From: Parasphingorhabdus litoris DSM 22379
GTDB lineage: Bacteria > Pseudomonadota > Alphaproteobacteria > Sphingomonadales > Sphingomonadaceae
Assembly: GCF_020906275.1 (NCBI RefSeq)
Contig: NZ_CP086727.1
Span: 868,001-932,000 of the forward strand
DNA length: 64,000 nt
Reading direction: 5' to 3'
In this document: positions 1 to 64,000 of the stretch, piece after piece
How positions within the stretch are numbered: position 1 is the first letter of the stretch
Layout: the number at the start of each line of letters is the position of its first letter
The notes under the pieces: generated by a model
Databases searched by the model: none
Seen by the model: the letters and a program-made list of their open reading frames with translations, nothing else
Told to the model about the DNA's origin: nothing
Position numbers and translations under genes: made by a program

Positions 1-741
1 TCGAAAACGGCGACGGCCGAAAATCTGGTAACCGGCGCGCTCGCGTTGCCGAGAGACAAAGCGCCGCAGTTTCAGCCGTTCGGGAACTTGATAGGTTTCA
101 AAGCGAGATGTCCCGATGGCACTGGGAATCGCACGCTCGAGCACCGGGAAAGGAAACACCGCCAAATTGGGAACACCATGCACCCATGACCGGTCCATCT
201 TGTCATCAATCGGTCGGTCTACGGCTTTGATATGATCTAGGAACCGCTGCGCACCATTTTTGGTCAGCAGATAAGCCTGTGTGCCAAAGCAATATCCGGA
301 CAACTCGATTAGCCGTGTGGTCCGACAAACAAAATCCCTCTGCAAGATGCGCTGCGGTGCCGGTTTTTTGTAATACAGGCGAATATAGTCACGGCCCATC
401 TCACCGTGATCTTCGGCGATAAGTGACTTTATGAAACTCCAGTCTGCAAGAATATCGTCTTCGAGAATGAGATATTGATCTGCATCGTCTCTGATCAGTT
501 TCTGCCACAGGGCATGATGGCTCGAAAAGCAACCCAGCTCGCCGGGTTTGAGTGGTCGGCCTTTTGCAATGATCGCTTTGTCTTCATCATAGTGAAGACC
601 AGCATGCAGCTTCTCATGAGCATCAAAAAAATCCCAGGGTAGGGATTTGGGAATACCGCTGCTGATAAATGCGTGTCGCCGATGCGCAGCGTTGCGCATG
701 CTGATGACAAAAATCTTGGTCCGGACGGAGCCACGCGCCAT
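1..741 (-). CDS. Glycosyltransferase family 25 (partial, C-terminus beyond left edge)
   Basis: The reading frame stays open from an ATG at 741 to base 1, so the 247 codons seen are the N-terminal part of a longer or nearly complete gene. The protein resembles the LPS/polysaccharide glycosyltransferase family 25: an N-terminal strand KIFVISMRNAAHRR (residues 9-22), GELGCFSSHHALW at 68-79, and an acidic LEDD at 93-96 that corresponds to the metal/nucleotide-sugar binding acidic motif. A GAAGGAA ribosome site precedes the ATG. It is divergent from the exopolysaccharide genes on its right, so it probably adds a sugar to a surface glycan. The acceptor and donor cannot be read from the sequence. 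Confidence 0.8.
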   Translation of the reverse strand, partial: MARGSVRTKIFVISMRNAAHRRHAFISSGIPKSLPWDFFDAHEKLHAGLHYDEDKAIIAKGRPLKPGELGCFSSHHALWQKLIRDDADQYLILEDDILADWSFIKSLIAEDHGEMGRDYIRLYYKKPAPQRILQRDFVCRTTRLIELSGYCFGTQAYLLTKNGAQRFLDHIKAVDRPIDDKMDRSWVHGVPNLAVFPFPVLERAIPSAIGTSRFETYQVPERLKLRRFVSRQRERAGYQIFGRRRFR

Positions 742-951
742 TACAGTTCCTTCATCCGGCATCTTTTGATGCGGATCTAATTGTGTTCGGGATCGGTCGT
801 TAGAATCCCCGGACCGGCCGAACTTTACTGCATTGCACAACGAAGGAGCTGGGTTCTATAAATGCCTGTATGGCGCGGTTGGCAAGGCTAAAAATCCATT
901 CGTCGATGTCACGCAACACATTATCTTCGGCACTGCAAAAAACGGGATAAA

Positions 952-1899
952 ATGATTGATCTAAGATTCTCTGTCGTCATTCCGGTCCATAACAAGGCCC
1001 GTCATGTCGCGGCGAGTCTAACAAGTGCTTTGCAACAGAGTCGGTCCCCTGAAGAGATTATCATCATTGATGATGCGTCCACCGATGATAGCGCTTCCAT
1101 CATCTCTCAATTCCAAGATCCATCCATTCGTGTGCTGTTTCGCGATACGCCTGGTCCTGGTGGTTATGCTGCCCGTAATCTTGGTATTGCTGAAGCGAAT
1201 GGTAACTGGATCGCGTTTCTCGATGCTGATGATATTTGGCATCCCTCGCATCTGGCAGATATCGCGGCTGCGATACAAAAAGCACCGCAAGCAGGTTGTG
1301 TCGCAACACGGTATGAGCATGTTTTCGAAGCGCATCGCGAGCCCTCCAAGATGATTGATGCGCTCGCTTCATTTGAAGGACGTGCCGCTGACTTTCAGCA
1401 GAGTCTCAATATCTGGGTGCAGAGCGGGGAATGTCCGATCTGGACGAGTGCCGCTGCCTTCCGTCGCGACGTGCTGGAGCAGGTCGGCCCCTTTCCGGCA
1501 GGCAAGGCCGTGCGCGGTGGTGATAAGGACATGTGGCTGCGGGCCCTTGCGCGCGCACCATTTACCTATGTCCCTAAAGTCAGCGCAGAATTCCATCGCG
1601 ATACCGATAACAAGGTGAGCAAGATGACTCATCCTGATACCATTCCGATCATGGTGGAAACGGCGCGGGATATGATGGATAAGGTTGGTGGAGAAGAGCG
1701 GATCTTGCTCCGCAAGCTCATCAATCAGCAAATTGGGCTATACGCGCGATTTTCATTCAAGAGTGGGACGATATCACGGCAGTTTGCTCGCAATCTTTGT
1801 ATGCCTGAGGGGGTCGGGTTGTTTGTGATGATCGAGACTTTGCGGCTAATGCCAGCGGCAATGCGACAAAGCATCTATCGGGCAGTAAAAGGGGCGTAA
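952..1899 (+). CDS. Glycosyltransferase family 2
   Basis: A 315-residue GT-A fold enzyme. The N-terminal strand FSVVIPVHN (6-14), the nucleotide-binding IIIIDDAST (36-44) and the DADD metal motif (91-94) are the standard GT2 landmarks. No membrane helices are evident, so it probably acts at the cytoplasmic face of the inner membrane and transfers a sugar to a lipid-linked repeat unit. It is the first plus-strand gene of an exopolysaccharide cluster and is followed 66 bases later by the Wzc-like regulator. Sugar specificity is unknown. Confidence 0.85.
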   Translation: MIDLRFSVVIPVHNKARHVAASLTSALQQSRSPEEIIIIDDASTDDSASIISQFQDPSIRVLFRDTPGPGGYAARNLGIAEANGNWIAFLDADDIWHPSHLADIAAAIQKAPQAGCVATRYEHVFEAHREPSKMIDALASFEGRAADFQQSLNIWVQSGECPIWTSAAAFRRDVLEQVGPFPAGKAVRGGDKDMWLRALARAPFTYVPKVSAEFHRDTDNKVSKMTHPDTIPIMVETARDMMDKVGGEERILLRKLINQQIGLYARFSFKSGTISRQFARNLCMPEGVGLFVMIETLRLMPAAMRQSIYRAVKGA

Positions 1900-1965
1900 C
1901 TATTTGAGCTAGGGGCGGAAATCAGGGCGAAAACGCAGGGGGCTTTGTGAAGGAGCTGGCGTGCC

Positions 1966-4170
1966 ATGAATAAAATGTCGGATACACCGTTGCCGCTCGA
2001 CCGGTTTGTTGCGGAAGAATCCAGTGAGCTGATTGATTTGCGGGCGATCGGTCGTGCATTCCGCAAACATTTGATCCCGGTTTTTCTGGTTTCTATCCTT
2101 GCCCTTGCTGCGACCGCCGCTGCCTATTTTCTGACCACGCCAAGCTATTTGGCAACGGCGACAATGGTTGTTGAGCGGCAGGCGCAGGACGTTATTCCGG
2201 TTGAAACCGATTCACCAGCGTTGACGACCGACTCGCCAACCGTCGACACAACGGTCGAGATATTGCAATCACCGTTTATCGCTGGCCGGGTGGTTGATGC
2301 GCTCAAGCTGGTTCAGGAGCCAGAGTTCAATCCGGCTCTTTTGAAAGAAGGTGCATCTCCACCGACAACGGCCGCAGAACAGCGGGTCGCACGTGATCGT
2401 GCTATCCGGATATTGGGAAGCGCATTGAAAGTTCAGCGTGAAGGTGTGTCCTACGCGATTGCGGTGCGATACACGTCCGAAAATCCAAAAATGGCTGCGA
2501 ATATCGCCAATGCCACAATCGATGAGTATCTATTAACCCGTTTGGAAGGTGAGGCTGGTTCGACCCAACGAAGTGCTGATCTGCTTGAGACGCGATTAGA
2601 GGAACTTCGCGGCGAGGTTCTGGCTGCCGAGGCGCAGGTGGCGCAATATCGCTCTGAAGAAGGATTGTTCGCAGCCACCGATGTAAGCTCGATTACGCAG
2701 CAGGAATTGTCTGTTCTCAACAATCAATTGGCCGAAGCTCGGGCTGCAGAAGCTGTGGCAAACTCCAGATTGGCTACAGCTCGGTCACAAGTGTCTCAAG
2801 GATTGACGGGAGAGTCGCTGGGCGCAGCGCTCGAATCCGAGGTGGTGGGGGCGCTACGGTCGCAACGTGCGACAGCAAGCGCCGAAGTTGCAAATCTCAC
2901 GACCCGCTACGGTCCGCGTCATCCCAGCCTTATTGAAGCGCAAAGCCAACTGGCTGATATTGATGTCCAGATTGGTGCTGAAGTGGAGCGGATTGTCGCA
3001 AGTCTAAACACTGAAGCCACTGCAGCGCGCGGACGGACCGCATCAATTGCTTCGTCCATTGCCGGATTGCAAAATCGTTTGGCAGTAGACAGCGATGCAT
3101 CGGTGAGGCTTAGCGAACTGGAACGCAATGCTGCTTCAGCTCGTGAACTCTATCAGGGCTTTCTCGATCGATACAAAGAATCTGTTGCTCGTCAGGGCAC
3201 AGAGACTAGCGGAGCCAAAGAAGTATCTCGTGCAGCTATTCCTGCTATGCCAATATCGCCTAATCCGCTATTATATATTGCGGTAGCCTTTGTTGCCGCT
3301 GGTGCATGTTCAACAGCGGTTGTGGCGGGCAGGGAGTTTATGGAAAACGGTCTGCGTACCGCAGCCGATATCGAAAAAAGGCTGCAGGTCAGCGCGCTCG
3401 GTTCTATTCCTGAAATTGGCTCACTTCCCGAAGTCAGAAAATCGCGCGAGCCGATACCATGGCCGCCGCAATTTCTGATCGAGCATCCCAAGTCCGCTTT
3501 TGCCGAAGCTTTTCGTGCCCTGAAAACCAGTTTGGTAATGGCCCCTGCTGGAAGGTCTGCCGCGCAGCGTCAGACCAAAATCATATCGATCACATCGGCC
3601 TTGCCCGGTGAAGGTAAAACCAGTTCCGCCATTTGTCTTGCCAGTGCGGCCGCGCGATCAGGGATCCGTACATTGCTGGTCGATTGCGACTCCCGTAGGC
3701 AGGCGTCATCTCGGTCGCTAGCAAAGTCGATAAAACATGGTTTGACCGCTGTTTTGAACGGCGAGGCATCGTTGCAACAGGCAATTGTCCATGATGAGGA
3801 CAGTGGCACCTATTTCCTTGGGCAAAAACCGGATGAAGAAACGCCCTTCGACTTGATGGGATCACAGGCCATGACAGACTTGCTTGAAGAACTGCGCGGG
3901 CAATTTCAATTTGTCGTGCTGGATACCGCGCCCGTTTTGCCGGTAGCGGAATCTCGGATGCTCGCTGCTCTTGCAGATTTGGTACTATTTCTTGTTCAGT
4001 GGAAAAAAACACCGGCCAAGGCAGCGGAAATCGGATTGCATCAGTTGGATGGTGTTGGCGCCAATATTGCCGGTGTCGTATTAAGCCGCGTGGATGTTGT
4101 TGAACAAGCCCGGACCGGCTTTGGCGATGCAGGTCTCTATTTCAAGCAATATAAAGAATATTACGCTTAG
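1966..4170 (+). CDS. Polysaccharide co-polymerase fused to BY-kinase (Wzc/GumC-ExoP type)
   Basis: A 734-residue inner-membrane protein that would control chain length and export of an exopolysaccharide. Order: cytoplasmic N-terminus, membrane helix about 37-56, a periplasmic Wzz domain with long helical stretches (about 190-410), a second helix about 433-455, then a cytoplasmic tyrosine autokinase domain. The kinase shows Walker A LPGEGKTS (546-553), Walker A' LLVDCDSRR (about 569-577) and Walker B FVVLDTAP (about 649-656). The C-terminus carries a short tyrosine cluster (YFKQYKEYYA), the expected autophosphorylation tail. A GAAGGAG site precedes the ATG; a second in-frame ATG lies three codons inside. 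It sits immediately upstream of the Wzy-like gene. Confidence 0.9.
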   Translation: MNKMSDTPLPLDRFVAEESSELIDLRAIGRAFRKHLIPVFLVSILALAATAAAYFLTTPSYLATATMVVERQAQDVIPVETDSPALTTDSPTVDTTVEILQSPFIAGRVVDALKLVQEPEFNPALLKEGASPPTTAAEQRVARDRAIRILGSALKVQREGVSYAIAVRYTSENPKMAANIANATIDEYLLTRLEGEAGSTQRSADLLETRLEELRGEVLAAEAQVAQYRSEEGLFAATDVSSITQQELSVLNNQLAEARAAEAVANSRLATARSQVSQGLTGESLGAALESEVVGALRSQRATASAEVANLTTRYGPRHPSLIEAQSQLADIDVQIGAEVERIVASLNTEATAARGRTASIASSIAGLQNRLAVDSDASVRLSELERNAASARELYQGFLDRYKESVARQGTETSGAKEVSRAAIPAMPISPNPLLYIAVAFVAAGACSTAVVAGREFMENGLRTAADIEKRLQVSALGSIPEIGSLPEVRKSREPIPWPPQFLIEHPKSAFAEAFRALKTSLVMAPAGRSAAQRQTKIISITSALPGEGKTSSAICLASAAARSGIRTLLVDCDSRRQASSRSLAKSIKHGLTAVLNGEASLQQAIVHDEDSGTYFLGQKPDEETPFDLMGSQAMTDLLEELRGQFQFVVLDTAPVLPVAESRMLAALADLVLFLVQWKKTPAKAAEIGLHQLDGVGANIAGVVLSRVDVVEQARTGFGDAGLYFKQYKEYYA

Positions 4171-4219
4171 AGTTCTGCGTTTTGGTCTTGTCTTCCACCC
4201 AAATTAACCGAGCATCATA

Positions 4220-5551
4220 ATGGACGGCGGAGCGCCCTCACTGCCGCTACCGCTATTGGCTCTCGTTGCCGCTTTGCTAGCGGTACCAATGGTTGTCGCA
4301 CTTAAGAAAGTGAGAGGATATCCAGCACGGTTTGTGATATTTGCGATCTGGCTTCGCTACATCATGAGCGCATTTCATGAGATCACATTTTCACCAGTGA
4401 TTGCTGGATTAAGCCTGAATGCGCTCGGTTCGATTGCAATCGCAGGTTTAGGCTTAATGCTTGTGGCTCCGCGCCATTTTCTTCTGAAACCACTCTTGCC
4501 GATCTATGCCTTGGTCTTGCTCTCACTGATCAGCGCTGCGGCTAATGATGGCCTCTTCACAGCGCTTAACGCGGCGGTGAAGCATCTCTATTTCATGGTC
4601 CTGATGATCGCTGTCTATCGCGCTCTGCTTGAAAATGAGGGTGCGCGATTTTTTACGCCGCTACTTTGGGCTTTTGCGCCGCTGCTCGTGTTTCAATTTC
4701 TATCCATTGGGTTGGGGGCTGTCAAAGCGTCGGAATTCGATGGTTCGAGCAGTTATATTGGCGGCTATAATCACGAAGCCACATTCTCTATCGCGATGGC
4801 GACATTTTTTGTCGTGGCCTGTTTCGCGGTCACTTTACCGCGCCTTATTCAGGCAGGTCTGTCTGCTGTCCTGCTCGGCGGAATTGTTCTCGCCAACTAT
4901 CGTACCACTATGTTGGCCGTGCTGCCCTTGGCCGCCATCCAATTGGTTAGCAGCACGATGTTCTCATTCGTCCGCGAACAAAGAGTGATATTGGCCATCA
5001 TCATATCGTTGGTAACCCTGGTCGGCATATTCATATTAGCGGGCTTTTCTGCCGAACGATTTAATGATCTTACAGTGTTTTTTGGTGACCCAGGCCAATA
5101 TATCAAACCGCAGGCCGAGTTTTCTTTTGATGAGCGCCGCTTATTATCCGGTCGTATCTACATATGGTCCGGCTATATTTACGCATGGCTGGATGGATCA
5201 ACACTCAATCATCTCATTGGTTTTGGACCGGATAGTTGGGAAGAGATATTCAAAGTCTATCCGCACAACACAATTGTTGCCTATCTCTACGAACTGGGCT
5301 GGGCGGGCGTGTTTTTGTTGCTGGTTTTTTGGTTCATCATGGCCAAGCTGGCGTTTCAAGCACCTGCAGAAGATCGCGCAACTCTATTGTTCGCGCATTT
5401 GTCATTTCTTTTCATGAACTTGTCAACAATGGCCCTGTGGCAAATAGAGGGCGTAATTTTTTATGCCATTATTTGCGGTTTTTCGCTATTCAGGAAAGTG
5501 GAGACAGGAGCGAAGAGAAGCTATTTTAAGGCGAGCCTGCGCCCTGTGTGA
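4220..5551 (+). CDS. O-antigen ligase / Wzy-like polymerase family membrane protein
   Basis: A 443-residue very hydrophobic protein with about ten or more predicted membrane segments and a larger periplasmic loop near residues 285-350 containing DERRLLSGR and GFGPDSW, followed by PHNTIVAYLYELGW. This topology with a late large loop is typical of the O-antigen ligase/Wzy (Wzy_C, PF04932-like) superfamily, which polymerises or ligates lipid-linked oligosaccharides at the periplasmic face. Its place between the Wzc-like regulator and glycosyltransferases suggests the polymerase role, but ligase and polymerase cannot be told apart by sequence inspection. Confidence 0.8.
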   Translation: MDGGAPSLPLPLLALVAALLAVPMVVALKKVRGYPARFVIFAIWLRYIMSAFHEITFSPVIAGLSLNALGSIAIAGLGLMLVAPRHFLLKPLLPIYALVLLSLISAAANDGLFTALNAAVKHLYFMVLMIAVYRALLENEGARFFTPLLWAFAPLLVFQFLSIGLGAVKASEFDGSSSYIGGYNHEATFSIAMATFFVVACFAVTLPRLIQAGLSAVLLGGIVLANYRTTMLAVLPLAAIQLVSSTMFSFVREQRVILAIIISLVTLVGIFILAGFSAERFNDLTVFFGDPGQYIKPQAEFSFDERRLLSGRIYIWSGYIYAWLDGSTLNHLIGFGPDSWEEIFKVYPHNTIVAYLYELGWAGVFLLLVFWFIMAKLAFQAPAEDRATLLFAHLSFLFMNLSTMALWQIEGVIFYAIICGFSLFRKVETGAKRSYFKASLRPV

Positions 5552-5589
5552 CTTTTGCGTTCCTTTCAAAGGGAGCAGGGGAGGCATGA

Positions 5590-5859
5590 TTGAACGACAG
5601 GAGCGGAAATTCCGCTGGTCCTAGGCCAGCTTCCATTTCCGATGACGTTATGTCTGGAAATAACGTCAGCGCTCGTACACCTGCCAAAGATAAACCCGTC
5701 GCAGATGAAAGCGAGAAGGAGAGCTCTCGTGGCAGGTCTGAGAGATCGTCAGCCTCTGGCAAGGCGGAACAACTCCCTGGACGAATGTGGGTAATCGCCG
5801 GTGCAGGTCTGACTATCTGGATCATCATTGCTATCGCTGTGATCATCTTATTCTTCTGA
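5590..5859 (+). CDS. Small charged protein with C-terminal membrane anchor
   Basis: I do not recognise the family. The 89-residue product has a Ser/Glu/Lys/Arg-rich, probably disordered N-terminal two-thirds and ends in one hydrophobic helix (residues 66-89, starting MWVIAGAGL and ending ILFF) with no residues after it, so it should be tail-anchored. The TTG at 5590 has a GGGGAGG ribosome site at a good distance; an in-frame ATG at 5650 would give a 69-residue form. It lies between the polymerase-like gene and the GT4 gene in the same direction, which makes a role in polysaccharide assembly plausible but unproven. Confidence 0.55.
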   Translation: MNDRSGNSAGPRPASISDDVMSGNNVSARTPAKDKPVADESEKESSRGRSERSSASGKAEQLPGRMWVIAGAGLTIWIIIAIAVIILFF

Positions 5860-5972
5860 ATCATTAGGCATTCTCGTCAACCCGAAATTGGCGCGCTACA
5901 GCGACGGAGTATTTTTCTGACTTTGGCGTTTTGATAGATGGCGAACGCTTTCATTGACCAGGACTCATATTT

Positions 5973-7103
5973 TTGCGGCCCAAAATACTCTTCATCATCA
6001 ACTCCTTGGCAGGCGGCGGCGCAGAGCGCGTAATGGCCGCATTGCTTCTGCACTCTGAAGCTTATCAGGACCGGTATGAGATGGTTTTGGCTCTTCTGGA
6101 TGATGAGCCAGCTGCTTATGACATACCGGATTGGGTAACTTTACATCAGCTCGATTGCCGCGGCAGTTTGTTGCAGTCGATCCTTCAACTGCGTGCGCTG
6201 GAAAGATCTTTGAGCCCGGCAGCAACGCTGAGTTTTCTGACGCGCGCCAATGTCGCCAATTGGGCGAGCCGCATTGGAACGGGTAAGCCTTGGAACATAA
6301 GTGAACGAGTGAATACCAGCGCACATCTCGGTAAGGGCCTGTCGGGACATCTGAGTAGGGGGCTCGTCCGATTATCTTACCGGCACGCCACCCATATCAT
6401 TGCGGTATCGCAAGGCGTAGCTGACGGTCTGTCTGATGACTTTGGAGTGCCGCGCGATGTGATGAGTGTTATCGCCAATCCGGTTGATACCGTCCGTATC
6501 GCTCGTCAAGCATTGGAAAAATTCCCGGCCCATCCCAACGAACCTTACATAATCGCGATGGGCAGGTTGGTTGAGAACAAGAATTTCGCTCTGTTGATTA
6601 ACGCATTTGCGGCGTCGTCTGTTGCGGGTAAACTTATCATCATAGGTGATGGTCCGCTTCGCGCAGACCTGGAGCGACAAATTGTTGATCTTGGCCTGAA
6701 GGACCGTGTGATCCTCCCCGGCTTCATTCAAAACCCCTTTCCTTTATTGGCTGATGCTCAAATTTTTGTCTTGCCGTCCAATGCGGAAGGTTTTCCAAAT
6801 GCTTTGGTGGAAGCAATGAGCACGGGGACTGCGGTGATTGCTACCAATTGTCGGTCAGGACCATCGGAAATTCTGGCGAACAAAAATGATCTTTCGGTCG
6901 AAGCGATGACCTTGGCTGAATTCGGTATCCTGGTGCCATGCAATAATGTCGACGCCATGGCCGATTCTTTGCGATATTTACAGGATGATGGGGAACGCAA
7001 ACGCTTCGCTCAGCTCGCTTTGACCCGCACCAAAGACTATACACCGGAAAAGGCAGCACAGCGTTACTGGCAGGTGATAGAGATGAACCTTCAAACAGCG
7101 TAG
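5973..7103 (+). CDS. Glycosyltransferase family 4 (GT-B)
   Basis: A 376-residue GT-B enzyme. The N-terminus ILFIINSLAGGGAERVM carries the glycine-rich loop of family 4, and the C-terminal half has the nucleotide-sugar motif NAEGFPNALVEAMSTG with the paired glutamates (EX7E). No membrane helix. The start is a TTG with an AGGA-containing site about ten bases upstream; no ATG lies in frame nearby. It would transfer a sugar to the growing repeat unit together with the GT2 enzyme encoded upstream. Donor and acceptor are unknown. Confidence 0.87.
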   Translation: MRPKILFIINSLAGGGAERVMAALLLHSEAYQDRYEMVLALLDDEPAAYDIPDWVTLHQLDCRGSLLQSILQLRALERSLSPAATLSFLTRANVANWASRIGTGKPWNISERVNTSAHLGKGLSGHLSRGLVRLSYRHATHIIAVSQGVADGLSDDFGVPRDVMSVIANPVDTVRIARQALEKFPAHPNEPYIIAMGRLVENKNFALLINAFAASSVAGKLIIIGDGPLRADLERQIVDLGLKDRVILPGFIQNPFPLLADAQIFVLPSNAEGFPNALVEAMSTGTAVIATNCRSGPSEILANKNDLSVEAMTLAEFGILVPCNNVDAMADSLRYLQDDGERKRFAQLALTRTKDYTPEKAAQRYWQVIEMNLQTA

Positions 7104-7155
7104 TTGACTGGGCTTGCTGTTCAACCTTGGGGCTAAACAAGGAGTTGAAGCATAT

Positions 7156-8454
7156 ATGCGTCAGCCAGGCCTCTTTGCCACTGTTTCTCTGCTGATTTCC
7201 GGTATGGTACCTGGCACGGTTCACGCCCAGCAATCGGAAGTTCTCGAAGATTTTCGCGATGAAAGTCTTCAGTTCCAACGACCCGATATTCTCAGTGTTC
7301 AAGAGCGGCCGCAACCCGCCTTCGATCCTGTGCCCTATCGCATTGGCGGTGCTGAGATCATGCCAAGCATCACGGTCGACACATTGTATGACAGCAATAT
7401 ATTTGCGGTGCGCGATGAAAGTGACGATCTGATTGTTCGTGTGAAGCCAAAGGTCACTGCATCTAAGCGGTTCGGCAATTTTAACGTTGAGACTGCTGCC
7501 GAGCTGGAGCGCAGACAATTTTTGAGCACGGACAGCCAGAGCACGACTGACTATGTGCTTGGGTTGCGCGGACGACTGGATTTGGACCGCGAAGGACAAA
7601 TTTATCTGGGGACGCGTAACGGACAAAGGACGGAGGATCGGACGGATCCGGCATCACCTCTCAATTTGCAAAAGCCGGTTCAATATCGCTTCGCTTCGGC
7701 TTTCGCAGGGGCAGCTCGGACTTTCGGGCGACTAAGAATCGCCGGTCGAGCCGGCGTAGAAACGCGCAATTATAAAGACGGCCGTGACGGTTTTGATGTT
7801 CTTGTTGATCAGGACTTTCGCAATCGCACCGTGTTTACCAGCGACCTGGGCGCAGAATTCGCCATCAGCCCCAATGCATCTGTCTTTATCAACGGCAGCG
7901 TCAACCGGCGCGACTATAAAAGTCAGCCTCCCTTGTCGCCATCGCGAGATTCCAAGGGCTATGAGATTACCGCCGGGACGAGCTTTCAGTTGAGTAAGCT
8001 CGTCCGATCCGAAATCGGTGTTGGCTATTTTAAACAAGATTTTGAAGATGCGGAATTTGAAGATGCCGATGGTTTTGCAGCGCGAGCGAAGATCGAATAT
8101 TTTGTCACGCCGCTTGTAACGCTGACAGCGGGTGCCAATCGCGGTGTGGAAGAGTCATCAACACTGGGTTCGGGAGCCTATGTTGCAACGGCCTTTTCTC
8201 TGACAGCGGACTATGAATTGCTACGAAACCTGATCGTCAGCGCGAGCATCAGTTACGAAGAGGATCGGTTCCAGGACATTGATCGGGATTATGATATTAC
8301 TGGGGCAAGAATGGGCGTCGAATGGCGCCTCGCTCCGCGATATTCGCTGCATGCGCAATATGACTTTCGTGATCAAGATGCCTCTGGAACATTTCCGGGG
8401 CGCGAATTTTCTCGCCACCGTTTTCTCGTAGGTATCACTATAGCAGGGATGTGA
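7156..8454 (+). CDS. Outer-membrane beta-barrel protein of the exopolysaccharide cluster
   Basis: I chose the ATG at 7156 because it is preceded by AAGGAG and begins a clear signal peptide ending GTVHAQQ. The reading frame extends 14 codons further upstream without a better start. The mature part has alternating polar/hydrophobic strands throughout (for example RVKPKVTASKRFGNFNVETAAELE) and ends RHRFLVGITIAGM, typical of a transmembrane barrel of the outer-membrane-beta-barrel (PF10082/BBP2-like) type seen in polysaccharide clusters. It may act in the outer-membrane step of export. No Wza-type lipoprotein is in view, so the exact role is open. Confidence 0.75.
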   Translation: MRQPGLFATVSLLISGMVPGTVHAQQSEVLEDFRDESLQFQRPDILSVQERPQPAFDPVPYRIGGAEIMPSITVDTLYDSNIFAVRDESDDLIVRVKPKVTASKRFGNFNVETAAELERRQFLSTDSQSTTDYVLGLRGRLDLDREGQIYLGTRNGQRTEDRTDPASPLNLQKPVQYRFASAFAGAARTFGRLRIAGRAGVETRNYKDGRDGFDVLVDQDFRNRTVFTSDLGAEFAISPNASVFINGSVNRRDYKSQPPLSPSRDSKGYEITAGTSFQLSKLVRSEIGVGYFKQDFEDAEFEDADGFAARAKIEYFVTPLVTLTAGANRGVEESSTLGSGAYVATAFSLTADYELLRNLIVSASISYEEDRFQDIDRDYDITGARMGVEWRLAPRYSLHAQYDFRDQDASGTFPGREFSRHRFLVGITIAGM

Positions 8455-8458
8455 AGTC

Positions 8459-9457
8459 ATGGACTATCTGGACCGCCGAACCTTTGTTTCCGCCATTGCT
8501 CTCGCCACTTTTGCTGGGTGTTCGCGCGCAGCTGAAGCTGCAACTATTGAGGGGCGGACATTTCAGGGTGATGGCTCTGGAGAAGGCCTGAGAGCGCAAT
8601 CGGGACTGATCATCAGAAATTCGAAATTCCTCAATTTGGGTAACGGCGCAATACGCGTAAATGTCCCAACGGATGGTTTGGTGGTGGAGCAGATTGAGGG
8701 CCGCGACCTCTATCGTTTCTTGGAAAATACCGCGTCCAATCGCTCTTCGCCAGCGTCCCTTACGAATTTCAAACTTCGGCAGATTAAAGGGGAGGATATA
8801 AGACGGGCCATGACCCGCATTCGTTATGGGTCGCGCAATGGTCTGATTGAGGATGTTATCGCTCGGGCTAGCGCCGAGACGGAACGTTACTGCACCGGCT
8901 TTGTGCTAGACGATGAAGCACAGGCAATCATCTATCGTCGTTGCGAAGCGCATGGTTTTGCGGAAACTGGTCGGTCGAGCAGCGACTATTGGAATGGTGA
9001 TGGATTTTCCGACGAACGCAGTAATAGGAACATCCGATATCTTAGCTGCGTGGCGACCGGTAGCACAGATGGTGGATTTGATTTGAAATCCGCCGATGTG
9101 CGTCTGGTCAATTGCGTAGCGAAGGGTAACAAACGAAATTTCCGCTTCTGGGGCACTGGTGAAGTGGAAAATTGTCGCAGCGAAGATCCGCGCTCTCGCG
9201 GTGGTTCTGGCAAGCCAGCACATTTCTCCTTTCACGGTGGCACAGCGAAATATATTATCGACCGGCCCGTAGTTCGTGCGGCGTCTGATAACGATGCACC
9301 GGTGTTCCTTTTTGACAATGATGCACCGGCCAATATCGAAATTCGCAATGCTGACATTGATGCGCCAGGAGCACCGTTGTTGCGCGTAGAGAATAGCGAG
9401 CCAAATATTAGCTGGGTTCCGGCTCGGGAAGATCAGAATATCAAAACGGCTGACTAA
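8459..9457 (+). CDS. Exported right-handed beta-helix protein with twin-arginine signal
   Basis: A 332-residue protein starting four bases after the barrel gene. The N-terminus has DRRTFVSAIALATFAGC: a twin-arginine-like motif at 6-7, a short hydrophobic core and a possible lipobox with Cys21, so it could be a Tat-exported lipoprotein. The remainder reads as short repeating strands with regular Asn/Asp turns, as in parallel beta-helix proteins (pectate-lyase-like). Such proteins in polysaccharide loci are often lyases or hydrolases that trim the polymer. No catalytic residues can be assigned with confidence. It is the last plus-strand gene of the cluster. Confidence 0.7.
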   Translation: MDYLDRRTFVSAIALATFAGCSRAAEAATIEGRTFQGDGSGEGLRAQSGLIIRNSKFLNLGNGAIRVNVPTDGLVVEQIEGRDLYRFLENTASNRSSPASLTNFKLRQIKGEDIRRAMTRIRYGSRNGLIEDVIARASAETERYCTGFVLDDEAQAIIYRRCEAHGFAETGRSSSDYWNGDGFSDERSNRNIRYLSCVATGSTDGGFDLKSADVRLVNCVAKGNKRNFRFWGTGEVENCRSEDPRSRGGSGKPAHFSFHGGTAKYIIDRPVVRAASDNDAPVFLFDNDAPANIEIRNADIDAPGAPLLRVENSEPNISWVPAREDQNIKTAD

Positions 9458-9675
9458 CGCTGTTAGTGTCAAAACGGTTCTTCAGAATCATTAGCGGGGC
9501 ATATTCAGCGTGCCCATCGCGTACTTGACAATTTCGGCCATTCGATAGGTTGCAGGAATTGAGGAGATTCTAGTGAGAACTGTGTGAACTTTGACTTTAA
9601 CCAGCCAATTAAATAGTCAATTGCAACCTTGTCTCAGGAATGGCATAGTGAAGACAAAGCTGGGAGAGACGGCAA

Positions 9676-11214
9676 ATGGCTACGCAGATAAAAGAGAGCG
9701 GCGACAATATATCGAATGAACCGTTGATGTCGGTTGATGTGTTGATTGTCGGCGCAGGTATTTCCGGCATTGGTATGGCGGTGCATCTGCGCGATAAATG
9801 TCCTGGTAAAAGCTTTGCGCTGGTTGAACGCCGCGACGAGATTGGCGGCACGTGGAACCTATTTCAATATCCAGGCATTCGATCTGACAGCGACATGCAT
9901 ACCTTGGGCTTCAAGTTTGAACCTTGGACGGAGCAAAAGGCAATTGCTGACGGTCCGTCAATCATGAAATATCTCCACCGGATCAAAGACAAGCATGATC
10001 TGGAAAAGCATATACATTTTGGCCATAAAGTTCTCTCAGCCAAATGGTCGAGTGAAGACGCGCGCTGGACCGTTACAGCGGAAAAATCGGATGGCAGTCA
10101 GGTCACTATGCACGCCAATTTTCTGTACATGGGATCTGGCTATTATGATTATGATCAGGGCTATGATGCTCAGATAACCGGCCTTGATACATTTAAGGGT
10201 GACGTTGTGCATCCGCAATTCTGGCCTAAAGATCTTGACTATTCGGGCAAGAAAGTTGTGATCATTGGTAGCGGCGCAACCGCCGTAACCATCGTTCCGG
10301 TGATGGCAGAAAAGGCAGCACATGTAACGATGCTCCAACGCACGCCAACCTGGTATTTTGCAAGGGATGCAAAAGACCATCTCGCCAATTTCTTGCGTAA
10401 GATCATGCCCGACCAATGGGCCTATAATATTATCCGCAAGAAAAACGTGTGGATGCAGGATCTCACTTTCAATATGGCGCGAAAGAAGCCTGAGAAAATC
10501 ATCAAGAAACTCGAGAAACCGCTCAAAAAAGAGCTGGGCAGCAAGTATAACAAGGAAGACTACACGCCGCCCTATGGTCCTTGGGAACAGCGGTTGTGCC
10601 TGGTGCCCGACAGCGACATGTTCAAGGCAATCAGCTCTGGTGCAGCTGATGTCAAAACCGGTCATATCGACACGGTAACGGCGAATGGTATCAAACTGAA
10701 ATCTGGGGAAACGCTCGACGCTGATATTATTGTTACGGCCACTGGCCTGAAACTTGCGGTTGCGGGGAAGGTCGCATTTGAAGTCGATGGGAAGCCGATC
10801 AAGTTTCACGATCATTTCTATTATAAGGGCTGCATGTTTTCCGACATTCCGAACATGGCAATTGTCTTTGGCTATCTGAACGCGTCCTGGACGCTCAAGG
10901 CCGATATTGTCTCGGAATATGTCTGCCGGATGCTCAATCATATGGATGCGACCAGCACACGAATAGCGAATCCGGTGTTGTCCGAAACCGTCGAAGAGGA
11001 AGAGTTATTTGACTTTTCTTCAGGTTACATAAAGCGCTCCATTCACGAGCTGCCGCGCAACAGCACAAAAATGCCTTGGAAGCTCAATCAGGATTATCTG
11101 TTTGATAAAAAGGTCCTGCTCAATGAAGCCGTTGATGATGGTGTGGTCCAGTTTTACGGACCCAATAGTAACGCAGCAAAAGACGCTGAACCCGCGCTTG
11201 AGGCAGCTGAGTAG
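9676..11214 (+). CDS. Flavin-containing monooxygenase, Baeyer-Villiger type (copy 1)
   Basis: A 512-residue class B flavoprotein monooxygenase. FAD-binding GAGISG at 26-31, the Baeyer-Villiger fingerprint FKGDVVHPQFWP (matching FxGxxxHxxxWP) at about 173-184, and the NADPH-binding Rossmann motif VIIGSGATAV from about 195 are all present. The enzyme should use NADPH and oxygen to insert an oxygen atom beside a ketone, or to oxygenate a heteroatom. A GGGAGAG site precedes the ATG. It is followed by a close paralogue, and the two share most motifs in order. Substrate is unknown; in sphingomonads such enzymes are often linked to steroid or alicyclic ketone catabolism, which is only a hint here. 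Confidence 0.88.
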   Translation: MATQIKESGDNISNEPLMSVDVLIVGAGISGIGMAVHLRDKCPGKSFALVERRDEIGGTWNLFQYPGIRSDSDMHTLGFKFEPWTEQKAIADGPSIMKYLHRIKDKHDLEKHIHFGHKVLSAKWSSEDARWTVTAEKSDGSQVTMHANFLYMGSGYYDYDQGYDAQITGLDTFKGDVVHPQFWPKDLDYSGKKVVIIGSGATAVTIVPVMAEKAAHVTMLQRTPTWYFARDAKDHLANFLRKIMPDQWAYNIIRKKNVWMQDLTFNMARKKPEKIIKKLEKPLKKELGSKYNKEDYTPPYGPWEQRLCLVPDSDMFKAISSGAADVKTGHIDTVTANGIKLKSGETLDADIIVTATGLKLAVAGKVAFEVDGKPIKFHDHFYYKGCMFSDIPNMAIVFGYLNASWTLKADIVSEYVCRMLNHMDATSTRIANPVLSETVEEEELFDFSSGYIKRSIHELPRNSTKMPWKLNQDYLFDKKVLLNEAVDDGVVQFYGPNSNAAKDAEPALEAAE

Positions 11215-11242
11215 ATTATTTTCTGTAGCAAAGTCTTGTAAT

Positions 11243-11256
11243 TGACATTAATGTCA
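11243..11256. promoter_or_regulatory. 14-base perfect palindrome upstream of second monooxygenase
   Basis: TGACATTAATGTCA is a perfect palindrome 13 bases upstream of the second monooxygenase start, in the 55-base gap after the first. Its size and position fit a repressor operator of the TetR type. The first 11 bases, two free bases and AGTA recur upstream of the P450 gene at 51639-51655. No regulator gene is adjacent. Confidence 0.5.
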
Positions 11257-11269
11257 GTAAGTAAGTTAT

Positions 11270-12781
11270 ATGGAAAATGAAATTCTTGACGTTCTCATTG
11301 TTGGTGCTGGTCTTTCCGGCATTGGCGCTGCCGTACACTTGACTAAGCGGTGCCCGGGAAAAAGCTTCGCAATTGTTGAAGGACGCGAGCGGATTGGCGG
11401 TACCTGGGATCTGTTCCGTTATCCAGGTATTCGTTCCGACAGCGATATGTATACCTTGGGCTATAATTTCAAACCGTGGAAAGCCCGCAAAGCGATTGCA
11501 GATGCACCGACAATTCTCAGCTATTTGCAGGAAACGGTGCAAGAAAACGGGCTTGAAAAATATATCCGCTTTGAACGCAAGGTGACCGATGCGAGTTGGT
11601 CCAGCGAAACGGCCCGATGGACGGTGGATCTCTCTCATGGAGATGGATCTACCAGTCAGATAGAGTGCAATTTCCTCTTCATGTGCTCCGGCTATTACAG
11701 TTATGAGGGCGGACATAAGCCAGATTTCAAGGGGCAGGATGATTTTGCCGGACCGATCGTTCATCCGCAGGAATGGCCAGAAGATCTGGACTATGCAGGC
11801 AAGAAAGTTGTCGTGATTGGTAGCGGAGCCACGGCTGTTACCTTGATACCGTCCATGGCCGATACGGCAGAACATGTCACCATGCTGCAGCGGTCTCCCA
11901 CCTATATCGTCTCCCGGCCAGCCGAAGACAAATTTGCGCTCGCCATGCGCAAGTTCCTGCCCAGCAAATGGGCTTATGGAGTGACCCGCTGGCGCAACGT
12001 GCTTTATCAACTCTTCACTTTCAATCTGGCGCGCAGCAAACCGGCTGCTTTTAAAAAGAAGCTGCTTGAGATGGTACGCGAAGAAATGGGCGACGGTGTC
12101 GATATGAAACATTTCACGCCCAGCTATAATCCCTGGGATCAACGGCTTTGTCTGGTGCCGGATAGCGATCTGTTTGAATCGCTGAAGTCTGGAAAAGCGT
12201 CCATCGTCACAGACCATATTGAACGGTTTGTGAAGGATGGCATCCTTTTGAAATCTGGTGAGAAACTCGAAGCCGATATCATCGTAACAGCTACTGGACT
12301 GAAGCTGGTGTCAGGCGGCCATGCTCAGTTCGAAATTGATGGTGAACCGGTGCATTTCGGATCACGCTTCAACTATAAAGGCGTGATGTTCTCTGACGTC
12401 CCGAACCTCGCCATGACCTTTGGTTATACAAATGCCAGCTGGACATTGAAGGCCGATCTTACCAGCGAGTATATCTGTCGATTGATCAACACCATGGATC
12501 GCAAGGGCGTTCAGATTGCGTATCCGCATCCATCTGATCCAGATTCTTTGATTCCCGAGACTATAGTGGATTTCTCGTCCGGCTATATTGAACGGGCTGC
12601 GGCCGATCTTCCTAAGCAAGGTCAGAAGAAGCCCTGGCGGCTCAATCAGAACTACGCAAAGGATATCGTTAATCTCCGGCATAATGCGGTTGATGATGGT
12701 GTTATGGTTTTTGCCAAAGCCGGAAGCGTTTCGGCTCAAGCAGCGACAGAAGCTTCGAAAACCGAGTCAGTTGCGGCCTAA
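11270..12781 (+). CDS. Flavin-containing monooxygenase, Baeyer-Villiger type (copy 2)
   Basis: A 503-residue paralogue of the preceding gene with the same motif order: GAGLSG (12-17), fingerprint FAGPIVHPQEWP (about 159-170) and VVVIGSGATAVT (about 180-191). Long blocks such as WDQRLCLVPDSDLF and NASWTLKAD match the upstream copy (there WEQRLCLVPDSDMF and NASWTLKAD), which points to tandem duplication followed by divergence. The ribosome site is weak. A palindrome in the short gap suggests the second copy can be controlled separately from the first. Substrate unknown. Confidence 0.88.
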   Translation: MENEILDVLIVGAGLSGIGAAVHLTKRCPGKSFAIVEGRERIGGTWDLFRYPGIRSDSDMYTLGYNFKPWKARKAIADAPTILSYLQETVQENGLEKYIRFERKVTDASWSSETARWTVDLSHGDGSTSQIECNFLFMCSGYYSYEGGHKPDFKGQDDFAGPIVHPQEWPEDLDYAGKKVVVIGSGATAVTLIPSMADTAEHVTMLQRSPTYIVSRPAEDKFALAMRKFLPSKWAYGVTRWRNVLYQLFTFNLARSKPAAFKKKLLEMVREEMGDGVDMKHFTPSYNPWDQRLCLVPDSDLFESLKSGKASIVTDHIERFVKDGILLKSGEKLEADIIVTATGLKLVSGGHAQFEIDGEPVHFGSRFNYKGVMFSDVPNLAMTFGYTNASWTLKADLTSEYICRLINTMDRKGVQIAYPHPSDPDSLIPETIVDFSSGYIERAAADLPKQGQKKPWRLNQNYAKDIVNLRHNAVDDGVMVFAKAGSVSAQAATEASKTESVAA

Positions 12782-12824
12782 TTCGCCTCTCGCGTTAGCG
12801 CGTTAGTCCGTCTATAGAATTCGG

Positions 12825-14246
12825 ATGATAGACTTTAAGACATTGATAGAGGCCGACAAAGGCCAGCCTGCCCGAACAATTCAGATATTGGATGTGCATA
12901 ATTTTGAGGATTGGTTGAAAGACCAGCCTGAAAGCGTTCGCAGTCTAGTAACGGCCTATAAGTTTGTAGCCAATCCAAAGTCGTTCCTGATCCTTCCTAT
13001 CGTCAATGGCAAAGGAGCAAAAGACAAAGCTGAGCAGGGTGATTTTACCGTGGTTGCTGGTGTGAAAAACCACAAGAGTCTGGACCCATGGGCATTGACA
13101 AAATTGGGTGGGAAGCTGCCAGAAGGAAAATATCGGCTAAAAGGAGCGAATGCCAAAAGTGGCCTGTTTAGCTGGTTGATTCCTCAGCATGGTTTTGAGC
13201 GATATAAAGAGCCGAAAAACAAACAAGGCCCGCGCGTTCTTCTAGTCAAAGACGAGATTTCCCAGGTCGATGAAGCTGTTCGTCAAGCGGAAGCCACCGC
13301 TTTGGTGAGAGATATGGTGAATACACCAGCTGCTGACATGGGCCCCGATAAGCTTGAGGATATTGTTGAAAAACTCGCCGACAAGCATGACGCTGACCTC
13401 AAAGTCACGCGTGGAGATACGTTGGAAAAGCATTTTCCAATGATCCACGGTGTTGGGAAAGCCGCAATGCGCGAGCATGCGCCGCGTCTGATAGAGCTAA
13501 AATGGGGTAAGCCTGATGCTCCTAAAATAGCGATTGTGGGTAAAGGTGTGACCTTCGACAGCGGCGGGCTTTCGATGAAGTCGCCTGCTGGCATGCTCCT
13601 GATGAAAAAGGATATGGGCGGTGCGGCTCATGCCATAGCGTTGGCCAAGATGATCATGGAGGCTGGCCTGCCTGTTCATCTTCATCTGCTTGTCCCCGCG
13701 GTAGAAAATTCGGTGGATGGTCATGCGCTCAGGCCCGGAGATATCTTGCAGAGCCGCAAAGGATTGACCGTGGAAATTGGCAATACTGATGCCGAAGGGC
13801 GCTTGATACTGGGTGATGCTTTGACATTGGCTGGGGAAGAAGATCCGGAGCTGATTATTGATTTCGCTACACTGACGGGTGCTGCAAGGGTGGCCTTAGG
13901 TCCCGACTTGCCGGCACTGTTCTGTAACGATGATGAAATGGCGGAAGGTTTGCTGGAAAGCGGTGAAGAGGAAGATGATCCATTGTGGCGCATGCCTCTA
14001 TGGTCGCGCTATGATTATCGTCTCAAAAGCCCGATTGCGGATACCAACAACGTGGCGACCGGTTCCTTTGCGGGCTGTATAACCGCTGCATTGTTCCTGA
14101 AAAAATTTGTTCCGTCTGACATCCCATGGGCGCATTTCGACACCTATGCTTGGCGACCAGCTAGCAAACCGGGACGTCCAAAAGGCGGCGAGGCGCTGGG
14201 TTTGCGAGCGAGTTGGAGCTATTTGAAAGCGCGTTACACCAAATAG
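12825..14246 (+). CDS. M17 family leucyl aminopeptidase
   Basis: A 473-residue cytosolic metallo-aminopeptidase. The M17 signature NTDAEGRL occurs at about 320-327, and the metal/active-site block GKGVTFDSGGLSMKSPAGM with the downstream MKKDMGGA supplies the catalytic Lys and the Asp ligands. The N-terminal part (1-170) is the divergent regulatory domain. It removes N-terminal residues from peptides using two divalent metals. It is near the usual PepA length (about 480-500). It lies 43 bases after the monooxygenase with no clear link to it; the next gene is a cell-wall peptidase on the same strand. Confidence 0.9.
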   Translation: MIDFKTLIEADKGQPARTIQILDVHNFEDWLKDQPESVRSLVTAYKFVANPKSFLILPIVNGKGAKDKAEQGDFTVVAGVKNHKSLDPWALTKLGGKLPEGKYRLKGANAKSGLFSWLIPQHGFERYKEPKNKQGPRVLLVKDEISQVDEAVRQAEATALVRDMVNTPAADMGPDKLEDIVEKLADKHDADLKVTRGDTLEKHFPMIHGVGKAAMREHAPRLIELKWGKPDAPKIAIVGKGVTFDSGGLSMKSPAGMLLMKKDMGGAAHAIALAKMIMEAGLPVHLHLLVPAVENSVDGHALRPGDILQSRKGLTVEIGNTDAEGRLILGDALTLAGEEDPELIIDFATLTGAARVALGPDLPALFCNDDEMAEGLLESGEEEDDPLWRMPLWSRYDYRLKSPIADTNNVATGSFAGCITAALFLKKFVPSDIPWAHFDTYAWRPASKPGRPKGGEALGLRASWSYLKARYTK

Positions 14247-14351
14247 GCTGCTGCAGTCGCCGCTTGATCAATCAGCCGGTTCTCGGTTAAGGGCGGCTAT
14301 TGTCACAGCTTTGTCATAAAGCGCGGCTTCGCGATTTGGTACAAGTTGTAA

Positions 14352-15308
14352 ATGGGGTATGTAGAGCAAATGAACATTGTCGGGGATATAGAAGCCGGAA
14401 GTCAGGCTGCACGCGCGAAATTTTCGCTGCATGGTCCCGAAGAGGATTTTGATCCGCGGACCACGGCGCATCGTGGTGATCTGGCCGACATCGCTCTCGC
14501 TGGAAAATTGTTCGCGCCTCACTATGCGGAGGCTTTGCCAATGCGGTGCGCAGCCCCAAAGGCTATGATCCGCAAGCAAAGTGGCAAGGACCACGAAGCC
14601 GTATCCGAGCTTTTGCATGGTGAAGACTTCCATCTGCTGGATGTTGTGGGGGACTGGGCCTGGGGTTTTTGCGACCATGATGGTTATGTCGGCTATCTGC
14701 CAGTTCATGCGCTGCAACATCAACGCAAGACTGCTCAGCCCACACATCTCGTTTCGGCTCGGGCTGCTTTGATCTTCCTTGCGCCTGACGTGAAGGCAGG
14801 GGTGATTAAGCGCTTGCCGATGGGCGCAAAACTGGCTTGTAGCGAACCCAGCGAATGCGGTAATTTTTTGAAGACCGGTAAAGGCTATGTCCATGTTCGC
14901 CATGTTCAGAAAATTGGCACCAAACCAGTCTTCGATGGAACAAATAGTGCTGTGGATTTTGCGGAGCAACTTATTGGTGCGCCTTATTTGTGGGGTGGAC
15001 GTAGTGGAGATGGGTTGGATTGTTCCGGTCTGATTCAGATGGTTCTGGGATTGACCGGCCAATCGGTGCCTCGAGATGCAGATCAACAGTTAAAAGCGGT
15101 TGGCTCTGATATCGCAGATGACGATGATCTACGGCGCGGCGATATTATTTTTTTCCCCGACCATGTGGGCATAATGGCGAACGACAAACAGATCATTCAT
15201 GCCAATATTCACTGGATGCAAGTCGCCATCGAACCACTCAGCGACATGATTGATCGTTTTGATGCTGATGTTGAAGAGCCAGTTCTGGCGCGCAAGCGCC
15301 TCGGCTGA
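14352..15308 (+). CDS. NlpC/P60 family cell-wall hydrolase with SH3-like N-terminal domains
   Basis: A 318-residue protein. Residues about 55-185 read as two bacterial SH3-like segments, and the C-terminus is an NlpC/P60 cysteine peptidase: LDCSGLIQ with catalytic Cys224, PDHVGIM with His271, and a third polar residue in IIHANIH. It is expected to cleave gamma-D-Glu-diaminopimelate or related bonds in peptidoglycan stem peptides. No signal peptide is visible, which is common for the alphaproteobacterial members. The start is uncertain: ATG 14352 or ATG 14370 (six codons later), neither with a strong ribosome site. argC follows after six bases. Confidence 0.85.
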   Translation: MGYVEQMNIVGDIEAGSQAARAKFSLHGPEEDFDPRTTAHRGDLADIALAGKLFAPHYAEALPMRCAAPKAMIRKQSGKDHEAVSELLHGEDFHLLDVVGDWAWGFCDHDGYVGYLPVHALQHQRKTAQPTHLVSARAALIFLAPDVKAGVIKRLPMGAKLACSEPSECGNFLKTGKGYVHVRHVQKIGTKPVFDGTNSAVDFAEQLIGAPYLWGGRSGDGLDCSGLIQMVLGLTGQSVPRDADQQLKAVGSDIADDDDLRRGDIIFFPDHVGIMANDKQIIHANIHWMQVAIEPLSDMIDRFDADVEEPVLARKRLG

Positions 15309-15314
15309 CCGATA

Positions 15315-16247
15315 ATGCAATATAGTGTTTTCATTGATGGCGGGGCGGGTACTACAGGCCTCGAGATTGCCGACCGGTTGGCGACACGGCCGGAATTCGA
15401 TCTCGTGCGATTGCCTGATGAGCAGCGCAAGGACGCAAATGCTCGCCGTGAAGCAATCAATGACAGTGAATTTGTTATCCTTTGTCTTCCTGACGATGCG
15501 GCCAAACAGGCTGTATCACTGATTGAAAATGACCGTACGCGGGTCATTGATGCATCGTCTGCACATCGTACGGCAGCGGATTGGGTTTACGGATTTGCCG
15601 AGTTTAAGGATGGGCAGCGAGAGCGGATAGCCGGTGCCAGATTTGTATCGAACCCCGGCTGTTATCCCACGGGTTTCTTGGGTCTCGTCGCGCCCCTTGT
15701 AGCGCAAGGTCTTTTGACAGCGGATTGGCCATATACTGTCAATGCGGTATCGGGCTATTCTGGTGGCGGTAAGGCGCTGATCGAAAGATTTGCGCAAGAG
15801 GCTGATATCGGTTTTCGCAGCTATGGGTTGACCCTGGACCACAAACATATGCCGGAGATGAAGCGCCATGCTGATCTAAGCCATGATGTGATTTTTGCGC
15901 CATCGGTAGCGCGGGCCTATCGGGGAATGATCGTAGAAGTACCTGTAAACCTTGCAGCTATGGGGAGCAGGGCATCGGCAAGTGACTTGCTGGACGCTCT
16001 GGAGCGCCACTATGAAGGGTCCGCAATTGTTCATGCGCATGAAGGTAATGGTGTCAGCGAGTTGCTTCTGAACGAAAATGACGCCGCGACAGACCGGTTG
16101 GACCTATTCGTTTTTTCCAATCAAAGCGGCAACCAAGCCCGTTTGATCGCAAAGCTCGATAATCTCGGCAAAGGAGCTGCTGGCAGCGCTGTTCAGGATC
16201 TAAACATTATGGCGGGTCTCGACGAGACGCTGGGCCTGCGTCTTTAG
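15315..16247 (+). CDS. argC: N-acetyl-gamma-glutamyl-phosphate reductase
   Basis: A 310-residue enzyme of the short (type 2) ArgC family. It reduces N-acetylglutamyl-5-phosphate to the semialdehyde with NADPH in arginine synthesis. The N-terminal Rossmann start FIDGGAGTTGLEIADRL binds NADPH, and SNPGCYPTGF contains the catalytic cysteine (about 116). HKHMPEM at about 177-183 matches the conserved substrate-binding histidine region. It is six bases downstream of the NlpC/P60 gene and convergent with lepB, with only ten bases between the stop codons. Confidence 0.93.
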   Translation: MQYSVFIDGGAGTTGLEIADRLATRPEFDLVRLPDEQRKDANARREAINDSEFVILCLPDDAAKQAVSLIENDRTRVIDASSAHRTAADWVYGFAEFKDGQRERIAGARFVSNPGCYPTGFLGLVAPLVAQGLLTADWPYTVNAVSGYSGGGKALIERFAQEADIGFRSYGLTLDHKHMPEMKRHADLSHDVIFAPSVARAYRGMIVEVPVNLAAMGSRASASDLLDALERHYEGSAIVHAHEGNGVSELLLNENDAATDRLDLFVFSNQSGNQARLIAKLDNLGKGAAGSAVQDLNIMAGLDETLGLRL

Positions 16248-16257
16248 ACCAATCGAT

Positions 16258-17124
16258 TCATTCAGACGCATTATCTGCGCGATCGGGTCGCAGACTGGAT
16301 CCCGCGCGACCGCTTCGAAATGAAGTGAACCAACTCAACGGGTTAAGACTGGTCGTGCCGTCGAGCGAAAATGTTATAAACTCAGCGCGCCCACCGATAT
16401 TTTCCCACGGAATGGTTCCGTCTAGACCAAGCGGGCTACCGACACGGCTATCCGCCGAAAGATCGCGATTGTCTCCCAGAAGATAGACATGACCTTCTGG
16501 TATGATAATTGGCGCGCGGTCGTCCGTGTCTTGCGGGCCCAGATCGATTATATCGTAGCTGACACCATTTGGCAGTGTTTCGCGAATGATGGGAAGTGCG
16601 CAAACCGGATTGCCGCTTTCATCTGTATCGCGCAGTCCGGGAAATTCCTGACCGCAAGGTGCATTTGCATCGATCGGTAAATTGAGATTGGGCTGGACAT
16701 CTTGCTTCACCGCCTCGCCATTGAGAAAAACCTGTCCCCCGCGCATTTCGAACGTGTCGCCGGGCAAACCAATCACGCGCTTTATATAATCGCTGCTCTG
16801 ATTCTTCGGCGTGAGGATTACTATATCACCCCGTTCAGGCAAAGATCCAAAAAGTCGCCCTTCCATCCGCGGCAAAATATGAAAAGTCGGCGACACCCAT
16901 GACCAGCCATAAGCATATTTGCTGACAATCAGGCGATCGCCCACCAACAATCCGGGCATCATCGAAACTGACGGTATATAAAATGGTTTTGCTACCAGGC
17001 TATGAAAGGCCAGAACTGCGAGTAGCAACAGGCCAATACTCTTGGCCTCGCCGACCCAATCAGTCTTCTCTTTTTCGGAACCACCGGCTTTTACAGCCTG
17101 CTCATCCGCCTTTTCTAAAGCCAT
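16258..17124 (-). CDS. lepB: Signal peptidase I
   Basis: A 288-residue membrane protease that removes signal peptides from secreted proteins. One N-terminal membrane helix (about 29-47) is followed by PSVSMMPGLLVGD with the catalytic Ser54 and SDYIKRVIGLPGD with the general-base Lys115. Box D/E residues GDNRDLSADSRVGS lie near 217-230. It is the last gene of the minus-strand pyrE-pdxJ-acpS group, separated from acpS by 52 bases. In related genomes lepB is often followed by rnc and era; here it ends against convergent argC. Confidence 0.95.
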   Translation of the reverse strand: MALEKADEQAVKAGGSEKEKTDWVGEAKSIGLLLLAVLAFHSLVAKPFYIPSVSMMPGLLVGDRLIVSKYAYGWSWVSPTFHILPRMEGRLFGSLPERGDIVILTPKNQSSDYIKRVIGLPGDTFEMRGGQVFLNGEAVKQDVQPNLNLPIDANAPCGQEFPGLRDTDESGNPVCALPIIRETLPNGVSYDIIDLGPQDTDDRAPIIIPEGHVYLLGDNRDLSADSRVGSPLGLDGTIPWENIGGRAEFITFSLDGTTSLNPLSWFTSFRSGRAGSSLRPDRADNASE

Positions 17125-17176
17125 ATTCTGTTTTCTTCTTCTATTGTCGCAGCGGTCGTCATCAAACCGACTAACG

Positions 17177-17581
17177 TCATGTCGTCGGCATTGCTTCGAT
17201 AATTACGAACGCCTGCGCCCATGGATGATCGTCAGTGAGTGTGAGATGAACGACCGCATCATATCCCTCGGGTGTCAGTGCGTCGAGCCGTTTTTTGGCT
17301 CCGCCATTAAGAGCTAGGGTCGGTGCACCGCTTTTGGCGTTGATGACACCAATGTCTTTCATGAAAACACCGGCTTTGAAACCGGTTCCAACCGCTTTTG
17401 AGTATGCTTCCTTGGCCGCAAAGCGTTTCGCATAGGTGCCGGCCTTGGTGTAAGGACGACGAGCAGCCTTAGCGCGTTCGACTTCCGTGAAGACACGTTT
17501 TTCAAAGCGCTCACCAAAGCGATCCAAGGAATTTTGGATGCGTTCGATATTACAAAGGTCGGAGCCGAGGCCGATAATCAT
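17177..17581 (-). CDS. acpS: Holo-[acyl-carrier-protein] synthase
   Basis: A 134-residue 4'-phosphopantetheinyl transferase that activates acyl carrier protein using coenzyme A. The N-terminal [14 protein letters not shown] contains the metal-binding Asp, and [15 protein letters not shown] is the second conserved motif with the Glu and Lys. Length is typical. Its ATG overlaps the stop of the DHFR-like gene by four bases (17578-17581), so translation should be coupled. Confidence 0.95.
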
Positions 17582-18093
17582 GAAGCTATCCTGTAGTCGA
17601 GTTTGACCATTCCCTTGTCATAGACCTGCGTTTGGTCCAGCTGCAAATGGCGAATAGCTTTCGTGCTTCGATATAAGGGGGTGCCGCCTCCTAGAAGCAC
17701 AGGAACGACGAAAAGCTCCAGACGGTCAAGCAGACCTTGCTCGATAAAAGCGGTCTGCAATTTCGGGCCGCCCACAACCCAGCTGTCCAGACTTTTTTCC
17801 TTCAATTCTTTGGCCAGTGCTGGGACACTATCATGCCAAGTTTGGACGTCCGCAAAAGGAATATTTAGTGGGGACGATGTCACGATGAATCCCTGTTTCC
17901 GCGCATAGGGCCATCCTGCTTCGAAGGACAAGATTTGCTCATATGTAATGCGGCCAAGCACGACAGCTTCAATTTCGGAAACGAAAAGGTCGTACCCATA
18001 GTCAACGCTGTTAAATGGTTCGAGCCAACCGACACCGCCTTCATTGTCTGCGACAAAACCATCGGCGCTGACAGCGATGAAGCCTCGGATCAC
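17578..18093 (-). CDS. Dihydrofolate reductase-like / RibD C-terminal domain protein
   Basis: A 171-residue protein of the DHFR/RibD-C superfamily. [24 protein letters not shown] matches the N-terminal strand and loop, [12 protein letters not shown] the cofactor region, and [37 protein letters not shown] the C-terminal NADPH-binding part of the family (PF01872-like). These proteins reduce pteridine- or pyrimidine-like substrates with NADPH, but the true substrate is unknown for most members. It overlaps pdxJ upstream and acpS downstream by four bases each, an insertion into an otherwise common pdxJ-acpS pair. It is not a classical FolA by length or N-terminus. Confidence 0.8.
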
Positions 18094-18824
18094 CGCGCTT
18101 CATCCATAAGTGATCGCATCCTTTTGATGCTTCCTGCCAATCCGCCAAATATCGCTTCACCGATTAAGAAGTGACCGATATTTAGTTCAACCAACTGCGG
18201 AATAGCAGCTATCGGAACAACATTATCAAAGGTCAGTCCATGGCCGGCATGTGGCTCGATGCCATTTTTGGCAGCCAGTGCTGCGGCGTCACTTATCCGG
18301 CACAGCTCTTTTTCTCGATCTGCGCCTACAGCATGCGCATAATGACCGGTATGGAATTCGACCACCGGTGCACCGAGATGAATTGCCGCTTCAATTTGTC
18401 TGGGATCGGGTTCGATAAACAGGCTGACGCGAATATTGGCTTCGTGCAGTTGCCCGACAAAGTCTTTCAGCCGGTTGTGCTGGCCGGCTGCATCTAGCCC
18501 GCCTTCAGTCGTGCGTTCCTCCCGCTTTTCGGGCACGATACAAGCGGCATGCGGTTTGTGACGTAGCGCAATCTCAAGCATTTCGTCGGTAGCCGCCATT
18601 TCAAGATTGAGCGGAATGGAAAGCACATCCATTAACTCAATCAAATCATCATCGCGAATATGCCGCCGGTCTTCGCGCAAATGAGCCGTGATACCATCAG
18701 CGCCCGCTTCTGCCGCGATGATCGCAGCACGGTTCGGTTCGGGATGATCGCCACCGCGGGCGTTACGAATGGTTGCTACATGGTCAATGTTGACGCCCAG
18801 TCTGAGATGTGCAGTTTTGCTCAT
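18090..18824 (-). CDS. pdxJ: Pyridoxine 5'-phosphate synthase
   Basis: A 244-residue TIM-barrel enzyme that condenses 3-amino-2-oxopropyl phosphate with deoxyxylulose 5-phosphate to form pyridoxine phosphate. LGVNIDHVATIRNARGG at the N-terminus, ITAHLREDRRHI, and the loop IVPEKREERTTEGGLD are the family hallmarks. GHGLTFDNV near residue 194 belongs to the phosphate site. It overlaps pyrE by four bases upstream and the DHFR-like gene by four bases downstream. Confidence 0.96.
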   Translation of the reverse strand: MSKTAHLRLGVNIDHVATIRNARGGDHPEPNRAAIIAAEAGADGITAHLREDRRHIRDDDLIELMDVLSIPLNLEMAATDEMLEIALRHKPHAACIVPEKREERTTEGGLDAAGQHNRLKDFVGQLHEANIRVSLFIEPDPRQIEAAIHLGAPVVEFHTGHYAHAVGADREKELCRISDAAALAAKNGIEPHAGHGLTFDNVVPIAAIPQLVELNIGHFLIGEAIFGGLAGSIKRMRSLMDEAR

Positions 18825-19411
18825 GCTGCGCGGCTACCAGGTTTGGTGGTCGGAATAGCGGCCAGTTCGGCGGGTACTTCGTCATCCGCATAAGAGGGCA
18901 CTTCAAGTGCGATTAGCGGAAAGAAAGGAACATCAAAATTCGCTGCTCCGTTCGATCGATCGACCAGTGCACCGGCCGCGACTACTTCTCCGCCAGCGTC
19001 GCCTATTGCCTTAATGGCTTCACGCGAGGAGAGTCCGGTTGTCACCACATCTTCCATCATCAGGACTTTTTGACCGGGCTCGAGGCGAAATCCGCGGCGC
19101 AATTCGAATGTACCTTCCGGGCGTTCCAGAAAGATCGCTTCCTTGCCGAGTGCTCGACCCATTTCATGGCCAACAATGACACCGCCCATTGCAGGTGAAA
19201 CGACAATCTCAATGGCATTGCGAATATCTTCGGGCATTTGGGCGACTAGGGCTTCTGCCAATCTAGCTCCCCTAGCGGGGTCCATCAGCACACGAGCACA
19301 TTGCAGATATTTTGCGCTATGGCGACCCGAGGACAATATGAAATGCCCTTCCAAAAGGGCGTCACAGGCGCGGAATTCGTCCAATATTTCGTTTTGGTTC
19401 AATGTTTTCAT
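18821..19411 (-). CDS. pyrE: Orotate phosphoribosyltransferase
   Basis: Converts orotate and PRPP to orotidine 5'-phosphate in pyrimidine synthesis. The PRPP-binding motif VLMMEDVVTTGLSSREAI and the N-terminal region FILSSGRHSAKYLQC are clear. The reading frame extends 20 codons upstream to a TTG at 19471 with another ATG at 19432; I favour the ATG at 19411 (196 residues) because the family begins close to this point, but no candidate has a strong ribosome site. It is the first gene of the minus-strand operon and is divergent from coxB. Confidence 0.93.
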   Translation of the reverse strand: MKTLNQNEILDEFRACDALLEGHFILSSGRHSAKYLQCARVLMDPARGARLAEALVAQMPEDIRNAIEIVVSPAMGGVIVGHEMGRALGKEAIFLERPEGTFELRRGFRLEPGQKVLMMEDVVTTGLSSREAIKAIGDAGGEVVAAGALVDRSNGAANFDVPFFPLIALEVPSYADDEVPAELAAIPTTKPGSRAA

Positions 19412-19563
19412 TCCATTCTGTATCGTTTTCATTTCGGAAATGGGTTCATCTTTGTTCCAATGAAAGTCCAAAAACTTAAAAAATATGCGTAGAGTAGCTT
19501 GAGGCTTGCGACAACCCTGCTTATAAGCCGCCCCAAACGGGATGTTTCAGGTTAATCGGGTTG

Positions 19564-19579
19564 ATGCCCAAATGGGCAT
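19564..19579. promoter_or_regulatory. Inverted repeat in the pyrE-coxB divergent region
   Basis: ATGCCC-AAAT-GGGCAT, a six-base-arm inverted repeat, lies in the 243-base region between the pyrE start and coxB. It could be an operator or a small RNA hairpin in the coxB leader. No clear -35/-10 pair could be assigned around it. Confidence 0.3.
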
Positions 19580-19654
19580 GTTTACCAGAATATCTGGCTG
19601 ATTTAAGGGCTGAAAACGACCGAAAATTAGGGCTTATATAAGGTTGAGCAAGGT

Positions 19655-20698
19655 ATGACTCATTACGTGAAATCATGGATTCTGGCATTGGGCCTGATTC
19701 TCACGCCAGCGGCGGCTATGGCGCAAGATGCATTGCCAGCAGCACCGGGGGCGGAAGCTGCTCCAGCTGAGGCGAGCGTAGAGGATACGGCTGCTCAAGC
19801 AGAAGCGGCTCCGGCATCGGGTCTTGATCCAGCTTTGTATACGCCGATGAAGCCAACCGAAGGCGTCGGAATGCCGGTTGATGGAGGTCTGGATTTTCAG
19901 CCACAGGTCAGTGAGACTGGCAAGGAAGCAAAATGGATCAATAACAGCATATTGCTGCCTATCATGGCCGCTATTTGCCTGTTCGTTCTAGCGTTACTAT
20001 TCTGGGTGATGATCCGTTTTCGCCGTGGAGCTAATCCTGAGCCTTCGAAAACGACCCATAATACATTCATAGAAATTGTCTGGACGGTTGTCCCCGTTAT
20101 CATTCTCCTGGTTATTGCTGTTCCGTCGATCAGCTTGCTCGCCAAGCAGTTCGAGCCAGCGCCGGAAGACGCGCTGACGGTTAAAGTCACGGGATATCAA
20201 TGGTATTGGGGTTATAATTATCCTGACAATGGTGACTTCGAAATTATTTCCAACATGCTTCCGGAAGAAGAAGCAGATGCGCGTGGTGAACCATTTCAGC
20301 TTGCCGTTGATAACCGGATGGTTATCCCTGTTGGCAAGCCGGTTAAAATGTTGATCACGGGCGCAGATGTTATTCACAGCTTTGCGATTCCGGCGGCGTG
20401 GTTCAAACTCGATGCTGTTCCAGGGCGCATCAACGAAAAAGTGCTGCAAATTGATGAGGTGGGCGTTTATTACGGTCAATGTTCCGAGCTTTGCGGGGCG
20501 CGACATGGCTTTATGCCAATCGCGGTGGAAGTGTTGCCTGAAGACAAGTTTAACGACTGGGTTCGTGCTAATGGCGGAACCGTAAAAGGCGAAGAGGCTG
20601 CCGACGAGGAAGGTAATGATGAAGCGGCTGAAGAAGTCGCATCAGATGAAACGACAACAGAAGGCGCGCCTGCTGATGCAGCCGCCGCTGCGAATTAA
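19655..20698 (+). CDS. ctaC: Cytochrome c oxidase subunit II
   Basis: A 347-residue subunit carrying the binuclear CuA centre that accepts electrons from cytochrome c. Signal peptide (1-23, ending AMAQ), an Ala/Glu/Pro-rich linker, two membrane helices (about 95-125 and 143-165), then the periplasmic cupredoxin domain with [13 protein letters not shown] and the CuA ligands in VIHSF and [12 protein letters not shown] (about 276-287). The C-terminus is an acidic low-complexity tail of about 45 residues. First gene of the oxidase operon; ctaD begins 14 bases later. Confidence 0.96.
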
Positions 20699-20712
20699 GG
20701 GAAACGCAAGCG

Positions 20713-22365
20713 ATGACAACTATTGCAGCAGATGGCCAGATTTTGGATGATCACGCGCATGATGCGGACCACAAGCCGGCCTTTTTCCAACGTTGGTTCA
20801 TGTCGACCAACCATAAAGATATCGGTACGCTTTACCTGATTTTCGCAATTATTGCTGGTATTATTGGCGGCGCGATTTCCGGCATGATGCGGATGGAACT
20901 GGCTGAGCCGGGTATCCAATATCTCACTGGCTGGGTCGGGTCAGGCGCATCCATGGACGAAGCGCTTCACCTTTGGAATGTCCTTATCACCGCACATGGT
21001 TTGATTATGGTTTTCTTCATGGTGATGCCGGCCATGATTGGTGGCTTCGGTAACTGGTTTGTGCCGCTCATGATCGGTGCGCCGGATATGGCATTCCCGC
21101 GGATGAACAATGTCAGTTTTTGGCTGTTGATCCCTGCTTTTTTGCTGTTGCTCGGGTCAGCCTTCGTTCCTGGTGGAACGGGTGATGGTGCTGGTACCGG
21201 GTGGACGGTCTATGCACCGCTATCGACTTCTGGTTCGGTTGGTCCAGCGGTGGACATGGCCATTCTTTCACTGCATCTGGCTGGTGCGAGTTCCATTTTG
21301 GGCGCTGTTAACTTTATAACGACCATTTTGAACATGCGCGCACCCGGCATGACGTTGCACAAAATGCCATTGTTCGTGTGGTCGGTTCTGGTTACCGCAT
21401 TTTTGCTATTGCTCGCACTCCCCGTTTTGGCTGCCGCTATCACGATGCTGCTGACGGATCGGAACTTTGGAACAACATTCTTTGATGCTGCTGGTGGTGG
21501 TGATCCGGTGCTTTATCAGCATCTCTTCTGGTTCTTTGGCCACCCGGAAGTCTACATCATGATTCTTCCTGGCTTCGGTATGATCAGCCACATTATTTCC
21601 ACCTTCTCACGCAAGCCGATTTTCGGTTATCTTGGCATGGCCTATGCAATGGTGGCAATTGGTGTTGTGGGCTTCGTGGTCTGGGCGCACCATATGTTTA
21701 CCACGGGCATGTCAGTCAATGTGAAGATGTACTTCACGGCTGCAACTATGGTAATTGCGGTGCCGACTGGCATCAAAATCTTCTCGTGGATCGCAACCAT
21801 GTGGGGCGGTTCCATGACGTTCAAAACGCCAATGGTCTGGGCATTGGGCTTTATCTTTATGTTTACCGTAGGCGGCGTAACGGGCGTTGTGCTGGCCAAT
21901 GGCGGCATCGACGACAATCTACATGATACTTATTATGTGGTTGCTCACTTCCACTATGTGTTGTCTCTCGGGGCAGTCTTCTCGATCTTTGCCGGTTTCT
22001 ATTATTGGTTCCCGAAAATGTCGGGTCGCCACTATAATGAACTGCTTGGTCAGTTGCATTTCTGGATTTTCTTCATCGGTGTGAACGTTTTGTTCTTCCC
22101 CATGCACTTCCTGGGTAACCAGAGCATGCCGCGCCGCTATCCTGACTATCCTGATCAGTTTGCTTATTGGAACGAGATCGCATCAATCGGCTATGTGATA
22201 ATGGCAGTTGGTGTGTTGATCTTCTTCGTCAACATTGCTTGGTCGATGATTGCTGGCCGCAAGGCAGAAGGAAATTACTGGGGCGAAGGAGCGACAACGC
22301 TGGAATGGACATTGTCCAGCCCACCGCCATTTCACCAGTTTGAAACACTGCCTCAGATAAAATAA
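20713..22365 (+). CDS. ctaD: Cytochrome c oxidase subunit I (aa3 type)
   Basis: A 550-residue twelve-helix haem-copper oxidase subunit, the proton-pumping catalytic core that reduces oxygen. [21 protein letters not shown] carries the CuB histidine and the Glu of the A1-type D-channel, HHMFTTGM the other CuB histidines, and [13 protein letters not shown] the haem a3/a histidines. The N-terminal [14 protein letters not shown] is the conserved family start. The A1-type GHPEVY motif places it with mitochondrial-like aa3 oxidases. Confidence 0.97.
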
Positions 22366-22455
22366 TCGAGGCGAAACCAAGGATCAGTCTGTCCCGTGAC
22401 CTTTCGGTTACTGGACAGACCTCCACATTGACGACTTGAGATATTTGAAAAAGAT

Positions 22456-23361
22456 ATGACAATCGCTTCAACATCATCCCACAAGCTGGCTAGCGCACAG
22501 GACCTGTTTGCGCTGACCAAGCCGCGCGTGATGTCGTTAGTGATCTTTACTGCTATTTGTGGTTTGCTGGCAGCTCCTGGCTCAATCCATCCGGTGATTG
22601 GTTTTACTGCGATATTGGCGATTAGCCTGGGTGCGGGGGCTTCTGCAGCCCTGAACCAATGGTATGAGTATGATATCGATGCTGTAATGAAACGGACAGC
22701 AGATCGTCCACTTCCGGCTGGCCGCATGGACCGTGAAACAGCCCTGCATTTCGGCGTCGGATTATCCGTCTTTTCCGTTTTGCTGATGGGTGTCGCGGTC
22801 AACTGGTTGAGCGCTGCGATATTGGCTTTTTCTATCTTCTTCTATGCCGTGGTCTATACCATATGGCTGAAACGTAGCACGCCGCAGAATATCGTTATTG
22901 GCGGTGCCGCCGGTGCTTTCCCACCTGTGATAGGTTGGGCGGCCGTAACCGGCGATATCACAATCATGCCGCTGTTACTCTTTGCCATCATTTTCTTTTG
23001 GACACCGCCGCATTTCTGGGCGCTCGCGCTTTTTGTGAACAGCGATTATTCCAAAGCGGGAATACCGATGATGCCCGTTGTTGCTGGCCGACAATCGACG
23101 CGTAAGCAGATTGCTGCTTACAGCCTGATCTTGGCTGCATGCGCTATCGCACCATATGTCCTTGGAATGACGGGTGTGATCTATGGCGCTTCTTCGATAA
23201 TATTGAGTTTGGTGTTCATTCTCCTCTCTTTCCGCGTTGGCATGAGCAAGACAGAGAACCCTGCAGCCATGAAGGCGGAAAAGCATCTTTTTAGCTATTC
23301 GATACTATATCTCTTCACTCTTTTCGGTGCGCTTGTTGCGGACAGGATGATGTTCGCATGA
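22456..23361 (+). CDS. ctaB: Protohaem IX farnesyltransferase (haem O synthase)
   Basis: A 301-residue polytopic UbiA-family prenyltransferase that adds a farnesyl group to haem B, making haem O for the aa3 oxidase. The first Asp-rich motif [25 protein letters not shown] lies near 72-96 and the loop with [19 protein letters not shown] contains the second conserved region. Located between ctaD and the small CoxF-like gene; its stop codon overlaps the start of that gene by four bases. Confidence 0.95.
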
Positions 23362-23522
23362 GCGAAATTGATACCCATAAAACAACAATGTCGCCTGAGG
23401 AACAAAAGGCATATCAAGCCAAGCAAAGGCAGCGTGCAGTTATCATGGCCGGGTTGCTCTTTTTTCTGGTAGTGTTATTTTATCTTATAACCTTCGTTAA
23501 GATAAACGGAGCGGTGTCATGA
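23358..23522 (+). CDS. coxF: CoxF-like small membrane protein
   Basis: A 54-residue gene read directly from the sequence: ATG at 23358 inside the ctaB stop (ATGA) and TGA at 23520-23522 inside the ctaG start (ATGA). The product has a basic N-terminal helix ([11 protein letters not shown]) followed by one membrane helix (about 28-46, [19 protein letters not shown]) and a VKINGAVS tail. Size, position between ctaB and ctaG, and topology match the CoxF proteins of alphaproteobacterial oxidase operons, which are thought to aid assembly. Coupled start and stop on both sides strongly support it as a real gene. Confidence 0.85.
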
Positions 23523-24109
23523 GCCACGCACAGACGCAAGATTTATCGAGTAAAAACATCCGCAGCGCCATGATGGCAGGTGCGATGGGTTTGGCTATGC
23601 TGGGCATGGGTTATGCAGCGGTACCCCTTTACGAAATTTTTTGTCGCGTTACCGGATATGGCGGAACAACGCAGCGTGTAGGTGAAGCCCAGGCGGCTAC
23701 CGTGCAAGCTACCTCCAGGGTCATGTCAGTCAGGTTTGACTCCAATGTGAACTCCGCTTTGCCATGGGCATTCAAACCTGAAAACCCTGTAGACCGGGTC
23801 AGCGTTGGCGCACGCGACATGGCGATTTATATCGCAACCAACAAGTCGGATCAGCCCGTCGTTGGCACGGCAACATTCAACGTGACCCCTGTACAAGCAG
23901 GAAAATATTTCCACAAAGTGCAATGCTTTTGCTTCACGGAGCAACTTTTGGAGCCAGGGCAAACGATGCGGATGCCCGTATTATATTATGTCGATCCCGC
24001 GATTTTGGAAGATCCAGAAACGCGTGACATTGAAGAAATCACCTTAAGCTACACATTTTATCGCTCTAAAGACGGCATTGCGGTGGACCCCGCTAAGAGC
24101 GATAGCTAA
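23519..24109 (+). CDS. ctaG: Cytochrome c oxidase assembly protein CtaG/Cox11
   Basis: A 196-residue copper chaperone that delivers copper to the CuB site of subunit I. One N-terminal membrane helix (about 16-38) precedes a periplasmic domain with VPLYEIFCRVTGYGG and the copper-binding CFCF motif in KVQCFCFTEQLL (about 134-145). It overlaps the small CoxF-like gene by four bases and precedes the subunit III gene by 33 bases. Confidence 0.96.
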   Translation: MSHAQTQDLSSKNIRSAMMAGAMGLAMLGMGYAAVPLYEIFCRVTGYGGTTQRVGEAQAATVQATSRVMSVRFDSNVNSALPWAFKPENPVDRVSVGARDMAIYIATNKSDQPVVGTATFNVTPVQAGKYFHKVQCFCFTEQLLEPGQTMRMPVLYYVDPAILEDPETRDIEEITLSYTFYRSKDGIAVDPAKSDS

Positions 24110-24142
24110 GAACAGTAACGAACAAATCTGGGGAATAGAACC

Positions 24143-25012
24143 ATGGCTGGAGCCAAAAACCACGATTACCATATTTTGCCGCCGGACATTTGGCCGTTTA
24201 TCGGTTCCATGTCGGCATTGGTTATGGCTTTTGGCGGCATCATGTGGATGCACCCTGACGTATTCGGGTCTTTCGGTTCGCTTGTTTTCGCCATTGGTGT
24301 TGGCCTCGTTGGTTTGACCTTTTTTACTTGGTGGGCAAATGTTGTTAAAGAAGCCCATGCTGGTGATCACACGCCCGTAGTTCAGCTTCATCTGCGCTAT
24401 GGAATGATCCTTTTCATTGCGTCGGAAGTCATGTTCTTTGTTGGTTGGTTCTGGGCGTGGTTTGACTATTCCTTGTTCCCGCAGCCAATTGATTTTGCCG
24501 ATGGTATCGCCACTAATATGATCGGTCAGGAAGGCGCTGCAGCGCTTATGCAGTGGCCGCCCAAGGGGATCGAGGTTTTAAATGCGTTTGAGCTACCGCT
24601 TCTCAACACCCTTATTCTGCTGTGTTCCGGCACAACCGTTACATGGGCGCATCATTCGCTGATACATGGAAATCGTGAAGGGTTGATCACTGGCTTGTGG
24701 CTGACAATCATTCTCGGTGTCGTGTTTAGCCTGATACAGGCTTATGAGTATAGCATCGCACCTTTCCCATTTGCTGGGCTCAACTACAGCAGCGCTTTTT
24801 ACATGGCGACAGGATTCCATGGTTTTCACGTACTCGTCGGCACAATCTTCCTAATTGTTTGCTTGGCGCGGGCTTATAAAGGCCATTTCACTCCCAAGCA
24901 GCATTTCGGCTTTGAAGCGGCTGCTTGGTATTGGCACTTTGTTGACGTTGTTTGGTTGTTCCTGTTCCTTGCAGTCTATGTTTGGGGCGGATGGGGCGCA
25001 CCGGTTCACTAG
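24143..25012 (+). CDS. ctaE: Cytochrome c oxidase subunit III
   Basis: A 289-residue seven-helix subunit that stabilises the catalytic core. The conserved stretches FASEVMFFVGWFWAWFDYSLFP, GTTVTWAHHSLIHGNREG, ATGFHGFHVLVGTIFLI and AAWYWHFVDVVWLFLF are all present (shown here from the family blocks near residues 92, 172, 228 and 262). A GGGGAATAGA site precedes the ATG. It completes the structural set of an aa3 oxidase in this operon. Confidence 0.96.
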   Translation: MAGAKNHDYHILPPDIWPFIGSMSALVMAFGGIMWMHPDVFGSFGSLVFAIGVGLVGLTFFTWWANVVKEAHAGDHTPVVQLHLRYGMILFIASEVMFFVGWFWAWFDYSLFPQPIDFADGIATNMIGQEGAAALMQWPPKGIEVLNAFELPLLNTLILLCSGTTVTWAHHSLIHGNREGLITGLWLTIILGVVFSLIQAYEYSIAPFPFAGLNYSSAFYMATGFHGFHVLVGTIFLIVCLARAYKGHFTPKQHFGFEAAAWYWHFVDVVWLFLFLAVYVWGGWGAPVH

Positions 25013-25021
25013 GACAGGTTA

Positions 25022-25414
25022 TTGACTGATACTGAAAACTCGAAAGGGCAGCCGGATCTTATTCCCGCTGCCCTTTTTGGACTTTGTCCCCATTGCGGTC
25101 AAAAGACACTGTTTCGCAGCATCACCGCTTTTTCTGACAAATGCCGGGCGTGCGGGCTAGACTATCGGGAATATAATGTCGGGGATGGTCCGGCTGCGTT
25201 TCTGACGCTGATTGTCGGAGGGTTGGTGCTGGCGCTGGCCTTGATTGTCGAGCTTAACTACCGACCATCTATGTGGCTGCATGTGATTTTATGGTTTCCG
25301 TTGACTATAGTAGCCGTTGTCGGATCTCTGAGAGTGTCAAAGGCGATTTTGCTTATTCTGGAACATCGCAATCAAGCACGCGAGGGTAGTATTGACGACG
25401 GCGATGCGACATGA
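25022..25414 (+). CDS. DUF983 family protein
   Basis: A 130-residue protein with a zinc-ribbon-like N-terminus (two CxxC pairs: CPHCGQK and CRACGLD) and two membrane helices (about 56-78 and 84-105). DUF983 proteins are usually found beside cytochrome c oxidase genes, as here, but their function is not established. The TTG start is preceded by AGGACAGG. Its stop overlaps the SURF1 start by four bases. Confidence 0.85.
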   Translation: MTDTENSKGQPDLIPAALFGLCPHCGQKTLFRSITAFSDKCRACGLDYREYNVGDGPAAFLTLIVGGLVLALALIVELNYRPSMWLHVILWFPLTIVAVVGSLRVSKAILLILEHRNQAREGSIDDGDAT

Positions 25415-26001
25415 AGCGGTTACCTATTGTCGTGACCCTGATCGTTTTAGCCGCAGTAGCGACGATGATTGCGCTTGGCGTTTGGCAGTTGCAGCGCGCC
25501 GAGTGGAAAAATAGCCTGTTGGCGACTTATGAGGCGGCAGGCGATCAACCTGCCATTAGCTATCCATCGGTACCAACCACAGATAACCTGCTTTATTTTC
25601 GACGATCCTCTGTGAATTGCCTAGAAATATTATCCTGGCGTTCTGTCAGTGGACGGAATGCCAACGATCAATCAGGTTGGGCGCACATAGCTCATTGCCG
25701 AACATCAGGAGCCGAAGGGCCGGGCGCGCAAGTTGTCGCAGGCTGGTCCCGATCGCCTGAAAACCCCGAATGGAGCGGCGGCACGGTTAATGGGATCATC
25801 GCGCCAGACAGCCAGCATGTTCTGCGCCTGGTTGCTAGCGAGCCAGTTGCCGGATTGCAGAAAAGTCAGGAACCCTCGACGGATGACGTTCCCAACAATC
25901 ATATGGCTTATGCTGTACAATGGTTTTTATTCGCTGGAATCGCATTGATCATCTATTTTCTAGCTTTGCGAGGGCGCAACCGAGCGGCAACCAAAGCTTA
26001 G
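25411..26001 (+). CDS. SURF1 family oxidase assembly protein
   Basis: A 196-residue protein with the SURF1 plan: an N-terminal membrane helix (about 5-24) ending LGVWQLQRAEWK, a soluble periplasmic domain, and a C-terminal helix after NNHMAYAVQWFLF (about 166-186). SURF1 helps insert haem a into subunit I. It is shorter than the usual 220-250 residues and the middle domain is divergent, but no frameshift is evident. It is the last oxidase assembly gene; thrC follows. Confidence 0.85.
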   Translation: MKRLPIVVTLIVLAAVATMIALGVWQLQRAEWKNSLLATYEAAGDQPAISYPSVPTTDNLLYFRRSSVNCLEILSWRSVSGRNANDQSGWAHIAHCRTSGAEGPGAQVVAGWSRSPENPEWSGGTVNGIIAPDSQHVLRLVASEPVAGLQKSQEPSTDDVPNNHMAYAVQWFLFAGIALIIYFLALRGRNRAATKA

Positions 26002-26043
26002 AACTTGCCCTCCGACAGCGAGGCCGCTAACCCGCTGGCCATC

Positions 26044-27447
26044 ATGGAATATATCTCGACACGCGGCGGCGCGGCGCCTTTGGATTTTGAACAGGTAACT
26101 CTGGCTGGATTGGCTGGTGATGGCGGGCTGTATGTCCCATCCCATTGGCCCAAGCTGGCAGAAGGCGATATCGCCGATATGGCCAGTCTTAGCTATTCCG
26201 AAGTTGCCGTGCGGGTGATGAAGCCATTTGTCGGAGATGTGCTCAGCGAAGGTGAGTTGCGCGATTTGTGTGACAAGGCTTATGGACGCTTTGCCCACAA
26301 AGCTGTGACCCCACTCGTGCAGTTGGATGGCCAGCATTGGTTGCTGGAGCTTTTCCATGGTCCCACACTCGCCTTCAAGGATGTTGCGTTGCAGTTGCTG
26401 GGCCTATTGTTTGAGAAATTCCTGGCACGGCAGGACAAGCATCTGACCGTCGTTGGAGCGACCTCGGGTGATACTGGGTCCGCTGCCATAGATGCGCTGG
26501 CAGGGCGCGAGAAGGTGGATATCTTCATGCTGCATCCGGACGGACGCATATCCGATGTCCAGCGGCGGCAGATGACCACGGTATTGGCGCCCAACGTCCA
26601 TAATATTGCTATCAACGGCAGCTTCGATGACGCCCAAGCCATGGTCAAAAGGATGTTTGCCGACGAGCAGGTGATGGACCGGTTTGCGATTTCTGCGGTT
26701 AACTCGATCAACTGGGCGCGATTGATGGCGCAGATCGTCTATTATTTCTATGCAGCCTCTCGACTTGGAGCGCCCCATCGCAAGGTCGCTTTCTCTGTCC
26801 CAACAGGTAATTTTGGTGATGTCTTCGCGGGCTATGTCGCGGCGCAAATGGGATTGCCGGTGGAACGGCTTGTGGTTGCCACAAACGTCAATGATATTTT
26901 ACATCGGGCTTTGCGCAAAGGTGACTATTCGGCCGACACAGTGACGCCAACCGCTGCACCGTCGATGGATATTCAGATCAGCAGCAATTTTGAGCGATTA
27001 CTTTTTGATCTCGAAGGCCGGGACGGTGCGAAGACAGCTGCACGGATGAAAGCTTTCGAAGAATCACGCGATATGCAGATCGCACCGGAAATGCTGGAAA
27101 AAGCTGCAGCAATCTTCACTAGCGAGCGTGTCGACCCTGATAGTATGACGCTCGCCATGAGCCAGGCGCAGGAGGATTCTGGGCAGGTAATCGATCCCCA
27201 TACTGCGATCGGGCTATCCGCTGCCCGATCGGCTGATATTGATCCATCCGTTCCGATTGTCACATTGGCCACTGCCCATCCGGCTAAGTTTCGCGATGCG
27301 GTCGAGCGAGCAACCGGCATGCGTCCGGCGTTGCCGCGACGTATTGGGGATCTGTTCGATCGAGAAGAAGCCTGCGATAAATTGCCCGGCGATTATGACG
27401 CGGTAAAAGCATTTGTGACCACTCATGCTACGGCTGCCAATGGTTGA
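26044..27447 (+). CDS. thrC: Threonine synthase
   Basis: A 467-residue PLP enzyme that converts O-phosphohomoserine to threonine. FHGPTLAFKDVALQLLG contains the PLP-binding lysine and TSGDTGSAAIDAL the phosphate-binding loop; FSVPTGNFGDVFAGYVA is the second conserved block. I chose the ATG at 26044 because MEYISTRGG matches the usual ThrC N-terminus; the frame extends 13 codons to a TTG at 26005. Its order after SURF1 is common in alphaproteobacteria. Confidence 0.94.
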   Translation: MEYISTRGGAAPLDFEQVTLAGLAGDGGLYVPSHWPKLAEGDIADMASLSYSEVAVRVMKPFVGDVLSEGELRDLCDKAYGRFAHKAVTPLVQLDGQHWLLELFHGPTLAFKDVALQLLGLLFEKFLARQDKHLTVVGATSGDTGSAAIDALAGREKVDIFMLHPDGRISDVQRRQMTTVLAPNVHNIAINGSFDDAQAMVKRMFADEQVMDRFAISAVNSINWARLMAQIVYYFYAASRLGAPHRKVAFSVPTGNFGDVFAGYVAAQMGLPVERLVVATNVNDILHRALRKGDYSADTVTPTAAPSMDIQISSNFERLLFDLEGRDGAKTAARMKAFEESRDMQIAPEMLEKAAAIFTSERVDPDSMTLAMSQAQEDSGQVIDPHTAIGLSAARSADIDPSVPIVTLATAHPAKFRDAVERATGMRPALPRRIGDLFDREEACDKLPGDYDAVKAFVTTHATAANG

Positions 27448-28324
27448 TGCGACCGTGAAGCCTGGCGTGATGATCAGCGATCCGCGCAGCGACTATGCGC
27501 TGATCGATAGCGGTGATGGCCGCAAGCTGGAACGCTATGGCGACTATCAATTTATTCGCCCGGAACCGCAGGCCATGTGGGCGCCTGCACAGGATGATTG
27601 GCAGGCCGATGGTGAATTTATTCCCGCATCGGATAATGACGGTGGCGGACGCTGGCATTTCAATCGACCTGTGCCTAAAGAAGGATGGCCGCTGACTTGG
27701 GAAGAGGTCACCTTTACGGCGCAATGCACACCCTTTCGCCATCTTGCTTATTTCCCTGACATGGACCCGGTATGGCGCTGGATCCGGTCGAATCTGGAAG
27801 GCGTTGAGGAAGCGCAGGCGCTTAATCTCTTTGGCTATACAGGTGTTGGGACATTGGCGCTGTCCGCTTCTGGCGCAAAGCTGGTGCATGTCGATGCGTC
27901 GAAGAAATCCGTGTCGGCGGCGCGGGACAATGCTACTCTTTCCGGCATGTCGGAGCGCCCGGTACGCTGGATTATTGACGATGCTGCGAAATTTGCAGCG
28001 CGGGAAGTACGGCGGGAACGGCGCTATGATGCGATTCTGCTTGACCCACCCAAATATGGCCGCGGGCCGGATGGCGAGATATGGCGGCTTGAGGAAGACC
28101 TCGCCCCGCTGATTGAGAATTGCGGGAAGCTGCTCGACGAGAATAGCCGCTGCCTTTTTCTGACCGTTTATGCGGTGCGTATGTCTGCGTTGGCGCTAGG
28201 GTCGCTCCTTACAGAGAAGTTGGCTCATCTTGGTGGCATGATTGAGGTTGGCGATCTCGCGGTATGCGAAGAAGCGCGCGGACTGCTGCTGCCGACGGCG
28301 ATTTATGCGCGTTGGTCCAAATGA
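27425..28324 (+). CDS. Class I SAM-dependent methyltransferase (RlmI-like)
   Basis: A 299-residue methyltransferase. Motif I NLFGYTGVGTLALSASGA, the acidic ribose-binding residue in VHVDASKKSV, and the catalytic-type LLDPPKYGRG (about 212-221) match the RlmI/RlmK-like rRNA methyltransferase superfamily, though the N-terminal PUA domain of RlmI is not obvious. It probably methylates an RNA base. The start overlaps thrC: ATG 27425 (23-base overlap) or ATG 27440 (8-base overlap) are both possible. Confidence 0.8.
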   Translation: MLRLPMVDATVKPGVMISDPRSDYALIDSGDGRKLERYGDYQFIRPEPQAMWAPAQDDWQADGEFIPASDNDGGGRWHFNRPVPKEGWPLTWEEVTFTAQCTPFRHLAYFPDMDPVWRWIRSNLEGVEEAQALNLFGYTGVGTLALSASGAKLVHVDASKKSVSAARDNATLSGMSERPVRWIIDDAAKFAAREVRRERRYDAILLDPPKYGRGPDGEIWRLEEDLAPLIENCGKLLDENSRCLFLTVYAVRMSALALGSLLTEKLAHLGGMIEVGDLAVCEEARGLLLPTAIYARWSK

Positions 28325-28369
28325 CAAGCATGGCTTGCCAATGGCGCTGCAACATGGTGAAGACATAAT

Positions 28370-28741
28370 ATGACAGACTCACTTACATTAGAGGTCAATG
28401 ATTTAGAGGTAGATGTCCTGACCGGCATTTATTCGGAAGAGACCCACTTGCCGCAGCCTTTGCGGATTTCTATTGCCGCTGAACTCAAGATTCAGGAGCG
28501 CTATGAAGCGGATACGCCGCTGGATAGCTCCAAAAATTATATGGACCTTAAAGATGCCGCGACATCAGCTCTACCGGAAGGCGTTCATTTCAAACTGATC
28601 GAAGCGGTGGCCGATCATATTATCGAGACATTGTTCCTACAGGACAAAAGCGTGCTTCGGGTGACGGTGAAAATCGTCAAATTGCTGATCTCCGAAAAGG
28701 GTGAAGCCATCGGTATTACGTTGTCCCGGGCGCGCAAATGA
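28370..28741 (+). CDS. folB: Dihydroneopterin aldolase family protein
   Basis: A 123-residue FolB-fold protein. LEVNDLEVDVLTGIYSEETHLPQPLRISI is the N-terminal core, NYMDL the conserved loop, and IEAVADHIIETLF the helix bearing the catalytic-type residues. It cleaves or epimerises 7,8-dihydroneopterin in folate synthesis. Its stop overlaps the start of the next gene, a pteridine-reductase-like SDR, by four bases, which supports a joint pterin role. Confidence 0.88.
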   Translation: MTDSLTLEVNDLEVDVLTGIYSEETHLPQPLRISIAAELKIQERYEADTPLDSSKNYMDLKDAATSALPEGVHFKLIEAVADHIIETLFLQDKSVLRVTVKIVKLLISEKGEAIGITLSRARK

Positions 28742-29511
28742 ACAACCGGCCGTTGAAGCTGGCCTTGGTGACGGGCGGTGTTCGCCGTTTGGGTGCCCAT
28801 ATTGCAGCGCGATTGGCAGATGCGGGCTATGCGCTTGCTCTGCATGGTCATAGCGATGCCGAGCCTGATGTCGAACTGACGGAAGCACTGAAGCGCAACG
28901 ACACCCAATGGCATGGTTTTGTGGCGGATTTCAGCGATGATGGTGCGGCTGCTGACCTGCTTGGGGCGGTTGGTGAGAAATTTGGGCGGATACCGGATCT
29001 GTTGGTCAACAATGCGTCCCTGTTCGAATATGATGACGCAGGGAGTCTGACGGGTCAGTCACTTGAGAAGCACTTGAAGATCAACATGATGGTTCCGACC
29101 CTGTTGACCACCTTGCTTGCCGATCAAGTGCGGGAAGGCGAGCAGGCATCGGTGATTAACATTGTCGATCAGCGTGTCCGCAATCCCAATGGTGATCAAC
29201 TTAGCTATACTTTGTCGAAACAGGCTTTGGCCGAATCCGTACGAAGCCTTGCATTCGCCTGCGCGGGGAAATTGCGTGTCAATGGTGTAGCTCCCGGGTT
29301 GACGCTGGAGACCGAGGATTATAGCGACGACCAAATGCAACGCTTGGCAATTAATATGCCGCTGAATCGGCTTTCTGCCCCAGATGACATTGCTGTAGCG
29401 GTACGTTATCTGGCTGAGGCAGACAGTGTAACGGGGCAGATATTGTTCGTGGACGGCGGAGCTCATATGAAAAGTTTCGATCGCGATTTCATGTTTATGG
29501 AGCGTCGTTAA
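28738..29511 (+). CDS. Pteridine reductase-like short-chain dehydrogenase (FolM/PTR1 type)
   Basis: A 257-residue SDR. The cofactor loop TGGVRRLG (12-19) has the TGxxxRxG form of PTR1/FolM in place of the usual TGxxxGxG. The active site has Asp144 in NIVDQR where most SDRs have Ser, with Tyr157 and Lys161 in YTLSK; the Asp-to-Tyr spacing of 13 equals that of Leishmania PTR1 (Asp181/Tyr194). It should use NADPH to reduce dihydrofolate or dihydromonapterin. The four-base overlap with folB supports this assignment. A generic SDR of another pathway is the alternative. Confidence 0.85.
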   Translation: MNNRPLKLALVTGGVRRLGAHIAARLADAGYALALHGHSDAEPDVELTEALKRNDTQWHGFVADFSDDGAAADLLGAVGEKFGRIPDLLVNNASLFEYDDAGSLTGQSLEKHLKINMMVPTLLTTLLADQVREGEQASVINIVDQRVRNPNGDQLSYTLSKQALAESVRSLAFACAGKLRVNGVAPGLTLETEDYSDDQMQRLAINMPLNRLSAPDDIAVAVRYLAEADSVTGQILFVDGGAHMKSFDRDFMFMERR

Positions 29512-29625
29512 ATCCCGAATTAATACTCAATTCATCGATAAACACCTTACATGGCGGGGATCAGCCCCCACCCTGCCGTGCGGGCTTTTAGCTAAAATGG
29601 GGGACCTATTAGTGAAAGGATCATT

Positions 29626-30183
29626 GTGCGTAACATTTCAAAATTCCTCCTGGCTAGTGCAGCCTCCATCTCCCTAGTTGCTTGTGGCGAGCAGGCCGCC
29701 GAGCTCGAAGAAGTCGCGGTCGAAGAACCTGCGGAACCAACAGATATTGTTGGTGTCGCCCAGAATAAATCAGATTTTTCAACGCTGGTTGTTGCCATGA
29801 CAACTGCTGAATTGGGCGAAACCCTTTCTGGAGAAGGGCCCTTCACCGTGTTCGCTCCAACTAATGATGCGTTCAATAAAGTCGATCCGGCAGAACTGAG
29901 CGATTTGCTCTCTCCTGAAAAGAAAGACGATCTAGCGGCATTGCTCAGCTATCACGTTATTTCCGGCAAGATGACGGCCGCTGATGTGACGCAAGCTATT
30001 GCCGATGGTAACGGTACCGCAACACTGACAACAGTTCAGGGCGCAAAACTCAAAGCGTCTCTGGAAGGCCAGAAAGTCATCCTGGAAGACGCAACGGGTA
30101 ATAGGTCAACGGTTACACTTGCCGATGTTGATGCAACCAATGGCGTGATCCACGCAATCGATACGGTTGTGATGCCCGGTTAA
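29626..30183 (+). CDS. Fasciclin-domain lipoprotein
   Basis: A 185-residue protein with a lipoprotein signal peptide (ISLVAC, Cys20) and an acidic linker, then one FAS1 domain: the H1 block GPFTVFAPTNDAFNKV (about 70-85), YHVISGK, and the H2 block NGVIHAIDTVVMPG at the end. FAS1 domains mediate adhesion or carbohydrate/protein contacts outside the cytoplasm. The GTG start has a GAAAGGA site. A strong terminator follows at 30207-30235. Confidence 0.9.
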   Translation: MRNISKFLLASAASISLVACGEQAAELEEVAVEEPAEPTDIVGVAQNKSDFSTLVVAMTTAELGETLSGEGPFTVFAPTNDAFNKVDPAELSDLLSPEKKDDLAALLSYHVISGKMTAADVTQAIADGNGTATLTTVQGAKLKASLEGQKVILEDATGNRSTVTLADVDATNGVIHAIDTVVMPG

Positions 30184-30206
30184 AACCGAACCAAGAATGT
30201 TTCGAA

Positions 30207-30235
30207 AGGCCTCGCCTCGCGGCGGGGCCTTTTTT
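30207..30235 (+). terminator. Rho-independent terminator of the fasciclin gene
   Basis: Nine-base stem AGGCCTCGC / GCGGGGCCT with one G-T pair, six-base loop, followed directly by six T residues. It lies 23 bases after the fasciclin stop codon. Confidence 0.85.
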
Positions 30236-30288
30236 GTTGGCATTGGCGGGGTTTTTGATAGGCTGGGCGGTGAAAAAGGAGCCGATAG

Positions 30289-30696
30289 ATGACACAATAT
30301 TGGTTGATGAAATCAGAGCCCGATGAATATGGCTGGGATGACCTGATCGCGGAAAAAGAAGGCACCTGGGACGGCGTCAAAAATGCGCAGGCCAGCAACA
30401 ATATGAAAAAGATGAAGGTCGGCGACCAAGTGTTTTTCTATCACTCGCGCCAGGGACTGGAAATCGTCGGGATTATGGAAGTCAGCGAAGAGCAATTTCC
30501 TGACCCGTTCGACGATACCGGTCGCTGGATTGCGGTGAAGGTGAAGCCGGTGCGAAAATTGAACAAGGCTGTGCCGCTGAAAGAGATGAAGCAGAATCCG
30601 AAGCTCGCCAATTTAGCGATCATTCGGCAGACCCGTTTATCGGTCGCACCGGTGACTGCGGATGAATGGGAAGAGATTTTGGCGATGGCGGCATAA
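30289..30696 (+). CDS. EVE domain protein
   Basis: A 135-residue single-domain protein. YWLMKSEPDEYGWDDL at the N-terminus, WDGVKNAQASNNMKKMKVGD, and VFFYHSRQGLEIVGIMEV are diagnostic of the EVE (PUA-like) fold, which binds modified bases in nucleic acids. The ATG has an AAAAGGAG site. It stands alone between a terminator and a REP-like repeat region. The bound modification is not predictable. Confidence 0.92.
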   Translation: MTQYWLMKSEPDEYGWDDLIAEKEGTWDGVKNAQASNNMKKMKVGDQVFFYHSRQGLEIVGIMEVSEEQFPDPFDDTGRWIAVKVKPVRKLNKAVPLKEMKQNPKLANLAIIRQTRLSVAPVTADEWEEILAMAA

Positions 30697-30711
30697 CCCG
30701 ATTTTCGATAG

Positions 30712-30731
30712 AGGGTCACACAGGGTCACAC
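30712..30731 (+). repeat. Exact tandem 10-mer duplication
   Basis: AGGGTCACAC occurs twice without a gap, 16 bases after the EVE gene stop, followed by a run of C. It is a small local duplication of unknown role. Confidence 0.6.
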
Positions 30732-30897
30732 CCCCCAAAGCGGGAAAAGATTTTCGTGGTTTGCCAAAGAAAATAACGGCTTATGGCGAGCATTTTTCGC
30801 GTAGATATTCAAGACTGAGAAAGAGCGAGACCTCGGAAATATCATAAAGCCGCTCGTGTAGGAAAGCGCTTTGATCCGAGCGAGCGGATGGATATTT

Positions 30898-30975
30898 GTG
30901 CTCCGCACTTGATGCGGAGCACAGGATGAGAGGACGTGACAGCTAACCCTAGGCTCCGCATCAAGTGCGGAGCAC
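30898..30975. repeat. REP/REPIN-like pair of inverted hairpins
   Basis: In the 299-base gap between the EVE and ThDP-enzyme genes. The first hairpin (30898-30922) has a perfect ten-base stem GTGCTCCGCA/TGCGGAGCAC and loop CTTGA. The second (30951-30975) is its reverse complement except for the two outermost bases, with stem GCTCCGCA/TGCGGAGC and loop TCAAG. The copies are 28 bases apart. Two palindromic units in inverted orientation are the form of REPIN or BIME elements. A separate inverted repeat CCGCTCG/CGAGCGG lies just left (30850-30887). I see no gene in 30697-30995. Confidence 0.65.
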
Positions 30976-30995
30976 GTAGCATATAGCTTTTGCGC

Positions 30996-32660
30996 TTATT
31001 TGCTCCGCAACCCGCTGACCGTGGCACCGGCAGCAGTGAGAAATTCCACATCGGTTTTCAGGTGCAAAAGGCGCAGGCCTTTATGCTGCATGGCTTGCTC
31101 CAGCGCTGGAGCAAATTCTTCCGTGCTTTCGACCGTCGCGCTCCATCCGCCATAGGCTTTGGCAAGCATCGCGAAATCCGGGTTTTGCAGCGAAGTGGCC
31201 GACAGACGCGAGGGATACTCGCGCTCCTGATGCAGGCGGATGGTTCCGAAACTGCCATTGTCGATCACCAGCACGAGCAGGTTTGCGTCATATTGTACCG
31301 CTGTCGCTAGTTCCTGACCGTTCATCATGAAATCACCGTCACCGGCAATCACCACCGAGACGCGGTCTGGAAAGCGCAGAGCCGCGGCGACCGAAGCCGG
31401 CACGCCATAGCCCATCGCACCGGATGTCGGCCCAAGCTGGCTCGGGAAATCGCCATAGGTCCAGTAACGATGCCACCAGCCGGAAAAATTGCCTGCGCCG
31501 TTGCAGATGATCGCGTCGGCCGGCAGCATGTCCTGCATCGCCGCTACGCAGGGCCCGAGATCGAGCTTCGCATCGGTTGGTTTGACCGTTGTCCATTGTT
31601 GATAGTCGGCATGGGCCGCTTTACCGGCATCAAAGCTGAGGAGGTCGTCATCCCATAACGCGGCTTGTTCGGCAAATTCGTGCATCTCTGCGCAAATCGG
31701 CAGATCAATGCGATAGACATGGTTGAGCTCGTCCGGGTCGGGGTGGATGTGGACGAGTGTCTGATCGGGATGATCCGGGGTGATCAGTGTGTAGCCATCG
31801 GTGGTTGCCTCGCCCAGCCGCGCGCCAACCGCGATCACCAGATCGGCGGCCTTTACCCGCTCGACCAGTTTGGGATTGGGGCCATAGCCGAGATTGCCAG
31901 CATAGACCGGGCTGGTATTGGGAAAATTATCCTGACGCCGGAAGGCGCAGGCGACCGGTAATCCAATCCGCTCAGCATAGGCCGCAAAATTTTCTCGCGC
32001 GCTGGCACACCATCCTGCACCGCCGATAATCGCAATCGGGTCAGTGGCATCGCGCAGCAAATCGGTGAGCGTGGTCATAGCGTTGGCACACATTGGTTGT
32101 ACTGGTGCGACCACTTTGGGGCGGTCGAGTGTTTCGACAACATCGCGCAGCATATCTTCGGGTAGGCTCAGCACCACTGGGCCAGGGCGCCCCGAACTGG
32201 CGGTATCAAAGGCCCGCGCAATATATTCGGGGATACGCGCAGCATTGTCGATCCGCGCTGCCCATTTGGCGAGGGGCGTGAACATGGCGGTGAAATCGAC
32301 TTCCTGAAAGCCTTCGCGGTCACGATCATCACGCGCAACATCGCCAATGAACAGGATCATCGGGGTGCTGTCCTGCATCGCTGTATGGACACCAATGCTG
32401 GCATTGGTTGCACCGGGGCCGCGGGTGACAAAGGCGATGCCGGGGCGTCCGGTCAGCTTGCCATCGGCTTCGGCCATGAACGCAGCGCTGCCATCCTGAC
32501 GGGTCGAGACGGTTTCAATGGTGCCGCAATCATGCAGCGCATCGAGAACGGAAAGGAAGCTTTCACCGGGGACGGTGAATATCCGGTCCGTTCCTTGGAT
32601 CACCAGTTGATCGACCAAAACTTGCGCGCCCGTTCTCTTATTTGGGGTACGTTTTGTCAT
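30996..32660 (-). CDS. Thiamine diphosphate-dependent enzyme, acetolactate synthase-like
   Basis: A 554-residue ThDP enzyme with three domains. VPGESFLSVLDAL at the N-terminus contains the cofactor-activating Glu, and the ThDP/Mg motif runs from IAGDGDFMMNGQELATAV to VIDNGSFG near residues 419-447. The fold is that of the large subunit of acetohydroxyacid synthase, benzoylformate decarboxylase and relatives; no regulatory subunit gene is adjacent, so a catabolic decarboxylase or lyase is more likely. ATG 32660 is favoured; an in-frame TTG at 32675 overlaps the upstream dehydrogenase stop. The pair is probably one transcript. Confidence 0.82.
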   Translation of the reverse strand: MTKRTPNKRTGAQVLVDQLVIQGTDRIFTVPGESFLSVLDALHDCGTIETVSTRQDGSAAFMAEADGKLTGRPGIAFVTRGPGATNASIGVHTAMQDSTPMILFIGDVARDDRDREGFQEVDFTAMFTPLAKWAARIDNAARIPEYIARAFDTASSGRPGPVVLSLPEDMLRDVVETLDRPKVVAPVQPMCANAMTTLTDLLRDATDPIAIIGGAGWCASARENFAAYAERIGLPVACAFRRQDNFPNTSPVYAGNLGYGPNPKLVERVKAADLVIAVGARLGEATTDGYTLITPDHPDQTLVHIHPDPDELNHVYRIDLPICAEMHEFAEQAALWDDDLLSFDAGKAAHADYQQWTTVKPTDAKLDLGPCVAAMQDMLPADAIICNGAGNFSGWWHRYWTYGDFPSQLGPTSGAMGYGVPASVAAALRFPDRVSVVIAGDGDFMMNGQELATAVQYDANLLVLVIDNGSFGTIRLHQEREYPSRLSATSLQNPDFAMLAKAYGGWSATVESTEEFAPALEQAMQHKGLRLLHLKTDVEFLTAAGATVSGLRSK

Positions 32661-32671
32661 TGTGCTAGTCC

Positions 32672-34108
32672 TCAACTCTGGTGAATGGCTTTGGTCACCA
32701 TATAGGCTTTTAGGCCATCGGGGCCATCTTCTGATCCATGACCGGATTGTTTCACGCCGCCAAAGGGCGCATCGCCGGGACTGACGGTCAGATTGTTAAT
32801 CGCGACCATGCCGGCTTCGACCATGTCCCCGACAATATTGGCGGTGCGCAGGCTTTCCGTAAAGGCATAGGCGGCGAGACCCAGCGGCAAGCGATTGGCC
32901 TGTTCGATCGCTTCATCCAAAGTGTCAAACGGGCGCATCGCGGCGACGGGGCCAAAGGGCTCGTTGCTCATGATGTCCGCTTGCAGCGGGACTTCGGTCA
33001 GCACAGTTGGCCGGTAAAAATAGCCGTCGCTGTCCATTGCCTCCCCGCCGAGACGCACGGTTGCGCCTTTGGCTTTGGCATCGCTGATCAGCTGTTCCAT
33101 CGCCTCCGGGCGGCGCGGATTGGCAAGAGGACCCATGTCGATATTATCGCCAAAGCCATCGCCGACCTGCACTTTTTCCGCGCGTTTGGTGAACTCCGTC
33201 GCGAATTTTTCATAGATGCCGGACTGAACATAGAAGCGGGTGGGGGACACGCAGACCTGTCCCGCATTGCGATATTTCTGCATCGCCAACAGGTTGAGCG
33301 CCTTGTCCATATCGCAATCGTCAAAGACCAGAACCGGCGCGTGGCCACCCAGTTCCATAGTCGTGCGCTGCATATTTTCTGTCGCCAGCTTCATCAGATG
33401 CTTGCCGACCGGAACCGATCCGGTGAAGCTGATCTTGCGAATGATGTCAGAGGCGATCAGATGCGACGACACTTCGGAAGGATCACCGAACACGACTTGC
33501 GCGGTGCCAGCGGGCAGACCTGCATCCAGCAGACAGCGGATCATCTCGATCGGGCTGGCTGGTGTTTCCTCGGCTGGCTTGAGAATGATCGAACAACCCG
33601 CGGCCAGGGCAGGGGCCAATTTGCGGGCCGGTGTATAGACCGGGAAATTCCATGGGCTAAACGCGGCCACCGGGCCAACCGGTTGATATTTGACGAAGCT
33701 ATTCTGTCCGGTCGGGCGGACCAGCACGCGGCCATAACAGCGCTTGGCTTCTTCGGCCATGACATCGAACATCGCCGCCGATGCGGTGACTTCACCGGTT
33801 GCCTGACCCACTGGCTTGCCTTGCTCAGCCGTCATCATCCGGCCGATTTCCGGCGCCCGTTCGCGCATCAGGTCGGCGGCTTTGTGCAATATGGCGGCAC
33901 GCGCGGCAACTGGCGTATCGCGCCAGACCGGAAAGGCACGGCCCGCGGCATCCAGTGCGCGATCAAGATCGGCCTTGCTGGCTTTGGGCAGGTCGGAAAT
34001 GGTTTTTCCGGTTGATGGATTGACGACATGATGGACGTCGCGATCCTCAACATCGATCCATTCGCCATCAATATGGAGTTGCAGGGAGGGGGGATAAGTG
34101 TTGGACAT
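32672..34108 (-). CDS. NAD(P)-dependent aldehyde dehydrogenase, succinate-semialdehyde type
   Basis: A 478-residue aldehyde dehydrogenase. ISFTGSVPVGKHLM binds NAD(P), MELGGHAP carries the catalytic Glu and AGQVCVSPTRFYV the catalytic Cys. The order and spacing match the GabD-like group, but related semialdehydes are possible substrates. The open frame runs 196 codons further upstream to 34696, entirely antisense to the SMP-30 gene; the ATG at 34108 with AGGAGC just upstream and the N-terminal LQLHIDGEWIDVEDRDVHHV identify the true start. Divergent from the SMP-30 gene with 84 bases between. Confidence 0.88.
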   Translation of the reverse strand: MSNTYPPSLQLHIDGEWIDVEDRDVHHVVNPSTGKTISDLPKASKADLDRALDAAGRAFPVWRDTPVAARAAILHKAADLMRERAPEIGRMMTAEQGKPVGQATGEVTASAAMFDVMAEEAKRCYGRVLVRPTGQNSFVKYQPVGPVAAFSPWNFPVYTPARKLAPALAAGCSIILKPAEETPASPIEMIRCLLDAGLPAGTAQVVFGDPSEVSSHLIASDIIRKISFTGSVPVGKHLMKLATENMQRTTMELGGHAPVLVFDDCDMDKALNLLAMQKYRNAGQVCVSPTRFYVQSGIYEKFATEFTKRAEKVQVGDGFGDNIDMGPLANPRRPEAMEQLISDAKAKGATVRLGGEAMDSDGYFYRPTVLTEVPLQADIMSNEPFGPVAAMRPFDTLDEAIEQANRLPLGLAAYAFTESLRTANIVGDMVEAGMVAINNLTVSPGDAPFGGVKQSGHGSEDGPDGLKAYMVTKAIHQS

Positions 34109-34192
34109 AGTTGCTCCTGTAACCGGTTGAGACAGCACTAGACTTGTCGCTGCTTTCCCGCAATGACTGTGACAAAGATCGAGAGGAAAAAT

Positions 34193-35113
34193 ATGGAACT
34201 TGTCACCGATGGCCTGCGGTTCCCCGAAGGCCCGATTGCGATGCCGGATGGCAGCGTCATATTGGTCGAGATTGCAGCCGGGCAGCTGACCCGTATCGCG
34301 CCGGATGGCACAAAGGACGTGATTGCAAAGCCAGGTGGCGGTCCCAATGGCGCGGCCTTGGGGCCGGATGGCAAAATCTATGTCTGCAATAATGGTGGCT
34401 TTGAATATCAGGAATCCGGCGGTTATCTGACCCCCGCCGGCATAGCGAAAGACTATTCCGGCGGCCGGATCGAGCGGATAGACCCACAAACCGGCGCGGT
34501 GGAAGTGCTGTATAAAAGCGGCGATTTTGACTGCGTGCTGCGGGGCCCCAATGACATCGTCTTTGATGACCAGGGCGGCTTCTGGTTTACCGACCATGGC
34601 AAGACCGACTATGAAAACCGCTGCCATGATATTGTCGGGATTTTCTATGCCAAGGCCGATGGCAGTTACATGGAAGAGGTTGTCTTCCCCTCGCAAAATC
34701 CCAACGGTGTCGGCCTGTCGCCCGATGGCAAGACGCTTTATGCAGCCGAGACTTTCACCTGCCGTTTAATGAAGTTCAACATTACCGAACCGGGCAAAGT
34801 GGCTCCCGATGCCGGCCCGGGCGGTCCCGGCATCCCGGTCTATCGTCCAGCGGGCTATAAGTTTTTCGACAGTCTGGCGGTGGAGGAAAGCGGCAATATC
34901 TGTGTCGCAACCATCGGTGAATGTGGGATCAGTGTGATTTCCCCAGCTGGCGAACTGGTCGAGTTTGTGGCGACGCCGGATATTTTTACCACCAATATCT
35001 GCTTTGGTGGTGACGATATGATGGACGCCTATATCTGTCTGTCGGCAACCGGAAAGCTGGTCAAAACCCGCTGGAAAAGGTCCGGTCTGAAATTGGAATA
35101 TCTCAATAAATGA
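34193..35113 (+). CDS. SMP-30/gluconolactonase/LRE family protein
   Basis: A six-bladed beta-propeller enzyme of 306 residues. FPEGPIAMPDGSVILVEI at the start with the metal-ligating Glu, GPNDIVFDDQGGFWFTDHG in the middle, and NGVGLSPDGKTLYAAET further on are the usual metal-site blocks. The family hydrolyses sugar lactones and related esters. The ATG at 34193 has a GAGAGG site; an ATG at 34163 is ten codons upstream. The next gene, a HAD phosphatase, overlaps by four bases. Confidence 0.87.
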   Translation: MELVTDGLRFPEGPIAMPDGSVILVEIAAGQLTRIAPDGTKDVIAKPGGGPNGAALGPDGKIYVCNNGGFEYQESGGYLTPAGIAKDYSGGRIERIDPQTGAVEVLYKSGDFDCVLRGPNDIVFDDQGGFWFTDHGKTDYENRCHDIVGIFYAKADGSYMEEVVFPSQNPNGVGLSPDGKTLYAAETFTCRLMKFNITEPGKVAPDAGPGGPGIPVYRPAGYKFFDSLAVEESGNICVATIGECGISVISPAGELVEFVATPDIFTTNICFGGDDMMDAYICLSATGKLVKTRWKRSGLKLEYLNK

Positions 35114-35772
35114 GCGCTAACACTATGAACTATGACACCGTAATTTTCGACTTTGGCGGCGTGATAACCAGCTCGCCTTTCGACGCGTTTAACCGGCTGG
35201 AGGCTGCGCGCGGCGTGCCAATTCATAGCGTGCGGACGATTAACAGCACCAATCCGCATGAGAATGCCTGGGCGAAGTTTGAACGCTCTGAAATTGATGC
35301 AGCTGGCTTTGACCAGCTATTTGCCGAAGAAGCGCGGGCTATAGGCATCGAACTCAATGGCAGCGAGGTGCTGGCTTGTCTTGCTGGCGATATTCGGCCG
35401 GCGATGGTGGCGATGCTCGACACACTTAAGGCCAAGGGTTTTACCATCGGCTGCATCACCAATAATGTGCCATCCGGCAAAGGCTCCGGCATGGCTTTGA
35501 ATGATGAGAAGGCGGCGGCGATCGCAGCGATCATGGCGCGGTTCGATCATATTATCGAGAGCAGCAAGGCGGGTATTCGTAAACCTGATCCTCGCATTTA
35601 TGAGATGATGTGTGAGGCTTTGGACGTACAGCCGGAGCAGTGCATTTATCTTGATGATCTCGGGATTAATTGCAAACCCGCCGCGACGCTCGGTATGGCA
35701 GCCATCAAAGTAACGGGCGAGCAGCAGGCGCTGAAAGACTTGCAGGATTTGCTAGGCATGTCGCCCGAATAG
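35110..35772 (+). CDS. HAD-IA family hydrolase
   Basis: A 220-residue haloacid-dehalogenase superfamily protein. Motif I DTVIFDFGGVITSSP contains the nucleophile Asp, IGCITNN is motif II, KAGIRKPDPRIY carries the motif III Lys, and CIYLDDLGINCKPA the motif IV acids. The long motif-I loop resembles the N-terminal phosphatase domain of soluble epoxide hydrolases. Substrate unknown. Translationally coupled to the SMP-30 gene, so the two may act on the same compound. Confidence 0.88.
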   Translation: MSANTMNYDTVIFDFGGVITSSPFDAFNRLEAARGVPIHSVRTINSTNPHENAWAKFERSEIDAAGFDQLFAEEARAIGIELNGSEVLACLAGDIRPAMVAMLDTLKAKGFTIGCITNNVPSGKGSGMALNDEKAAAIAAIMARFDHIIESSKAGIRKPDPRIYEMMCEALDVQPEQCIYLDDLGINCKPAATLGMAAIKVTGEQQALKDLQDLLGMSPE

Positions 35773-35958
35773 CGTCTTTTTCTTTCACAAATTTATCGTT
35801 TTTCTTTGACCCTAACATGTTGAAAGTACATCGCTTTCGATAAAAATGGCACTTATCCGCCATTTTTTAATGACTCTTCAATGACAGTTTCATTACAGTT
35901 ATGTTGCAAAATAATTCACAAAAGTGTAACAATAGCGCAAAGAAACAGGAGAGTGAGT

Positions 35959-36333
35959 ATGAAAAACGCGAAGATTGTGGCCGTTGCTGTGGGCCTGACC
36001 ATGGCTGCCTTGCCGGGCCTCGCACAGGCGCAGGATGGTGAAATTGGTTATGAGAAAGGCGCACTGGCTTATGATGCGCTGATGTCTGGCGACAATCAGG
36101 CCGCAGTTGAAAAGCTGGAAAGTGGGCAGCTCTCCGATCCCGCTGTCATGATCAATCTGGGACAGGCTTATGCTCGCACCGGACGCACTGGCGATGCAGC
36201 GAAAATGTTCACGGCGGCGATGAACAGCAACCGCAGCTTTGATCTCGTGCTGGCCGATGGTCAGGTGATCGATTCTCGCAAGGCTGCCAAGATCGCCTTG
36301 AACAATCTCAACGAACGGATGGCTTCGCGCTAA
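35959..36333 (+). CDS. Small exported TPR-like protein
   Basis: The ATG at 35959 with ACAGGAGAG upstream starts a signal peptide (MKNAKIVAVAVGLTMAALPGLAQAQ). The frame is open 26 codons upstream but without signal-like content. The mature part of about 100 residues is helical: EKGALAYDALMSGDNQAAVEKLESG and DPAVMINLGQAYARTGRTGDAAKMFTAAM read as tetratricopeptide-like hairpins. It is probably periplasmic. It is followed by a strong terminator, then by the lipoprotein and TonB receptor genes; it may serve the same system but has its own transcript end. Confidence 0.75.
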   Translation: MKNAKIVAVAVGLTMAALPGLAQAQDGEIGYEKGALAYDALMSGDNQAAVEKLESGQLSDPAVMINLGQAYARTGRTGDAAKMFTAAMNSNRSFDLVLADGQVIDSRKAAKIALNNLNERMASR

Positions 36334-36359
36334 ACCGACAAATCCTATCATTATGATTA

Positions 36360-36391
36360 GGCGGTCGCTTCTGCGGCCGCCGTTTTTGTTT
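36360..36391 (+). terminator. Rho-independent terminator after the TPR-like gene
   Basis: Nine-base stem GGCGGTCGC/GCGGCCGCC with one G-T pair, tetraloop TTCT, then GTTTTTGTTT. It starts 26 bases after the stop codon. Confidence 0.85.
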
Positions 36392-36441
36392 CAACAAAAT
36401 TTCCTGTGATGTATTTTTGCACTGCAGCATGAAAAACAAAG

Positions 36442-36463
36442 CGCTTTGGCGGCTCCCAAAGCG
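36442..36463. other. Hairpin in the leader region of the PT-linker lipoprotein
   Basis: The 301-base stretch 36334-36634 holds the terminator above and this eight-base stem CGCTTTGG/CCAAAGCG with a six-base loop, about 170 bases before the lipoprotein start. No T-run follows. It could be a leader structure or operator. I see no gene in the stretch. Confidence 0.3.
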
Positions 36464-36634
36464 ACTGCAATAATCCTGAAATATTTTTGTCTCCAAAGAG
36501 TCATGCAAACAGCATCGGCGGGTCATTTGACGCGCCTAGTGCCCGTTGCAGAAGGCGATGGGGGCATCTTTGATTCGTTTCCACATCATCTGATCTGAAA
36601 TGTTTGAAATCAGTAATCTGCGGAGACTTGATCC

Positions 36635-38167
36635 ATGTTGAATAAGCAAATTCGTTCTGTACTTTTCGCTGGTGTTGCAGCGATTGCGGTGACCGCTTGT
36701 GGTGCCGATGATGTCGCATCGCCGGGTGAAGGTGTTGTGATCGTTCCACCAACCCCGACGCCCACACCTACGCCGACACCAACCCCCACGCCGACCCCTA
36801 CACCAACTGGTCCGGCTGCTGATTGTCCAACGGGTACAGCCAATGTGGGGACGATCAACACCAACAATAATCAGGAATTGCGTAACTGCCAACTTTCTGG
36901 CGTCATCACCGGCAATCTGGTGCTCCCCGCGCGCGATGGTACTATCTATTCGTTGAACGGAGCCGTTGAGGTTGGAGTTGATGGCGGCGCGACTGGGGTT
37001 CTGACGGTTGAACCGGGCGTGGTGATGTTTGGTTCCTCCGGCGGCGACTTCCTATATGTCAATCGAGGGTCTCAGATATTCGCCGAGGGCACGGCATCAG
37101 AGCCTATCATCATGACCTCGCGTCAAAATATCGAAGGCGCAAATAACGAGAACAGCATCGGTCAATGGGGCGGTGTAGTGATTCTAGGACGGGCTCCTAT
37201 TTCTGATTGTGCAACGGGTGGGGCATCCAACCCAGGCGGCGCCCGGACGGATTGTGAGGCCATCGTAGAAGGGCCGATCAACCGGCTTTATGGCGGCACA
37301 CAACCAAATGATTCAAGCGGCAGAATGTCTTATATTCAGGTCCGCTATCCCGGCTTCGAAATCTCTCCCGGCAATGAGCTGAACGGGATTACAATGGCCG
37401 GTATCGGTAGCGGCACATTCTTCCAGAATATTCAGGTGCACAACAGCTCTGATGACGGCGTCGAGTGGTTCGGTGGCCGCGTGAACGGTAAGAATATAGC
37501 GTTGACCGGCAATGATGATGATTCGGTCGACTCTGACTCCGGCTACAAGGGCAACAACCAATTTGTACTGGTCGTGCAACGCGCTGGTGGCGGGGATCAC
37601 GTCATGGAAGCGGATTCCAACGGCGATGAAGACGCAGAACCGCGTCAGGATCACAAACTGGCCAACGTAACGTTTGTGTCCAGTGGTCAGGATCACGTCA
37701 TCCTGCTGCGTGGTGGTGGTGATTACGCCTTCTATAACAGCGTATTTAACAGCCCGGCCGCTTGTATCGATATCGATAGTGCGACCACCATCCAGGCCGC
37801 GGGCGCTGCACCCGATGAAAATGGTCCTCCGGTATTTGAATCGTTGTTCATGAGCTGTGCCACATCATTTGTGGATGATAGCAACATAACCGTGGCGCAA
37901 ATCGAGACCCTGTTCAATGCCGGTACCAACAATACCGCATCTGGCACCTCCACATTAGCCAGCGGTGGCGGTTCTTCAGCCCTGGCTGCATTTATCAACG
38001 GCGCCAACGAGAATGCTGTGACCCCGTTTGCGGTCAGCGGCGTGGACGCTTTCTTCGAAGACGCGGCTTATATCGGCGCAGTCCAAGATGCGAACGACAC
38101 TCGTTTCCAGGGCTGGACATGTGGTCTCTATGCCGATGACTGCGCGACCGCTCCAACAATTGGTTGA
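36635..38167 (+). CDS. Lipoprotein with (Pro-Thr)10 linker, beta-helix-like
   Basis: A 510-residue protein. The signal peptide ends AIAVTAC with Cys22 as lipidation site, followed by a short acidic stretch and ten consecutive Pro-Thr units (39-58). The rest is rich in short strands, Gly and Asn, with GGDFLYVNRGSQIFAEGTA, HNSSDDGVEWFGGRVNG and an Asp-rich GNDDDSVDSDSGY, and looks like a parallel beta-helix with possible calcium sites. Four or more cysteines could pair. I do not recognise a function. It sits between two terminators, just upstream of a TonB-dependent receptor and the type II secretion operon, which makes it a candidate secreted or surface-displayed partner. Confidence 0.8.
   Translation: MLNKQIRSVLFAGVAAIAVTACGADDVASPGEGVVIVPPTPTPTPTPTPTPTPTPTPTGPAADCPTGTANVGTINTNNNQELRNCQLSGVITGNLVLPARDGTIYSLNGAVEVGVDGGATGVLTVEPGVVMFGSSGGDFLYVNRGSQIFAEGTASEPIIMTSRQNIEGANNENSIGQWGGVVILGRAPISDCATGGASNPGGARTDCEAIVEGPINRLYGGTQPNDSSGRMSYIQVRYPGFEISPGNELNGITMAGIGSGTFFQNIQVHNSSDDGVEWFGGRVNGKNIALTGNDDDSVDSDSGYKGNNQFVLVVQRAGGGDHVMEADSNGDEDAEPRQDHKLANVTFVSSGQDHVILLRGGGDYAFYNSVFNSPAACIDIDSATTIQAAGAAPDENGPPVFESLFMSCATSFVDDSNITVAQIETLFNAGTNNTASGTSTLASGGGSSALAAFINGANENAVTPFAVSGVDAFFEDAAYIGAVQDANDTRFQGWTCGLYADDCATAPTIG
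36749..36808 (+). repeat. Pro-Thr codon repeat
   Basis: Ten consecutive Pro-Thr codon pairs with varied third bases, so the repeat is kept at the protein rather than the DNA level. Such linkers usually hold a domain away from a membrane anchor. Confidence 0.9.
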
Positions 38168-38183
38168 TTGAAAACATAGTGTT

Positions 38184-38219
38184 GGGATGGCGGCTCGCAC
38201 AGTCGCCATCCCCTTTTTT
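38184..38219 (+). terminator. Rho-independent terminator between lipoprotein and TonB receptor genes
   Basis: Perfect nine-base stem GGGATGGCG/CGCCATCCC with an 11-base loop and a run of six T. It ends 24 bases before the receptor ATG, so receptor expression depends on read-through or a promoter inside this short gap. Confidence 0.85.
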
Positions 38220-38242
38220 GAGTTATAAAAAGGAATAATCCG

Positions 38243-40957
38243 ATGACGAAGCGGGCATCTTTGGTCACCAGTCTATTTTTGAGCACAGCGCTGTTTTCGC
38301 CTGCTGCATTGGCCCAGGCAACTGCCGACAGCGCGGCGGCCCAGCCCGACCAGGCCGACGGGACTCCGGATGGAGAACCGTTGCCGGATGAGGATGTTGA
38401 TATCTCCGCGCCCGGCGGAGATTTTAGCGGCGAAATCATTGTTCGTGGACGGTTCATCCCTAATCCGATCCGCGCAACTTCCGAAGTTGTGTCCGTTCTG
38501 GGTGAGGAAGAAATTGCCCGTGCAGCAGATGGCGATATTGCCGGTTCGCTTCAGCGGGTAACCGGTCTCAGCGTTGTCGGTGGCCGTTTTGTTTTCGTTC
38601 GCGGTCTGGGTGAGCGCTATTCTCTGGCGCTGCTCAATGGCCTGCCATTGCCTTCTCCCGAACCCCTGCGACGTGTGGTGCCGCTGGATATTTTTCCGAC
38701 CAGTGTAATTGCTTCGACCGTGGTTCAGAAAAGCTACTCGGTAAACTATCCCGGTGAATTCGGTGGCGGTGTGATCAATCTGACCACAAAGTCGACGCCG
38801 GAAGAACCCTTCCTGAAAATAAGTGCGGGCATCAGCGGGGATACTGAGACTACCGGAAATCTGGGTTATACCTACGACGGCTCTGACCTCGACATTCTCG
38901 GTTATGACAGCGGCGTTCGGGATATCCCGGATGGTTTGGCTCGTGCGATAGACCAGAATGTTCCCATCTCGGTCGGTCCAAACTTCACGAGCGAAGACTT
39001 GCAAAGTTTCGCCGCTAGCCTGAATAATGCGCAAACCTCTCTAATCCAGCGTAACAATGATATCCCCGCGAATTTCTCGGCCGAGATTACTGGCGGAACG
39101 ACCCTTGATCTGGGGGATACATTTTTGGGGATCATTGCCACAGCCGGATATGAAAATAGCTGGCGGACACGCGGCGGTTTGCAGCAAACGTCGCAAGGTA
39201 TTGTCAATATCGATGGTACGGATGGCTTGCGCCCCGACCAGAATTTCAACTTCCTGACAACCGAGAATCGGATAATCGTCAATGGCCTGCTGGCTCTGTC
39301 GGCGGAAATTGGCGAGCACAAGCTGCGTCTGACCAATCTCTACATTCACGACACGGTCAAAGATGCTAACATCAAGCAGGGCATTGATGCGATTAACGTC
39401 GACGAAGAAACTCTGCTTAACCAAGGGCGGACCAGCTGGTTTGAACGGCAACTCTACACCACGCAATTTGTCGGCGAGTTCAAGTTTGATGAATTTTCCG
39501 TCGATCTGCGCGGCAGTTATGCCAATTCAAAACGCGACGCGCCTTATGAGCGCACATATAGCTATGCTTTCGACCGGCTTCTCGCGAATGACTTTGTCAA
39601 CGATCTGACCTCGCCCGGCGAATCCGCACGTGTTCGATTCAGTAATCTAAATGATGACGTCTATGGTGCTGGCATTGACTTTGGATATGAAACCAACATC
39701 GGCGTACCGGTCAACCTGACGGCGGGCTACAGCTACTATCTCAATGATCGTAATGCAGAGCGTAGGGACTTCCGTTTTGTTCCCGCAAACGGATTACCGG
39801 TTCCGTTTGATCAGCAGCGGATTGATTTCCTGCTGTCCGATTTCAACGTGTTCACACAGAATATCGAGCTACGCGAAGTGGCAACCCAGCTGTCGGTTCC
39901 CGCGTACACTGCCGAATTGGAAATCCATGCTGGCTATGGTCAGATTGATGCCGAATTGGCCGATGGGCTGCGTTTGAATGTCGGCGTACGATATGAAGAC
40001 GCTCAACAGGAAGTATCGCCAATCACATTGACTGGCAGCCAAGCGGCCGTTGCAACCGGTCTGGACAATGATTACTGGCTTCCCGCCGGAACGCTGACCT
40101 GGAATTTTGCGGATGATATGCAATTCCGGTTGGCGGCATCTAAAACAGTTGCGCGGCCGCAATTCCGTGAATTGGCACCGCAACAATTTCTCGATCTGGA
40201 GACTGACCGAACCTTCATCGGTAACCCGCTGCTGCAAGACAGTGAGCTGATCAATCTGGAAGGCCGGTTCGAATATTATATCGGCCGCGGCGAGCGGATC
40301 ACATTGGCCGGTTTTTACAAGGATATCGACAATCCGATTGAAAATGTCGCCTTCGTTCAAGGCGGGGGAACTTTGTTCACTGGTTTCTCCAACGCGCCCA
40401 ATGCAAAGCTCTATGGCGCAGAAGTCGAGCTGGTTAAATATTTCCCGCTAGATACCGTATTTGGCGGCGAGTTTTTTGAAGATCGCCGTTTGCTCCTTGC
40501 TGCAAATTACACCTACACCAAATCGGAAATAAATGTTGCCGATGGTGATACAGCGATCAACCCGGTGACTCTGCAACCTACCAGTGCGTCGAACCTGTTT
40601 GACGATGGTGATCGTCTGACGGGGCAGTCGAGACATGTCGCCAACCTGCAATTCGGTATGGAAGCAGAAGAAGGCCTTTCACAGCAGACGATTTTGGTGA
40701 CCTATAACAGTCCGCGCGTTACCGCTCGCGGGCCGCAGGACCAGCCGGACCTCATCGAACGTACGGGTTGGCAGTTGGATTTTGTCATGCGGGAACAACT
40801 CCAAATTGCAGGTCAGGAGTTTGAGTTGAAATTTGAAGCGCGTAACATTCTGGGCACGGATTATCGCGAATCTCAAACTTTGAACAATACGCGCATCATC
40901 AATAACGGTTATGATATCGGAACACGCTTTTCGATGAGCATTGGTATCAACTTCTGA
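38243..40957 (+). CDS. TonB-dependent outer-membrane receptor
   Basis: A 904-residue receptor. Signal peptide 1-25 (ending AALAQ), an acidic Pro/Asp/Gly-rich stretch, a TonB-box-like GEIIVRG, a plug domain (SVLGEEEIARAADGDIAGSLQRVTG and FVRGLGERYSLALLNGLPLPSPEPLRRVVPLD), then a 22-strand barrel ending in the terminal aromatic FSMSIGINF. It would import or move a ligand across the outer membrane using TonB energy. No metabolic genes or regulator are beside it; instead it lies between the PT-linker lipoprotein and gspC. Its ligand is unknown. Confidence 0.92.
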   Translation: MTKRASLVTSLFLSTALFSPAALAQATADSAAAQPDQADGTPDGEPLPDEDVDISAPGGDFSGEIIVRGRFIPNPIRATSEVVSVLGEEEIARAADGDIAGSLQRVTGLSVVGGRFVFVRGLGERYSLALLNGLPLPSPEPLRRVVPLDIFPTSVIASTVVQKSYSVNYPGEFGGGVINLTTKSTPEEPFLKISAGISGDTETTGNLGYTYDGSDLDILGYDSGVRDIPDGLARAIDQNVPISVGPNFTSEDLQSFAASLNNAQTSLIQRNNDIPANFSAEITGGTTLDLGDTFLGIIATAGYENSWRTRGGLQQTSQGIVNIDGTDGLRPDQNFNFLTTENRIIVNGLLALSAEIGEHKLRLTNLYIHDTVKDANIKQGIDAINVDEETLLNQGRTSWFERQLYTTQFVGEFKFDEFSVDLRGSYANSKRDAPYERTYSYAFDRLLANDFVNDLTSPGESARVRFSNLNDDVYGAGIDFGYETNIGVPVNLTAGYSYYLNDRNAERRDFRFVPANGLPVPFDQQRIDFLLSDFNVFTQNIELREVATQLSVPAYTAELEIHAGYGQIDAELADGLRLNVGVRYEDAQQEVSPITLTGSQAAVATGLDNDYWLPAGTLTWNFADDMQFRLAASKTVARPQFRELAPQQFLDLETDRTFIGNPLLQDSELINLEGRFEYYIGRGERITLAGFYKDIDNPIENVAFVQGGGTLFTGFSNAPNAKLYGAEVELVKYFPLDTVFGGEFFEDRRLLLAANYTYTKSEINVADGDTAINPVTLQPTSASNLFDDGDRLTGQSRHVANLQFGMEAEEGLSQQTILVTYNSPRVTARGPQDQPDLIERTGWQLDFVMREQLQIAGQEFELKFEARNILGTDYRESQTLNNTRIINNGYDIGTRFSMSIGINF

Positions 40958-41075
40958 TCATTGGATTTTGTTACTTAATCGCTGAAAAGAGCCACTGACA
41001 GGGCGGTGTAATTTTTCTGTCATCAATGAGTCGCAGGTTGGTCACCAAATCGTTATAGCAACTCTGGGAAGCAGA

Positions 41076-41936
41076 GTGCGGGGATTCGTGGTTATTCAAT
41101 CTTCTAACCAATTTTTGGTAAAGGGCCGGGCGCTAACCATGCCGGGCCTTTATCCGGTTTTACTGGGCATATTGGCAGTTTTGCTGGTGATACAAGCGAT
41201 CAGACTGATCTGGTTGTTCGTCACGCCCTTGGGACCGGTGGGGGATTGGCAAGCGCGGGAGGTGCAGATTTTGTCACCGCAATCGCGTTTGTCGCTGTTT
41301 AACAGTTTCGATCCATTTTACCGCAAAGGCCCGGCGACCACCGCCAATGTCGTCACTTCGCTGCAACTCACCCTGTTCGGCATTAGAATGAATGAGGGCT
41401 CCGGCCTGGGATCAGCCATATTGGCTGGGCCAGATGGTGTCCAACAAAGCTATGCCGTGGGTGAGGAGATCATGTCTGGTGTAAAACTGGATGTCGTCAA
41501 CTTTGATCATGTTGTAATTGATCGCGGTGGCACCAGAGAGAGTCTGTATCTGGATCAATCGATACCAGCGCAAACGGTCGGCGGTGAGGATGCAGAAACA
41601 TCTCAACCAGCCGGATTGCAGACTCCATCACGGGAAAGCCCACTTGGGCAAGCTCCGGCGGCGGCAGTGATTGCCAATGCCGTTGATCTGGCACCGCGCA
41701 GCGCGGATGGCAAGGTGACGGGCATTGTCGTGTCACCTCGCGGTGATGGTGACTTGTTTCGGGCGGCCGGTTTCATGGATGGCGATATCATCGTTTCGGT
41801 CAACGGGCAGCCAATCTCGTCGGCCAGTGATATCGCGGCTTTGAAAAACCAGCTTGCACCGGGTGGCCGGGTCTCTGTTGAAGTAGAGCGTGGTGCCGAT
41901 ACTGTTCCCATAGCGATTAATATGGGAACAGAATGA
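41076..41936 (+). CDS. gspC: Type II secretion protein GspC
   Basis: A 286-residue bitopic inner-membrane protein linking the inner platform to the secretin. One membrane helix (about 25-48), a homology region in the middle (about 90-155) and a C-terminal PDZ domain (about 205-285, VSPRGDGDLFRAAGFMDGD, VNGQPISSASD). The start is uncertain: GTG 41076 or ATG 41139 immediately before the helix. Its stop overlaps the gspD start by four bases. Confidence 0.87.
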   Translation: MRGFVVIQSSNQFLVKGRALTMPGLYPVLLGILAVLLVIQAIRLIWLFVTPLGPVGDWQAREVQILSPQSRLSLFNSFDPFYRKGPATTANVVTSLQLTLFGIRMNEGSGLGSAILAGPDGVQQSYAVGEEIMSGVKLDVVNFDHVVIDRGGTRESLYLDQSIPAQTVGGEDAETSQPAGLQTPSRESPLGQAPAAAVIANAVDLAPRSADGKVTGIVVSPRGDGDLFRAAGFMDGDIIVSVNGQPISSASDIAALKNQLAPGGRVSVEVERGADTVPIAINMGTE

Positions 41937-44137
41937 TGAAGCACATACTTACAAAAATGGCGGCCAAATGGTCGGTATCGCTGGCGGTTCTTGGGCCTTT
42001 GGCCATTGCGCCCGCTTTTGCGCAGCATAGCCTGAACGTGCGCGATGCAGATATCCGCGCCTTTGTGCAGGATGCGGCCCGGGTCACCGGCCGTACCTTC
42101 ATCGTCGATAGTCGGGTGCAGGGTAAAGTGTCTGTTGTGACGGACCGGCCACTATCCCGGTCCGAATATTTTGAAATTTTCTTGTCGACGTTGCGGGCCA
42201 ATAATCTGGTGGCCATTCCAACCACGCGCGGGGCTTATCGTATTCAGCCTGCCGATGGTGCAGCGACGCAGCCGACACGTATCGGAACGCGGCAATCCGC
42301 GGCCAATCAGTTTGTCACTGAAGTCGTCCGACTGAAATCTATTGAAGCAACCGCTGCCCTGGAAACACTACGCCCACTCATCAGTAAGCAAGGCGCGATT
42401 ACCGCCAATCGTAACGCCAACAGTCTGGTGATCGTCGATTATGCAGACAATATTCGCCGTGTTCGCGCGCTTGTCGCCAAGATCGATAAAGATAGCGCTG
42501 CATCGACAATCGTGAATCTTAGAAATGCGGGCGCGCGTGAAATCGCAACCTCGTTGCAGGCACTGGCTCAACAGGGTGGGGACGGAACGATTGCACCGGT
42601 CACGGTTGTCCCGATTGATAGTAGCAATAGTATTGCTCTGCGCGGCGACCCGGGCGCGGTGACCAAATTTGCGCAGATGGCGCGGGAACTCGACCAGCGC
42701 GCAGAATCCGGCACGGAAATCCGGGTCCATCAACTGGACTATGCGAATGCGGAACAGCTGCTACCCGTGATTGAACAACTAATGGGGCAGGGCAGCGCCG
42801 GATCTCCAGCCACTGCTCCTTCATCCGTTGCGCCCGCGTCCGGAACAAACGGCGGTAACGGAGGTTCGACGCCTGCGGTCACGCCGATATCGACGGGCGG
42901 TAGTTCTGGCAATGGTATATCCCGTCACGGCCCGGCCGTTGTCACGCGTTATGAAGGCACAAATGCCATCATTGTTGCCGCCAATCCCGATGTACAGCGT
43001 ATGGTTGGCGAATTAATCCGGCAGCTTGATACGCGTCAGGAGCAAGTCTCGGTCGAAGCGATTATCGTTGAAATTTCGGACTCGCTGGCCCGCGAACTCG
43101 GTATCCAGTTCCTTATCGGCGGCAAGGACACGCCGTTTGCGGTCACCAATTTCTCTAACGCAGGTCCGAATATTGTTGATATTGCGGGAGGCCTGCTGGC
43201 CGACCAATTTGATACCACGACGACCACAACAACTGATACGGCAACGACGACCACGACAAATAGCGCAGTGGGTGACAAGTTACTCGAAAATGCGGCTGAT
43301 GCGATATTGGGGGCGCGTGGATCGTTTACTGGATTTGCAACCTCGTTAGGCGGCGATACGATTTTGGGGACGATCATCAATGCCGTTCAGCGGGATTCCG
43401 ATTCCAACCTGCTGTCCACGCCATCCCTGACGGTGAACAATAATCTGAAAGGCAGCATCCTTTTCGGTCAGGAAATTCCGGTTTCGACCGGCGAAGCCTT
43501 GTCCGACAATTTCGACAATGCTTTCCGCACGATCCAACGCCAGAATGTCGGTATCGAGCTGGAAGTTACACCGCAAATCAATGCGGGCGACGAGGTTCGG
43601 CTGGAACTGCGTCAGGAGGTTAGCTCGATTGCTGGTCCGGTGTCAGACGATTTCAACGAACTGATCATCAACAAGCGCGAAATTCAGACCACTGTTACCG
43701 TTGGTGATGGTGAGATTATCGCTCTAGGCGGTTTGCTTGACGATAATGAGCGCCGCACAATCGAGAAAATCCCGTTTTTGGGGGACATTCCTCTGATAGG
43801 CGAGCTGTTCAAGTCGCGAGGCAGGGAACGGGTTAAAACCAATTTGATGGTCTTTATCCGGCCGAAAATAATGCGCAGTCGCTCGGATGCCAGAGCCTTT
43901 TCGGCGCGGCGCTATGGCTATATTCGCAACCGGCAGCTTCGCCGTGATCCGGAACTCGAACCATCATTGGATGTGCTTGTCCGCGACTATATGGGCGCTG
44001 TGCCTCCTGCCGCCGAAACACAGCCAGGGGATCAGATTATTTATGCGCCCGGCGCTGTCGCTGCTCCGCAAAATAGCGGTGCCGTCCAGCCTGTGCCCGT
44101 TTCACCCAGCAATACCGATGCGGAGAAGGATGACTGA
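41933..44137 (+). CDS. gspD: Type II secretion secretin GspD
   Basis: A 734-residue outer-membrane channel protein. Signal peptide about 1-30 (ending PAFAQ), N0 domain LNVRDADIRAFVQDAARVTG, repeated N1-N3 domains with a Gly/Ser/Thr-rich insert (about 280-325), a Thr/Asp-rich insert near 425-445, and the secretin core: NLLSTPSLTVNNN, LFGQEIPVSTG, NVGIELEVTPQIN and GEIIALGGLLDD. The C-terminal 60 residues are a charged/proline-rich extension that may contact a pilotin, which I do not see here. One base overlap with gspE. Confidence 0.95.
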   Translation: MMKHILTKMAAKWSVSLAVLGPLAIAPAFAQHSLNVRDADIRAFVQDAARVTGRTFIVDSRVQGKVSVVTDRPLSRSEYFEIFLSTLRANNLVAIPTTRGAYRIQPADGAATQPTRIGTRQSAANQFVTEVVRLKSIEATAALETLRPLISKQGAITANRNANSLVIVDYADNIRRVRALVAKIDKDSAASTIVNLRNAGAREIATSLQALAQQGGDGTIAPVTVVPIDSSNSIALRGDPGAVTKFAQMARELDQRAESGTEIRVHQLDYANAEQLLPVIEQLMGQGSAGSPATAPSSVAPASGTNGGNGGSTPAVTPISTGGSSGNGISRHGPAVVTRYEGTNAIIVAANPDVQRMVGELIRQLDTRQEQVSVEAIIVEISDSLARELGIQFLIGGKDTPFAVTNFSNAGPNIVDIAGGLLADQFDTTTTTTTDTATTTTTNSAVGDKLLENAADAILGARGSFTGFATSLGGDTILGTIINAVQRDSDSNLLSTPSLTVNNNLKGSILFGQEIPVSTGEALSDNFDNAFRTIQRQNVGIELEVTPQINAGDEVRLELRQEVSSIAGPVSDDFNELIINKREIQTTVTVGDGEIIALGGLLDDNERRTIEKIPFLGDIPLIGELFKSRGRERVKTNLMVFIRPKIMRSRSDARAFSARRYGYIRNRQLRRDPELEPSLDVLVRDYMGAVPPAAETQPGDQIIYAPGAVAAPQNSGAVQPVPVSPSNTDAEKDD

Positions 44138-45702
44138 TGAAAATCGCGAAGGGAACAGATGCAGAAGTTTCCGGCGATAATGACAAGCCTGTGAGCGAAG
44201 AACTGGCGTCTTCGCCCCTGGTAGATATTCCCTATGCTTTTGCGCGCGATCACGGTGTGTTGTTGATGCGCAGCGATGGCGAACGTCTGTCGGTTGCCAT
44301 GCGAGAGGGGGCCGATCCACAGGCCCTGCTGGAACTGCGCCGCTATCTTGCCATGCCTTTTGATGTTGATCTGGTATCTCCAGAGGATTTTGAACGGTCT
44401 TTGTCCGATCATTATGCAATGGATGGCAGTGCCGCTGCTATGGCCGGTGACATGAGCCTCAGCAATGATGCGCTTGATGATATTGCTGGCGATATTCCAA
44501 GTGCCGAAGACTTGCTCGACAGCGCGGATGATGCGCCGACCATCCGGTTGATCAATGGAATCATCGCGGAAGCCGCGCGCCAGGGGGCTTCGGACATCCA
44601 CATCGAGCCCTATGAAACTGGCTTGGTGGTGCGGATGCGTGTCGATGGCGTATTGCAGGAAAAACTGCGCATGCCACCGCATGTCGCCTCTGTCATCGTC
44701 AACCGGATCAAGGTCATGGCGCGGCTTGATATTGCCGAACGGCGTATCCCGCAGGATGGCAGGATCAGCCTGACTCTGGCTGGAAAACTTCTGGATGTGC
44801 GTGTTTCTACTTTGCCCAATCGTGCCAATGAGCGTGTCGTTATGCGCATATTGGACAAGGAGAGCGCGTCGATATCGCTGGACCTGCTCGGCATGTCCGA
44901 AACAACGCATGAAATTCTGACCGAAGTCTTGGCCGAACCCAATGGTATCATTCTCGTTACTGGGCCCACCGGTTCGGGTAAAACGACAAGCCTCTATGCC
45001 GGCCTGAAACAGTTGAACGATGGCAGCCGGAATATCCTGACCGTCGAAGACCCGGTGGAATATGCGATTGAAGGCATTGGTCAGACGCAGGTTAACTCCA
45101 AAGTTGGTCTGACCTTCGCCGCTGGATTGCGGGCGATCTTGCGTCAGGATCCTGACGTCGTGATGGTCGGGGAAATTCGTGACCGGGAGACGGCGGAAAT
45201 CGCCGTACAGGCGTCGCTGACCGGGCATTTGGTGCTGTCCACCGTCCATACCAATGACGCGGTCGGCGCGATTACGCGGATGCGAGATATGAAGGTCGAA
45301 CCGTTTTTGCTTGCCTCTACCCTGCGGGCCGTCATCGCTCAGCGGCTGGTGCGCAAACTTTGCCCGCATTGCCGCGTCCCGATACAGGCGGACGGCAGTC
45401 TTGCTTCCTTGCTGGGCTTTGACAATGGTACCGTGGTGTATCGGGAAGTGGGCTGTGACGAATGTAATCACACCGGCTTTCAGGGCCGAATTGGTGTCTT
45501 CGAGGCAATCCGCGTCGATGAAACCATCCGCAAATTGATCAATGATGGCGGCGATGAAGCGCGTATTGCGGCCCATGCGTTTCTGAAAAAGCCCAATCTC
45601 GGTTCAGCAGCACGTGCACTGGTCCGTGAAGGCTTGACCACCGCGGAAGAAGGCATTCGTATCTCCCGCCGCGAAGTTCTGGACGAACAGATCGATGCCT
45701 GA
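44137..45702 (+). CDS. gspE: Type II secretion ATPase GspE
   Basis: A 521-residue cytoplasmic ATPase that powers pseudopilus assembly. N-terminal N1E domain, then the RecA-like core with Walker A GPTGSGKTTSL, Asp box ILTVEDPVEYAIEGIGQTQ, Walker B ILRQDPDVVMVGEIRDRETA and His box GHLVLSTVHTNDA. The tetracysteine zinc site CPHC...CDEC is present (about 409-448). The gene overlaps gspF by eight bases. It is full length for the family. Confidence 0.97.
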   Translation: MKIAKGTDAEVSGDNDKPVSEELASSPLVDIPYAFARDHGVLLMRSDGERLSVAMREGADPQALLELRRYLAMPFDVDLVSPEDFERSLSDHYAMDGSAAAMAGDMSLSNDALDDIAGDIPSAEDLLDSADDAPTIRLINGIIAEAARQGASDIHIEPYETGLVVRMRVDGVLQEKLRMPPHVASVIVNRIKVMARLDIAERRIPQDGRISLTLAGKLLDVRVSTLPNRANERVVMRILDKESASISLDLLGMSETTHEILTEVLAEPNGIILVTGPTGSGKTTSLYAGLKQLNDGSRNILTVEDPVEYAIEGIGQTQVNSKVGLTFAAGLRAILRQDPDVVMVGEIRDRETAEIAVQASLTGHLVLSTVHTNDAVGAITRMRDMKVEPFLLASTLRAVIAQRLVRKLCPHCRVPIQADGSLASLLGFDNGTVVYREVGCDECNHTGFQGRIGVFEAIRVDETIRKLINDGGDEARIAAHAFLKKPNLGSAARALVREGLTTAEEGIRISRREVLDEQIDA

Positions 45703-46909
45703 TTTTTCCTATACCGCTATCGATCCCAAGGGGCGCGAGAAAACTGGCCGGTTAGCGGCGGACAGCAATGACGCGGCGCGGGCGAAGCTGGCGGAGCGCA
45801 ATTTTTATGTCGTAAATGTCGAAACAGCACAGGGCGCGGAAGCAAAACCGGCACGTTCACTATTTGGTCCCAAAAAACTGCGGTCCAAAGAACTGACCTT
45901 GTTCACGCGCCAACTGTCATCGCTGGTGCAAGTCAGCCCGCTGGAAGAAGCGTTGCGGACGATCGGCAATCAGAACGAAAAAGCCCATGTCCGGGATCGG
46001 ATCGGAGCGGTCCATGGTGGTGTTATCGAAGGGCAGCGACTGGCCGAGGCCATGCGCCGTGAACCGGCAAGCTTTCCGCCGCTCTATCGCGCGATGATTT
46101 CGGCTGGGGAAAGCTCCGGCACATTGCCGGACATCACCGAGCGCCTGGCCAATCTTCTCGAACGCCAAGCCGAGATGCGCGGTAAGCTCATCAGCGCACT
46201 GGCTTATCCGATCGTTCTCGCCCTGGTCGCGATTGTGGTCGTGGCCTTGTTGATGATTGCAGTTGTTCCCAAAGTCGTGGAACAATTTGATGATGTGAAC
46301 CAGCAGCTTCCATTCGTTACCCGGCTGGTGATCGGCATTTCCGATTTTCTCGCCAATTGGTGGTGGGCGCTTCTTGCTGCTATCGGGGTTCTTGTTCTGA
46401 TCACCTGGCGCGCTTTGAAAGAGCCGCATATCCGATATCGCTTCGACAGCTTCCTACTCCGCCTTCCGTTTATCGGCCGCTTGCTGCGGGATTTAAACGC
46501 TGCTCGGCTTGCCCGAACACTGTCGACCATGGTGGCTAGCCGGTTGCCGATAATGGAAGGGCTGCGGCTGACAACCAATACGATTAGCAATTCAGTGCTG
46601 CGCAAGGCATCGGAAGATATGGTGGAGGCTATCCGCGGGGGTGGAAGTCTTTCGAAAGCACTCAAGAATACCGGCGTTTTCCCGCCGATGTTGGTCTATC
46701 TCACCGCCAGCGGTGAAGCATCGGGCCAGCTTGATGATATGCTGGCCCGGGCAGCGGATTATCTGGAACGCGAATTTGACAATTTTACCTCGACCGCTTT
46801 GTCACTGCTGGAACCATTGATCATCGTTTTTCTGGGCGGTGTTGTTGCGGTTGTAATTTTGGCTATATTGCTTCCGATATTACAGCTTCAGAATCTTGCC
46901 GGACTATAG
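45695..46909 (+). CDS. gspF: Type II secretion platform protein GspF
   Basis: A 404-residue polytopic inner-membrane protein with two repeated GspF domains (about 70-190 and 272-395) and three membrane helices (about 170-192, 222-242 and 372-398). LTLFTRQLSSLVQVSPLEEAL, ISAGESSGTLPDITERLANLLERQ and LTASGEASGQLDDMLARAADYLER are the family blocks. It forms the base on which the pseudopilus assembles and contacts GspE. Confidence 0.96.
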   Translation: MPDFSYTAIDPKGREKTGRLAADSNDAARAKLAERNFYVVNVETAQGAEAKPARSLFGPKKLRSKELTLFTRQLSSLVQVSPLEEALRTIGNQNEKAHVRDRIGAVHGGVIEGQRLAEAMRREPASFPPLYRAMISAGESSGTLPDITERLANLLERQAEMRGKLISALAYPIVLALVAIVVVALLMIAVVPKVVEQFDDVNQQLPFVTRLVIGISDFLANWWWALLAAIGVLVLITWRALKEPHIRYRFDSFLLRLPFIGRLLRDLNAARLARTLSTMVASRLPIMEGLRLTTNTISNSVLRKASEDMVEAIRGGGSLSKALKNTGVFPPMLVYLTASGEASGQLDDMLARAADYLEREFDNFTSTALSLLEPLIIVFLGGVVAVVILAILLPILQLQNLAGL

Positions 46910-46931
46910 GACCGGATGGATAGGAAAATTT

Positions 46932-47417
46932 ATGCTCAAGATTTTATTTAATCTTTTCACCGATATGAGCCGTCCTTTGAGGCGTAAAAATCAAAAGAAG
47001 CCAAAGGCGAACGGGTTCACATTGGTTGAACTGATGGTGGTCATTTTTATCCTCGGACTGTTGACGACTGTCGTTGTTATCAATGTCCTGCCTAGTCAGG
47101 ATCGCGCAATGGTTGAAAAGGCACGAGCAGATATCGCTACATTGGGCCAGGCGCTGGAAATGTACCGGCTCGATAACCTGACATATCCTACTTCTGCCGA
47201 CGGCTTGGGGGCGTTGACCAACGCACCTGCGTCGCTTCCCCCGTCCGCGCGATATCGGCAAGGCGGCTATATCAAGAAGCTTCCCGATGATCCGTGGGGA
47301 CGACCGTATCAATATGATAATCCCGGACGCAATGGCCCTGGTTTTGATCTCTATTCGCTGGGTGCAGACGGCGCACCGGGTGGTGAAGACGACGACGCAG
47401 ATATCTATGCCGAGTAA
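46932..47417 (+). CDS. gspG: Type II secretion major pseudopilin GspG
   Basis: A 161-residue prepilin. The cleavage site is G before FTLVELMVVIFILGLL, giving the type IV pilin N-terminal helix with Glu at +5. The mature part has the GspG calcium-site region LGADGAPGGEDDDADI and DPWGRPYQY. I chose ATG 46932 (GGATAGGA site), which gives a leader of about 28 residues, longer and more basic than usual; ATG 46965 would give a 17-residue leader, and a TTG at 46896 is also in frame. It would be processed by a GspO/PilD peptidase, which is not in this window. Confidence 0.93.
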   Translation: MLKILFNLFTDMSRPLRRKNQKKPKANGFTLVELMVVIFILGLLTTVVVINVLPSQDRAMVEKARADIATLGQALEMYRLDNLTYPTSADGLGALTNAPASLPPSARYRQGGYIKKLPDDPWGRPYQYDNPGRNGPGFDLYSLGADGAPGGEDDDADIYAE

Positions 47418-47449
47418 GCGAATTGCCAAAGGTGACATGGCGTCCAAAA

Positions 47450-47477
47450 TTGACTAGCTAACGGCTATAGACATAAT
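47450..47477 (+). promoter_or_regulatory. Possible promoter upstream of gspL
   Basis: TTGACT and CATAAT are separated by 16 bases in the 150-base gap between gspG and gspL, where tight gene coupling of the operon is broken. A reasonable but unverified sigma70-type candidate. Confidence 0.3.
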
Positions 47478-47567
47478 AAAGTTCAGCCGAGTCGGGGAGG
47501 TCATGTTGGAACAAAAACTGTTACAGCCTCTTGCCTGCCATCTACTGAACGGGGTCTTTGACAGCTA

Positions 47568-48698
47568 ATGTCGGTATCTCAAGTCCTTGTAACAGAGTTT
47601 CCCATAGCAGGGACAAAATCGCTGCAATGGTGGCTTGTCACCGACAGTGTGATCGAAGCCAAAGGCTGTGATTCAGACCCGCTGCTGGCTGCTGGCCTGA
47701 AACTACCATCAGCCAATGATGAGCCAATCGTGCATATTGCAATCATGTCCGCAGCGCAGGCAATTGTGCGCTGGCATGAAACACCGGAAGACCTGACCGA
47801 GCAGCAGGCATTGGCTGCGGCGCGTTTGGCAGCTCAGGATGATAGCCTGGACCCGGAAAACCTGCATATCGCTGCGATGATTGAAGATTCCGGCGAGACC
47901 ATTTCGGCTTCGGTCAGCATGACCGTCATGTCTGATGGCTTATCGCAACTGGAAACTCTCGGCATTGATCCCGATGCTATTATACCGGCTGGATGGCTGA
48001 TCCCGGCCGAAGAGGGTCAGGTCATTGCTGCGGATTTCGGTTTTGAAACAATTTTGCGGGGCGAGCAGATGATCGCGCCGGATGAACCATCCTTGCGGCC
48101 GCACCTGATCGGTGATCATAATGTTGCAAGCCTGACCGAAACGGGGATTGATGACGCACTGACGAGCGCAGCGACCAGCCGTGATGCGGTTAATCTGCGT
48201 TCTGCCCCATTTGCCAAAAAAGTCGATAAGTATATGACCGTCTCGCAAAAGCGGACCATGGCTTGGATGGCTGCTGCGCTTGTTCTGATATCTTTGCTGA
48301 TCCCAGCCGTGCAGTTGATCAAATATCATTGGGCTGCAGCTGATGCAGACGCTGCTGCTCTGGCCGCCGCGGAGCCGGTAATCGGGGCGGTAGAAAGCGT
48401 GGAAGAAGCTGATCGTTTGTTGAACGAACGGCTGGTTCAGGAAAATCGTGGTAATGTCGCCTTCCCAGTTCCGGCCTCTGCGCTATTCTCTGCCATTCAA
48501 AAGACTCAGGGCGTATCGATTGAACGGATCAGTTATCGCAAGGATGGTACTGTTTTCGCCGGACTTACCGCGGTGAGAAATGAGGATATGAACCCGGCTC
48601 TAATCGCGCTGCAAAATGCCGGATTTGTTATCACTGCAACTCCGCGGACCGATGCAACAGGGTCAGCTAAAGCTGATATTACGGTGCGTGCACCATGA
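47568..48698 (+). CDS. gspL: Type II secretion platform protein GspL
   Basis: A 376-residue bitopic protein. The N-terminal cytoplasmic actin-like domain (1-225) would bind GspE, followed by a membrane helix (about 232-250, MAWMAAALVLISLLIPAVQLI) and a periplasmic ferredoxin-like domain (about 290-375). Sequence conservation in this family is low; identity rests on architecture, length and its overlap with gspM. It starts 150 bases after gspG, where gspH-K genes would usually lie. Confidence 0.85.
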   Translation: MSVSQVLVTEFPIAGTKSLQWWLVTDSVIEAKGCDSDPLLAAGLKLPSANDEPIVHIAIMSAAQAIVRWHETPEDLTEQQALAAARLAAQDDSLDPENLHIAAMIEDSGETISASVSMTVMSDGLSQLETLGIDPDAIIPAGWLIPAEEGQVIAADFGFETILRGEQMIAPDEPSLRPHLIGDHNVASLTETGIDDALTSAATSRDAVNLRSAPFAKKVDKYMTVSQKRTMAWMAAALVLISLLIPAVQLIKYHWAAADADAAALAAAEPVIGAVESVEEADRLLNERLVQENRGNVAFPVPASALFSAIQKTQGVSIERISYRKDGTVFAGLTAVRNEDMNPALIALQNAGFVITATPRTDATGSAKADITVRAP

Positions 48699-49177
48699 TG
48701 GAATCGATCAAAAACTGGTTCCACGCGCTCAGCTCGCGGGAGAAAATACTCATTGGCGTCGGCGCTGTTCTGGCCGCCTTGGTAATCGGATATTACGCAA
48801 TCATTCTGCCCTTTATTAGCGCTTTTGCGTCGGCGGAGCAGCGTTATCAGCAGGCAACGGATGGCCAGGCACGGATTGAAGCGAAAGTGGAAGCGCTGAC
48901 CGCTCCGGCGGATGGCGCCGTCAAACCGGTCGCCGGACCACTGGATGTTTTTGTCAGTCAAAATGCCGGAGAAGCCGGTTTTGCCGTTGGTCGCCTTGAA
49001 CCGCAAACCAATGGTGCGGTCAGACTGACCATTACATCGGCCAAGCCAACCGCCTTGTTCGGCTGGCTCGCGAGACTGGAAAGCCGCGGTGTAGCGGTCG
49101 AAGAACTTGCTGTTAATCCAGGACCGAATGAGACGGTGACCGCGACGATAATATTGCGATTGATAGAACCAAGCTAA
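48695..49177 (+). CDS. gspM: Type II secretion protein GspM
   Basis: A 160-residue protein with a short cytoplasmic N-terminus (SIKNWFHALSSREK), one membrane helix (about 17-37), a helical segment, and a periplasmic ferredoxin-like domain (LEPQTNGAVRLTIT... LRLIEPS). This is the GspM plan; WFHALSSREK is the usual family start. Coupled to gspL by a four-base overlap. No gspN follows; the next gene is convergent, three bases away. Confidence 0.88.
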   Translation: MMESIKNWFHALSSREKILIGVGAVLAALVIGYYAIILPFISAFASAEQRYQQATDGQARIEAKVEALTAPADGAVKPVAGPLDVFVSQNAGEAGFAVGRLEPQTNGAVRLTITSAKPTALFGWLARLESRGVAVEELAVNPGPNETVTATIILRLIEPS

Positions 49178-49180
49178 GGG

Positions 49181-50284
49181 TCAGACCGTCTCGGAGGTTG
49201 CTTTTACTCCGCCAGGCACTGCGTCCTTGGCAAACATAACGCCACCATCATCCAGAGACATCGCCTCTGGGCTTGGTACGTCTGCGGTTTGTGGTGCATT
49301 CAGCTTCTTTTCTTGCACCCAATTGCCATCAGCATCGCGGACATATTTGGGCGCGCGCTGCACATTCCAGACCAGTCCCATTTTTTCCCATAACGAGATG
49401 ATGTAGCCGTTCACGTCCACTTCCCACCACATCATGCCGGCATAGGCCGAACGTGGGTGCTGATGGTGGTTGTTGTGCCAGCCATCGCCGAACGTCATCC
49501 ATGCCATGAACCAGTTATTGCGTGATCCATCTTTGGTTTTGAAACGCTGTGAGCCGAAGACATGGCCAACGCTGTTCACGCCCATCACAAAGTTCAGGAA
49601 GAAGAAATTACGGAAAAAACCGCCGATCAGGATAGTGCCGATAATATGTTCCGGTCCACCAAAGGCGAGCGCCCATAGTGCCGGAAGCACAACACTGGAA
49701 AAAATCGCGATCGACCAACGATGCTTGTGGCACCACAAGACCTGCGGGTCATCGATCAGACCTTTGCCGTAAACTTTCATGTCAGAAGTGGTGTTGTCGA
49801 ACAGCCAGCCGAAATGGGCAATGCCGAGGCCCTTCCATTTCGACATTTTCTTGCCATGCCCGTCAATATAAGGGCTATGTAGATCGCCAACGCGATCGGA
49901 AAAGGCATGGTGGCGGCGGTGATCGGCCGCCCATTTCAGCACGGATGCCTGACAGGCCATTTGTGCCATAATGCCGATTGCAAGGCGCATTTTCGGACCC
50001 GCTTCGAAGGCGCGATGTGTGTAAAAGCGGTGATAGCCAATGCCTACGCCCATGTTGATCAGAACATAACCAAAAAGGAAAGCGGACCATTCTACCCAGC
50101 CAGTAGCGTGAGTCAGCGTCCAATAAAGCGCGCCTAGCGATCCGATAACCATTGATGACAACAATATGCCATATTCGATACGCTTGGCTCGTGCGGCAGG
50201 TCCGCCGATGATCACGCCATGCTGCGGATGGACCTGTTCTGGTTCGAATTCATCGGGTTGAATGTCATGATAGGCCGTCGCCAT
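49181..50284 (-). CDS. Membrane fatty-acid (acyl-CoA/acyl-lipid) desaturase
   Basis: A 367-residue desaturase with the three histidine boxes of the delta-9 type: HRFYTH (about 86-91), HRRHH (about 123-127) and HNNHH (about 270-274). At least four membrane helices flank them. A non-haem diiron centre would introduce a double bond into saturated acyl chains, adjusting membrane fluidity. A tail of about 50 residues after the last box is polar. An inverted repeat lies about 80 bases upstream. Confidence 0.9.
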   Translation of the reverse strand: MATAYHDIQPDEFEPEQVHPQHGVIIGGPAARAKRIEYGILLSSMVIGSLGALYWTLTHATGWVEWSAFLFGYVLINMGVGIGYHRFYTHRAFEAGPKMRLAIGIMAQMACQASVLKWAADHRRHHAFSDRVGDLHSPYIDGHGKKMSKWKGLGIAHFGWLFDNTTSDMKVYGKGLIDDPQVLWCHKHRWSIAIFSSVVLPALWALAFGGPEHIIGTILIGGFFRNFFFLNFVMGVNSVGHVFGSQRFKTKDGSRNNWFMAWMTFGDGWHNNHHQHPRSAYAGMMWWEVDVNGYIISLWEKMGLVWNVQRAPKYVRDADGNWVQEKKLNAPQTADVPSPEAMSLDDGGVMFAKDAVPGGVKATSETV

Positions 50285-50362
50285 AGTAATACGCCCCTGT
50301 TACTATTTACATCAGTGAAACTAACGGTTTTGAGCAAAGATTACAATTATCTTAACTATTAT

Positions 50363-50381
50363 TCACACCGATATGGTGTGA
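50363..50381. promoter_or_regulatory. Inverted repeat upstream of the desaturase gene
   Basis: TCACACC-GATAT-GGTGTGA, seven-base arms, 79 bases upstream of the desaturase start. It has the form of a repressor or activator site. It lies in a 337-base gap (50285-50621) in which I see no gene; the rest of the gap is AT-rich on the desaturase side. Confidence 0.45.
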
Positions 50382-50621
50382 TTGGCCGAAATTGATAAAG
50401 TTTCGTTTCGAATCAGATCAATACCGATGCAGTGAATGTATCATTGTCGCTAAAACAAGGCCTCTTATCCTGCCAAATCGATACTGTTTTCGGCATAAAT
50501 TGGGAGGGAATAGCGGTTTTCCAGTCTATCGAGCGAATCAGCTCCTATGTCTGACGCGCAGAAGACTTTTGGTCGCGTTGAAAGACGTTCTAACAAGCGA
50601 TTTTTTGTGCCGGTGAGAGGC

Positions 50622-51479
50622 TCAATCGTCATTCACGTTTCGCCGCGATACTTCACCGCGTGATGATCGTCGCGGCGTTGAACGTGCAACAGGCGCTGAT
50701 CGTTGTCTTGCAGCAGGGCGGGCTTGTTGGCTGCGGCGTTCGGAGCGGACGCTATTGCCTTGCCGATTTGCAGCACGGCGTGCTTGTCTTGCCTCGCCGC
50801 GGCGTTGGCCACGTATAGCGCCGTCCCGCAAACCGGCACGGCCCGTCCGCGCGCCGGCTGTTCGATTGCCTTCACTAGCCCTGCGTTCACGCCTTTCTGC
50901 CCGCCGTTGCTGGCGTTCGGCACGCTGCTCCGGCGTCATGTTACGGAGCCTTTCTGCTCTACGCTCTTGGCGCTGCGCACGCTCTTCCGGTGTCATGTTG
51001 CGTCGGCGTTCGGCTCTGCGTTCACGGCGTCCGGCATGTTGTTCTGGCGTTAAATTTCGGCGACGCTCCGCTTGACGATCGCGGCGCTTTGCGCGTTGTT
51101 CCGGGGTAAGGTCGCGCCATTTTTCAGCGCGTCTTCTGTCTTTGCGCCAGCCATATTCCGCCCGTTTCCGTGCCCAATGGCGACGATGATGCCGCTTCAT
51201 CGCATAGCGTGAACCGCGGCGGTCAAAAATATAGATGCCGTAACCGGGATAGTAAAAACTGTCATACCAGCCGCCGCCGAATCCGATATTGGCGTAACCA
51301 TAGCCGTCGTCGCAGGCGTAATAATCATCAAATAGTCCATAAGGGTCACAGGCATAGCCTGCGCCATTCACATAACCGTCACCATAAGTTCCGTCGCCAT
51401 AGGCACAGGCGCTCAGTGCAAATAGGGCACCGCCCATCATTGCCGGTTTCAAAAGTCTTCCGAGTGAAAAATGCGCCAT
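50622..51479 (-). CDS. Arginine-rich lipoprotein with LTPEQ repeats
   Basis: The ATG at 51479 with AGAGGGG upstream starts a lipoprotein signal peptide (ALFALSAC). The frame is open 55 codons upstream without signal-like content. After lipidation comes a Gly/Tyr/Asp-rich segment (AYGDGTYGDGYVNGAGYACDP to GGWYDSFYYPGYGIY, about 26-85), then four 19-residue repeats of the form LTPEQRAxRRxRRAERRRN, then a 100-residue Arg/Ser/Gln-rich tail. I do not recognise the family; LTPEQ recalls the LTxxQ motif of Spy/CpxP periplasmic proteins. The tail is extremely basic, so it may bind nucleic acid, LPS or acidic polysaccharide. Confidence 0.75.
   Translation of the reverse strand: MAHFSLGRLLKPAMMGGALFALSACAYGDGTYGDGYVNGAGYACDPYGLFDDYYACDDGYGYANIGFGGGWYDSFYYPGYGIYIFDRRGSRYAMKRHHRRHWARKRAEYGWRKDRRRAEKWRDLTPEQRAKRRDRQAERRRNLTPEQHAGRRERRAERRRNMTPEERAQRQERRAERLRNMTPEQRAERQQRRAERRERRASEGNRTAGARTGRAGLRDGAIRGQRRGEARQARRAANRQGNSVRSERRSQQARPAARQRSAPVARSTPRRSSRGEVSRRNVNDD
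50877..51110 (-). repeat. Four tandem 19-residue repeats in the Arg-rich lipoprotein
   Basis: Successive 57-base units encode LTPEQRAKRRDRQAERRRN, LTPEQHAGRRERRAERRRN, MTPEERAQRQERRAERLRN and MTPEQRAERQQRRAERRER. The period is exact in frame, which points to expansion by duplication. Confidence 0.9.
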
Positions 51480-51638
51480 GGCCATACCCCTCTTTACGTC
51501 GGCACCGCGGCGAGAATATGCGCATGTCGAGCGTTGTCTTTGACTTACCGGATTTTGCCCCTTGCGTCCGGATGGTTTTCTTACTGCCCTATTTTGTAAC
51601 ATTGATGGATTGAATTGGAAATGAACACAGATGCTTGC

Positions 51639-51655
51639 TGACATTAATGAAAGTA
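51639..51655. promoter_or_regulatory. Element upstream of P450 matching the monooxygenase palindrome
   Basis: TGACATTAATG-AA-AGTA lies 60 bases before the P450 start. The same 11 bases, a two-base gap and AGTA occur at 11243-11259, where they are part of a perfect palindrome; here the right half is altered (AAA in place of TCA). May be a shared regulator site. Confidence 0.35.
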
Positions 51656-51698
51656 GCTATTATGGTCGCCTTACCCTCGTAATTTAGGAGTTTTTACT

Positions 51699-53093
51699 TT
51701 GGCCAGCGCAGCAAAAGCCCATGGGCATCTCTACACAGAGGCCGCCAATCCGCATTGGGTAAAACCGCCGAGTAAAGAGGCTTTGGCCCATATCCCGGGC
51801 GAAGACGGGCTCCCGATCATTGGCTCCACTCTGAAGCTCATTAAGGATCCCATCAGTTTCGGCAGGCAAATGTTCGAAAAATATGGTTCCGTCTATCGAA
51901 CCTATAATTTTGGCAAAGATAATGTGACGCTACTTGGCGCAGATGCGACCGAGCTGGTATTGTTCAACAAGGACAAGATATTCTCCAGCGAACAGGGTTG
52001 GGGGCCGGTGCTCAACAATCTTTTCCCGCGAGGACTGATGTTGATGGATTTCGAGCGCCACCGGGCCGATCGGAAAGCGCTTTCCGTTGCTTTCAAGCCT
52101 GGACCAATGAAGCATCATTGCAAGGTTCTAAATGAAGGCATTATCGAGCGTGTTGGCGAGTGGAGCGGGACGGGTTTTAAATTTTATCCTGCAATTAAAT
52201 CATTGTCACTTGATACCGCGGCCAGCGCTATCCTGGGCATTCCCTGGGGGCCGGAAGCGGACAAGATCAACAAGGCTTTTGTCGATGAAGTACAAGCTTC
52301 TGTCGGTGTTGCGCGTTCGCCGATCCCGTTCACGAAAATGTGGCGCGGGGTGAAGGCGCGAGAATATTTGCTCAGCTATTTCACGCCCGAGGTAAAGAAG
52401 CGACGTGAGACGGGCGGCGAGGATATTTTTACCCAAATCTGCCTGGCGACCCATGAAGATGGGGAGCTGCTGACGGAAGATGAAGTTGTTGATCACATGA
52501 ACTTCCTGATGATGGCGGCGCACGACACGATCACTTCGTCGGCGACCAGCATGACCTATTTGCTCGCAAAGCATCCGGAATGGCAGGAAAAGGTGCGTCA
52601 AGAATGTCTGAGCGTGGCTCCCGCTGGCCAGTCCTTGGCCTATGAGGATCTGGGCAAGCTGGAACTCACGGAAATGGCATTTAAGGAATCACTCCGTATG
52701 ATCCCGCCGGTGCCGAGCATGCCGCGCCGTGCGATCAAGGAATTTACGTTCCGCAATTATACCATTCCTGCTGGTACAAATATCGGAATCAGTCCGCAAT
52801 TTGTGCACAAGATGGAAAAGCACTGGCCAAATCCCACTAAATTTGATCCGATGCGCTTTACGCCGGAAAATTCCGCCGGAAGGCACAAATATGCATGGGT
52901 TCCTTTTGGTGGAGGTGCTCATATGTGCTTGGGCCTGCATTTCGCTTATATGCAAATTAAGATCCTGATGCACGCTATGCTGACACAGAATCGGATCGTG
53001 CTGTCTGGTGGTCCGGATTACGAACCAAATTGGCAGGTCTTTCCGATCCCGCAGCCTAGGGATGGTCTGCCCGTCCGTTTGGAAGCGCTCTGA
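51699..53093 (+). CDS. Cytochrome P450
   Basis: A 464-residue haem monooxygenase. The haem-ligand motif FGGGAHMCLG has Cys410, the ExxR pair is KESLR in the K-helix, and the oxygen-activating I-helix reads MMAAHDTITSS. No N-terminal membrane anchor, so a soluble class I enzyme needing a separate ferredoxin and reductase, which are not adjacent. The TTG start is supported by TTAGGAG eight bases upstream; no ATG lies near. Substrate unknown; sphingomonad relatives act on hydrocarbons or sterol-like compounds. Confidence 0.92.
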   Translation: MASAAKAHGHLYTEAANPHWVKPPSKEALAHIPGEDGLPIIGSTLKLIKDPISFGRQMFEKYGSVYRTYNFGKDNVTLLGADATELVLFNKDKIFSSEQGWGPVLNNLFPRGLMLMDFERHRADRKALSVAFKPGPMKHHCKVLNEGIIERVGEWSGTGFKFYPAIKSLSLDTAASAILGIPWGPEADKINKAFVDEVQASVGVARSPIPFTKMWRGVKAREYLLSYFTPEVKKRRETGGEDIFTQICLATHEDGELLTEDEVVDHMNFLMMAAHDTITSSATSMTYLLAKHPEWQEKVRQECLSVAPAGQSLAYEDLGKLELTEMAFKESLRMIPPVPSMPRRAIKEFTFRNYTIPAGTNIGISPQFVHKMEKHWPNPTKFDPMRFTPENSAGRHKYAWVPFGGGAHMCLGLHFAYMQIKILMHAMLTQNRIVLSGGPDYEPNWQVFPIPQPRDGLPVRLEAL

Positions 53094-53279
53094 TTCCAAA
53101 ACTGTGCGGTAAAAGGGCCATATCGGAGGGGGTATTGACGATCTGTCAGTTGGCGAAGAGTTTGCTCTGTGATCCTTGGCGGTCGTTTCATCGCAATACT
53201 GTGCATTTTTCGGGTTCTGGGGTCGGGCTTGGGATAGAATAGGAATTGGATTTCATCGGTTTCTATCTATTATCAGCGT

Positions 53280-54011
53280 ATGCCAACGCCCACCGGATTG
53301 CGGCCATTTGCAAGGCATCTGCGTAACAGAATTATCAGCCATGACCTTTCGCGGCTTGCCCGTTCTGTGAGAAAGGACGGCTTGACTTATCTTTCGCCGT
53401 CGAAGCTGCTCAGAATTGAGAAGGCTCTCCGGTCTGTCAGTGATGTCGAAGGCGATTTCGCTGAATTTGGGGTGGCGCTAGGAGGATCGGCGATACTGAT
53501 TGCGAGCCAATGTCGCGCCCGCTCCATTCCCGGCCAATTCCATGGGTTGGATGTTTTCGGAATGATCCCGGAACCCACATCCGAAAAAGATGATCCCAAG
53601 TCGAAATCACGTTATGCGGCGATCAAATCCGGTACATCGCGCGGCATTGATGGTCAGCAATATTATGGATACCGCGATGATCTGCTGGCAGACGTTAAAG
53701 ACAGCTTTGCTCAATATGGTTTGACCGTGGGTGAAGACGGTATTTTTCTCTACAAAGGACTGTTTGAGCATAGCTGGCCGACCGTGAAAGTGAACAGCCT
53801 CGCTTTTGCCCATGTGGATTGCGACTGGTACGAGCCTGTATCCTATTGCTTGGGGGCAATTGCCGCAAAACTCAGCCCCGGCGGCGTAATCGTGATCGAT
53901 GATTTTCACGACTATGGCGGTTGTAGAAACGCGGTTGAGGAGTTTTTGGCACAGAATCCCTCCTATAAATTTGAAGACGGTGCCAATCCGGTCTTGCGGC
54001 TTGAAGCTTGA
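53280..54011 (+). CDS. TylF/MycF-type O-methyltransferase
   Basis: A 243-residue SAM- and metal-dependent methyltransferase. GDFAEFGVALGGSAI is motif I, HVDCDWYEPVSYCL the metal-binding block and GGVIVIDDFHDYGGCRNAVEEF the C-terminal catalytic/metal block of the macrocin O-methyltransferase family (TylF/MycF). In non-antibiotic producers, members often methylate sugars in surface glycans. No partner genes are adjacent; it is convergent with ppc with 41 bases between. Confidence 0.87.
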   Translation: MPTPTGLRPFARHLRNRIISHDLSRLARSVRKDGLTYLSPSKLLRIEKALRSVSDVEGDFAEFGVALGGSAILIASQCRARSIPGQFHGLDVFGMIPEPTSEKDDPKSKSRYAAIKSGTSRGIDGQQYYGYRDDLLADVKDSFAQYGLTVGEDGIFLYKGLFEHSWPTVKVNSLAFAHVDCDWYEPVSYCLGAIAAKLSPGGVIVIDDFHDYGGCRNAVEEFLAQNPSYKFEDGANPVLRLEA

Positions 54012-54052
54012 AACAGTCTCTCCCTCGGGCAGGAACTCAGTAAGCTCTCATT

Positions 54053-56770
54053 CTACCCACTATTCCTCAGTGCCGTCGCAATAGCATTAAGCGACAATTG
54101 TATGCCTTCCCCAATGCGCGGATCGTCTTCTCCGGCACGTAGACGTTTCATCAATTCAATCTGCAAGTGATTAAGTGGTTCAATATAGGGCAGACGCAAT
54201 TCGATGCTGTTGAACAGCGCAGGGTTCTTGGCCAGCAAGTGGGGCTGGTCGGTGATCTCCAATAAGATATCGCGGGTTTGTTCCCAGCCGGAACGGATAC
54301 GATTGAAATAGCTCTCTCGTATGACTTCATCTTCAACCAGTTCGGCATAGCGAGCCGCAATACCCATGTCGGACTTGGCGAGAACCATTTCCATGTTGGA
54401 CAGCGTTGCCATAAAAAAGGGCCAGCTTTGCGCCATATCTTTCAGTTTCTCAACGTCATCATGGGCGCTGAGTGCCTGACCAACGCCATACCAGCCCGGT
54501 AACATCACCCGCGCCTGTGCCCAGCTAAAGACCCAGGGGATGGCGCGCAAATCTTCAATTTTGTCGCTTTTTGTCCGGCTGGCCGGGCGGGACCCGATTT
54601 TCAGCTTTGCGATTTCTGTGAGCGGTGTCATTTGACGGAAGAAGGTCCTGAAACTGTCGTTACCATAAACTAGGTCTCGATATTCTGCGAAAGCGGTTTG
54701 CGAAATCTGGTTCATCGCTTCGGCAAAGCCAGCCTGGACCTTTTCTTCGGATGGATCGGGCTCAAGCGAACGGAGCAAAACTGCCGATGTCATTGCCTCA
54801 AGATTGGCTTCAGCTACCGCCATTGTGCCATATTTCGCAGCAATGACTTCGCCCTGTTCGGTAATCCTGATACGCCCGTCTACAGTGCCTTTGGGCTGCG
54901 CTTTGATCGCGCCAAAGGCAGAGCCGCCACCGCGACCGACCGCACCGCCACGGCCGTGGAACAACTGCATTTTTACACCAGCATTATCAAACACGGGTGT
55001 TAGCGCTTGGCTGGCTTTGAACAGGCTCCAGGTCGAGGTCAGATAACCGCCATCCTTGTTGCTGTCCGAATAGCCGATCATGACTTCCTGAGCGCCGCGG
55101 GCACGCGTCAGGGCCTGCATTTCCGGTAGTGCAAAAAAGTCGGTCATGACTTGCGGTGCATTTTCCAAGTCTGCAACGGTCTCAAACAGGGGCACGGCCA
55201 TGATTGGGCAGGTTGGTGCTGCGCTATTGTCGGCCGAAGCGCGGTATAGGCCCGCCTCCATCAGCAGAACATAAACTTCCAAGATATCGGAAACAGTTTC
55301 ACCGTTGCTGATGTTGTAGTTGACGATAACCTCAGGTCCATATTGATCATGGGCCTCGGCCGCAGCGCGCAGGATAGACAATTCTTTTGCCGTCTCTTCG
55401 CTATAGTTGATCCATTGGCTCACCAGCGGGCGATTATTCGCCAGTTCCTGCCGAAGGATCTTTACACGCGCATCTTCGTCTAGACTGAGGTAATCGTCTT
55501 CTACGCCGGCCTCGGCGAGCAGTTCGGCAACAACTCGCTCATGGATACGGCTGTTTTGACGCATATCGAGCGTGGCGAGGTGAAATCCGAACAGTTCAAC
55601 TGTGCGAATGAGACGACCCAGAGCGCCCGATGTTGCAAAGACACCTTTGCCGCCAGAACGTAAGCCGTGCGCCAGTGTAACCAGATCTTTGCGCAGTTGC
55701 TGCGGATTTTCGTAGGGGTCTGCAGCAATTGGTGAAGGGCGTCCGGGAACATGGCCGCATAGTTTCAAATGGGTGGCGGAAAGACGCGCATAGATACCGG
55801 AAAGAGCGCGCCGATAGGGTTCGTCTTTGCGGCTTGGGGCATCATCACCGCTGGCTTCAGCCAAGGCTAATACTTCTTGCGGAACATCCGCGAGCTCTGT
55901 GGAAATACTCAGTTCCGCGCCCATTGCATGGATACGGGCAAGATAATAGCCGATGACAGTTTCTGCAGCGCGCGACAAAGCTTCGCGCATCGCATCGGCG
56001 TCGACAAACGGGTTACCGTCGCGGTCACCGCCAATCCAGCTGCCGAGTTTTAGAAAGTTGGGTAGGCGAGCGCCGAGTACTTTTTCCCATTTGCCATAAA
56101 GTTTCGGCAGTACGGGTAGAAATACATCGCGCATATAACTCTGTGAAATCTGCACCTCATCGGTTACAAACAGACGCTCGCGACGCAGCGGCCTTGTCTG
56201 CCAAAGCAGTGCGATTTGCCGCATGATGGCTTCGTCAAGTACGTCGCCTTGGGGCGTGGTGTCCGCTCCGGCATCTTTCATCAGCAACAATTCGGCAATC
56301 CGCGCCTTATGATCGATCATGCTCTTACGCCGGACCTCGGTAGGATGGGCGGTCAACACGGGCGCGATCAGGGCATCGTCGAGCACGGCCAATATCGCTT
56401 TTTCATCAACCCCTTCACTAGCCAGTTTTTCAATGGCCTCAGTGACGCTGGCACCTTCTTCTGCGGCCACTCCTTGACGATCCTCAGCGAGATTGGCGAG
56501 CAAAGAAAACAGCATGAAACCGCGTACAAAAGCTGTGGTTTCGTCCAGTGACAATGCATCAAGGCCTGGATCAATTGCCTCTGCATCAGCGACACCGCGA
56601 TGGCGATCGACGCTGGTCGAGCGAATATACTCGGTGCGACGATAAAGCTCTTCACCGCCATAAGAACGGATTACATCACCGAGCAATTTGCCGAGATATT
56701 TAATGTCAGGATTTTGGCGAACGACCAGTGAAGGTGTTGCCGATGAATCGTTGGGGAGGTTATCAGTCAT
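54053..56770 (-). CDS. ppc: Phosphoenolpyruvate carboxylase
   Basis: About 905 residues, normal for bacterial PEPC. It adds bicarbonate to phosphoenolpyruvate, giving oxaloacetate for the TCA cycle. VLTAHPTEVRRKS has the catalytic His, GGDRDGNPFV binds substrate, and FHGRGGAVGRGGG is the mobile Gly-rich loop; GYSDSNKDGGYLTS and the C-terminal RNSG (final Gly) are also conserved. ATG 56770 is favoured; a GTG at 56785 is in frame. Single gene; 56771-57011 upstream holds no other gene. Confidence 0.96.
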   Translation of the reverse strand: MTDNLPNDSSATPSLVVRQNPDIKYLGKLLGDVIRSYGGEELYRRTEYIRSTSVDRHRGVADAEAIDPGLDALSLDETTAFVRGFMLFSLLANLAEDRQGVAAEEGASVTEAIEKLASEGVDEKAILAVLDDALIAPVLTAHPTEVRRKSMIDHKARIAELLLMKDAGADTTPQGDVLDEAIMRQIALLWQTRPLRRERLFVTDEVQISQSYMRDVFLPVLPKLYGKWEKVLGARLPNFLKLGSWIGGDRDGNPFVDADAMREALSRAAETVIGYYLARIHAMGAELSISTELADVPQEVLALAEASGDDAPSRKDEPYRRALSGIYARLSATHLKLCGHVPGRPSPIAADPYENPQQLRKDLVTLAHGLRSGGKGVFATSGALGRLIRTVELFGFHLATLDMRQNSRIHERVVAELLAEAGVEDDYLSLDEDARVKILRQELANNRPLVSQWINYSEETAKELSILRAAAEAHDQYGPEVIVNYNISNGETVSDILEVYVLLMEAGLYRASADNSAAPTCPIMAVPLFETVADLENAPQVMTDFFALPEMQALTRARGAQEVMIGYSDSNKDGGYLTSTWSLFKASQALTPVFDNAGVKMQLFHGRGGAVGRGGGSAFGAIKAQPKGTVDGRIRITEQGEVIAAKYGTMAVAEANLEAMTSAVLLRSLEPDPSEEKVQAGFAEAMNQISQTAFAEYRDLVYGNDSFRTFFRQMTPLTEIAKLKIGSRPASRTKSDKIEDLRAIPWVFSWAQARVMLPGWYGVGQALSAHDDVEKLKDMAQSWPFFMATLSNMEMVLAKSDMGIAARYAELVEDEVIRESYFNRIRSGWEQTRDILLEITDQPHLLAKNPALFNSIELRLPYIEPLNHLQIELMKRLRAGEDDPRIGEGIQLSLNAIATALRNSG

Positions 56771-56992
56771 GCCGCGTAGCTGCACGGCTGTGACAACGTG
56801 GTCAAGAAAATCCTGATGATCGTAAAAATTGATACGATCTCGGCTGATGCAGAACTTTTCTCATTAAGCTTAGGACAGACATATTGGCGCAAAATAGAAA
56901 GGGCTCAACCACTTTCGAAGAAGGACTCCTATCACACCATGTTTTCAATCAGCTTGACCTTTTGACTTTCCATTTGCTCTAATCGAGGACAG

Positions 56993-57015
56993 CTAAAAAG
57001 CTGCAGGCTTTTTAG
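56993..57015 (-). terminator. Terminator overlapping the HNH gene stop codon
   Basis: Perfect nine-base stem CTAAAAAGC/GCTTTTTAG with a five-base loop. Read on the minus strand, the TAA stop of the HNH gene is part of the stem and the T-run forms the descending arm. Symmetric, so it could work in both directions. Confidence 0.6.
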
Positions 57016-57578
57016 CCTTCTAGTTCGATGTCCCAATAGAGCCAGTCATGCCATGTTTCGTGCAGGAAATTCGGCGGGAAAGCACGGCCATGTTCCTGAA
57101 GCTGCCAGTTAGTTGGTTTAATCGGTTTGTTCGACAGCTGCATATGCGCTTCTTTTGGCGTCCGGCCGCCCTTTTTCAGGTTGCAGGGCAGACAAGCCGT
57201 CGCGACATTTTCCCAGGTTGTTCTTCCCTTTTGGCGGCGGGGAATGACATGGTCGAAAGTTAAATTGTCCAAGCTGCCGCAATATTGGCAAGTAAATTTG
57301 TCTCGCAGAAACAGATTAAATCGAGTGAAGGCAGGATATTCGGAAGGCTTCACGTAGTTTTTCAGCGCGATAACCGAGGGAATTTTCATGTCGAGATTCG
57401 GACTATGTACCTCGCGTTCATAGCTGGAAACAATATTAACTCGGTCCAAAAACACAGCCTTGATCGCGGTTTGCCATGGCCAAAGGCTTAAGGGATAATA
57501 AGATAGCGGCGTATAGTCAGCGTTCAGCACCAGTGACGGGCAACTTTCAGGATGCCGCAACAGGTCGGGATGATACAT
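57012..57578 (-). CDS. HNH endonuclease
   Basis: A 188-residue protein with a C-terminal HNH domain: CQYCG and CLPCN form a structural zinc site, and FDHVIPRRQKGRTTWENVATAC supplies the DH, N and H residues of the nuclease motif. The N-terminal 80 residues (NADYTPLSYYPLSLWPWQTAI, VFLDRVNIV) match the stand-alone HNH proteins that are widespread in alphaproteobacteria and cyanobacteria, whose role is unclear. A GGGAG site precedes the ATG. No restriction, phage or mobile genes are near. Confidence 0.9.
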   Translation of the reverse strand: MYHPDLLRHPESCPSLVLNADYTPLSYYPLSLWPWQTAIKAVFLDRVNIVSSYEREVHSPNLDMKIPSVIALKNYVKPSEYPAFTRFNLFLRDKFTCQYCGSLDNLTFDHVIPRRQKGRTTWENVATACLPCNLKKGGRTPKEAHMQLSNKPIKPTNWQLQEHGRAFPPNFLHETWHDWLYWDIELEG

Positions 57579-57675
57579 AGTCTAACTACTCCCTTAGTCT
57601 TTGACTGTATGCTCTTTATCCGCAAGAACATGACATGATCATTACAACTGACATGCAAAGAACATTATCTGCCCT

Positions 57676-58566
57676 ATGACGTCAAGGGGAGATGTTAACC
57701 AAGATATTGTGGTGCGCTTTGCGCCAAGCCCCAACGGATTGTTGCATTTGGGGCATGCTTATGCTGCCTGCATCGCTCATGACTATGCACGCAGCCGTAG
57801 CGGGAAGCTGCTGTTGAGGATTGAAGACATCGATCGCGGACGCAGCAAGCCAGAGTTTATCAAGGCCATATTGTCAGACTTGCGCTGGCTCGGGCTTGAC
57901 TGGGACGGAGACCCCATTTTCCAATCCCAACGGTTTGACAGTTATCTAGAAGCGTTCAAAAAATTGAACGAAAAAAGGCTGCTCTACCCGTGTTTTTGTA
58001 CCCGATCATCAATGCGAGCGATTCAGGAAAAAGAAACACTGGCAGACGGGCCAGATGGTCCGATTTATCCAGGTACCTGTCGAGGCCTTGATCGAGATGA
58101 AATTGCAGAACGGTTGGAGCGCGAACCCCATAGTTGGCGGCTGGATGTTGCAAAAGCCATGCTTCAAGCCGGCGAATTGACTTGGTCGGACGAACGATGT
58201 GGACAACAAATTGCCGATCCGGAGGCACTTGGCGACATTGTACTCATACCCAAGGATATACCGGTCAGCTATCATCTGGCGGTTACTCTTGACGATGCGC
58301 GGGATGGAATCACCCACGTCGTGCGCGGCTCAGATCTATTCGCGTCCACACATATTCACCGGTTGTTGCAAGCCTTGTTGAATTTGCCGACCCCTATCTA
58401 TGTCCATCATCCGGTTTTACTGGACGAAACAGGAGCCAAGCTGTCGAAAAGTCGTGATTCTGCATCTTTAGCCGTATTGCGCGAACAAGGGGGCGACGGA
58501 TACCTATTGGCCCGTGAATTGCGGAAAAATATATTCCCGGTTGGAATTACTGCTTCGAAGGACTAA
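57676..58566 (+). CDS. gluQ: Glutamyl-Q tRNA(Asp) synthetase
   Basis: A 296-residue truncated glutamyl-tRNA synthetase paralogue that attaches glutamate to queuosine in tRNA(Asp). It has the class I signatures LLHLGHAYAA (HIGH-like) and AKLSKSRDS (KMSKS-like), and the zinc ligands YPCFCTR and YPGTC. The anticodon-binding domain is absent, as expected for GluQ-RS. The ribosome site is weak. It is divergent from the HNH gene with 97 bases between. Confidence 0.94.
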   Translation: MTSRGDVNQDIVVRFAPSPNGLLHLGHAYAACIAHDYARSRSGKLLLRIEDIDRGRSKPEFIKAILSDLRWLGLDWDGDPIFQSQRFDSYLEAFKKLNEKRLLYPCFCTRSSMRAIQEKETLADGPDGPIYPGTCRGLDRDEIAERLEREPHSWRLDVAKAMLQAGELTWSDERCGQQIADPEALGDIVLIPKDIPVSYHLAVTLDDARDGITHVVRGSDLFASTHIHRLLQALLNLPTPIYVHHPVLLDETGAKLSKSRDSASLAVLREQGGDGYLLARELRKNIFPVGITASKD

Positions 58567-58575
58567 TTGTCATTT

Positions 58576-58806
58576 ATGAGCTATGTACTGATATTGCTAA
58601 TTTTGCTGGCGGCGGGTGCCGTTGTCTATGCTTTGGTCCGGGGCCTGATCGCTTTCGTAAACATGGAGCCCGAAGATGTTGACGCTGAAGGGGTGACTGC
58701 TTCTCACAAAAAGCAGAATGAAATGATGTTCGCACGCGTTAAATATCAGGCTCTTGCCGTGATTTTGGTGGCCTTGCTTCTCTTGCTTGCAGGTGGTCAA
58801 AGCTAG
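58576..58806 (+). CDS. Twin transmembrane helix small protein (HIG1-like)
   Basis: 76 residues from the ATG at 58576 (a TTG three codons upstream is also in frame). Two membrane helices (about 3-26 and 56-73) flank a short acidic loop and the segment KKQNEMMFARVKYQALAV, matching the HIG_1_N/twin-helix small proteins of alphaproteobacteria, relatives of mitochondrial respiratory-supercomplex factors. It starts 10 bases after gluQ and precedes the adenosyltransferase gene by 12 bases. Confidence 0.82.
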   Translation: MSYVLILLILLAAGAVVYALVRGLIAFVNMEPEDVDAEGVTASHKKQNEMMFARVKYQALAVILVALLLLLAGGQS

Positions 58807-58818
58807 GGCCACAAAGCG

Positions 58819-59397
58819 ATGGTTAAGCTCAATAAAATATACACAAAGACGGGTGACGATGGCACAACGGGGCTGGTCGACGGTTCTCGTATTGCCAAAA
58901 ATGATCAGCGTATGGCCGCCATTGGCGATGTTGATGAGCTTAACAGCGCGCTTGGATTGGCAGTCTGTGACATTGCTGATGCAGCACTGGCCAAATCGAT
59001 GCGGGTGATTCAGAATGATCTATTCGATCTCGGTGCCGATCTTGCAACGCCCGCAGGTGAGGGGGACGATTTTATGCCATCGGAAATAGTCTTACGGGTT
59101 GTCCCTTCGCAGGTTGAACGGCTTGAGGCCGAGATTGATGCGTTCAATGATGGTCTTGATCCGCTGACAAGTTTCATTCTGCCGGGTGGAGAAAAGGCTG
59201 CTGCAAGCATACACCTGGCTAGGGCAATCGCGCGGCGGGCGGAACGGACCGCCGTGGGCGCTGCACAGGTGATGGCGATTAACCCGCAAGCCTTGGCCTA
59301 TATTAACCGGCTGTCGGATTACCTTTTTGTCCTTGGGCGGGTACTCAATAATGGCGGTAAAGCCGACATTTTATGGGTTCCCGGCGCATCCCGCTGA
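58819..59397 (+). CDS. Corrinoid (cob(I)alamin) adenosyltransferase, PduO type
   Basis: A 192-residue ATP:corrinoid adenosyltransferase that makes the adenosyl form of vitamin B12. The N-terminal ATP-binding YTKTGDDGTTGLVDGSRI and the RRAERTAVG plus INRLSDYLFVLGR blocks near the C-terminus are the PduO/MMAB signature. No B12 biosynthesis genes are adjacent; the cofactor would serve enzymes elsewhere, such as methylmalonyl-CoA mutase. Confidence 0.94.
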   Translation: MVKLNKIYTKTGDDGTTGLVDGSRIAKNDQRMAAIGDVDELNSALGLAVCDIADAALAKSMRVIQNDLFDLGADLATPAGEGDDFMPSEIVLRVVPSQVERLEAEIDAFNDGLDPLTSFILPGGEKAAASIHLARAIARRAERTAVGAAQVMAINPQALAYINRLSDYLFVLGRVLNNGGKADILWVPGASR

Positions 59398-59466
59398 CGC
59401 ATTCACGCTTCGCTAAAATGCACCAAGATTGATATATTTGCACCAGGTTGGCGCGAATATAAGCAG

Positions 59467-60750
59467 TTGACCCCAAAGCCGTTCGCTCTATGTTCTACAG
59501 GCATCGAACAAATCGACGGAGTAGAACTAATCGCTCGCCAAGCCGAAACCCACAGGACAACGCCTGCGACTGTTCTTGAGACCGCCCGAAAGCAAGATTT
59601 GTTGAGCAAGTTTGAGAATGTGCGCTCTCATAGCATCTCACTTATCGCGGGATTGAGCGATGCGGATAGCACCGCTCAATCAATGGATGACGCTTCACCC
59701 GCCAAATGGCATTTGGCGCATACAAGTTGGTTTTTCGAAACCTTCCTGCTCCGCGACAATGTATCGGAATACCGATTATTTGATGACGACTATGCCTTTT
59801 TGTTCAACAGCTACTATGAAGCTGAGGGTGCCCGGCATGCACGACCTGAGCGCGGATTGTTAACCCGGCCATCCCTTCAAGAGATATTAGATTATCGGGC
59901 GCATGTTGATGCCGCGATGGTCGAGGCAATGGATGGTTTCTCCTCCCAATTGCTAGGCTTGGTTGAACTCGGACTGCATCATGAGCAGCAGCACCAGGAG
60001 CTTTTGCTAACCGACATATTGGATCTATTCTCACGCAATCCGATTGGGCCCTCCTTGCTGGAACCAAAGCCGCGTCCCGCGATTATCGATACCCCATTAG
60101 GTTGGATTGAAGGTGCGAGCGGTGTCCAATCCATTGGTCATGAGGGAAATGGATTTGCCTTTGATTGTGAAGGCCCGCGCCATGAAGTAATGTTACATCC
60201 TCATATGATCGCTAATCGGCCGGTCACAAATGGAGAGTGGCAGGCCTTTATTGCTGATGGTGGGTATCGTGATCCACGCCATTGGCTTTCCGATGGTTGG
60301 TCCTGGGTACAAGAGCAAAATATCCATGCCCCGCTTCATTGGCGAGAGCGTGATGGCGTGACTGAAGAATTTACCTTGCAGGGTTGGCGCGAGATTATTC
60401 TATGTGCGCCTGTCCGCCATATCAGCCTTTTCGAAGCCGATGCTTATGCTTCTTGGGCGGATGCCCGGCTTCCGACCGAAGCGGAATGGGAAGTCGCTGC
60501 AGAAAATGGATTGCCTGATATTGGCAGCGTTTGGGAATGGACTGGCAGCGCCTATCGTCCCTATCCCGGTTTCCAGGCGGCTGAAGGCGCCGTCGGCGAA
60601 TATAATGGCAAATTCATGTCCGGACAGTTTGTATTGAAAGGCGGCAGTGTCGCGACACCATCCGGCCATATGCGCCATAGCTATCGTAACTTCTTTTACC
60701 CCCACCAGCGCTGGCAATTTACTGGCTTGCGTCTTGCCAAAGATATCTGA
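59467..60750 (+). CDS. egtB: Ergothioneine biosynthesis protein EgtB
   Basis: A 427-residue non-haem iron enzyme that joins cysteine or gamma-glutamylcysteine to hercynine with oxygen. The N-terminal DinB-like domain has the iron histidines in HLAHTSWFFE and HHEQQHQE; the C-terminal formylglycine-generating-enzyme-like domain has RPVTNGEWQAFI, LPTEAEWEVA, and WEWTGSAYRPYPGF near the end. The start is an in-frame TTG without a strong ribosome site, so the N-terminus is uncertain by up to about 20 residues. egtD follows 49 bases later. Confidence 0.94.
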   Translation: MTPKPFALCSTGIEQIDGVELIARQAETHRTTPATVLETARKQDLLSKFENVRSHSISLIAGLSDADSTAQSMDDASPAKWHLAHTSWFFETFLLRDNVSEYRLFDDDYAFLFNSYYEAEGARHARPERGLLTRPSLQEILDYRAHVDAAMVEAMDGFSSQLLGLVELGLHHEQQHQELLLTDILDLFSRNPIGPSLLEPKPRPAIIDTPLGWIEGASGVQSIGHEGNGFAFDCEGPRHEVMLHPHMIANRPVTNGEWQAFIADGGYRDPRHWLSDGWSWVQEQNIHAPLHWRERDGVTEEFTLQGWREIILCAPVRHISLFEADAYASWADARLPTEAEWEVAAENGLPDIGSVWEWTGSAYRPYPGFQAAEGAVGEYNGKFMSGQFVLKGGSVATPSGHMRHSYRNFFYPHQRWQFTGLRLAKDI

Positions 60751-60799
60751 GGCAAAAGATATCTGACCCTTTCACCCTGACTGCCGAGGACGGTTTTTC

Positions 60800-61759
60800 A
60801 TGGATATGACAACGAGCCGGGTTGATCCGGCATTTCGCGAAGATGTTCGTCGCTGCTTTGATGACGAAAGCCATGCAATTCCTGCGCGCTGGCTCTATGA
60901 TCATGCTGGCTCGGAGCTGTTCGAGCAGATTACTGAGCTCCCGGAATATTATCCAACGCGCACTGAAACCGCCTTGCTCAAGAGCTACTGCAGCGAAGTG
61001 GCGGATATTGGTGGCAAAGGGCGCGCCGTTATTGAATTTGGCTCTGGTAGCTCAACTAAGACACCGCATCTCATTCGTGCGATACAGTCTGCTGCTTATG
61101 TGCCGATTGATATCTCGGGTGAATTTCTCGCTGCCAGTGCAGCACAATTTCAGGAACAATTTCCCGAGCTTCCCATTTATCCGCTGGAAGCAGATTTCAT
61201 GCGGCGGATAAATCTTCCGGCTGAAGTCTCTGATATACCGAAACTTGGATTTTTCCCAGGTTCAACTATCGGCAACATGGTTGCACGCACTTCGGTTGAT
61301 TTGCTTTGTTTCATGCGTGAGACATTGGGTATAGGGTCACAGTTGCTCATCGGGTTTGACCGGATCAAAGATCCCGATGTTCTTGTTGCAGCCTATGACG
61401 ACAGTGCCGGCGTTACGGCGCAATTTTCGCTGAATTTGCTTCACCGAATTAATCGCGAGATGAACAGCGATATAGCTGTCGATCAATTTCGTCATATAGC
61501 GATTTGGAATGACCTGTATGCGAGAATTGAAATTTATCTTGAGGCCCAGTCAGACATTGGTTTCTCGATCGACGCGCGCCACTATCAAATGGCCAAAGGA
61601 CAGCAAATCCATATCGAGAACAGTCACAAATATGGCCTACGCGATGCGCGGTTGATGCTGCGGGCTGGTGGTTGGTCACCAGTTAAGGAATGGAGCGATG
61701 AAAACGACTATTTCTCGCTGGTTCTTGCAGAAGCGCGGCCGCATAGAAATGCACCCTGA
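60800..61759 (+). CDS. egtD: L-histidine N-alpha-methyltransferase EgtD
   Basis: A 319-residue SAM-dependent enzyme that trimethylates histidine to hercynine, the first step of ergothioneine synthesis. FEQITELPEYYPTRTETALL near 39-58 and IEFGSGSSTKT (SAM motif) are diagnostic; GFFPGSTIGN is the third conserved block. It is full length. With egtB it makes a two-gene pathway; egtA, egtC and egtE are not present here, as in many proteobacteria. Confidence 0.95.
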   Translation: MDMTTSRVDPAFREDVRRCFDDESHAIPARWLYDHAGSELFEQITELPEYYPTRTETALLKSYCSEVADIGGKGRAVIEFGSGSSTKTPHLIRAIQSAAYVPIDISGEFLAASAAQFQEQFPELPIYPLEADFMRRINLPAEVSDIPKLGFFPGSTIGNMVARTSVDLLCFMRETLGIGSQLLIGFDRIKDPDVLVAAYDDSAGVTAQFSLNLLHRINREMNSDIAVDQFRHIAIWNDLYARIEIYLEAQSDIGFSIDARHYQMAKGQQIHIENSHKYGLRDARLMLRAGGWSPVKEWSDENDYFSLVLAEARPHRNAP

Positions 61760-61784
61760 TCGCGTCTTCGAAGCCTAAACGTCT

Positions 61785-62900
61785 TTATTCGCTTTCAGGC
61801 TCTTTTTGCGCAATCGGCCCTTCGATGTTCTTATATTCTGCGCGCCAGGTTGTGATCCACCTTATAACGCCGCGACATTCACGCATGCTATTCGCATGGA
61901 TCAATCGAAATTTTTCACCATCCCAGATATAGTTCTCTGAATTACCGCAATCACCAATGCCGCGGCCTTTCGCAAAGCTGCTTAATATCTGTCGATCTTC
62001 GTCCCATTGCGCGTTCACCAACAGAGGTGGCCGATCTTCACCACCCCATGATGGCTGTAAATCATAGGTTGCTGGTCGAAAAGCCCAGCTAGCACCTTCT
62101 TTTTCATCACCCTTTATTTCGCCAATATAGGCAGCGCTGGAAAAATTGTAGGCGCCGGAGCCACAAGACATCAAAACTAATGCGCGGTAGCGACCGTCCT
62201 TTTGACCCAGTGGAAAAATTTGGTCCTCAATCAAGCCGAATCTACTGTCTTTGCAAGGTGAATTCTCAACCAGATCAACTATTTCACTTGTTGCGGGAAT
62301 TCGTTGTGCGGGTGCCCATGGTTGAACCGAAACAACAGGGAAATGTTTTTCAACAGGCCTGTAACTTCGACGTCCTTTGGCAATTAATGCCGTCGGTGTG
62401 CGGGTTCTTTTCTGTTGCTGATCGATATAGCGCAAGGCAGCTGTCGAGCCTGACAGGGATATTTTCTTGAGACTATCCCCATTTGCGGCTTGTACTTCCA
62501 ATTTTTGACCGCGTGCGATCGCAATAGTTAGTTTCTTGGCATTGTCACCAACAATCTGAATGGGATCATCTTGCTCGACCATTTTTCCGCTATTTACGAC
62601 TTTGCCGTCAATAACTATTCGATAGCCTTCAATATCGGCTACCTGCAACGGGGCCTGCACCGTCAATTTATCATCAACTCCGGCTGCGCGGCTGATGATG
62701 ATCGGTCCGCCCCATTCCTCAAAGCCTTTTTCAACATCAAAGACCAGTGAGATCGCTTCACAATCACCGTGATTGTCACAACCTACAGTCCAGTCTTTAA
62801 AGACTTTAACTTCACCCGGCACGGGAATGGGTTGCTCATCGCTGGCCGTTGTGGTGGCTGCAAGGGCCAGCAGGGCCATAGTGGAAATAATAGGGGACAT
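61785..62900 (-). CDS. DUF1176 family exported protein
   Basis: A 371-residue protein with a signal-like N-terminus (MSPIISTMALLALAATTTASDEQ). KVFKDWTVGCDNHGDCEAISL in the first quarter and WRAEYK with CRGVIRWITT at the end match DUF1176 proteins, which are periplasmic proteins of unknown function with conserved cysteines. Convergent with egtD. Function is not established. Confidence 0.85.
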   Translation of the reverse strand: MSPIISTMALLALAATTTASDEQPIPVPGEVKVFKDWTVGCDNHGDCEAISLVFDVEKGFEEWGGPIIISRAAGVDDKLTVQAPLQVADIEGYRIVIDGKVVNSGKMVEQDDPIQIVGDNAKKLTIAIARGQKLEVQAANGDSLKKISLSGSTAALRYIDQQQKRTRTPTALIAKGRRSYRPVEKHFPVVSVQPWAPAQRIPATSEIVDLVENSPCKDSRFGLIEDQIFPLGQKDGRYRALVLMSCGSGAYNFSSAAYIGEIKGDEKEGASWAFRPATYDLQPSWGGEDRPPLLVNAQWDEDRQILSSFAKGRGIGDCGNSENYIWDGEKFRLIHANSMRECRGVIRWITTWRAEYKNIEGPIAQKEPESE

Positions 62901-62991
62901 ATTTGTAATCTAGCCAGTTTGCTCGACAATCGCTAGTGCCTTGTTACATCAGCATTAACATGCAGGTTATGATGAGAAAAAGGGACAATCA

Positions 62992-63861
62992 ATGAAATCA
63001 ATCGGCATTATCGGATCAGGTCAAATGGGTGCAGGTATTGCGCAAGTTTCTGCGCAGGCAGGATATCACGTATATTTGTCCGACATGAACCAGGAAATCG
63101 CCGAAAAGGCCAAGGCTGGAATTGCTAAGCAATTGTCGCGACTGGTTGAAAAAGAAAAAATTGCCCAGCAGGCAGCTCAAACCGCTCTCGACCGGATAGA
63201 AACAATTGGCTCACTGGATCCCATGGCCAGTGCCGATATAATCATTGAAGCTGCTACCGAGCGGGAAGATATCAAACGCCAGATTTTTGGAGCCGCTTCG
63301 GAGGTTCTGGGCCATCAAGCATTATTGGCCACGAACACATCTTCGATATCCATTACTCGGCTGGCGCAGGCGGTCAAAGACCCTTCCCGATTCATTGGCG
63401 TACATTTTTTCAATCCGGTTCCCTTGATGGGCCTAGTCGAAGTTATTCGTGGCCTGGCGACTAGCGACCAAAGTGTTGCCATGGCCAACAGCTATGTCAA
63501 AGCGCTTGGAAAACAAGCCGTTTTGGCGAAAGATTCTCCCTGTTTCGTGGTCAACAGGATATTGCTTCCCATGCTCAATGAGGCATTTTTTGCATTGGGT
63601 GAGGGTACAGCATCGATGGAAGATATTGATCGCGGTGTGCAGCTAGGTCTTGGTCATCCCATGGGGCCTATCACCTTGGCCGATATGATTGGGCTAGATA
63701 CTTTGCTGGAAATATTGCGCGTGCTGCAAAATGATTTTGGCGATCCGAAATACCGACCCGCACCGATATTGCTTAAATATGTTGAAGCAGGTTGGCTCGG
63801 TCGGAAAACCGGTAAGGGTTTTTATGACTATTCGGGTGAGGTGCCGGTGCCTACAATGTAA
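62992..63861 (+). CDS. 3-hydroxyacyl-CoA (3-hydroxybutyryl-CoA) dehydrogenase
   Basis: A 289-residue NAD-dependent dehydrogenase. [22 protein letters not shown] is the Rossmann start, [11 protein letters not shown] and [13 protein letters not shown] hold the active-site Ser and His, and [16 protein letters not shown] begins the C-terminal domain with the Glu/Asn pair. The short single-function form suggests 3-hydroxybutyryl-CoA oxidation or reduction (PaaH/Hbd type). A GGGAC-rich leader precedes the ATG. Confidence 0.94.
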
Positions 63862-63898
63862 CCCGACGATAGTAGCTGGATGAAATGGAGGCGGTGCG

Positions 63899-64000
63899 AT
63901 GAGCGATGAAATCAGGGATTTCCAGGTTGATATTCCGCAATCGGCCTTGGATGATTTGCAAGCCCGATTGGCGCTCACACGCTGGCCCGACCCGGAACCT
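63899..64000 (+). CDS. Epoxide hydrolase-type alpha/beta hydrolase (5' end only)
   Basis: 34 codons before the right edge. The ATG at 63899 has TGGAGG upstream, and the product starts [20 protein letters not shown] followed by [14 protein letters not shown], which matches the N-terminal (EHN) domain of microsomal-type epoxide hydrolases. The catalytic domain lies outside the window, so activity cannot be judged. Confidence 0.75.

Follow-up and report, generated by a model that had tools for sequence, protein, structure and literature searches.

The DNA analyzed here is a stretch of 64,000 nucleotides from Parasphingorhabdus litoris DSM 22379 (the window), in which the + strand carries gspC-D-E-F-G-L-M, seven genes that overlap or follow closely on one another and form the main cluster of a type II secretion system (T2SS). 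This gene order, already given in a preliminary description of the locus, was confirmed by open reading frames (ORFs) and profile matches, and all features are detailed in the table below. The curated NCBIfam cut-offs were passed by GspD, GspE, GspF and GspG; GspC and GspM pass the Pfam cut-offs and not those of NCBIfam, with GspC reaching 74.4 bits against TIGR01713 (cut-off 101.6). The gene following the gap is assigned as gspL from its position and from the order kept in nine genus genomes, both of its profile scores being slightly below cut-off, and with it the canonical parts GspC, D, E, F, G, L and M are all found at this locus. Translation of gspG may start at the ATG at 46932 or at a TTG upstream, at 46896. 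For the 510-aa protein encoded upstream of the cluster, no Pfam or NCBIfam match was obtained at E<=0.01; 2592 relatives at E<=1e-10 were found among 7990 scored, and among the 120 listed the precomputed domain is PF28492 and the named relatives are mostly from Sphingomonadales or Hyphomonas.

Features of the T2SS main cluster in the window, and gsp and related genes elsewhere in the genome (genome positions with the corresponding extracted locus in brackets).
Feature	Position	Strand	Evidence or remark
Putative secreted protein or lipoprotein, 510 aa	window 36635-38167	+	position as Caulobacter ElpS (cc0170)
TonB-dependent receptor	window 38243-40957	+	Pfam PF00593 (E 6.1e-30), PF07715 (E 4.8e-10); position as Caulobacter cc0171
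gspC, with PDZ domain	window 41076-41936	+	PF11356, 74.9 bits (cut-off 27); PF13180
gspD, secretin	window 41933-44137	+	TIGR02517, 535.9 bits (cut-off 351.35)
gspE, ATPase	window 44137-45702	+	TIGR02533, 645.6 bits (cut-off 630.25)
gspF, platform protein	window 45695-46909	+	TIGR02120, 489.8 bits (cut-off 424)
gspG, major pseudopilin	window 46932-47417	+	TIGR01710, 167 bits (cut-off 88.85)
Non-coding G-L gap, 150 bases	window 47418-47567	.	place of gspH-I-J-K in linked relatives
gspL	window 47568-48698	+	TIGR01709, 63.5 bits (cut-off 65); Pfam T2SSL, 23.1 (cut-off 25.5)
gspM	window 48695-49177	+	PF04612, 91.6 bits (cut-off 27.8); weak NCBIfam match only
Fatty-acid desaturase, convergent, next after gspM	window 49181-50284	-	PF00487
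gspO/pilD-type prepilin peptidase	genome 1524497-1525315 (L018 6498-7316)		both A24 domains, PF06750 and PF01478
gspJ-gspK pair	genome 2292525-2294191 (L003 11192-9526)	-	4-base overlap
gspN, standing alone	genome 2648161-2648898 (L061 5162-5899)		
Second, divergent T2SS	genome 3.01-3.02 Mb (L016 6769-16398)		order E-F-G-H-I-J-L-M-C-D-K
gspH-gspI pair	genome 3375730-3376637 (L017 8638-7731)	-	4-base overlap

Comparison with Pfam and NCBIfam identified no gspH, I, J or K among the ten ORFs of 35881-49177, in keeping with the preliminary description, which had reported these genes as missing from the locus. Its statement that the 150-base gspG-gspL interval has no coding potential also held: a pilin-like peptide is absent from all six frames of the gap, which speaks against a gspH remnant at this place. 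The lengths of the G-L gap in relatives were taken between stop-to-stop frames and are therefore lower bounds.

The minor pseudopilins are nevertheless all present in the genome, a single contig of 3,610,303 bases (3.61 Mb), as two unlinked pairs, gspHI and gspJK. The curated NCBIfam cut-offs were exceeded by GspI (79.8 bits, cut-off 44.35), GspJ (121.9 bits, cut-off 64.85) and GspK (250.4 bits, cut-off 130), and barely by GspH (82 bits, cut-off 80). Pfam concurs for both pairs (GspH, T2SSI, T2SSJ, T2SSK_1st and T2SSK), and three of the products resemble solved T2SS pseudopilins, namely GspK (3ci0_K, E 1.2e-31), GspJ (5bw0_A, E 5.1e-19) and GspI (5bw0_B, E 2.3e-5). Because PF03934 by itself also matches in controls, Bacillus subtilis and Lactococcus lactis among them, the identity of GspK rests on the other profiles and on the PDB match. 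The prepilin peptidase, a further canonical T2SS part, is likewise present according to Pfam, without an NCBIfam match. A second A24 peptidase match lies at 1.13 Mb.

The conservation of these genes was assessed across the genus, in 32 genomes, all of which contain GspG (in G131 as a 33-residue fragment only, which was excluded from the distance and linkage analysis) and GspN; GspK was found in 31, being missing from G129 (82% complete), and GspI in 30, being missing from G128 (89% complete) and G138 (73%). Each of the four proteins is present in 24/24 high-quality genomes (>=90% complete, <=5% contaminated), and seven genomes were read in which gspH and gspJ adjoin gspI and gspK. Gene order was read for the main operon in nine genus genomes and for the two pairs in seven: gspG and gspL are adjacent in 9/9, and gspHI adjoins an enoyl-CoA-hydratase-type gene in 7/7, with purU recognised on its other side in 2/7. 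On shared contigs, the distance from gspG ranges from 257,630 to 1,692,306 bases for gspK (16 genomes) and from 289,565 to 1,269,247 bases for gspI (13 genomes), the shorter way round the circle being used for seven genomes with the genes on one long contig. This co-conservation of GspG, GspK and GspI shows shared inheritance, not assembly. Purifying selection acts on the dispersed genes, with dN/dS of 0.05-0.22 where dS was computable; in five genome pairs the values were 0.068-0.224 for gspH, 0.065-0.082 for gspI, 0.048-0.120 for gspJ (one pair saturated) and 0.049-0.106 for gspK, and in the three pairs computable for gspG they were 0.137-0.220.

The same genome holds a second, divergent T2SS. 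Its GspG exceeds the NCBIfam cut-off and its GspD carries secretin domains; H, I and J gave weak matches only, C falls slightly below cut-off, L and K gave no match, and the letters E, F and M were assigned from position and appearance. The existence of this system gives some ground for the view that the dispersed pairs belong to it or are shared with it, and in principle the minor pseudopilins could be shared in this particular genome. We nonetheless consider this view very unlikely. The second system has its own set: three minor-pilin-like genes follow its gspG, and a K-like gene closes the cluster. The GspG of this system was detected in 5/32 genus genomes (a lower bound, the query being the GspG of the window), in which sharing may occur, against 31/32 for the dispersed GspK. 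With its GspG detected in so few genus genomes, the second T2SS does not in general supply or use the dispersed genes, and it was rejected as the usual source of the tip. The type IV pilin N-terminal motif, searched genome-wide, gave eight matches, one in the GspG of the window, one in gspJ, two in gspH and gspI and four in the second T2SS, so that they divide between the two systems, four apiece; the two dispersed pairs were located by reading these places.

Gene order was then compared across the family, using an evenly drawn sample of 119 genomes in which GspG was matched in 59 and GspK in 51. Among the 40 genomes with a GspK match of >=130 bits, a count that omits the 11 of the 51 with weaker matches, gspK lies <=2,640 bases from gspG in 32 and far from it or on another contig in eight. 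Four genomes (G117, G005, G099 and G106) belong to this count and stand outside the gene-order reading and the trees; for G134 and G146, likewise outside the trees, the main operon only was read. The order could be read in 41 genomes, 28 of them linked and 13 split. The linked genomes have the exact order C-D-E-F-G-H-I-J-K-L-M in 24/28 cases; the exceptions are G020 and G052, without a recognised gspL, G034, where the contig end cuts the operon before gspD, and G076, with the H and I labels in swapped order. The tip genes stand apart from gspG in all 13 split genomes. Seven of these belong to the genus of the window and have HI and JK apart, and six genomes outside the genus show intermediate arrangements: HIJK together but away from CDEFG-LM (G087, G111), IJK apart with gspH adjoining gspG (G023, G108), and IJK and gspL both apart, again with gspH adjoining gspG and with gspM not located (G001, G095).

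Of the 13 split genomes, 12 have the part containing gspJ and gspK flanked on one side by a Glu/Leu/Phe/Val-dehydrogenase gene and on the other by a 2OG-Fe(II)-oxygenase gene; beside this part in the thirteenth, G023, the dehydrogenase alone was recognised. The whole operon lies between these same two genes in G067, G021, G055 and G081 and next to a single one of the two in G107, G057 and G076, giving 7/28 linked operons beside one or both flanking genes, with some of the stretches cut. In G044 and G042 the complete operon lies elsewhere, and the dehydrogenase and oxygenase genes are next to each other, without a gsp gene detected in between; in G051, G077, G075 and G076 the dehydrogenase gene alone could be recognised at its position. 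On the simplest reading, the interval between the dehydrogenase and oxygenase genes is the old operon site. An ancestral operon would have stood there; the C-G/L-M part would have moved off, leaving the minor pseudopilin genes behind, and later, in the genus of the window, gspHI would have been relocated to a third place.

Trees of D-E-F-G and of H-I-J-K were built for the 41 genomes by a quick method without bootstrap. In each, the split genomes come together in one region of the tree. The two trees have 20 of 38 splits in common (shuffled mean 0.378, maximum 3 of 500), as expected for any two gene sets inherited vertically. The D-E-F-G tree places the linked genome G051 within the split clade, the H-I-J-K tree outside it. 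The label 'linked' consequently needs two changes in the former, because G051 groups with the genus (SH-aLRT 98), and one change in the latter (support 93). As the trees disagree on G051, the number and direction of the break-ups are unsettled: the split may have arisen once, with a change afterwards, or it may have arisen twice.

Taken together, these results make it highly probable that the window contains part of a canonical T2SS dispersed over five places on the chromosome, with gspCDEFG-LM, gspHI, gspJK, gspN and the gspO/pilD-type peptidase gene each at its own. Since the two pairs stand elsewhere in the genome, this would be an ordinary machine whose cluster has come apart in evolution. 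From the sequences we infer that the dispersed products assemble with the GspG of the window. The peptidase would process the products of both pairs; GspH, I, J and K would form the usual tip complex; the tip would prime polymerisation of GspG through GspE, F, L and M; and substrates would be driven through GspD, as in other T2SSs. The assembly of GspG under the secretin, driven by GspE/F/L/M, is established for T2SSs (see also PMC6617341). In the Pseudomonas tip, as described in PMC6211770, the core is made of the homologues of GspI and GspJ; the GspK homologue caps it, and the GspH homologue lies at the base, facing the shaft. Secretion requires the tip, although a mutant of the GspH homologue was almost without effect.

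The preliminary description had regarded the system as one without minor pseudopilins, for which either the genes lie elsewhere or the pseudopilus initiates differently. The canonical gspH-I and gspJ-K pairs contradict the first of these statements and bear out that the genes lie elsewhere, at two unlinked places. Different initiation did not stand, given all four minor genes in the genome and GspK and GspI in every high-quality genus genome, and nothing in the sequences calls for it. Profile comparison, which had been proposed for GspH/I/J/K and GspO, brought all four over the NCBIfam cut-offs and recognised the peptidase, and the proposed comparison across sphingomonads separated the 28 linked from the 13 split genomes. 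A co-conserved gspHIJK cluster elsewhere had been named as the observation that would overturn the description; the genes were found and are co-conserved, as two pairs and not as one cluster.

Two further readings deserve comment. It is improbable, in our view, that the graded break-up series in the family reflects an adaptive separation of the tip genes, by which priming may be regulated apart from the channel and motor or tips may be exchanged between co-resident T2SSs. Least credible of all is that no minor pseudopilins are used, the GspG pseudopilus being started by another route and the H-I and J-K genes serving other ends; the absence of gspH-K in and beside the operon and the gspG-gspL neighbourhood in 9/9 genus genomes read would suit this, but the dispersed proteins exceed the canonical T2SS profile cut-offs, GspK and GspI persist in 24/24 high-quality genus genomes, none of the eight pilin-type motifs is left over for a type IV pilus set of its own, and gspK lies <=2.7 kb from gspG in 32/40 family genomes with a strong GspK match.

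Reading the system as a dispersed canonical T2SS carries the warning that minor pseudopilin genes missing from an operon are not the same as genes missing from the genome. Detection rules requiring co-localisation could call the window system incomplete: the co-localisation rule of PMC4793230 is reported there to have missed the Legionella T2SS, and 96.5% of the T2SSs detected there sat at a single locus. As an evolutionary result the stepwise break-up is modest; it can be traced from genus to genus round a conserved site and gives a clean natural example of a large machine's operon dissolving while its genes are kept. Our literature search found no paper combining sphingomonads with minor pseudopilins, or Parasphingorhabdus with T2SS, and no title among the matches listed concerned T2SS dispersal in this family, although such a paper may exist; by its title, PMC5399355 concerns a scattered polysaccharide pathway in Sphingomonadaceae.

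Among known systems, that of Caulobacter crescentus shares with the window the components and, likened by position, the upstream pair of secreted/lipoprotein and TonB-receptor genes: according to PMC2996285, cc0170 (elpS) and cc0171 precede the Caulobacter operon, and cc0170 homologues occur in a similar arrangement in Sphingomonas alaskensis. Caulobacter, however, has gspC to gspN in one alphabetical cluster, whereas here H-I, J-K, N and O stand apart. Chlamydia-like T2SSs are described without minor pseudopilins in PMC6668835, having no recognisable minor pilin homologues in the genome, unlike the genome studied here. Legionella pneumophila likewise has a complete T2SS scattered over five loci (PMC6617341, PMC4793230), but it keeps lspFGHIJK together, whereas here gspG is apart from all four minor genes and H-I from J-K. 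Acinetobacter likewise has five distant loci conserved across species, and PMC4713064 reports secretion and the use of a type IV prepilin peptidase; it is a different lineage, likened to ours by locus number and conservation and not by the genes at each locus. With distant loci conserved throughout the genus, the window system adds a further lineage to the dispersed T2SSs, with the intermediates still visible.

The genome carries a second, strongly divergent T2SS, distinct from the window system, with the gene order E-F-G-H-I-J-L-M-C-D-K. Its H, I, J and C products gave weak matches to the family profiles, while no match to these profiles was obtained for the L and K products. The GspG of this second system was present in 5/32 genomes of the genus, a lower bound because the query was the window GspG.

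Features outside the main window operon (L016 and L061 are stretches of the same genome; G143 is a comparison genome)
Feature	Location	Remark
Second T2SS, strongly divergent	L016 6769-16398 (genome ~3011768-3021397)	H, I, J, C products: weak profile matches; L, K: none
Six small ORFs, 125-171 aa	L016 2716-5181	adjoining second T2SS
gspN	L061 5162-5899	solitary, apart from remaining gsp genes
TPR-like protein gene	window 35881-36333	weak profile matches
Second canonical gspG-like stretch	G143 contig C4, 362-781	67% identity

The six small ORFs could encode substrates of the adjoining system. Judged by eye, the majority have signal-peptide-like N-termini; a Pfam search of two of them returned no match.

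In G001 and G095, family genomes with a split T2SS (read in L052-L055), fragmentation goes further still, with gspL also detached, ~226 and ~310 kb from gspG, respectively. The additional gspG-like stretch of G143 contains one internal stop and is located close to the contig start. In the window, the 510-aa gene lies directly downstream of the TPR-like gene.

GspN was found in all 32 genus genomes. An excerpt of a 2025 paper (PMC12802150) links GspN to T2SS lipoprotein transport, a role that would fit the lipoprotein-like gene located 5' of the window operon.
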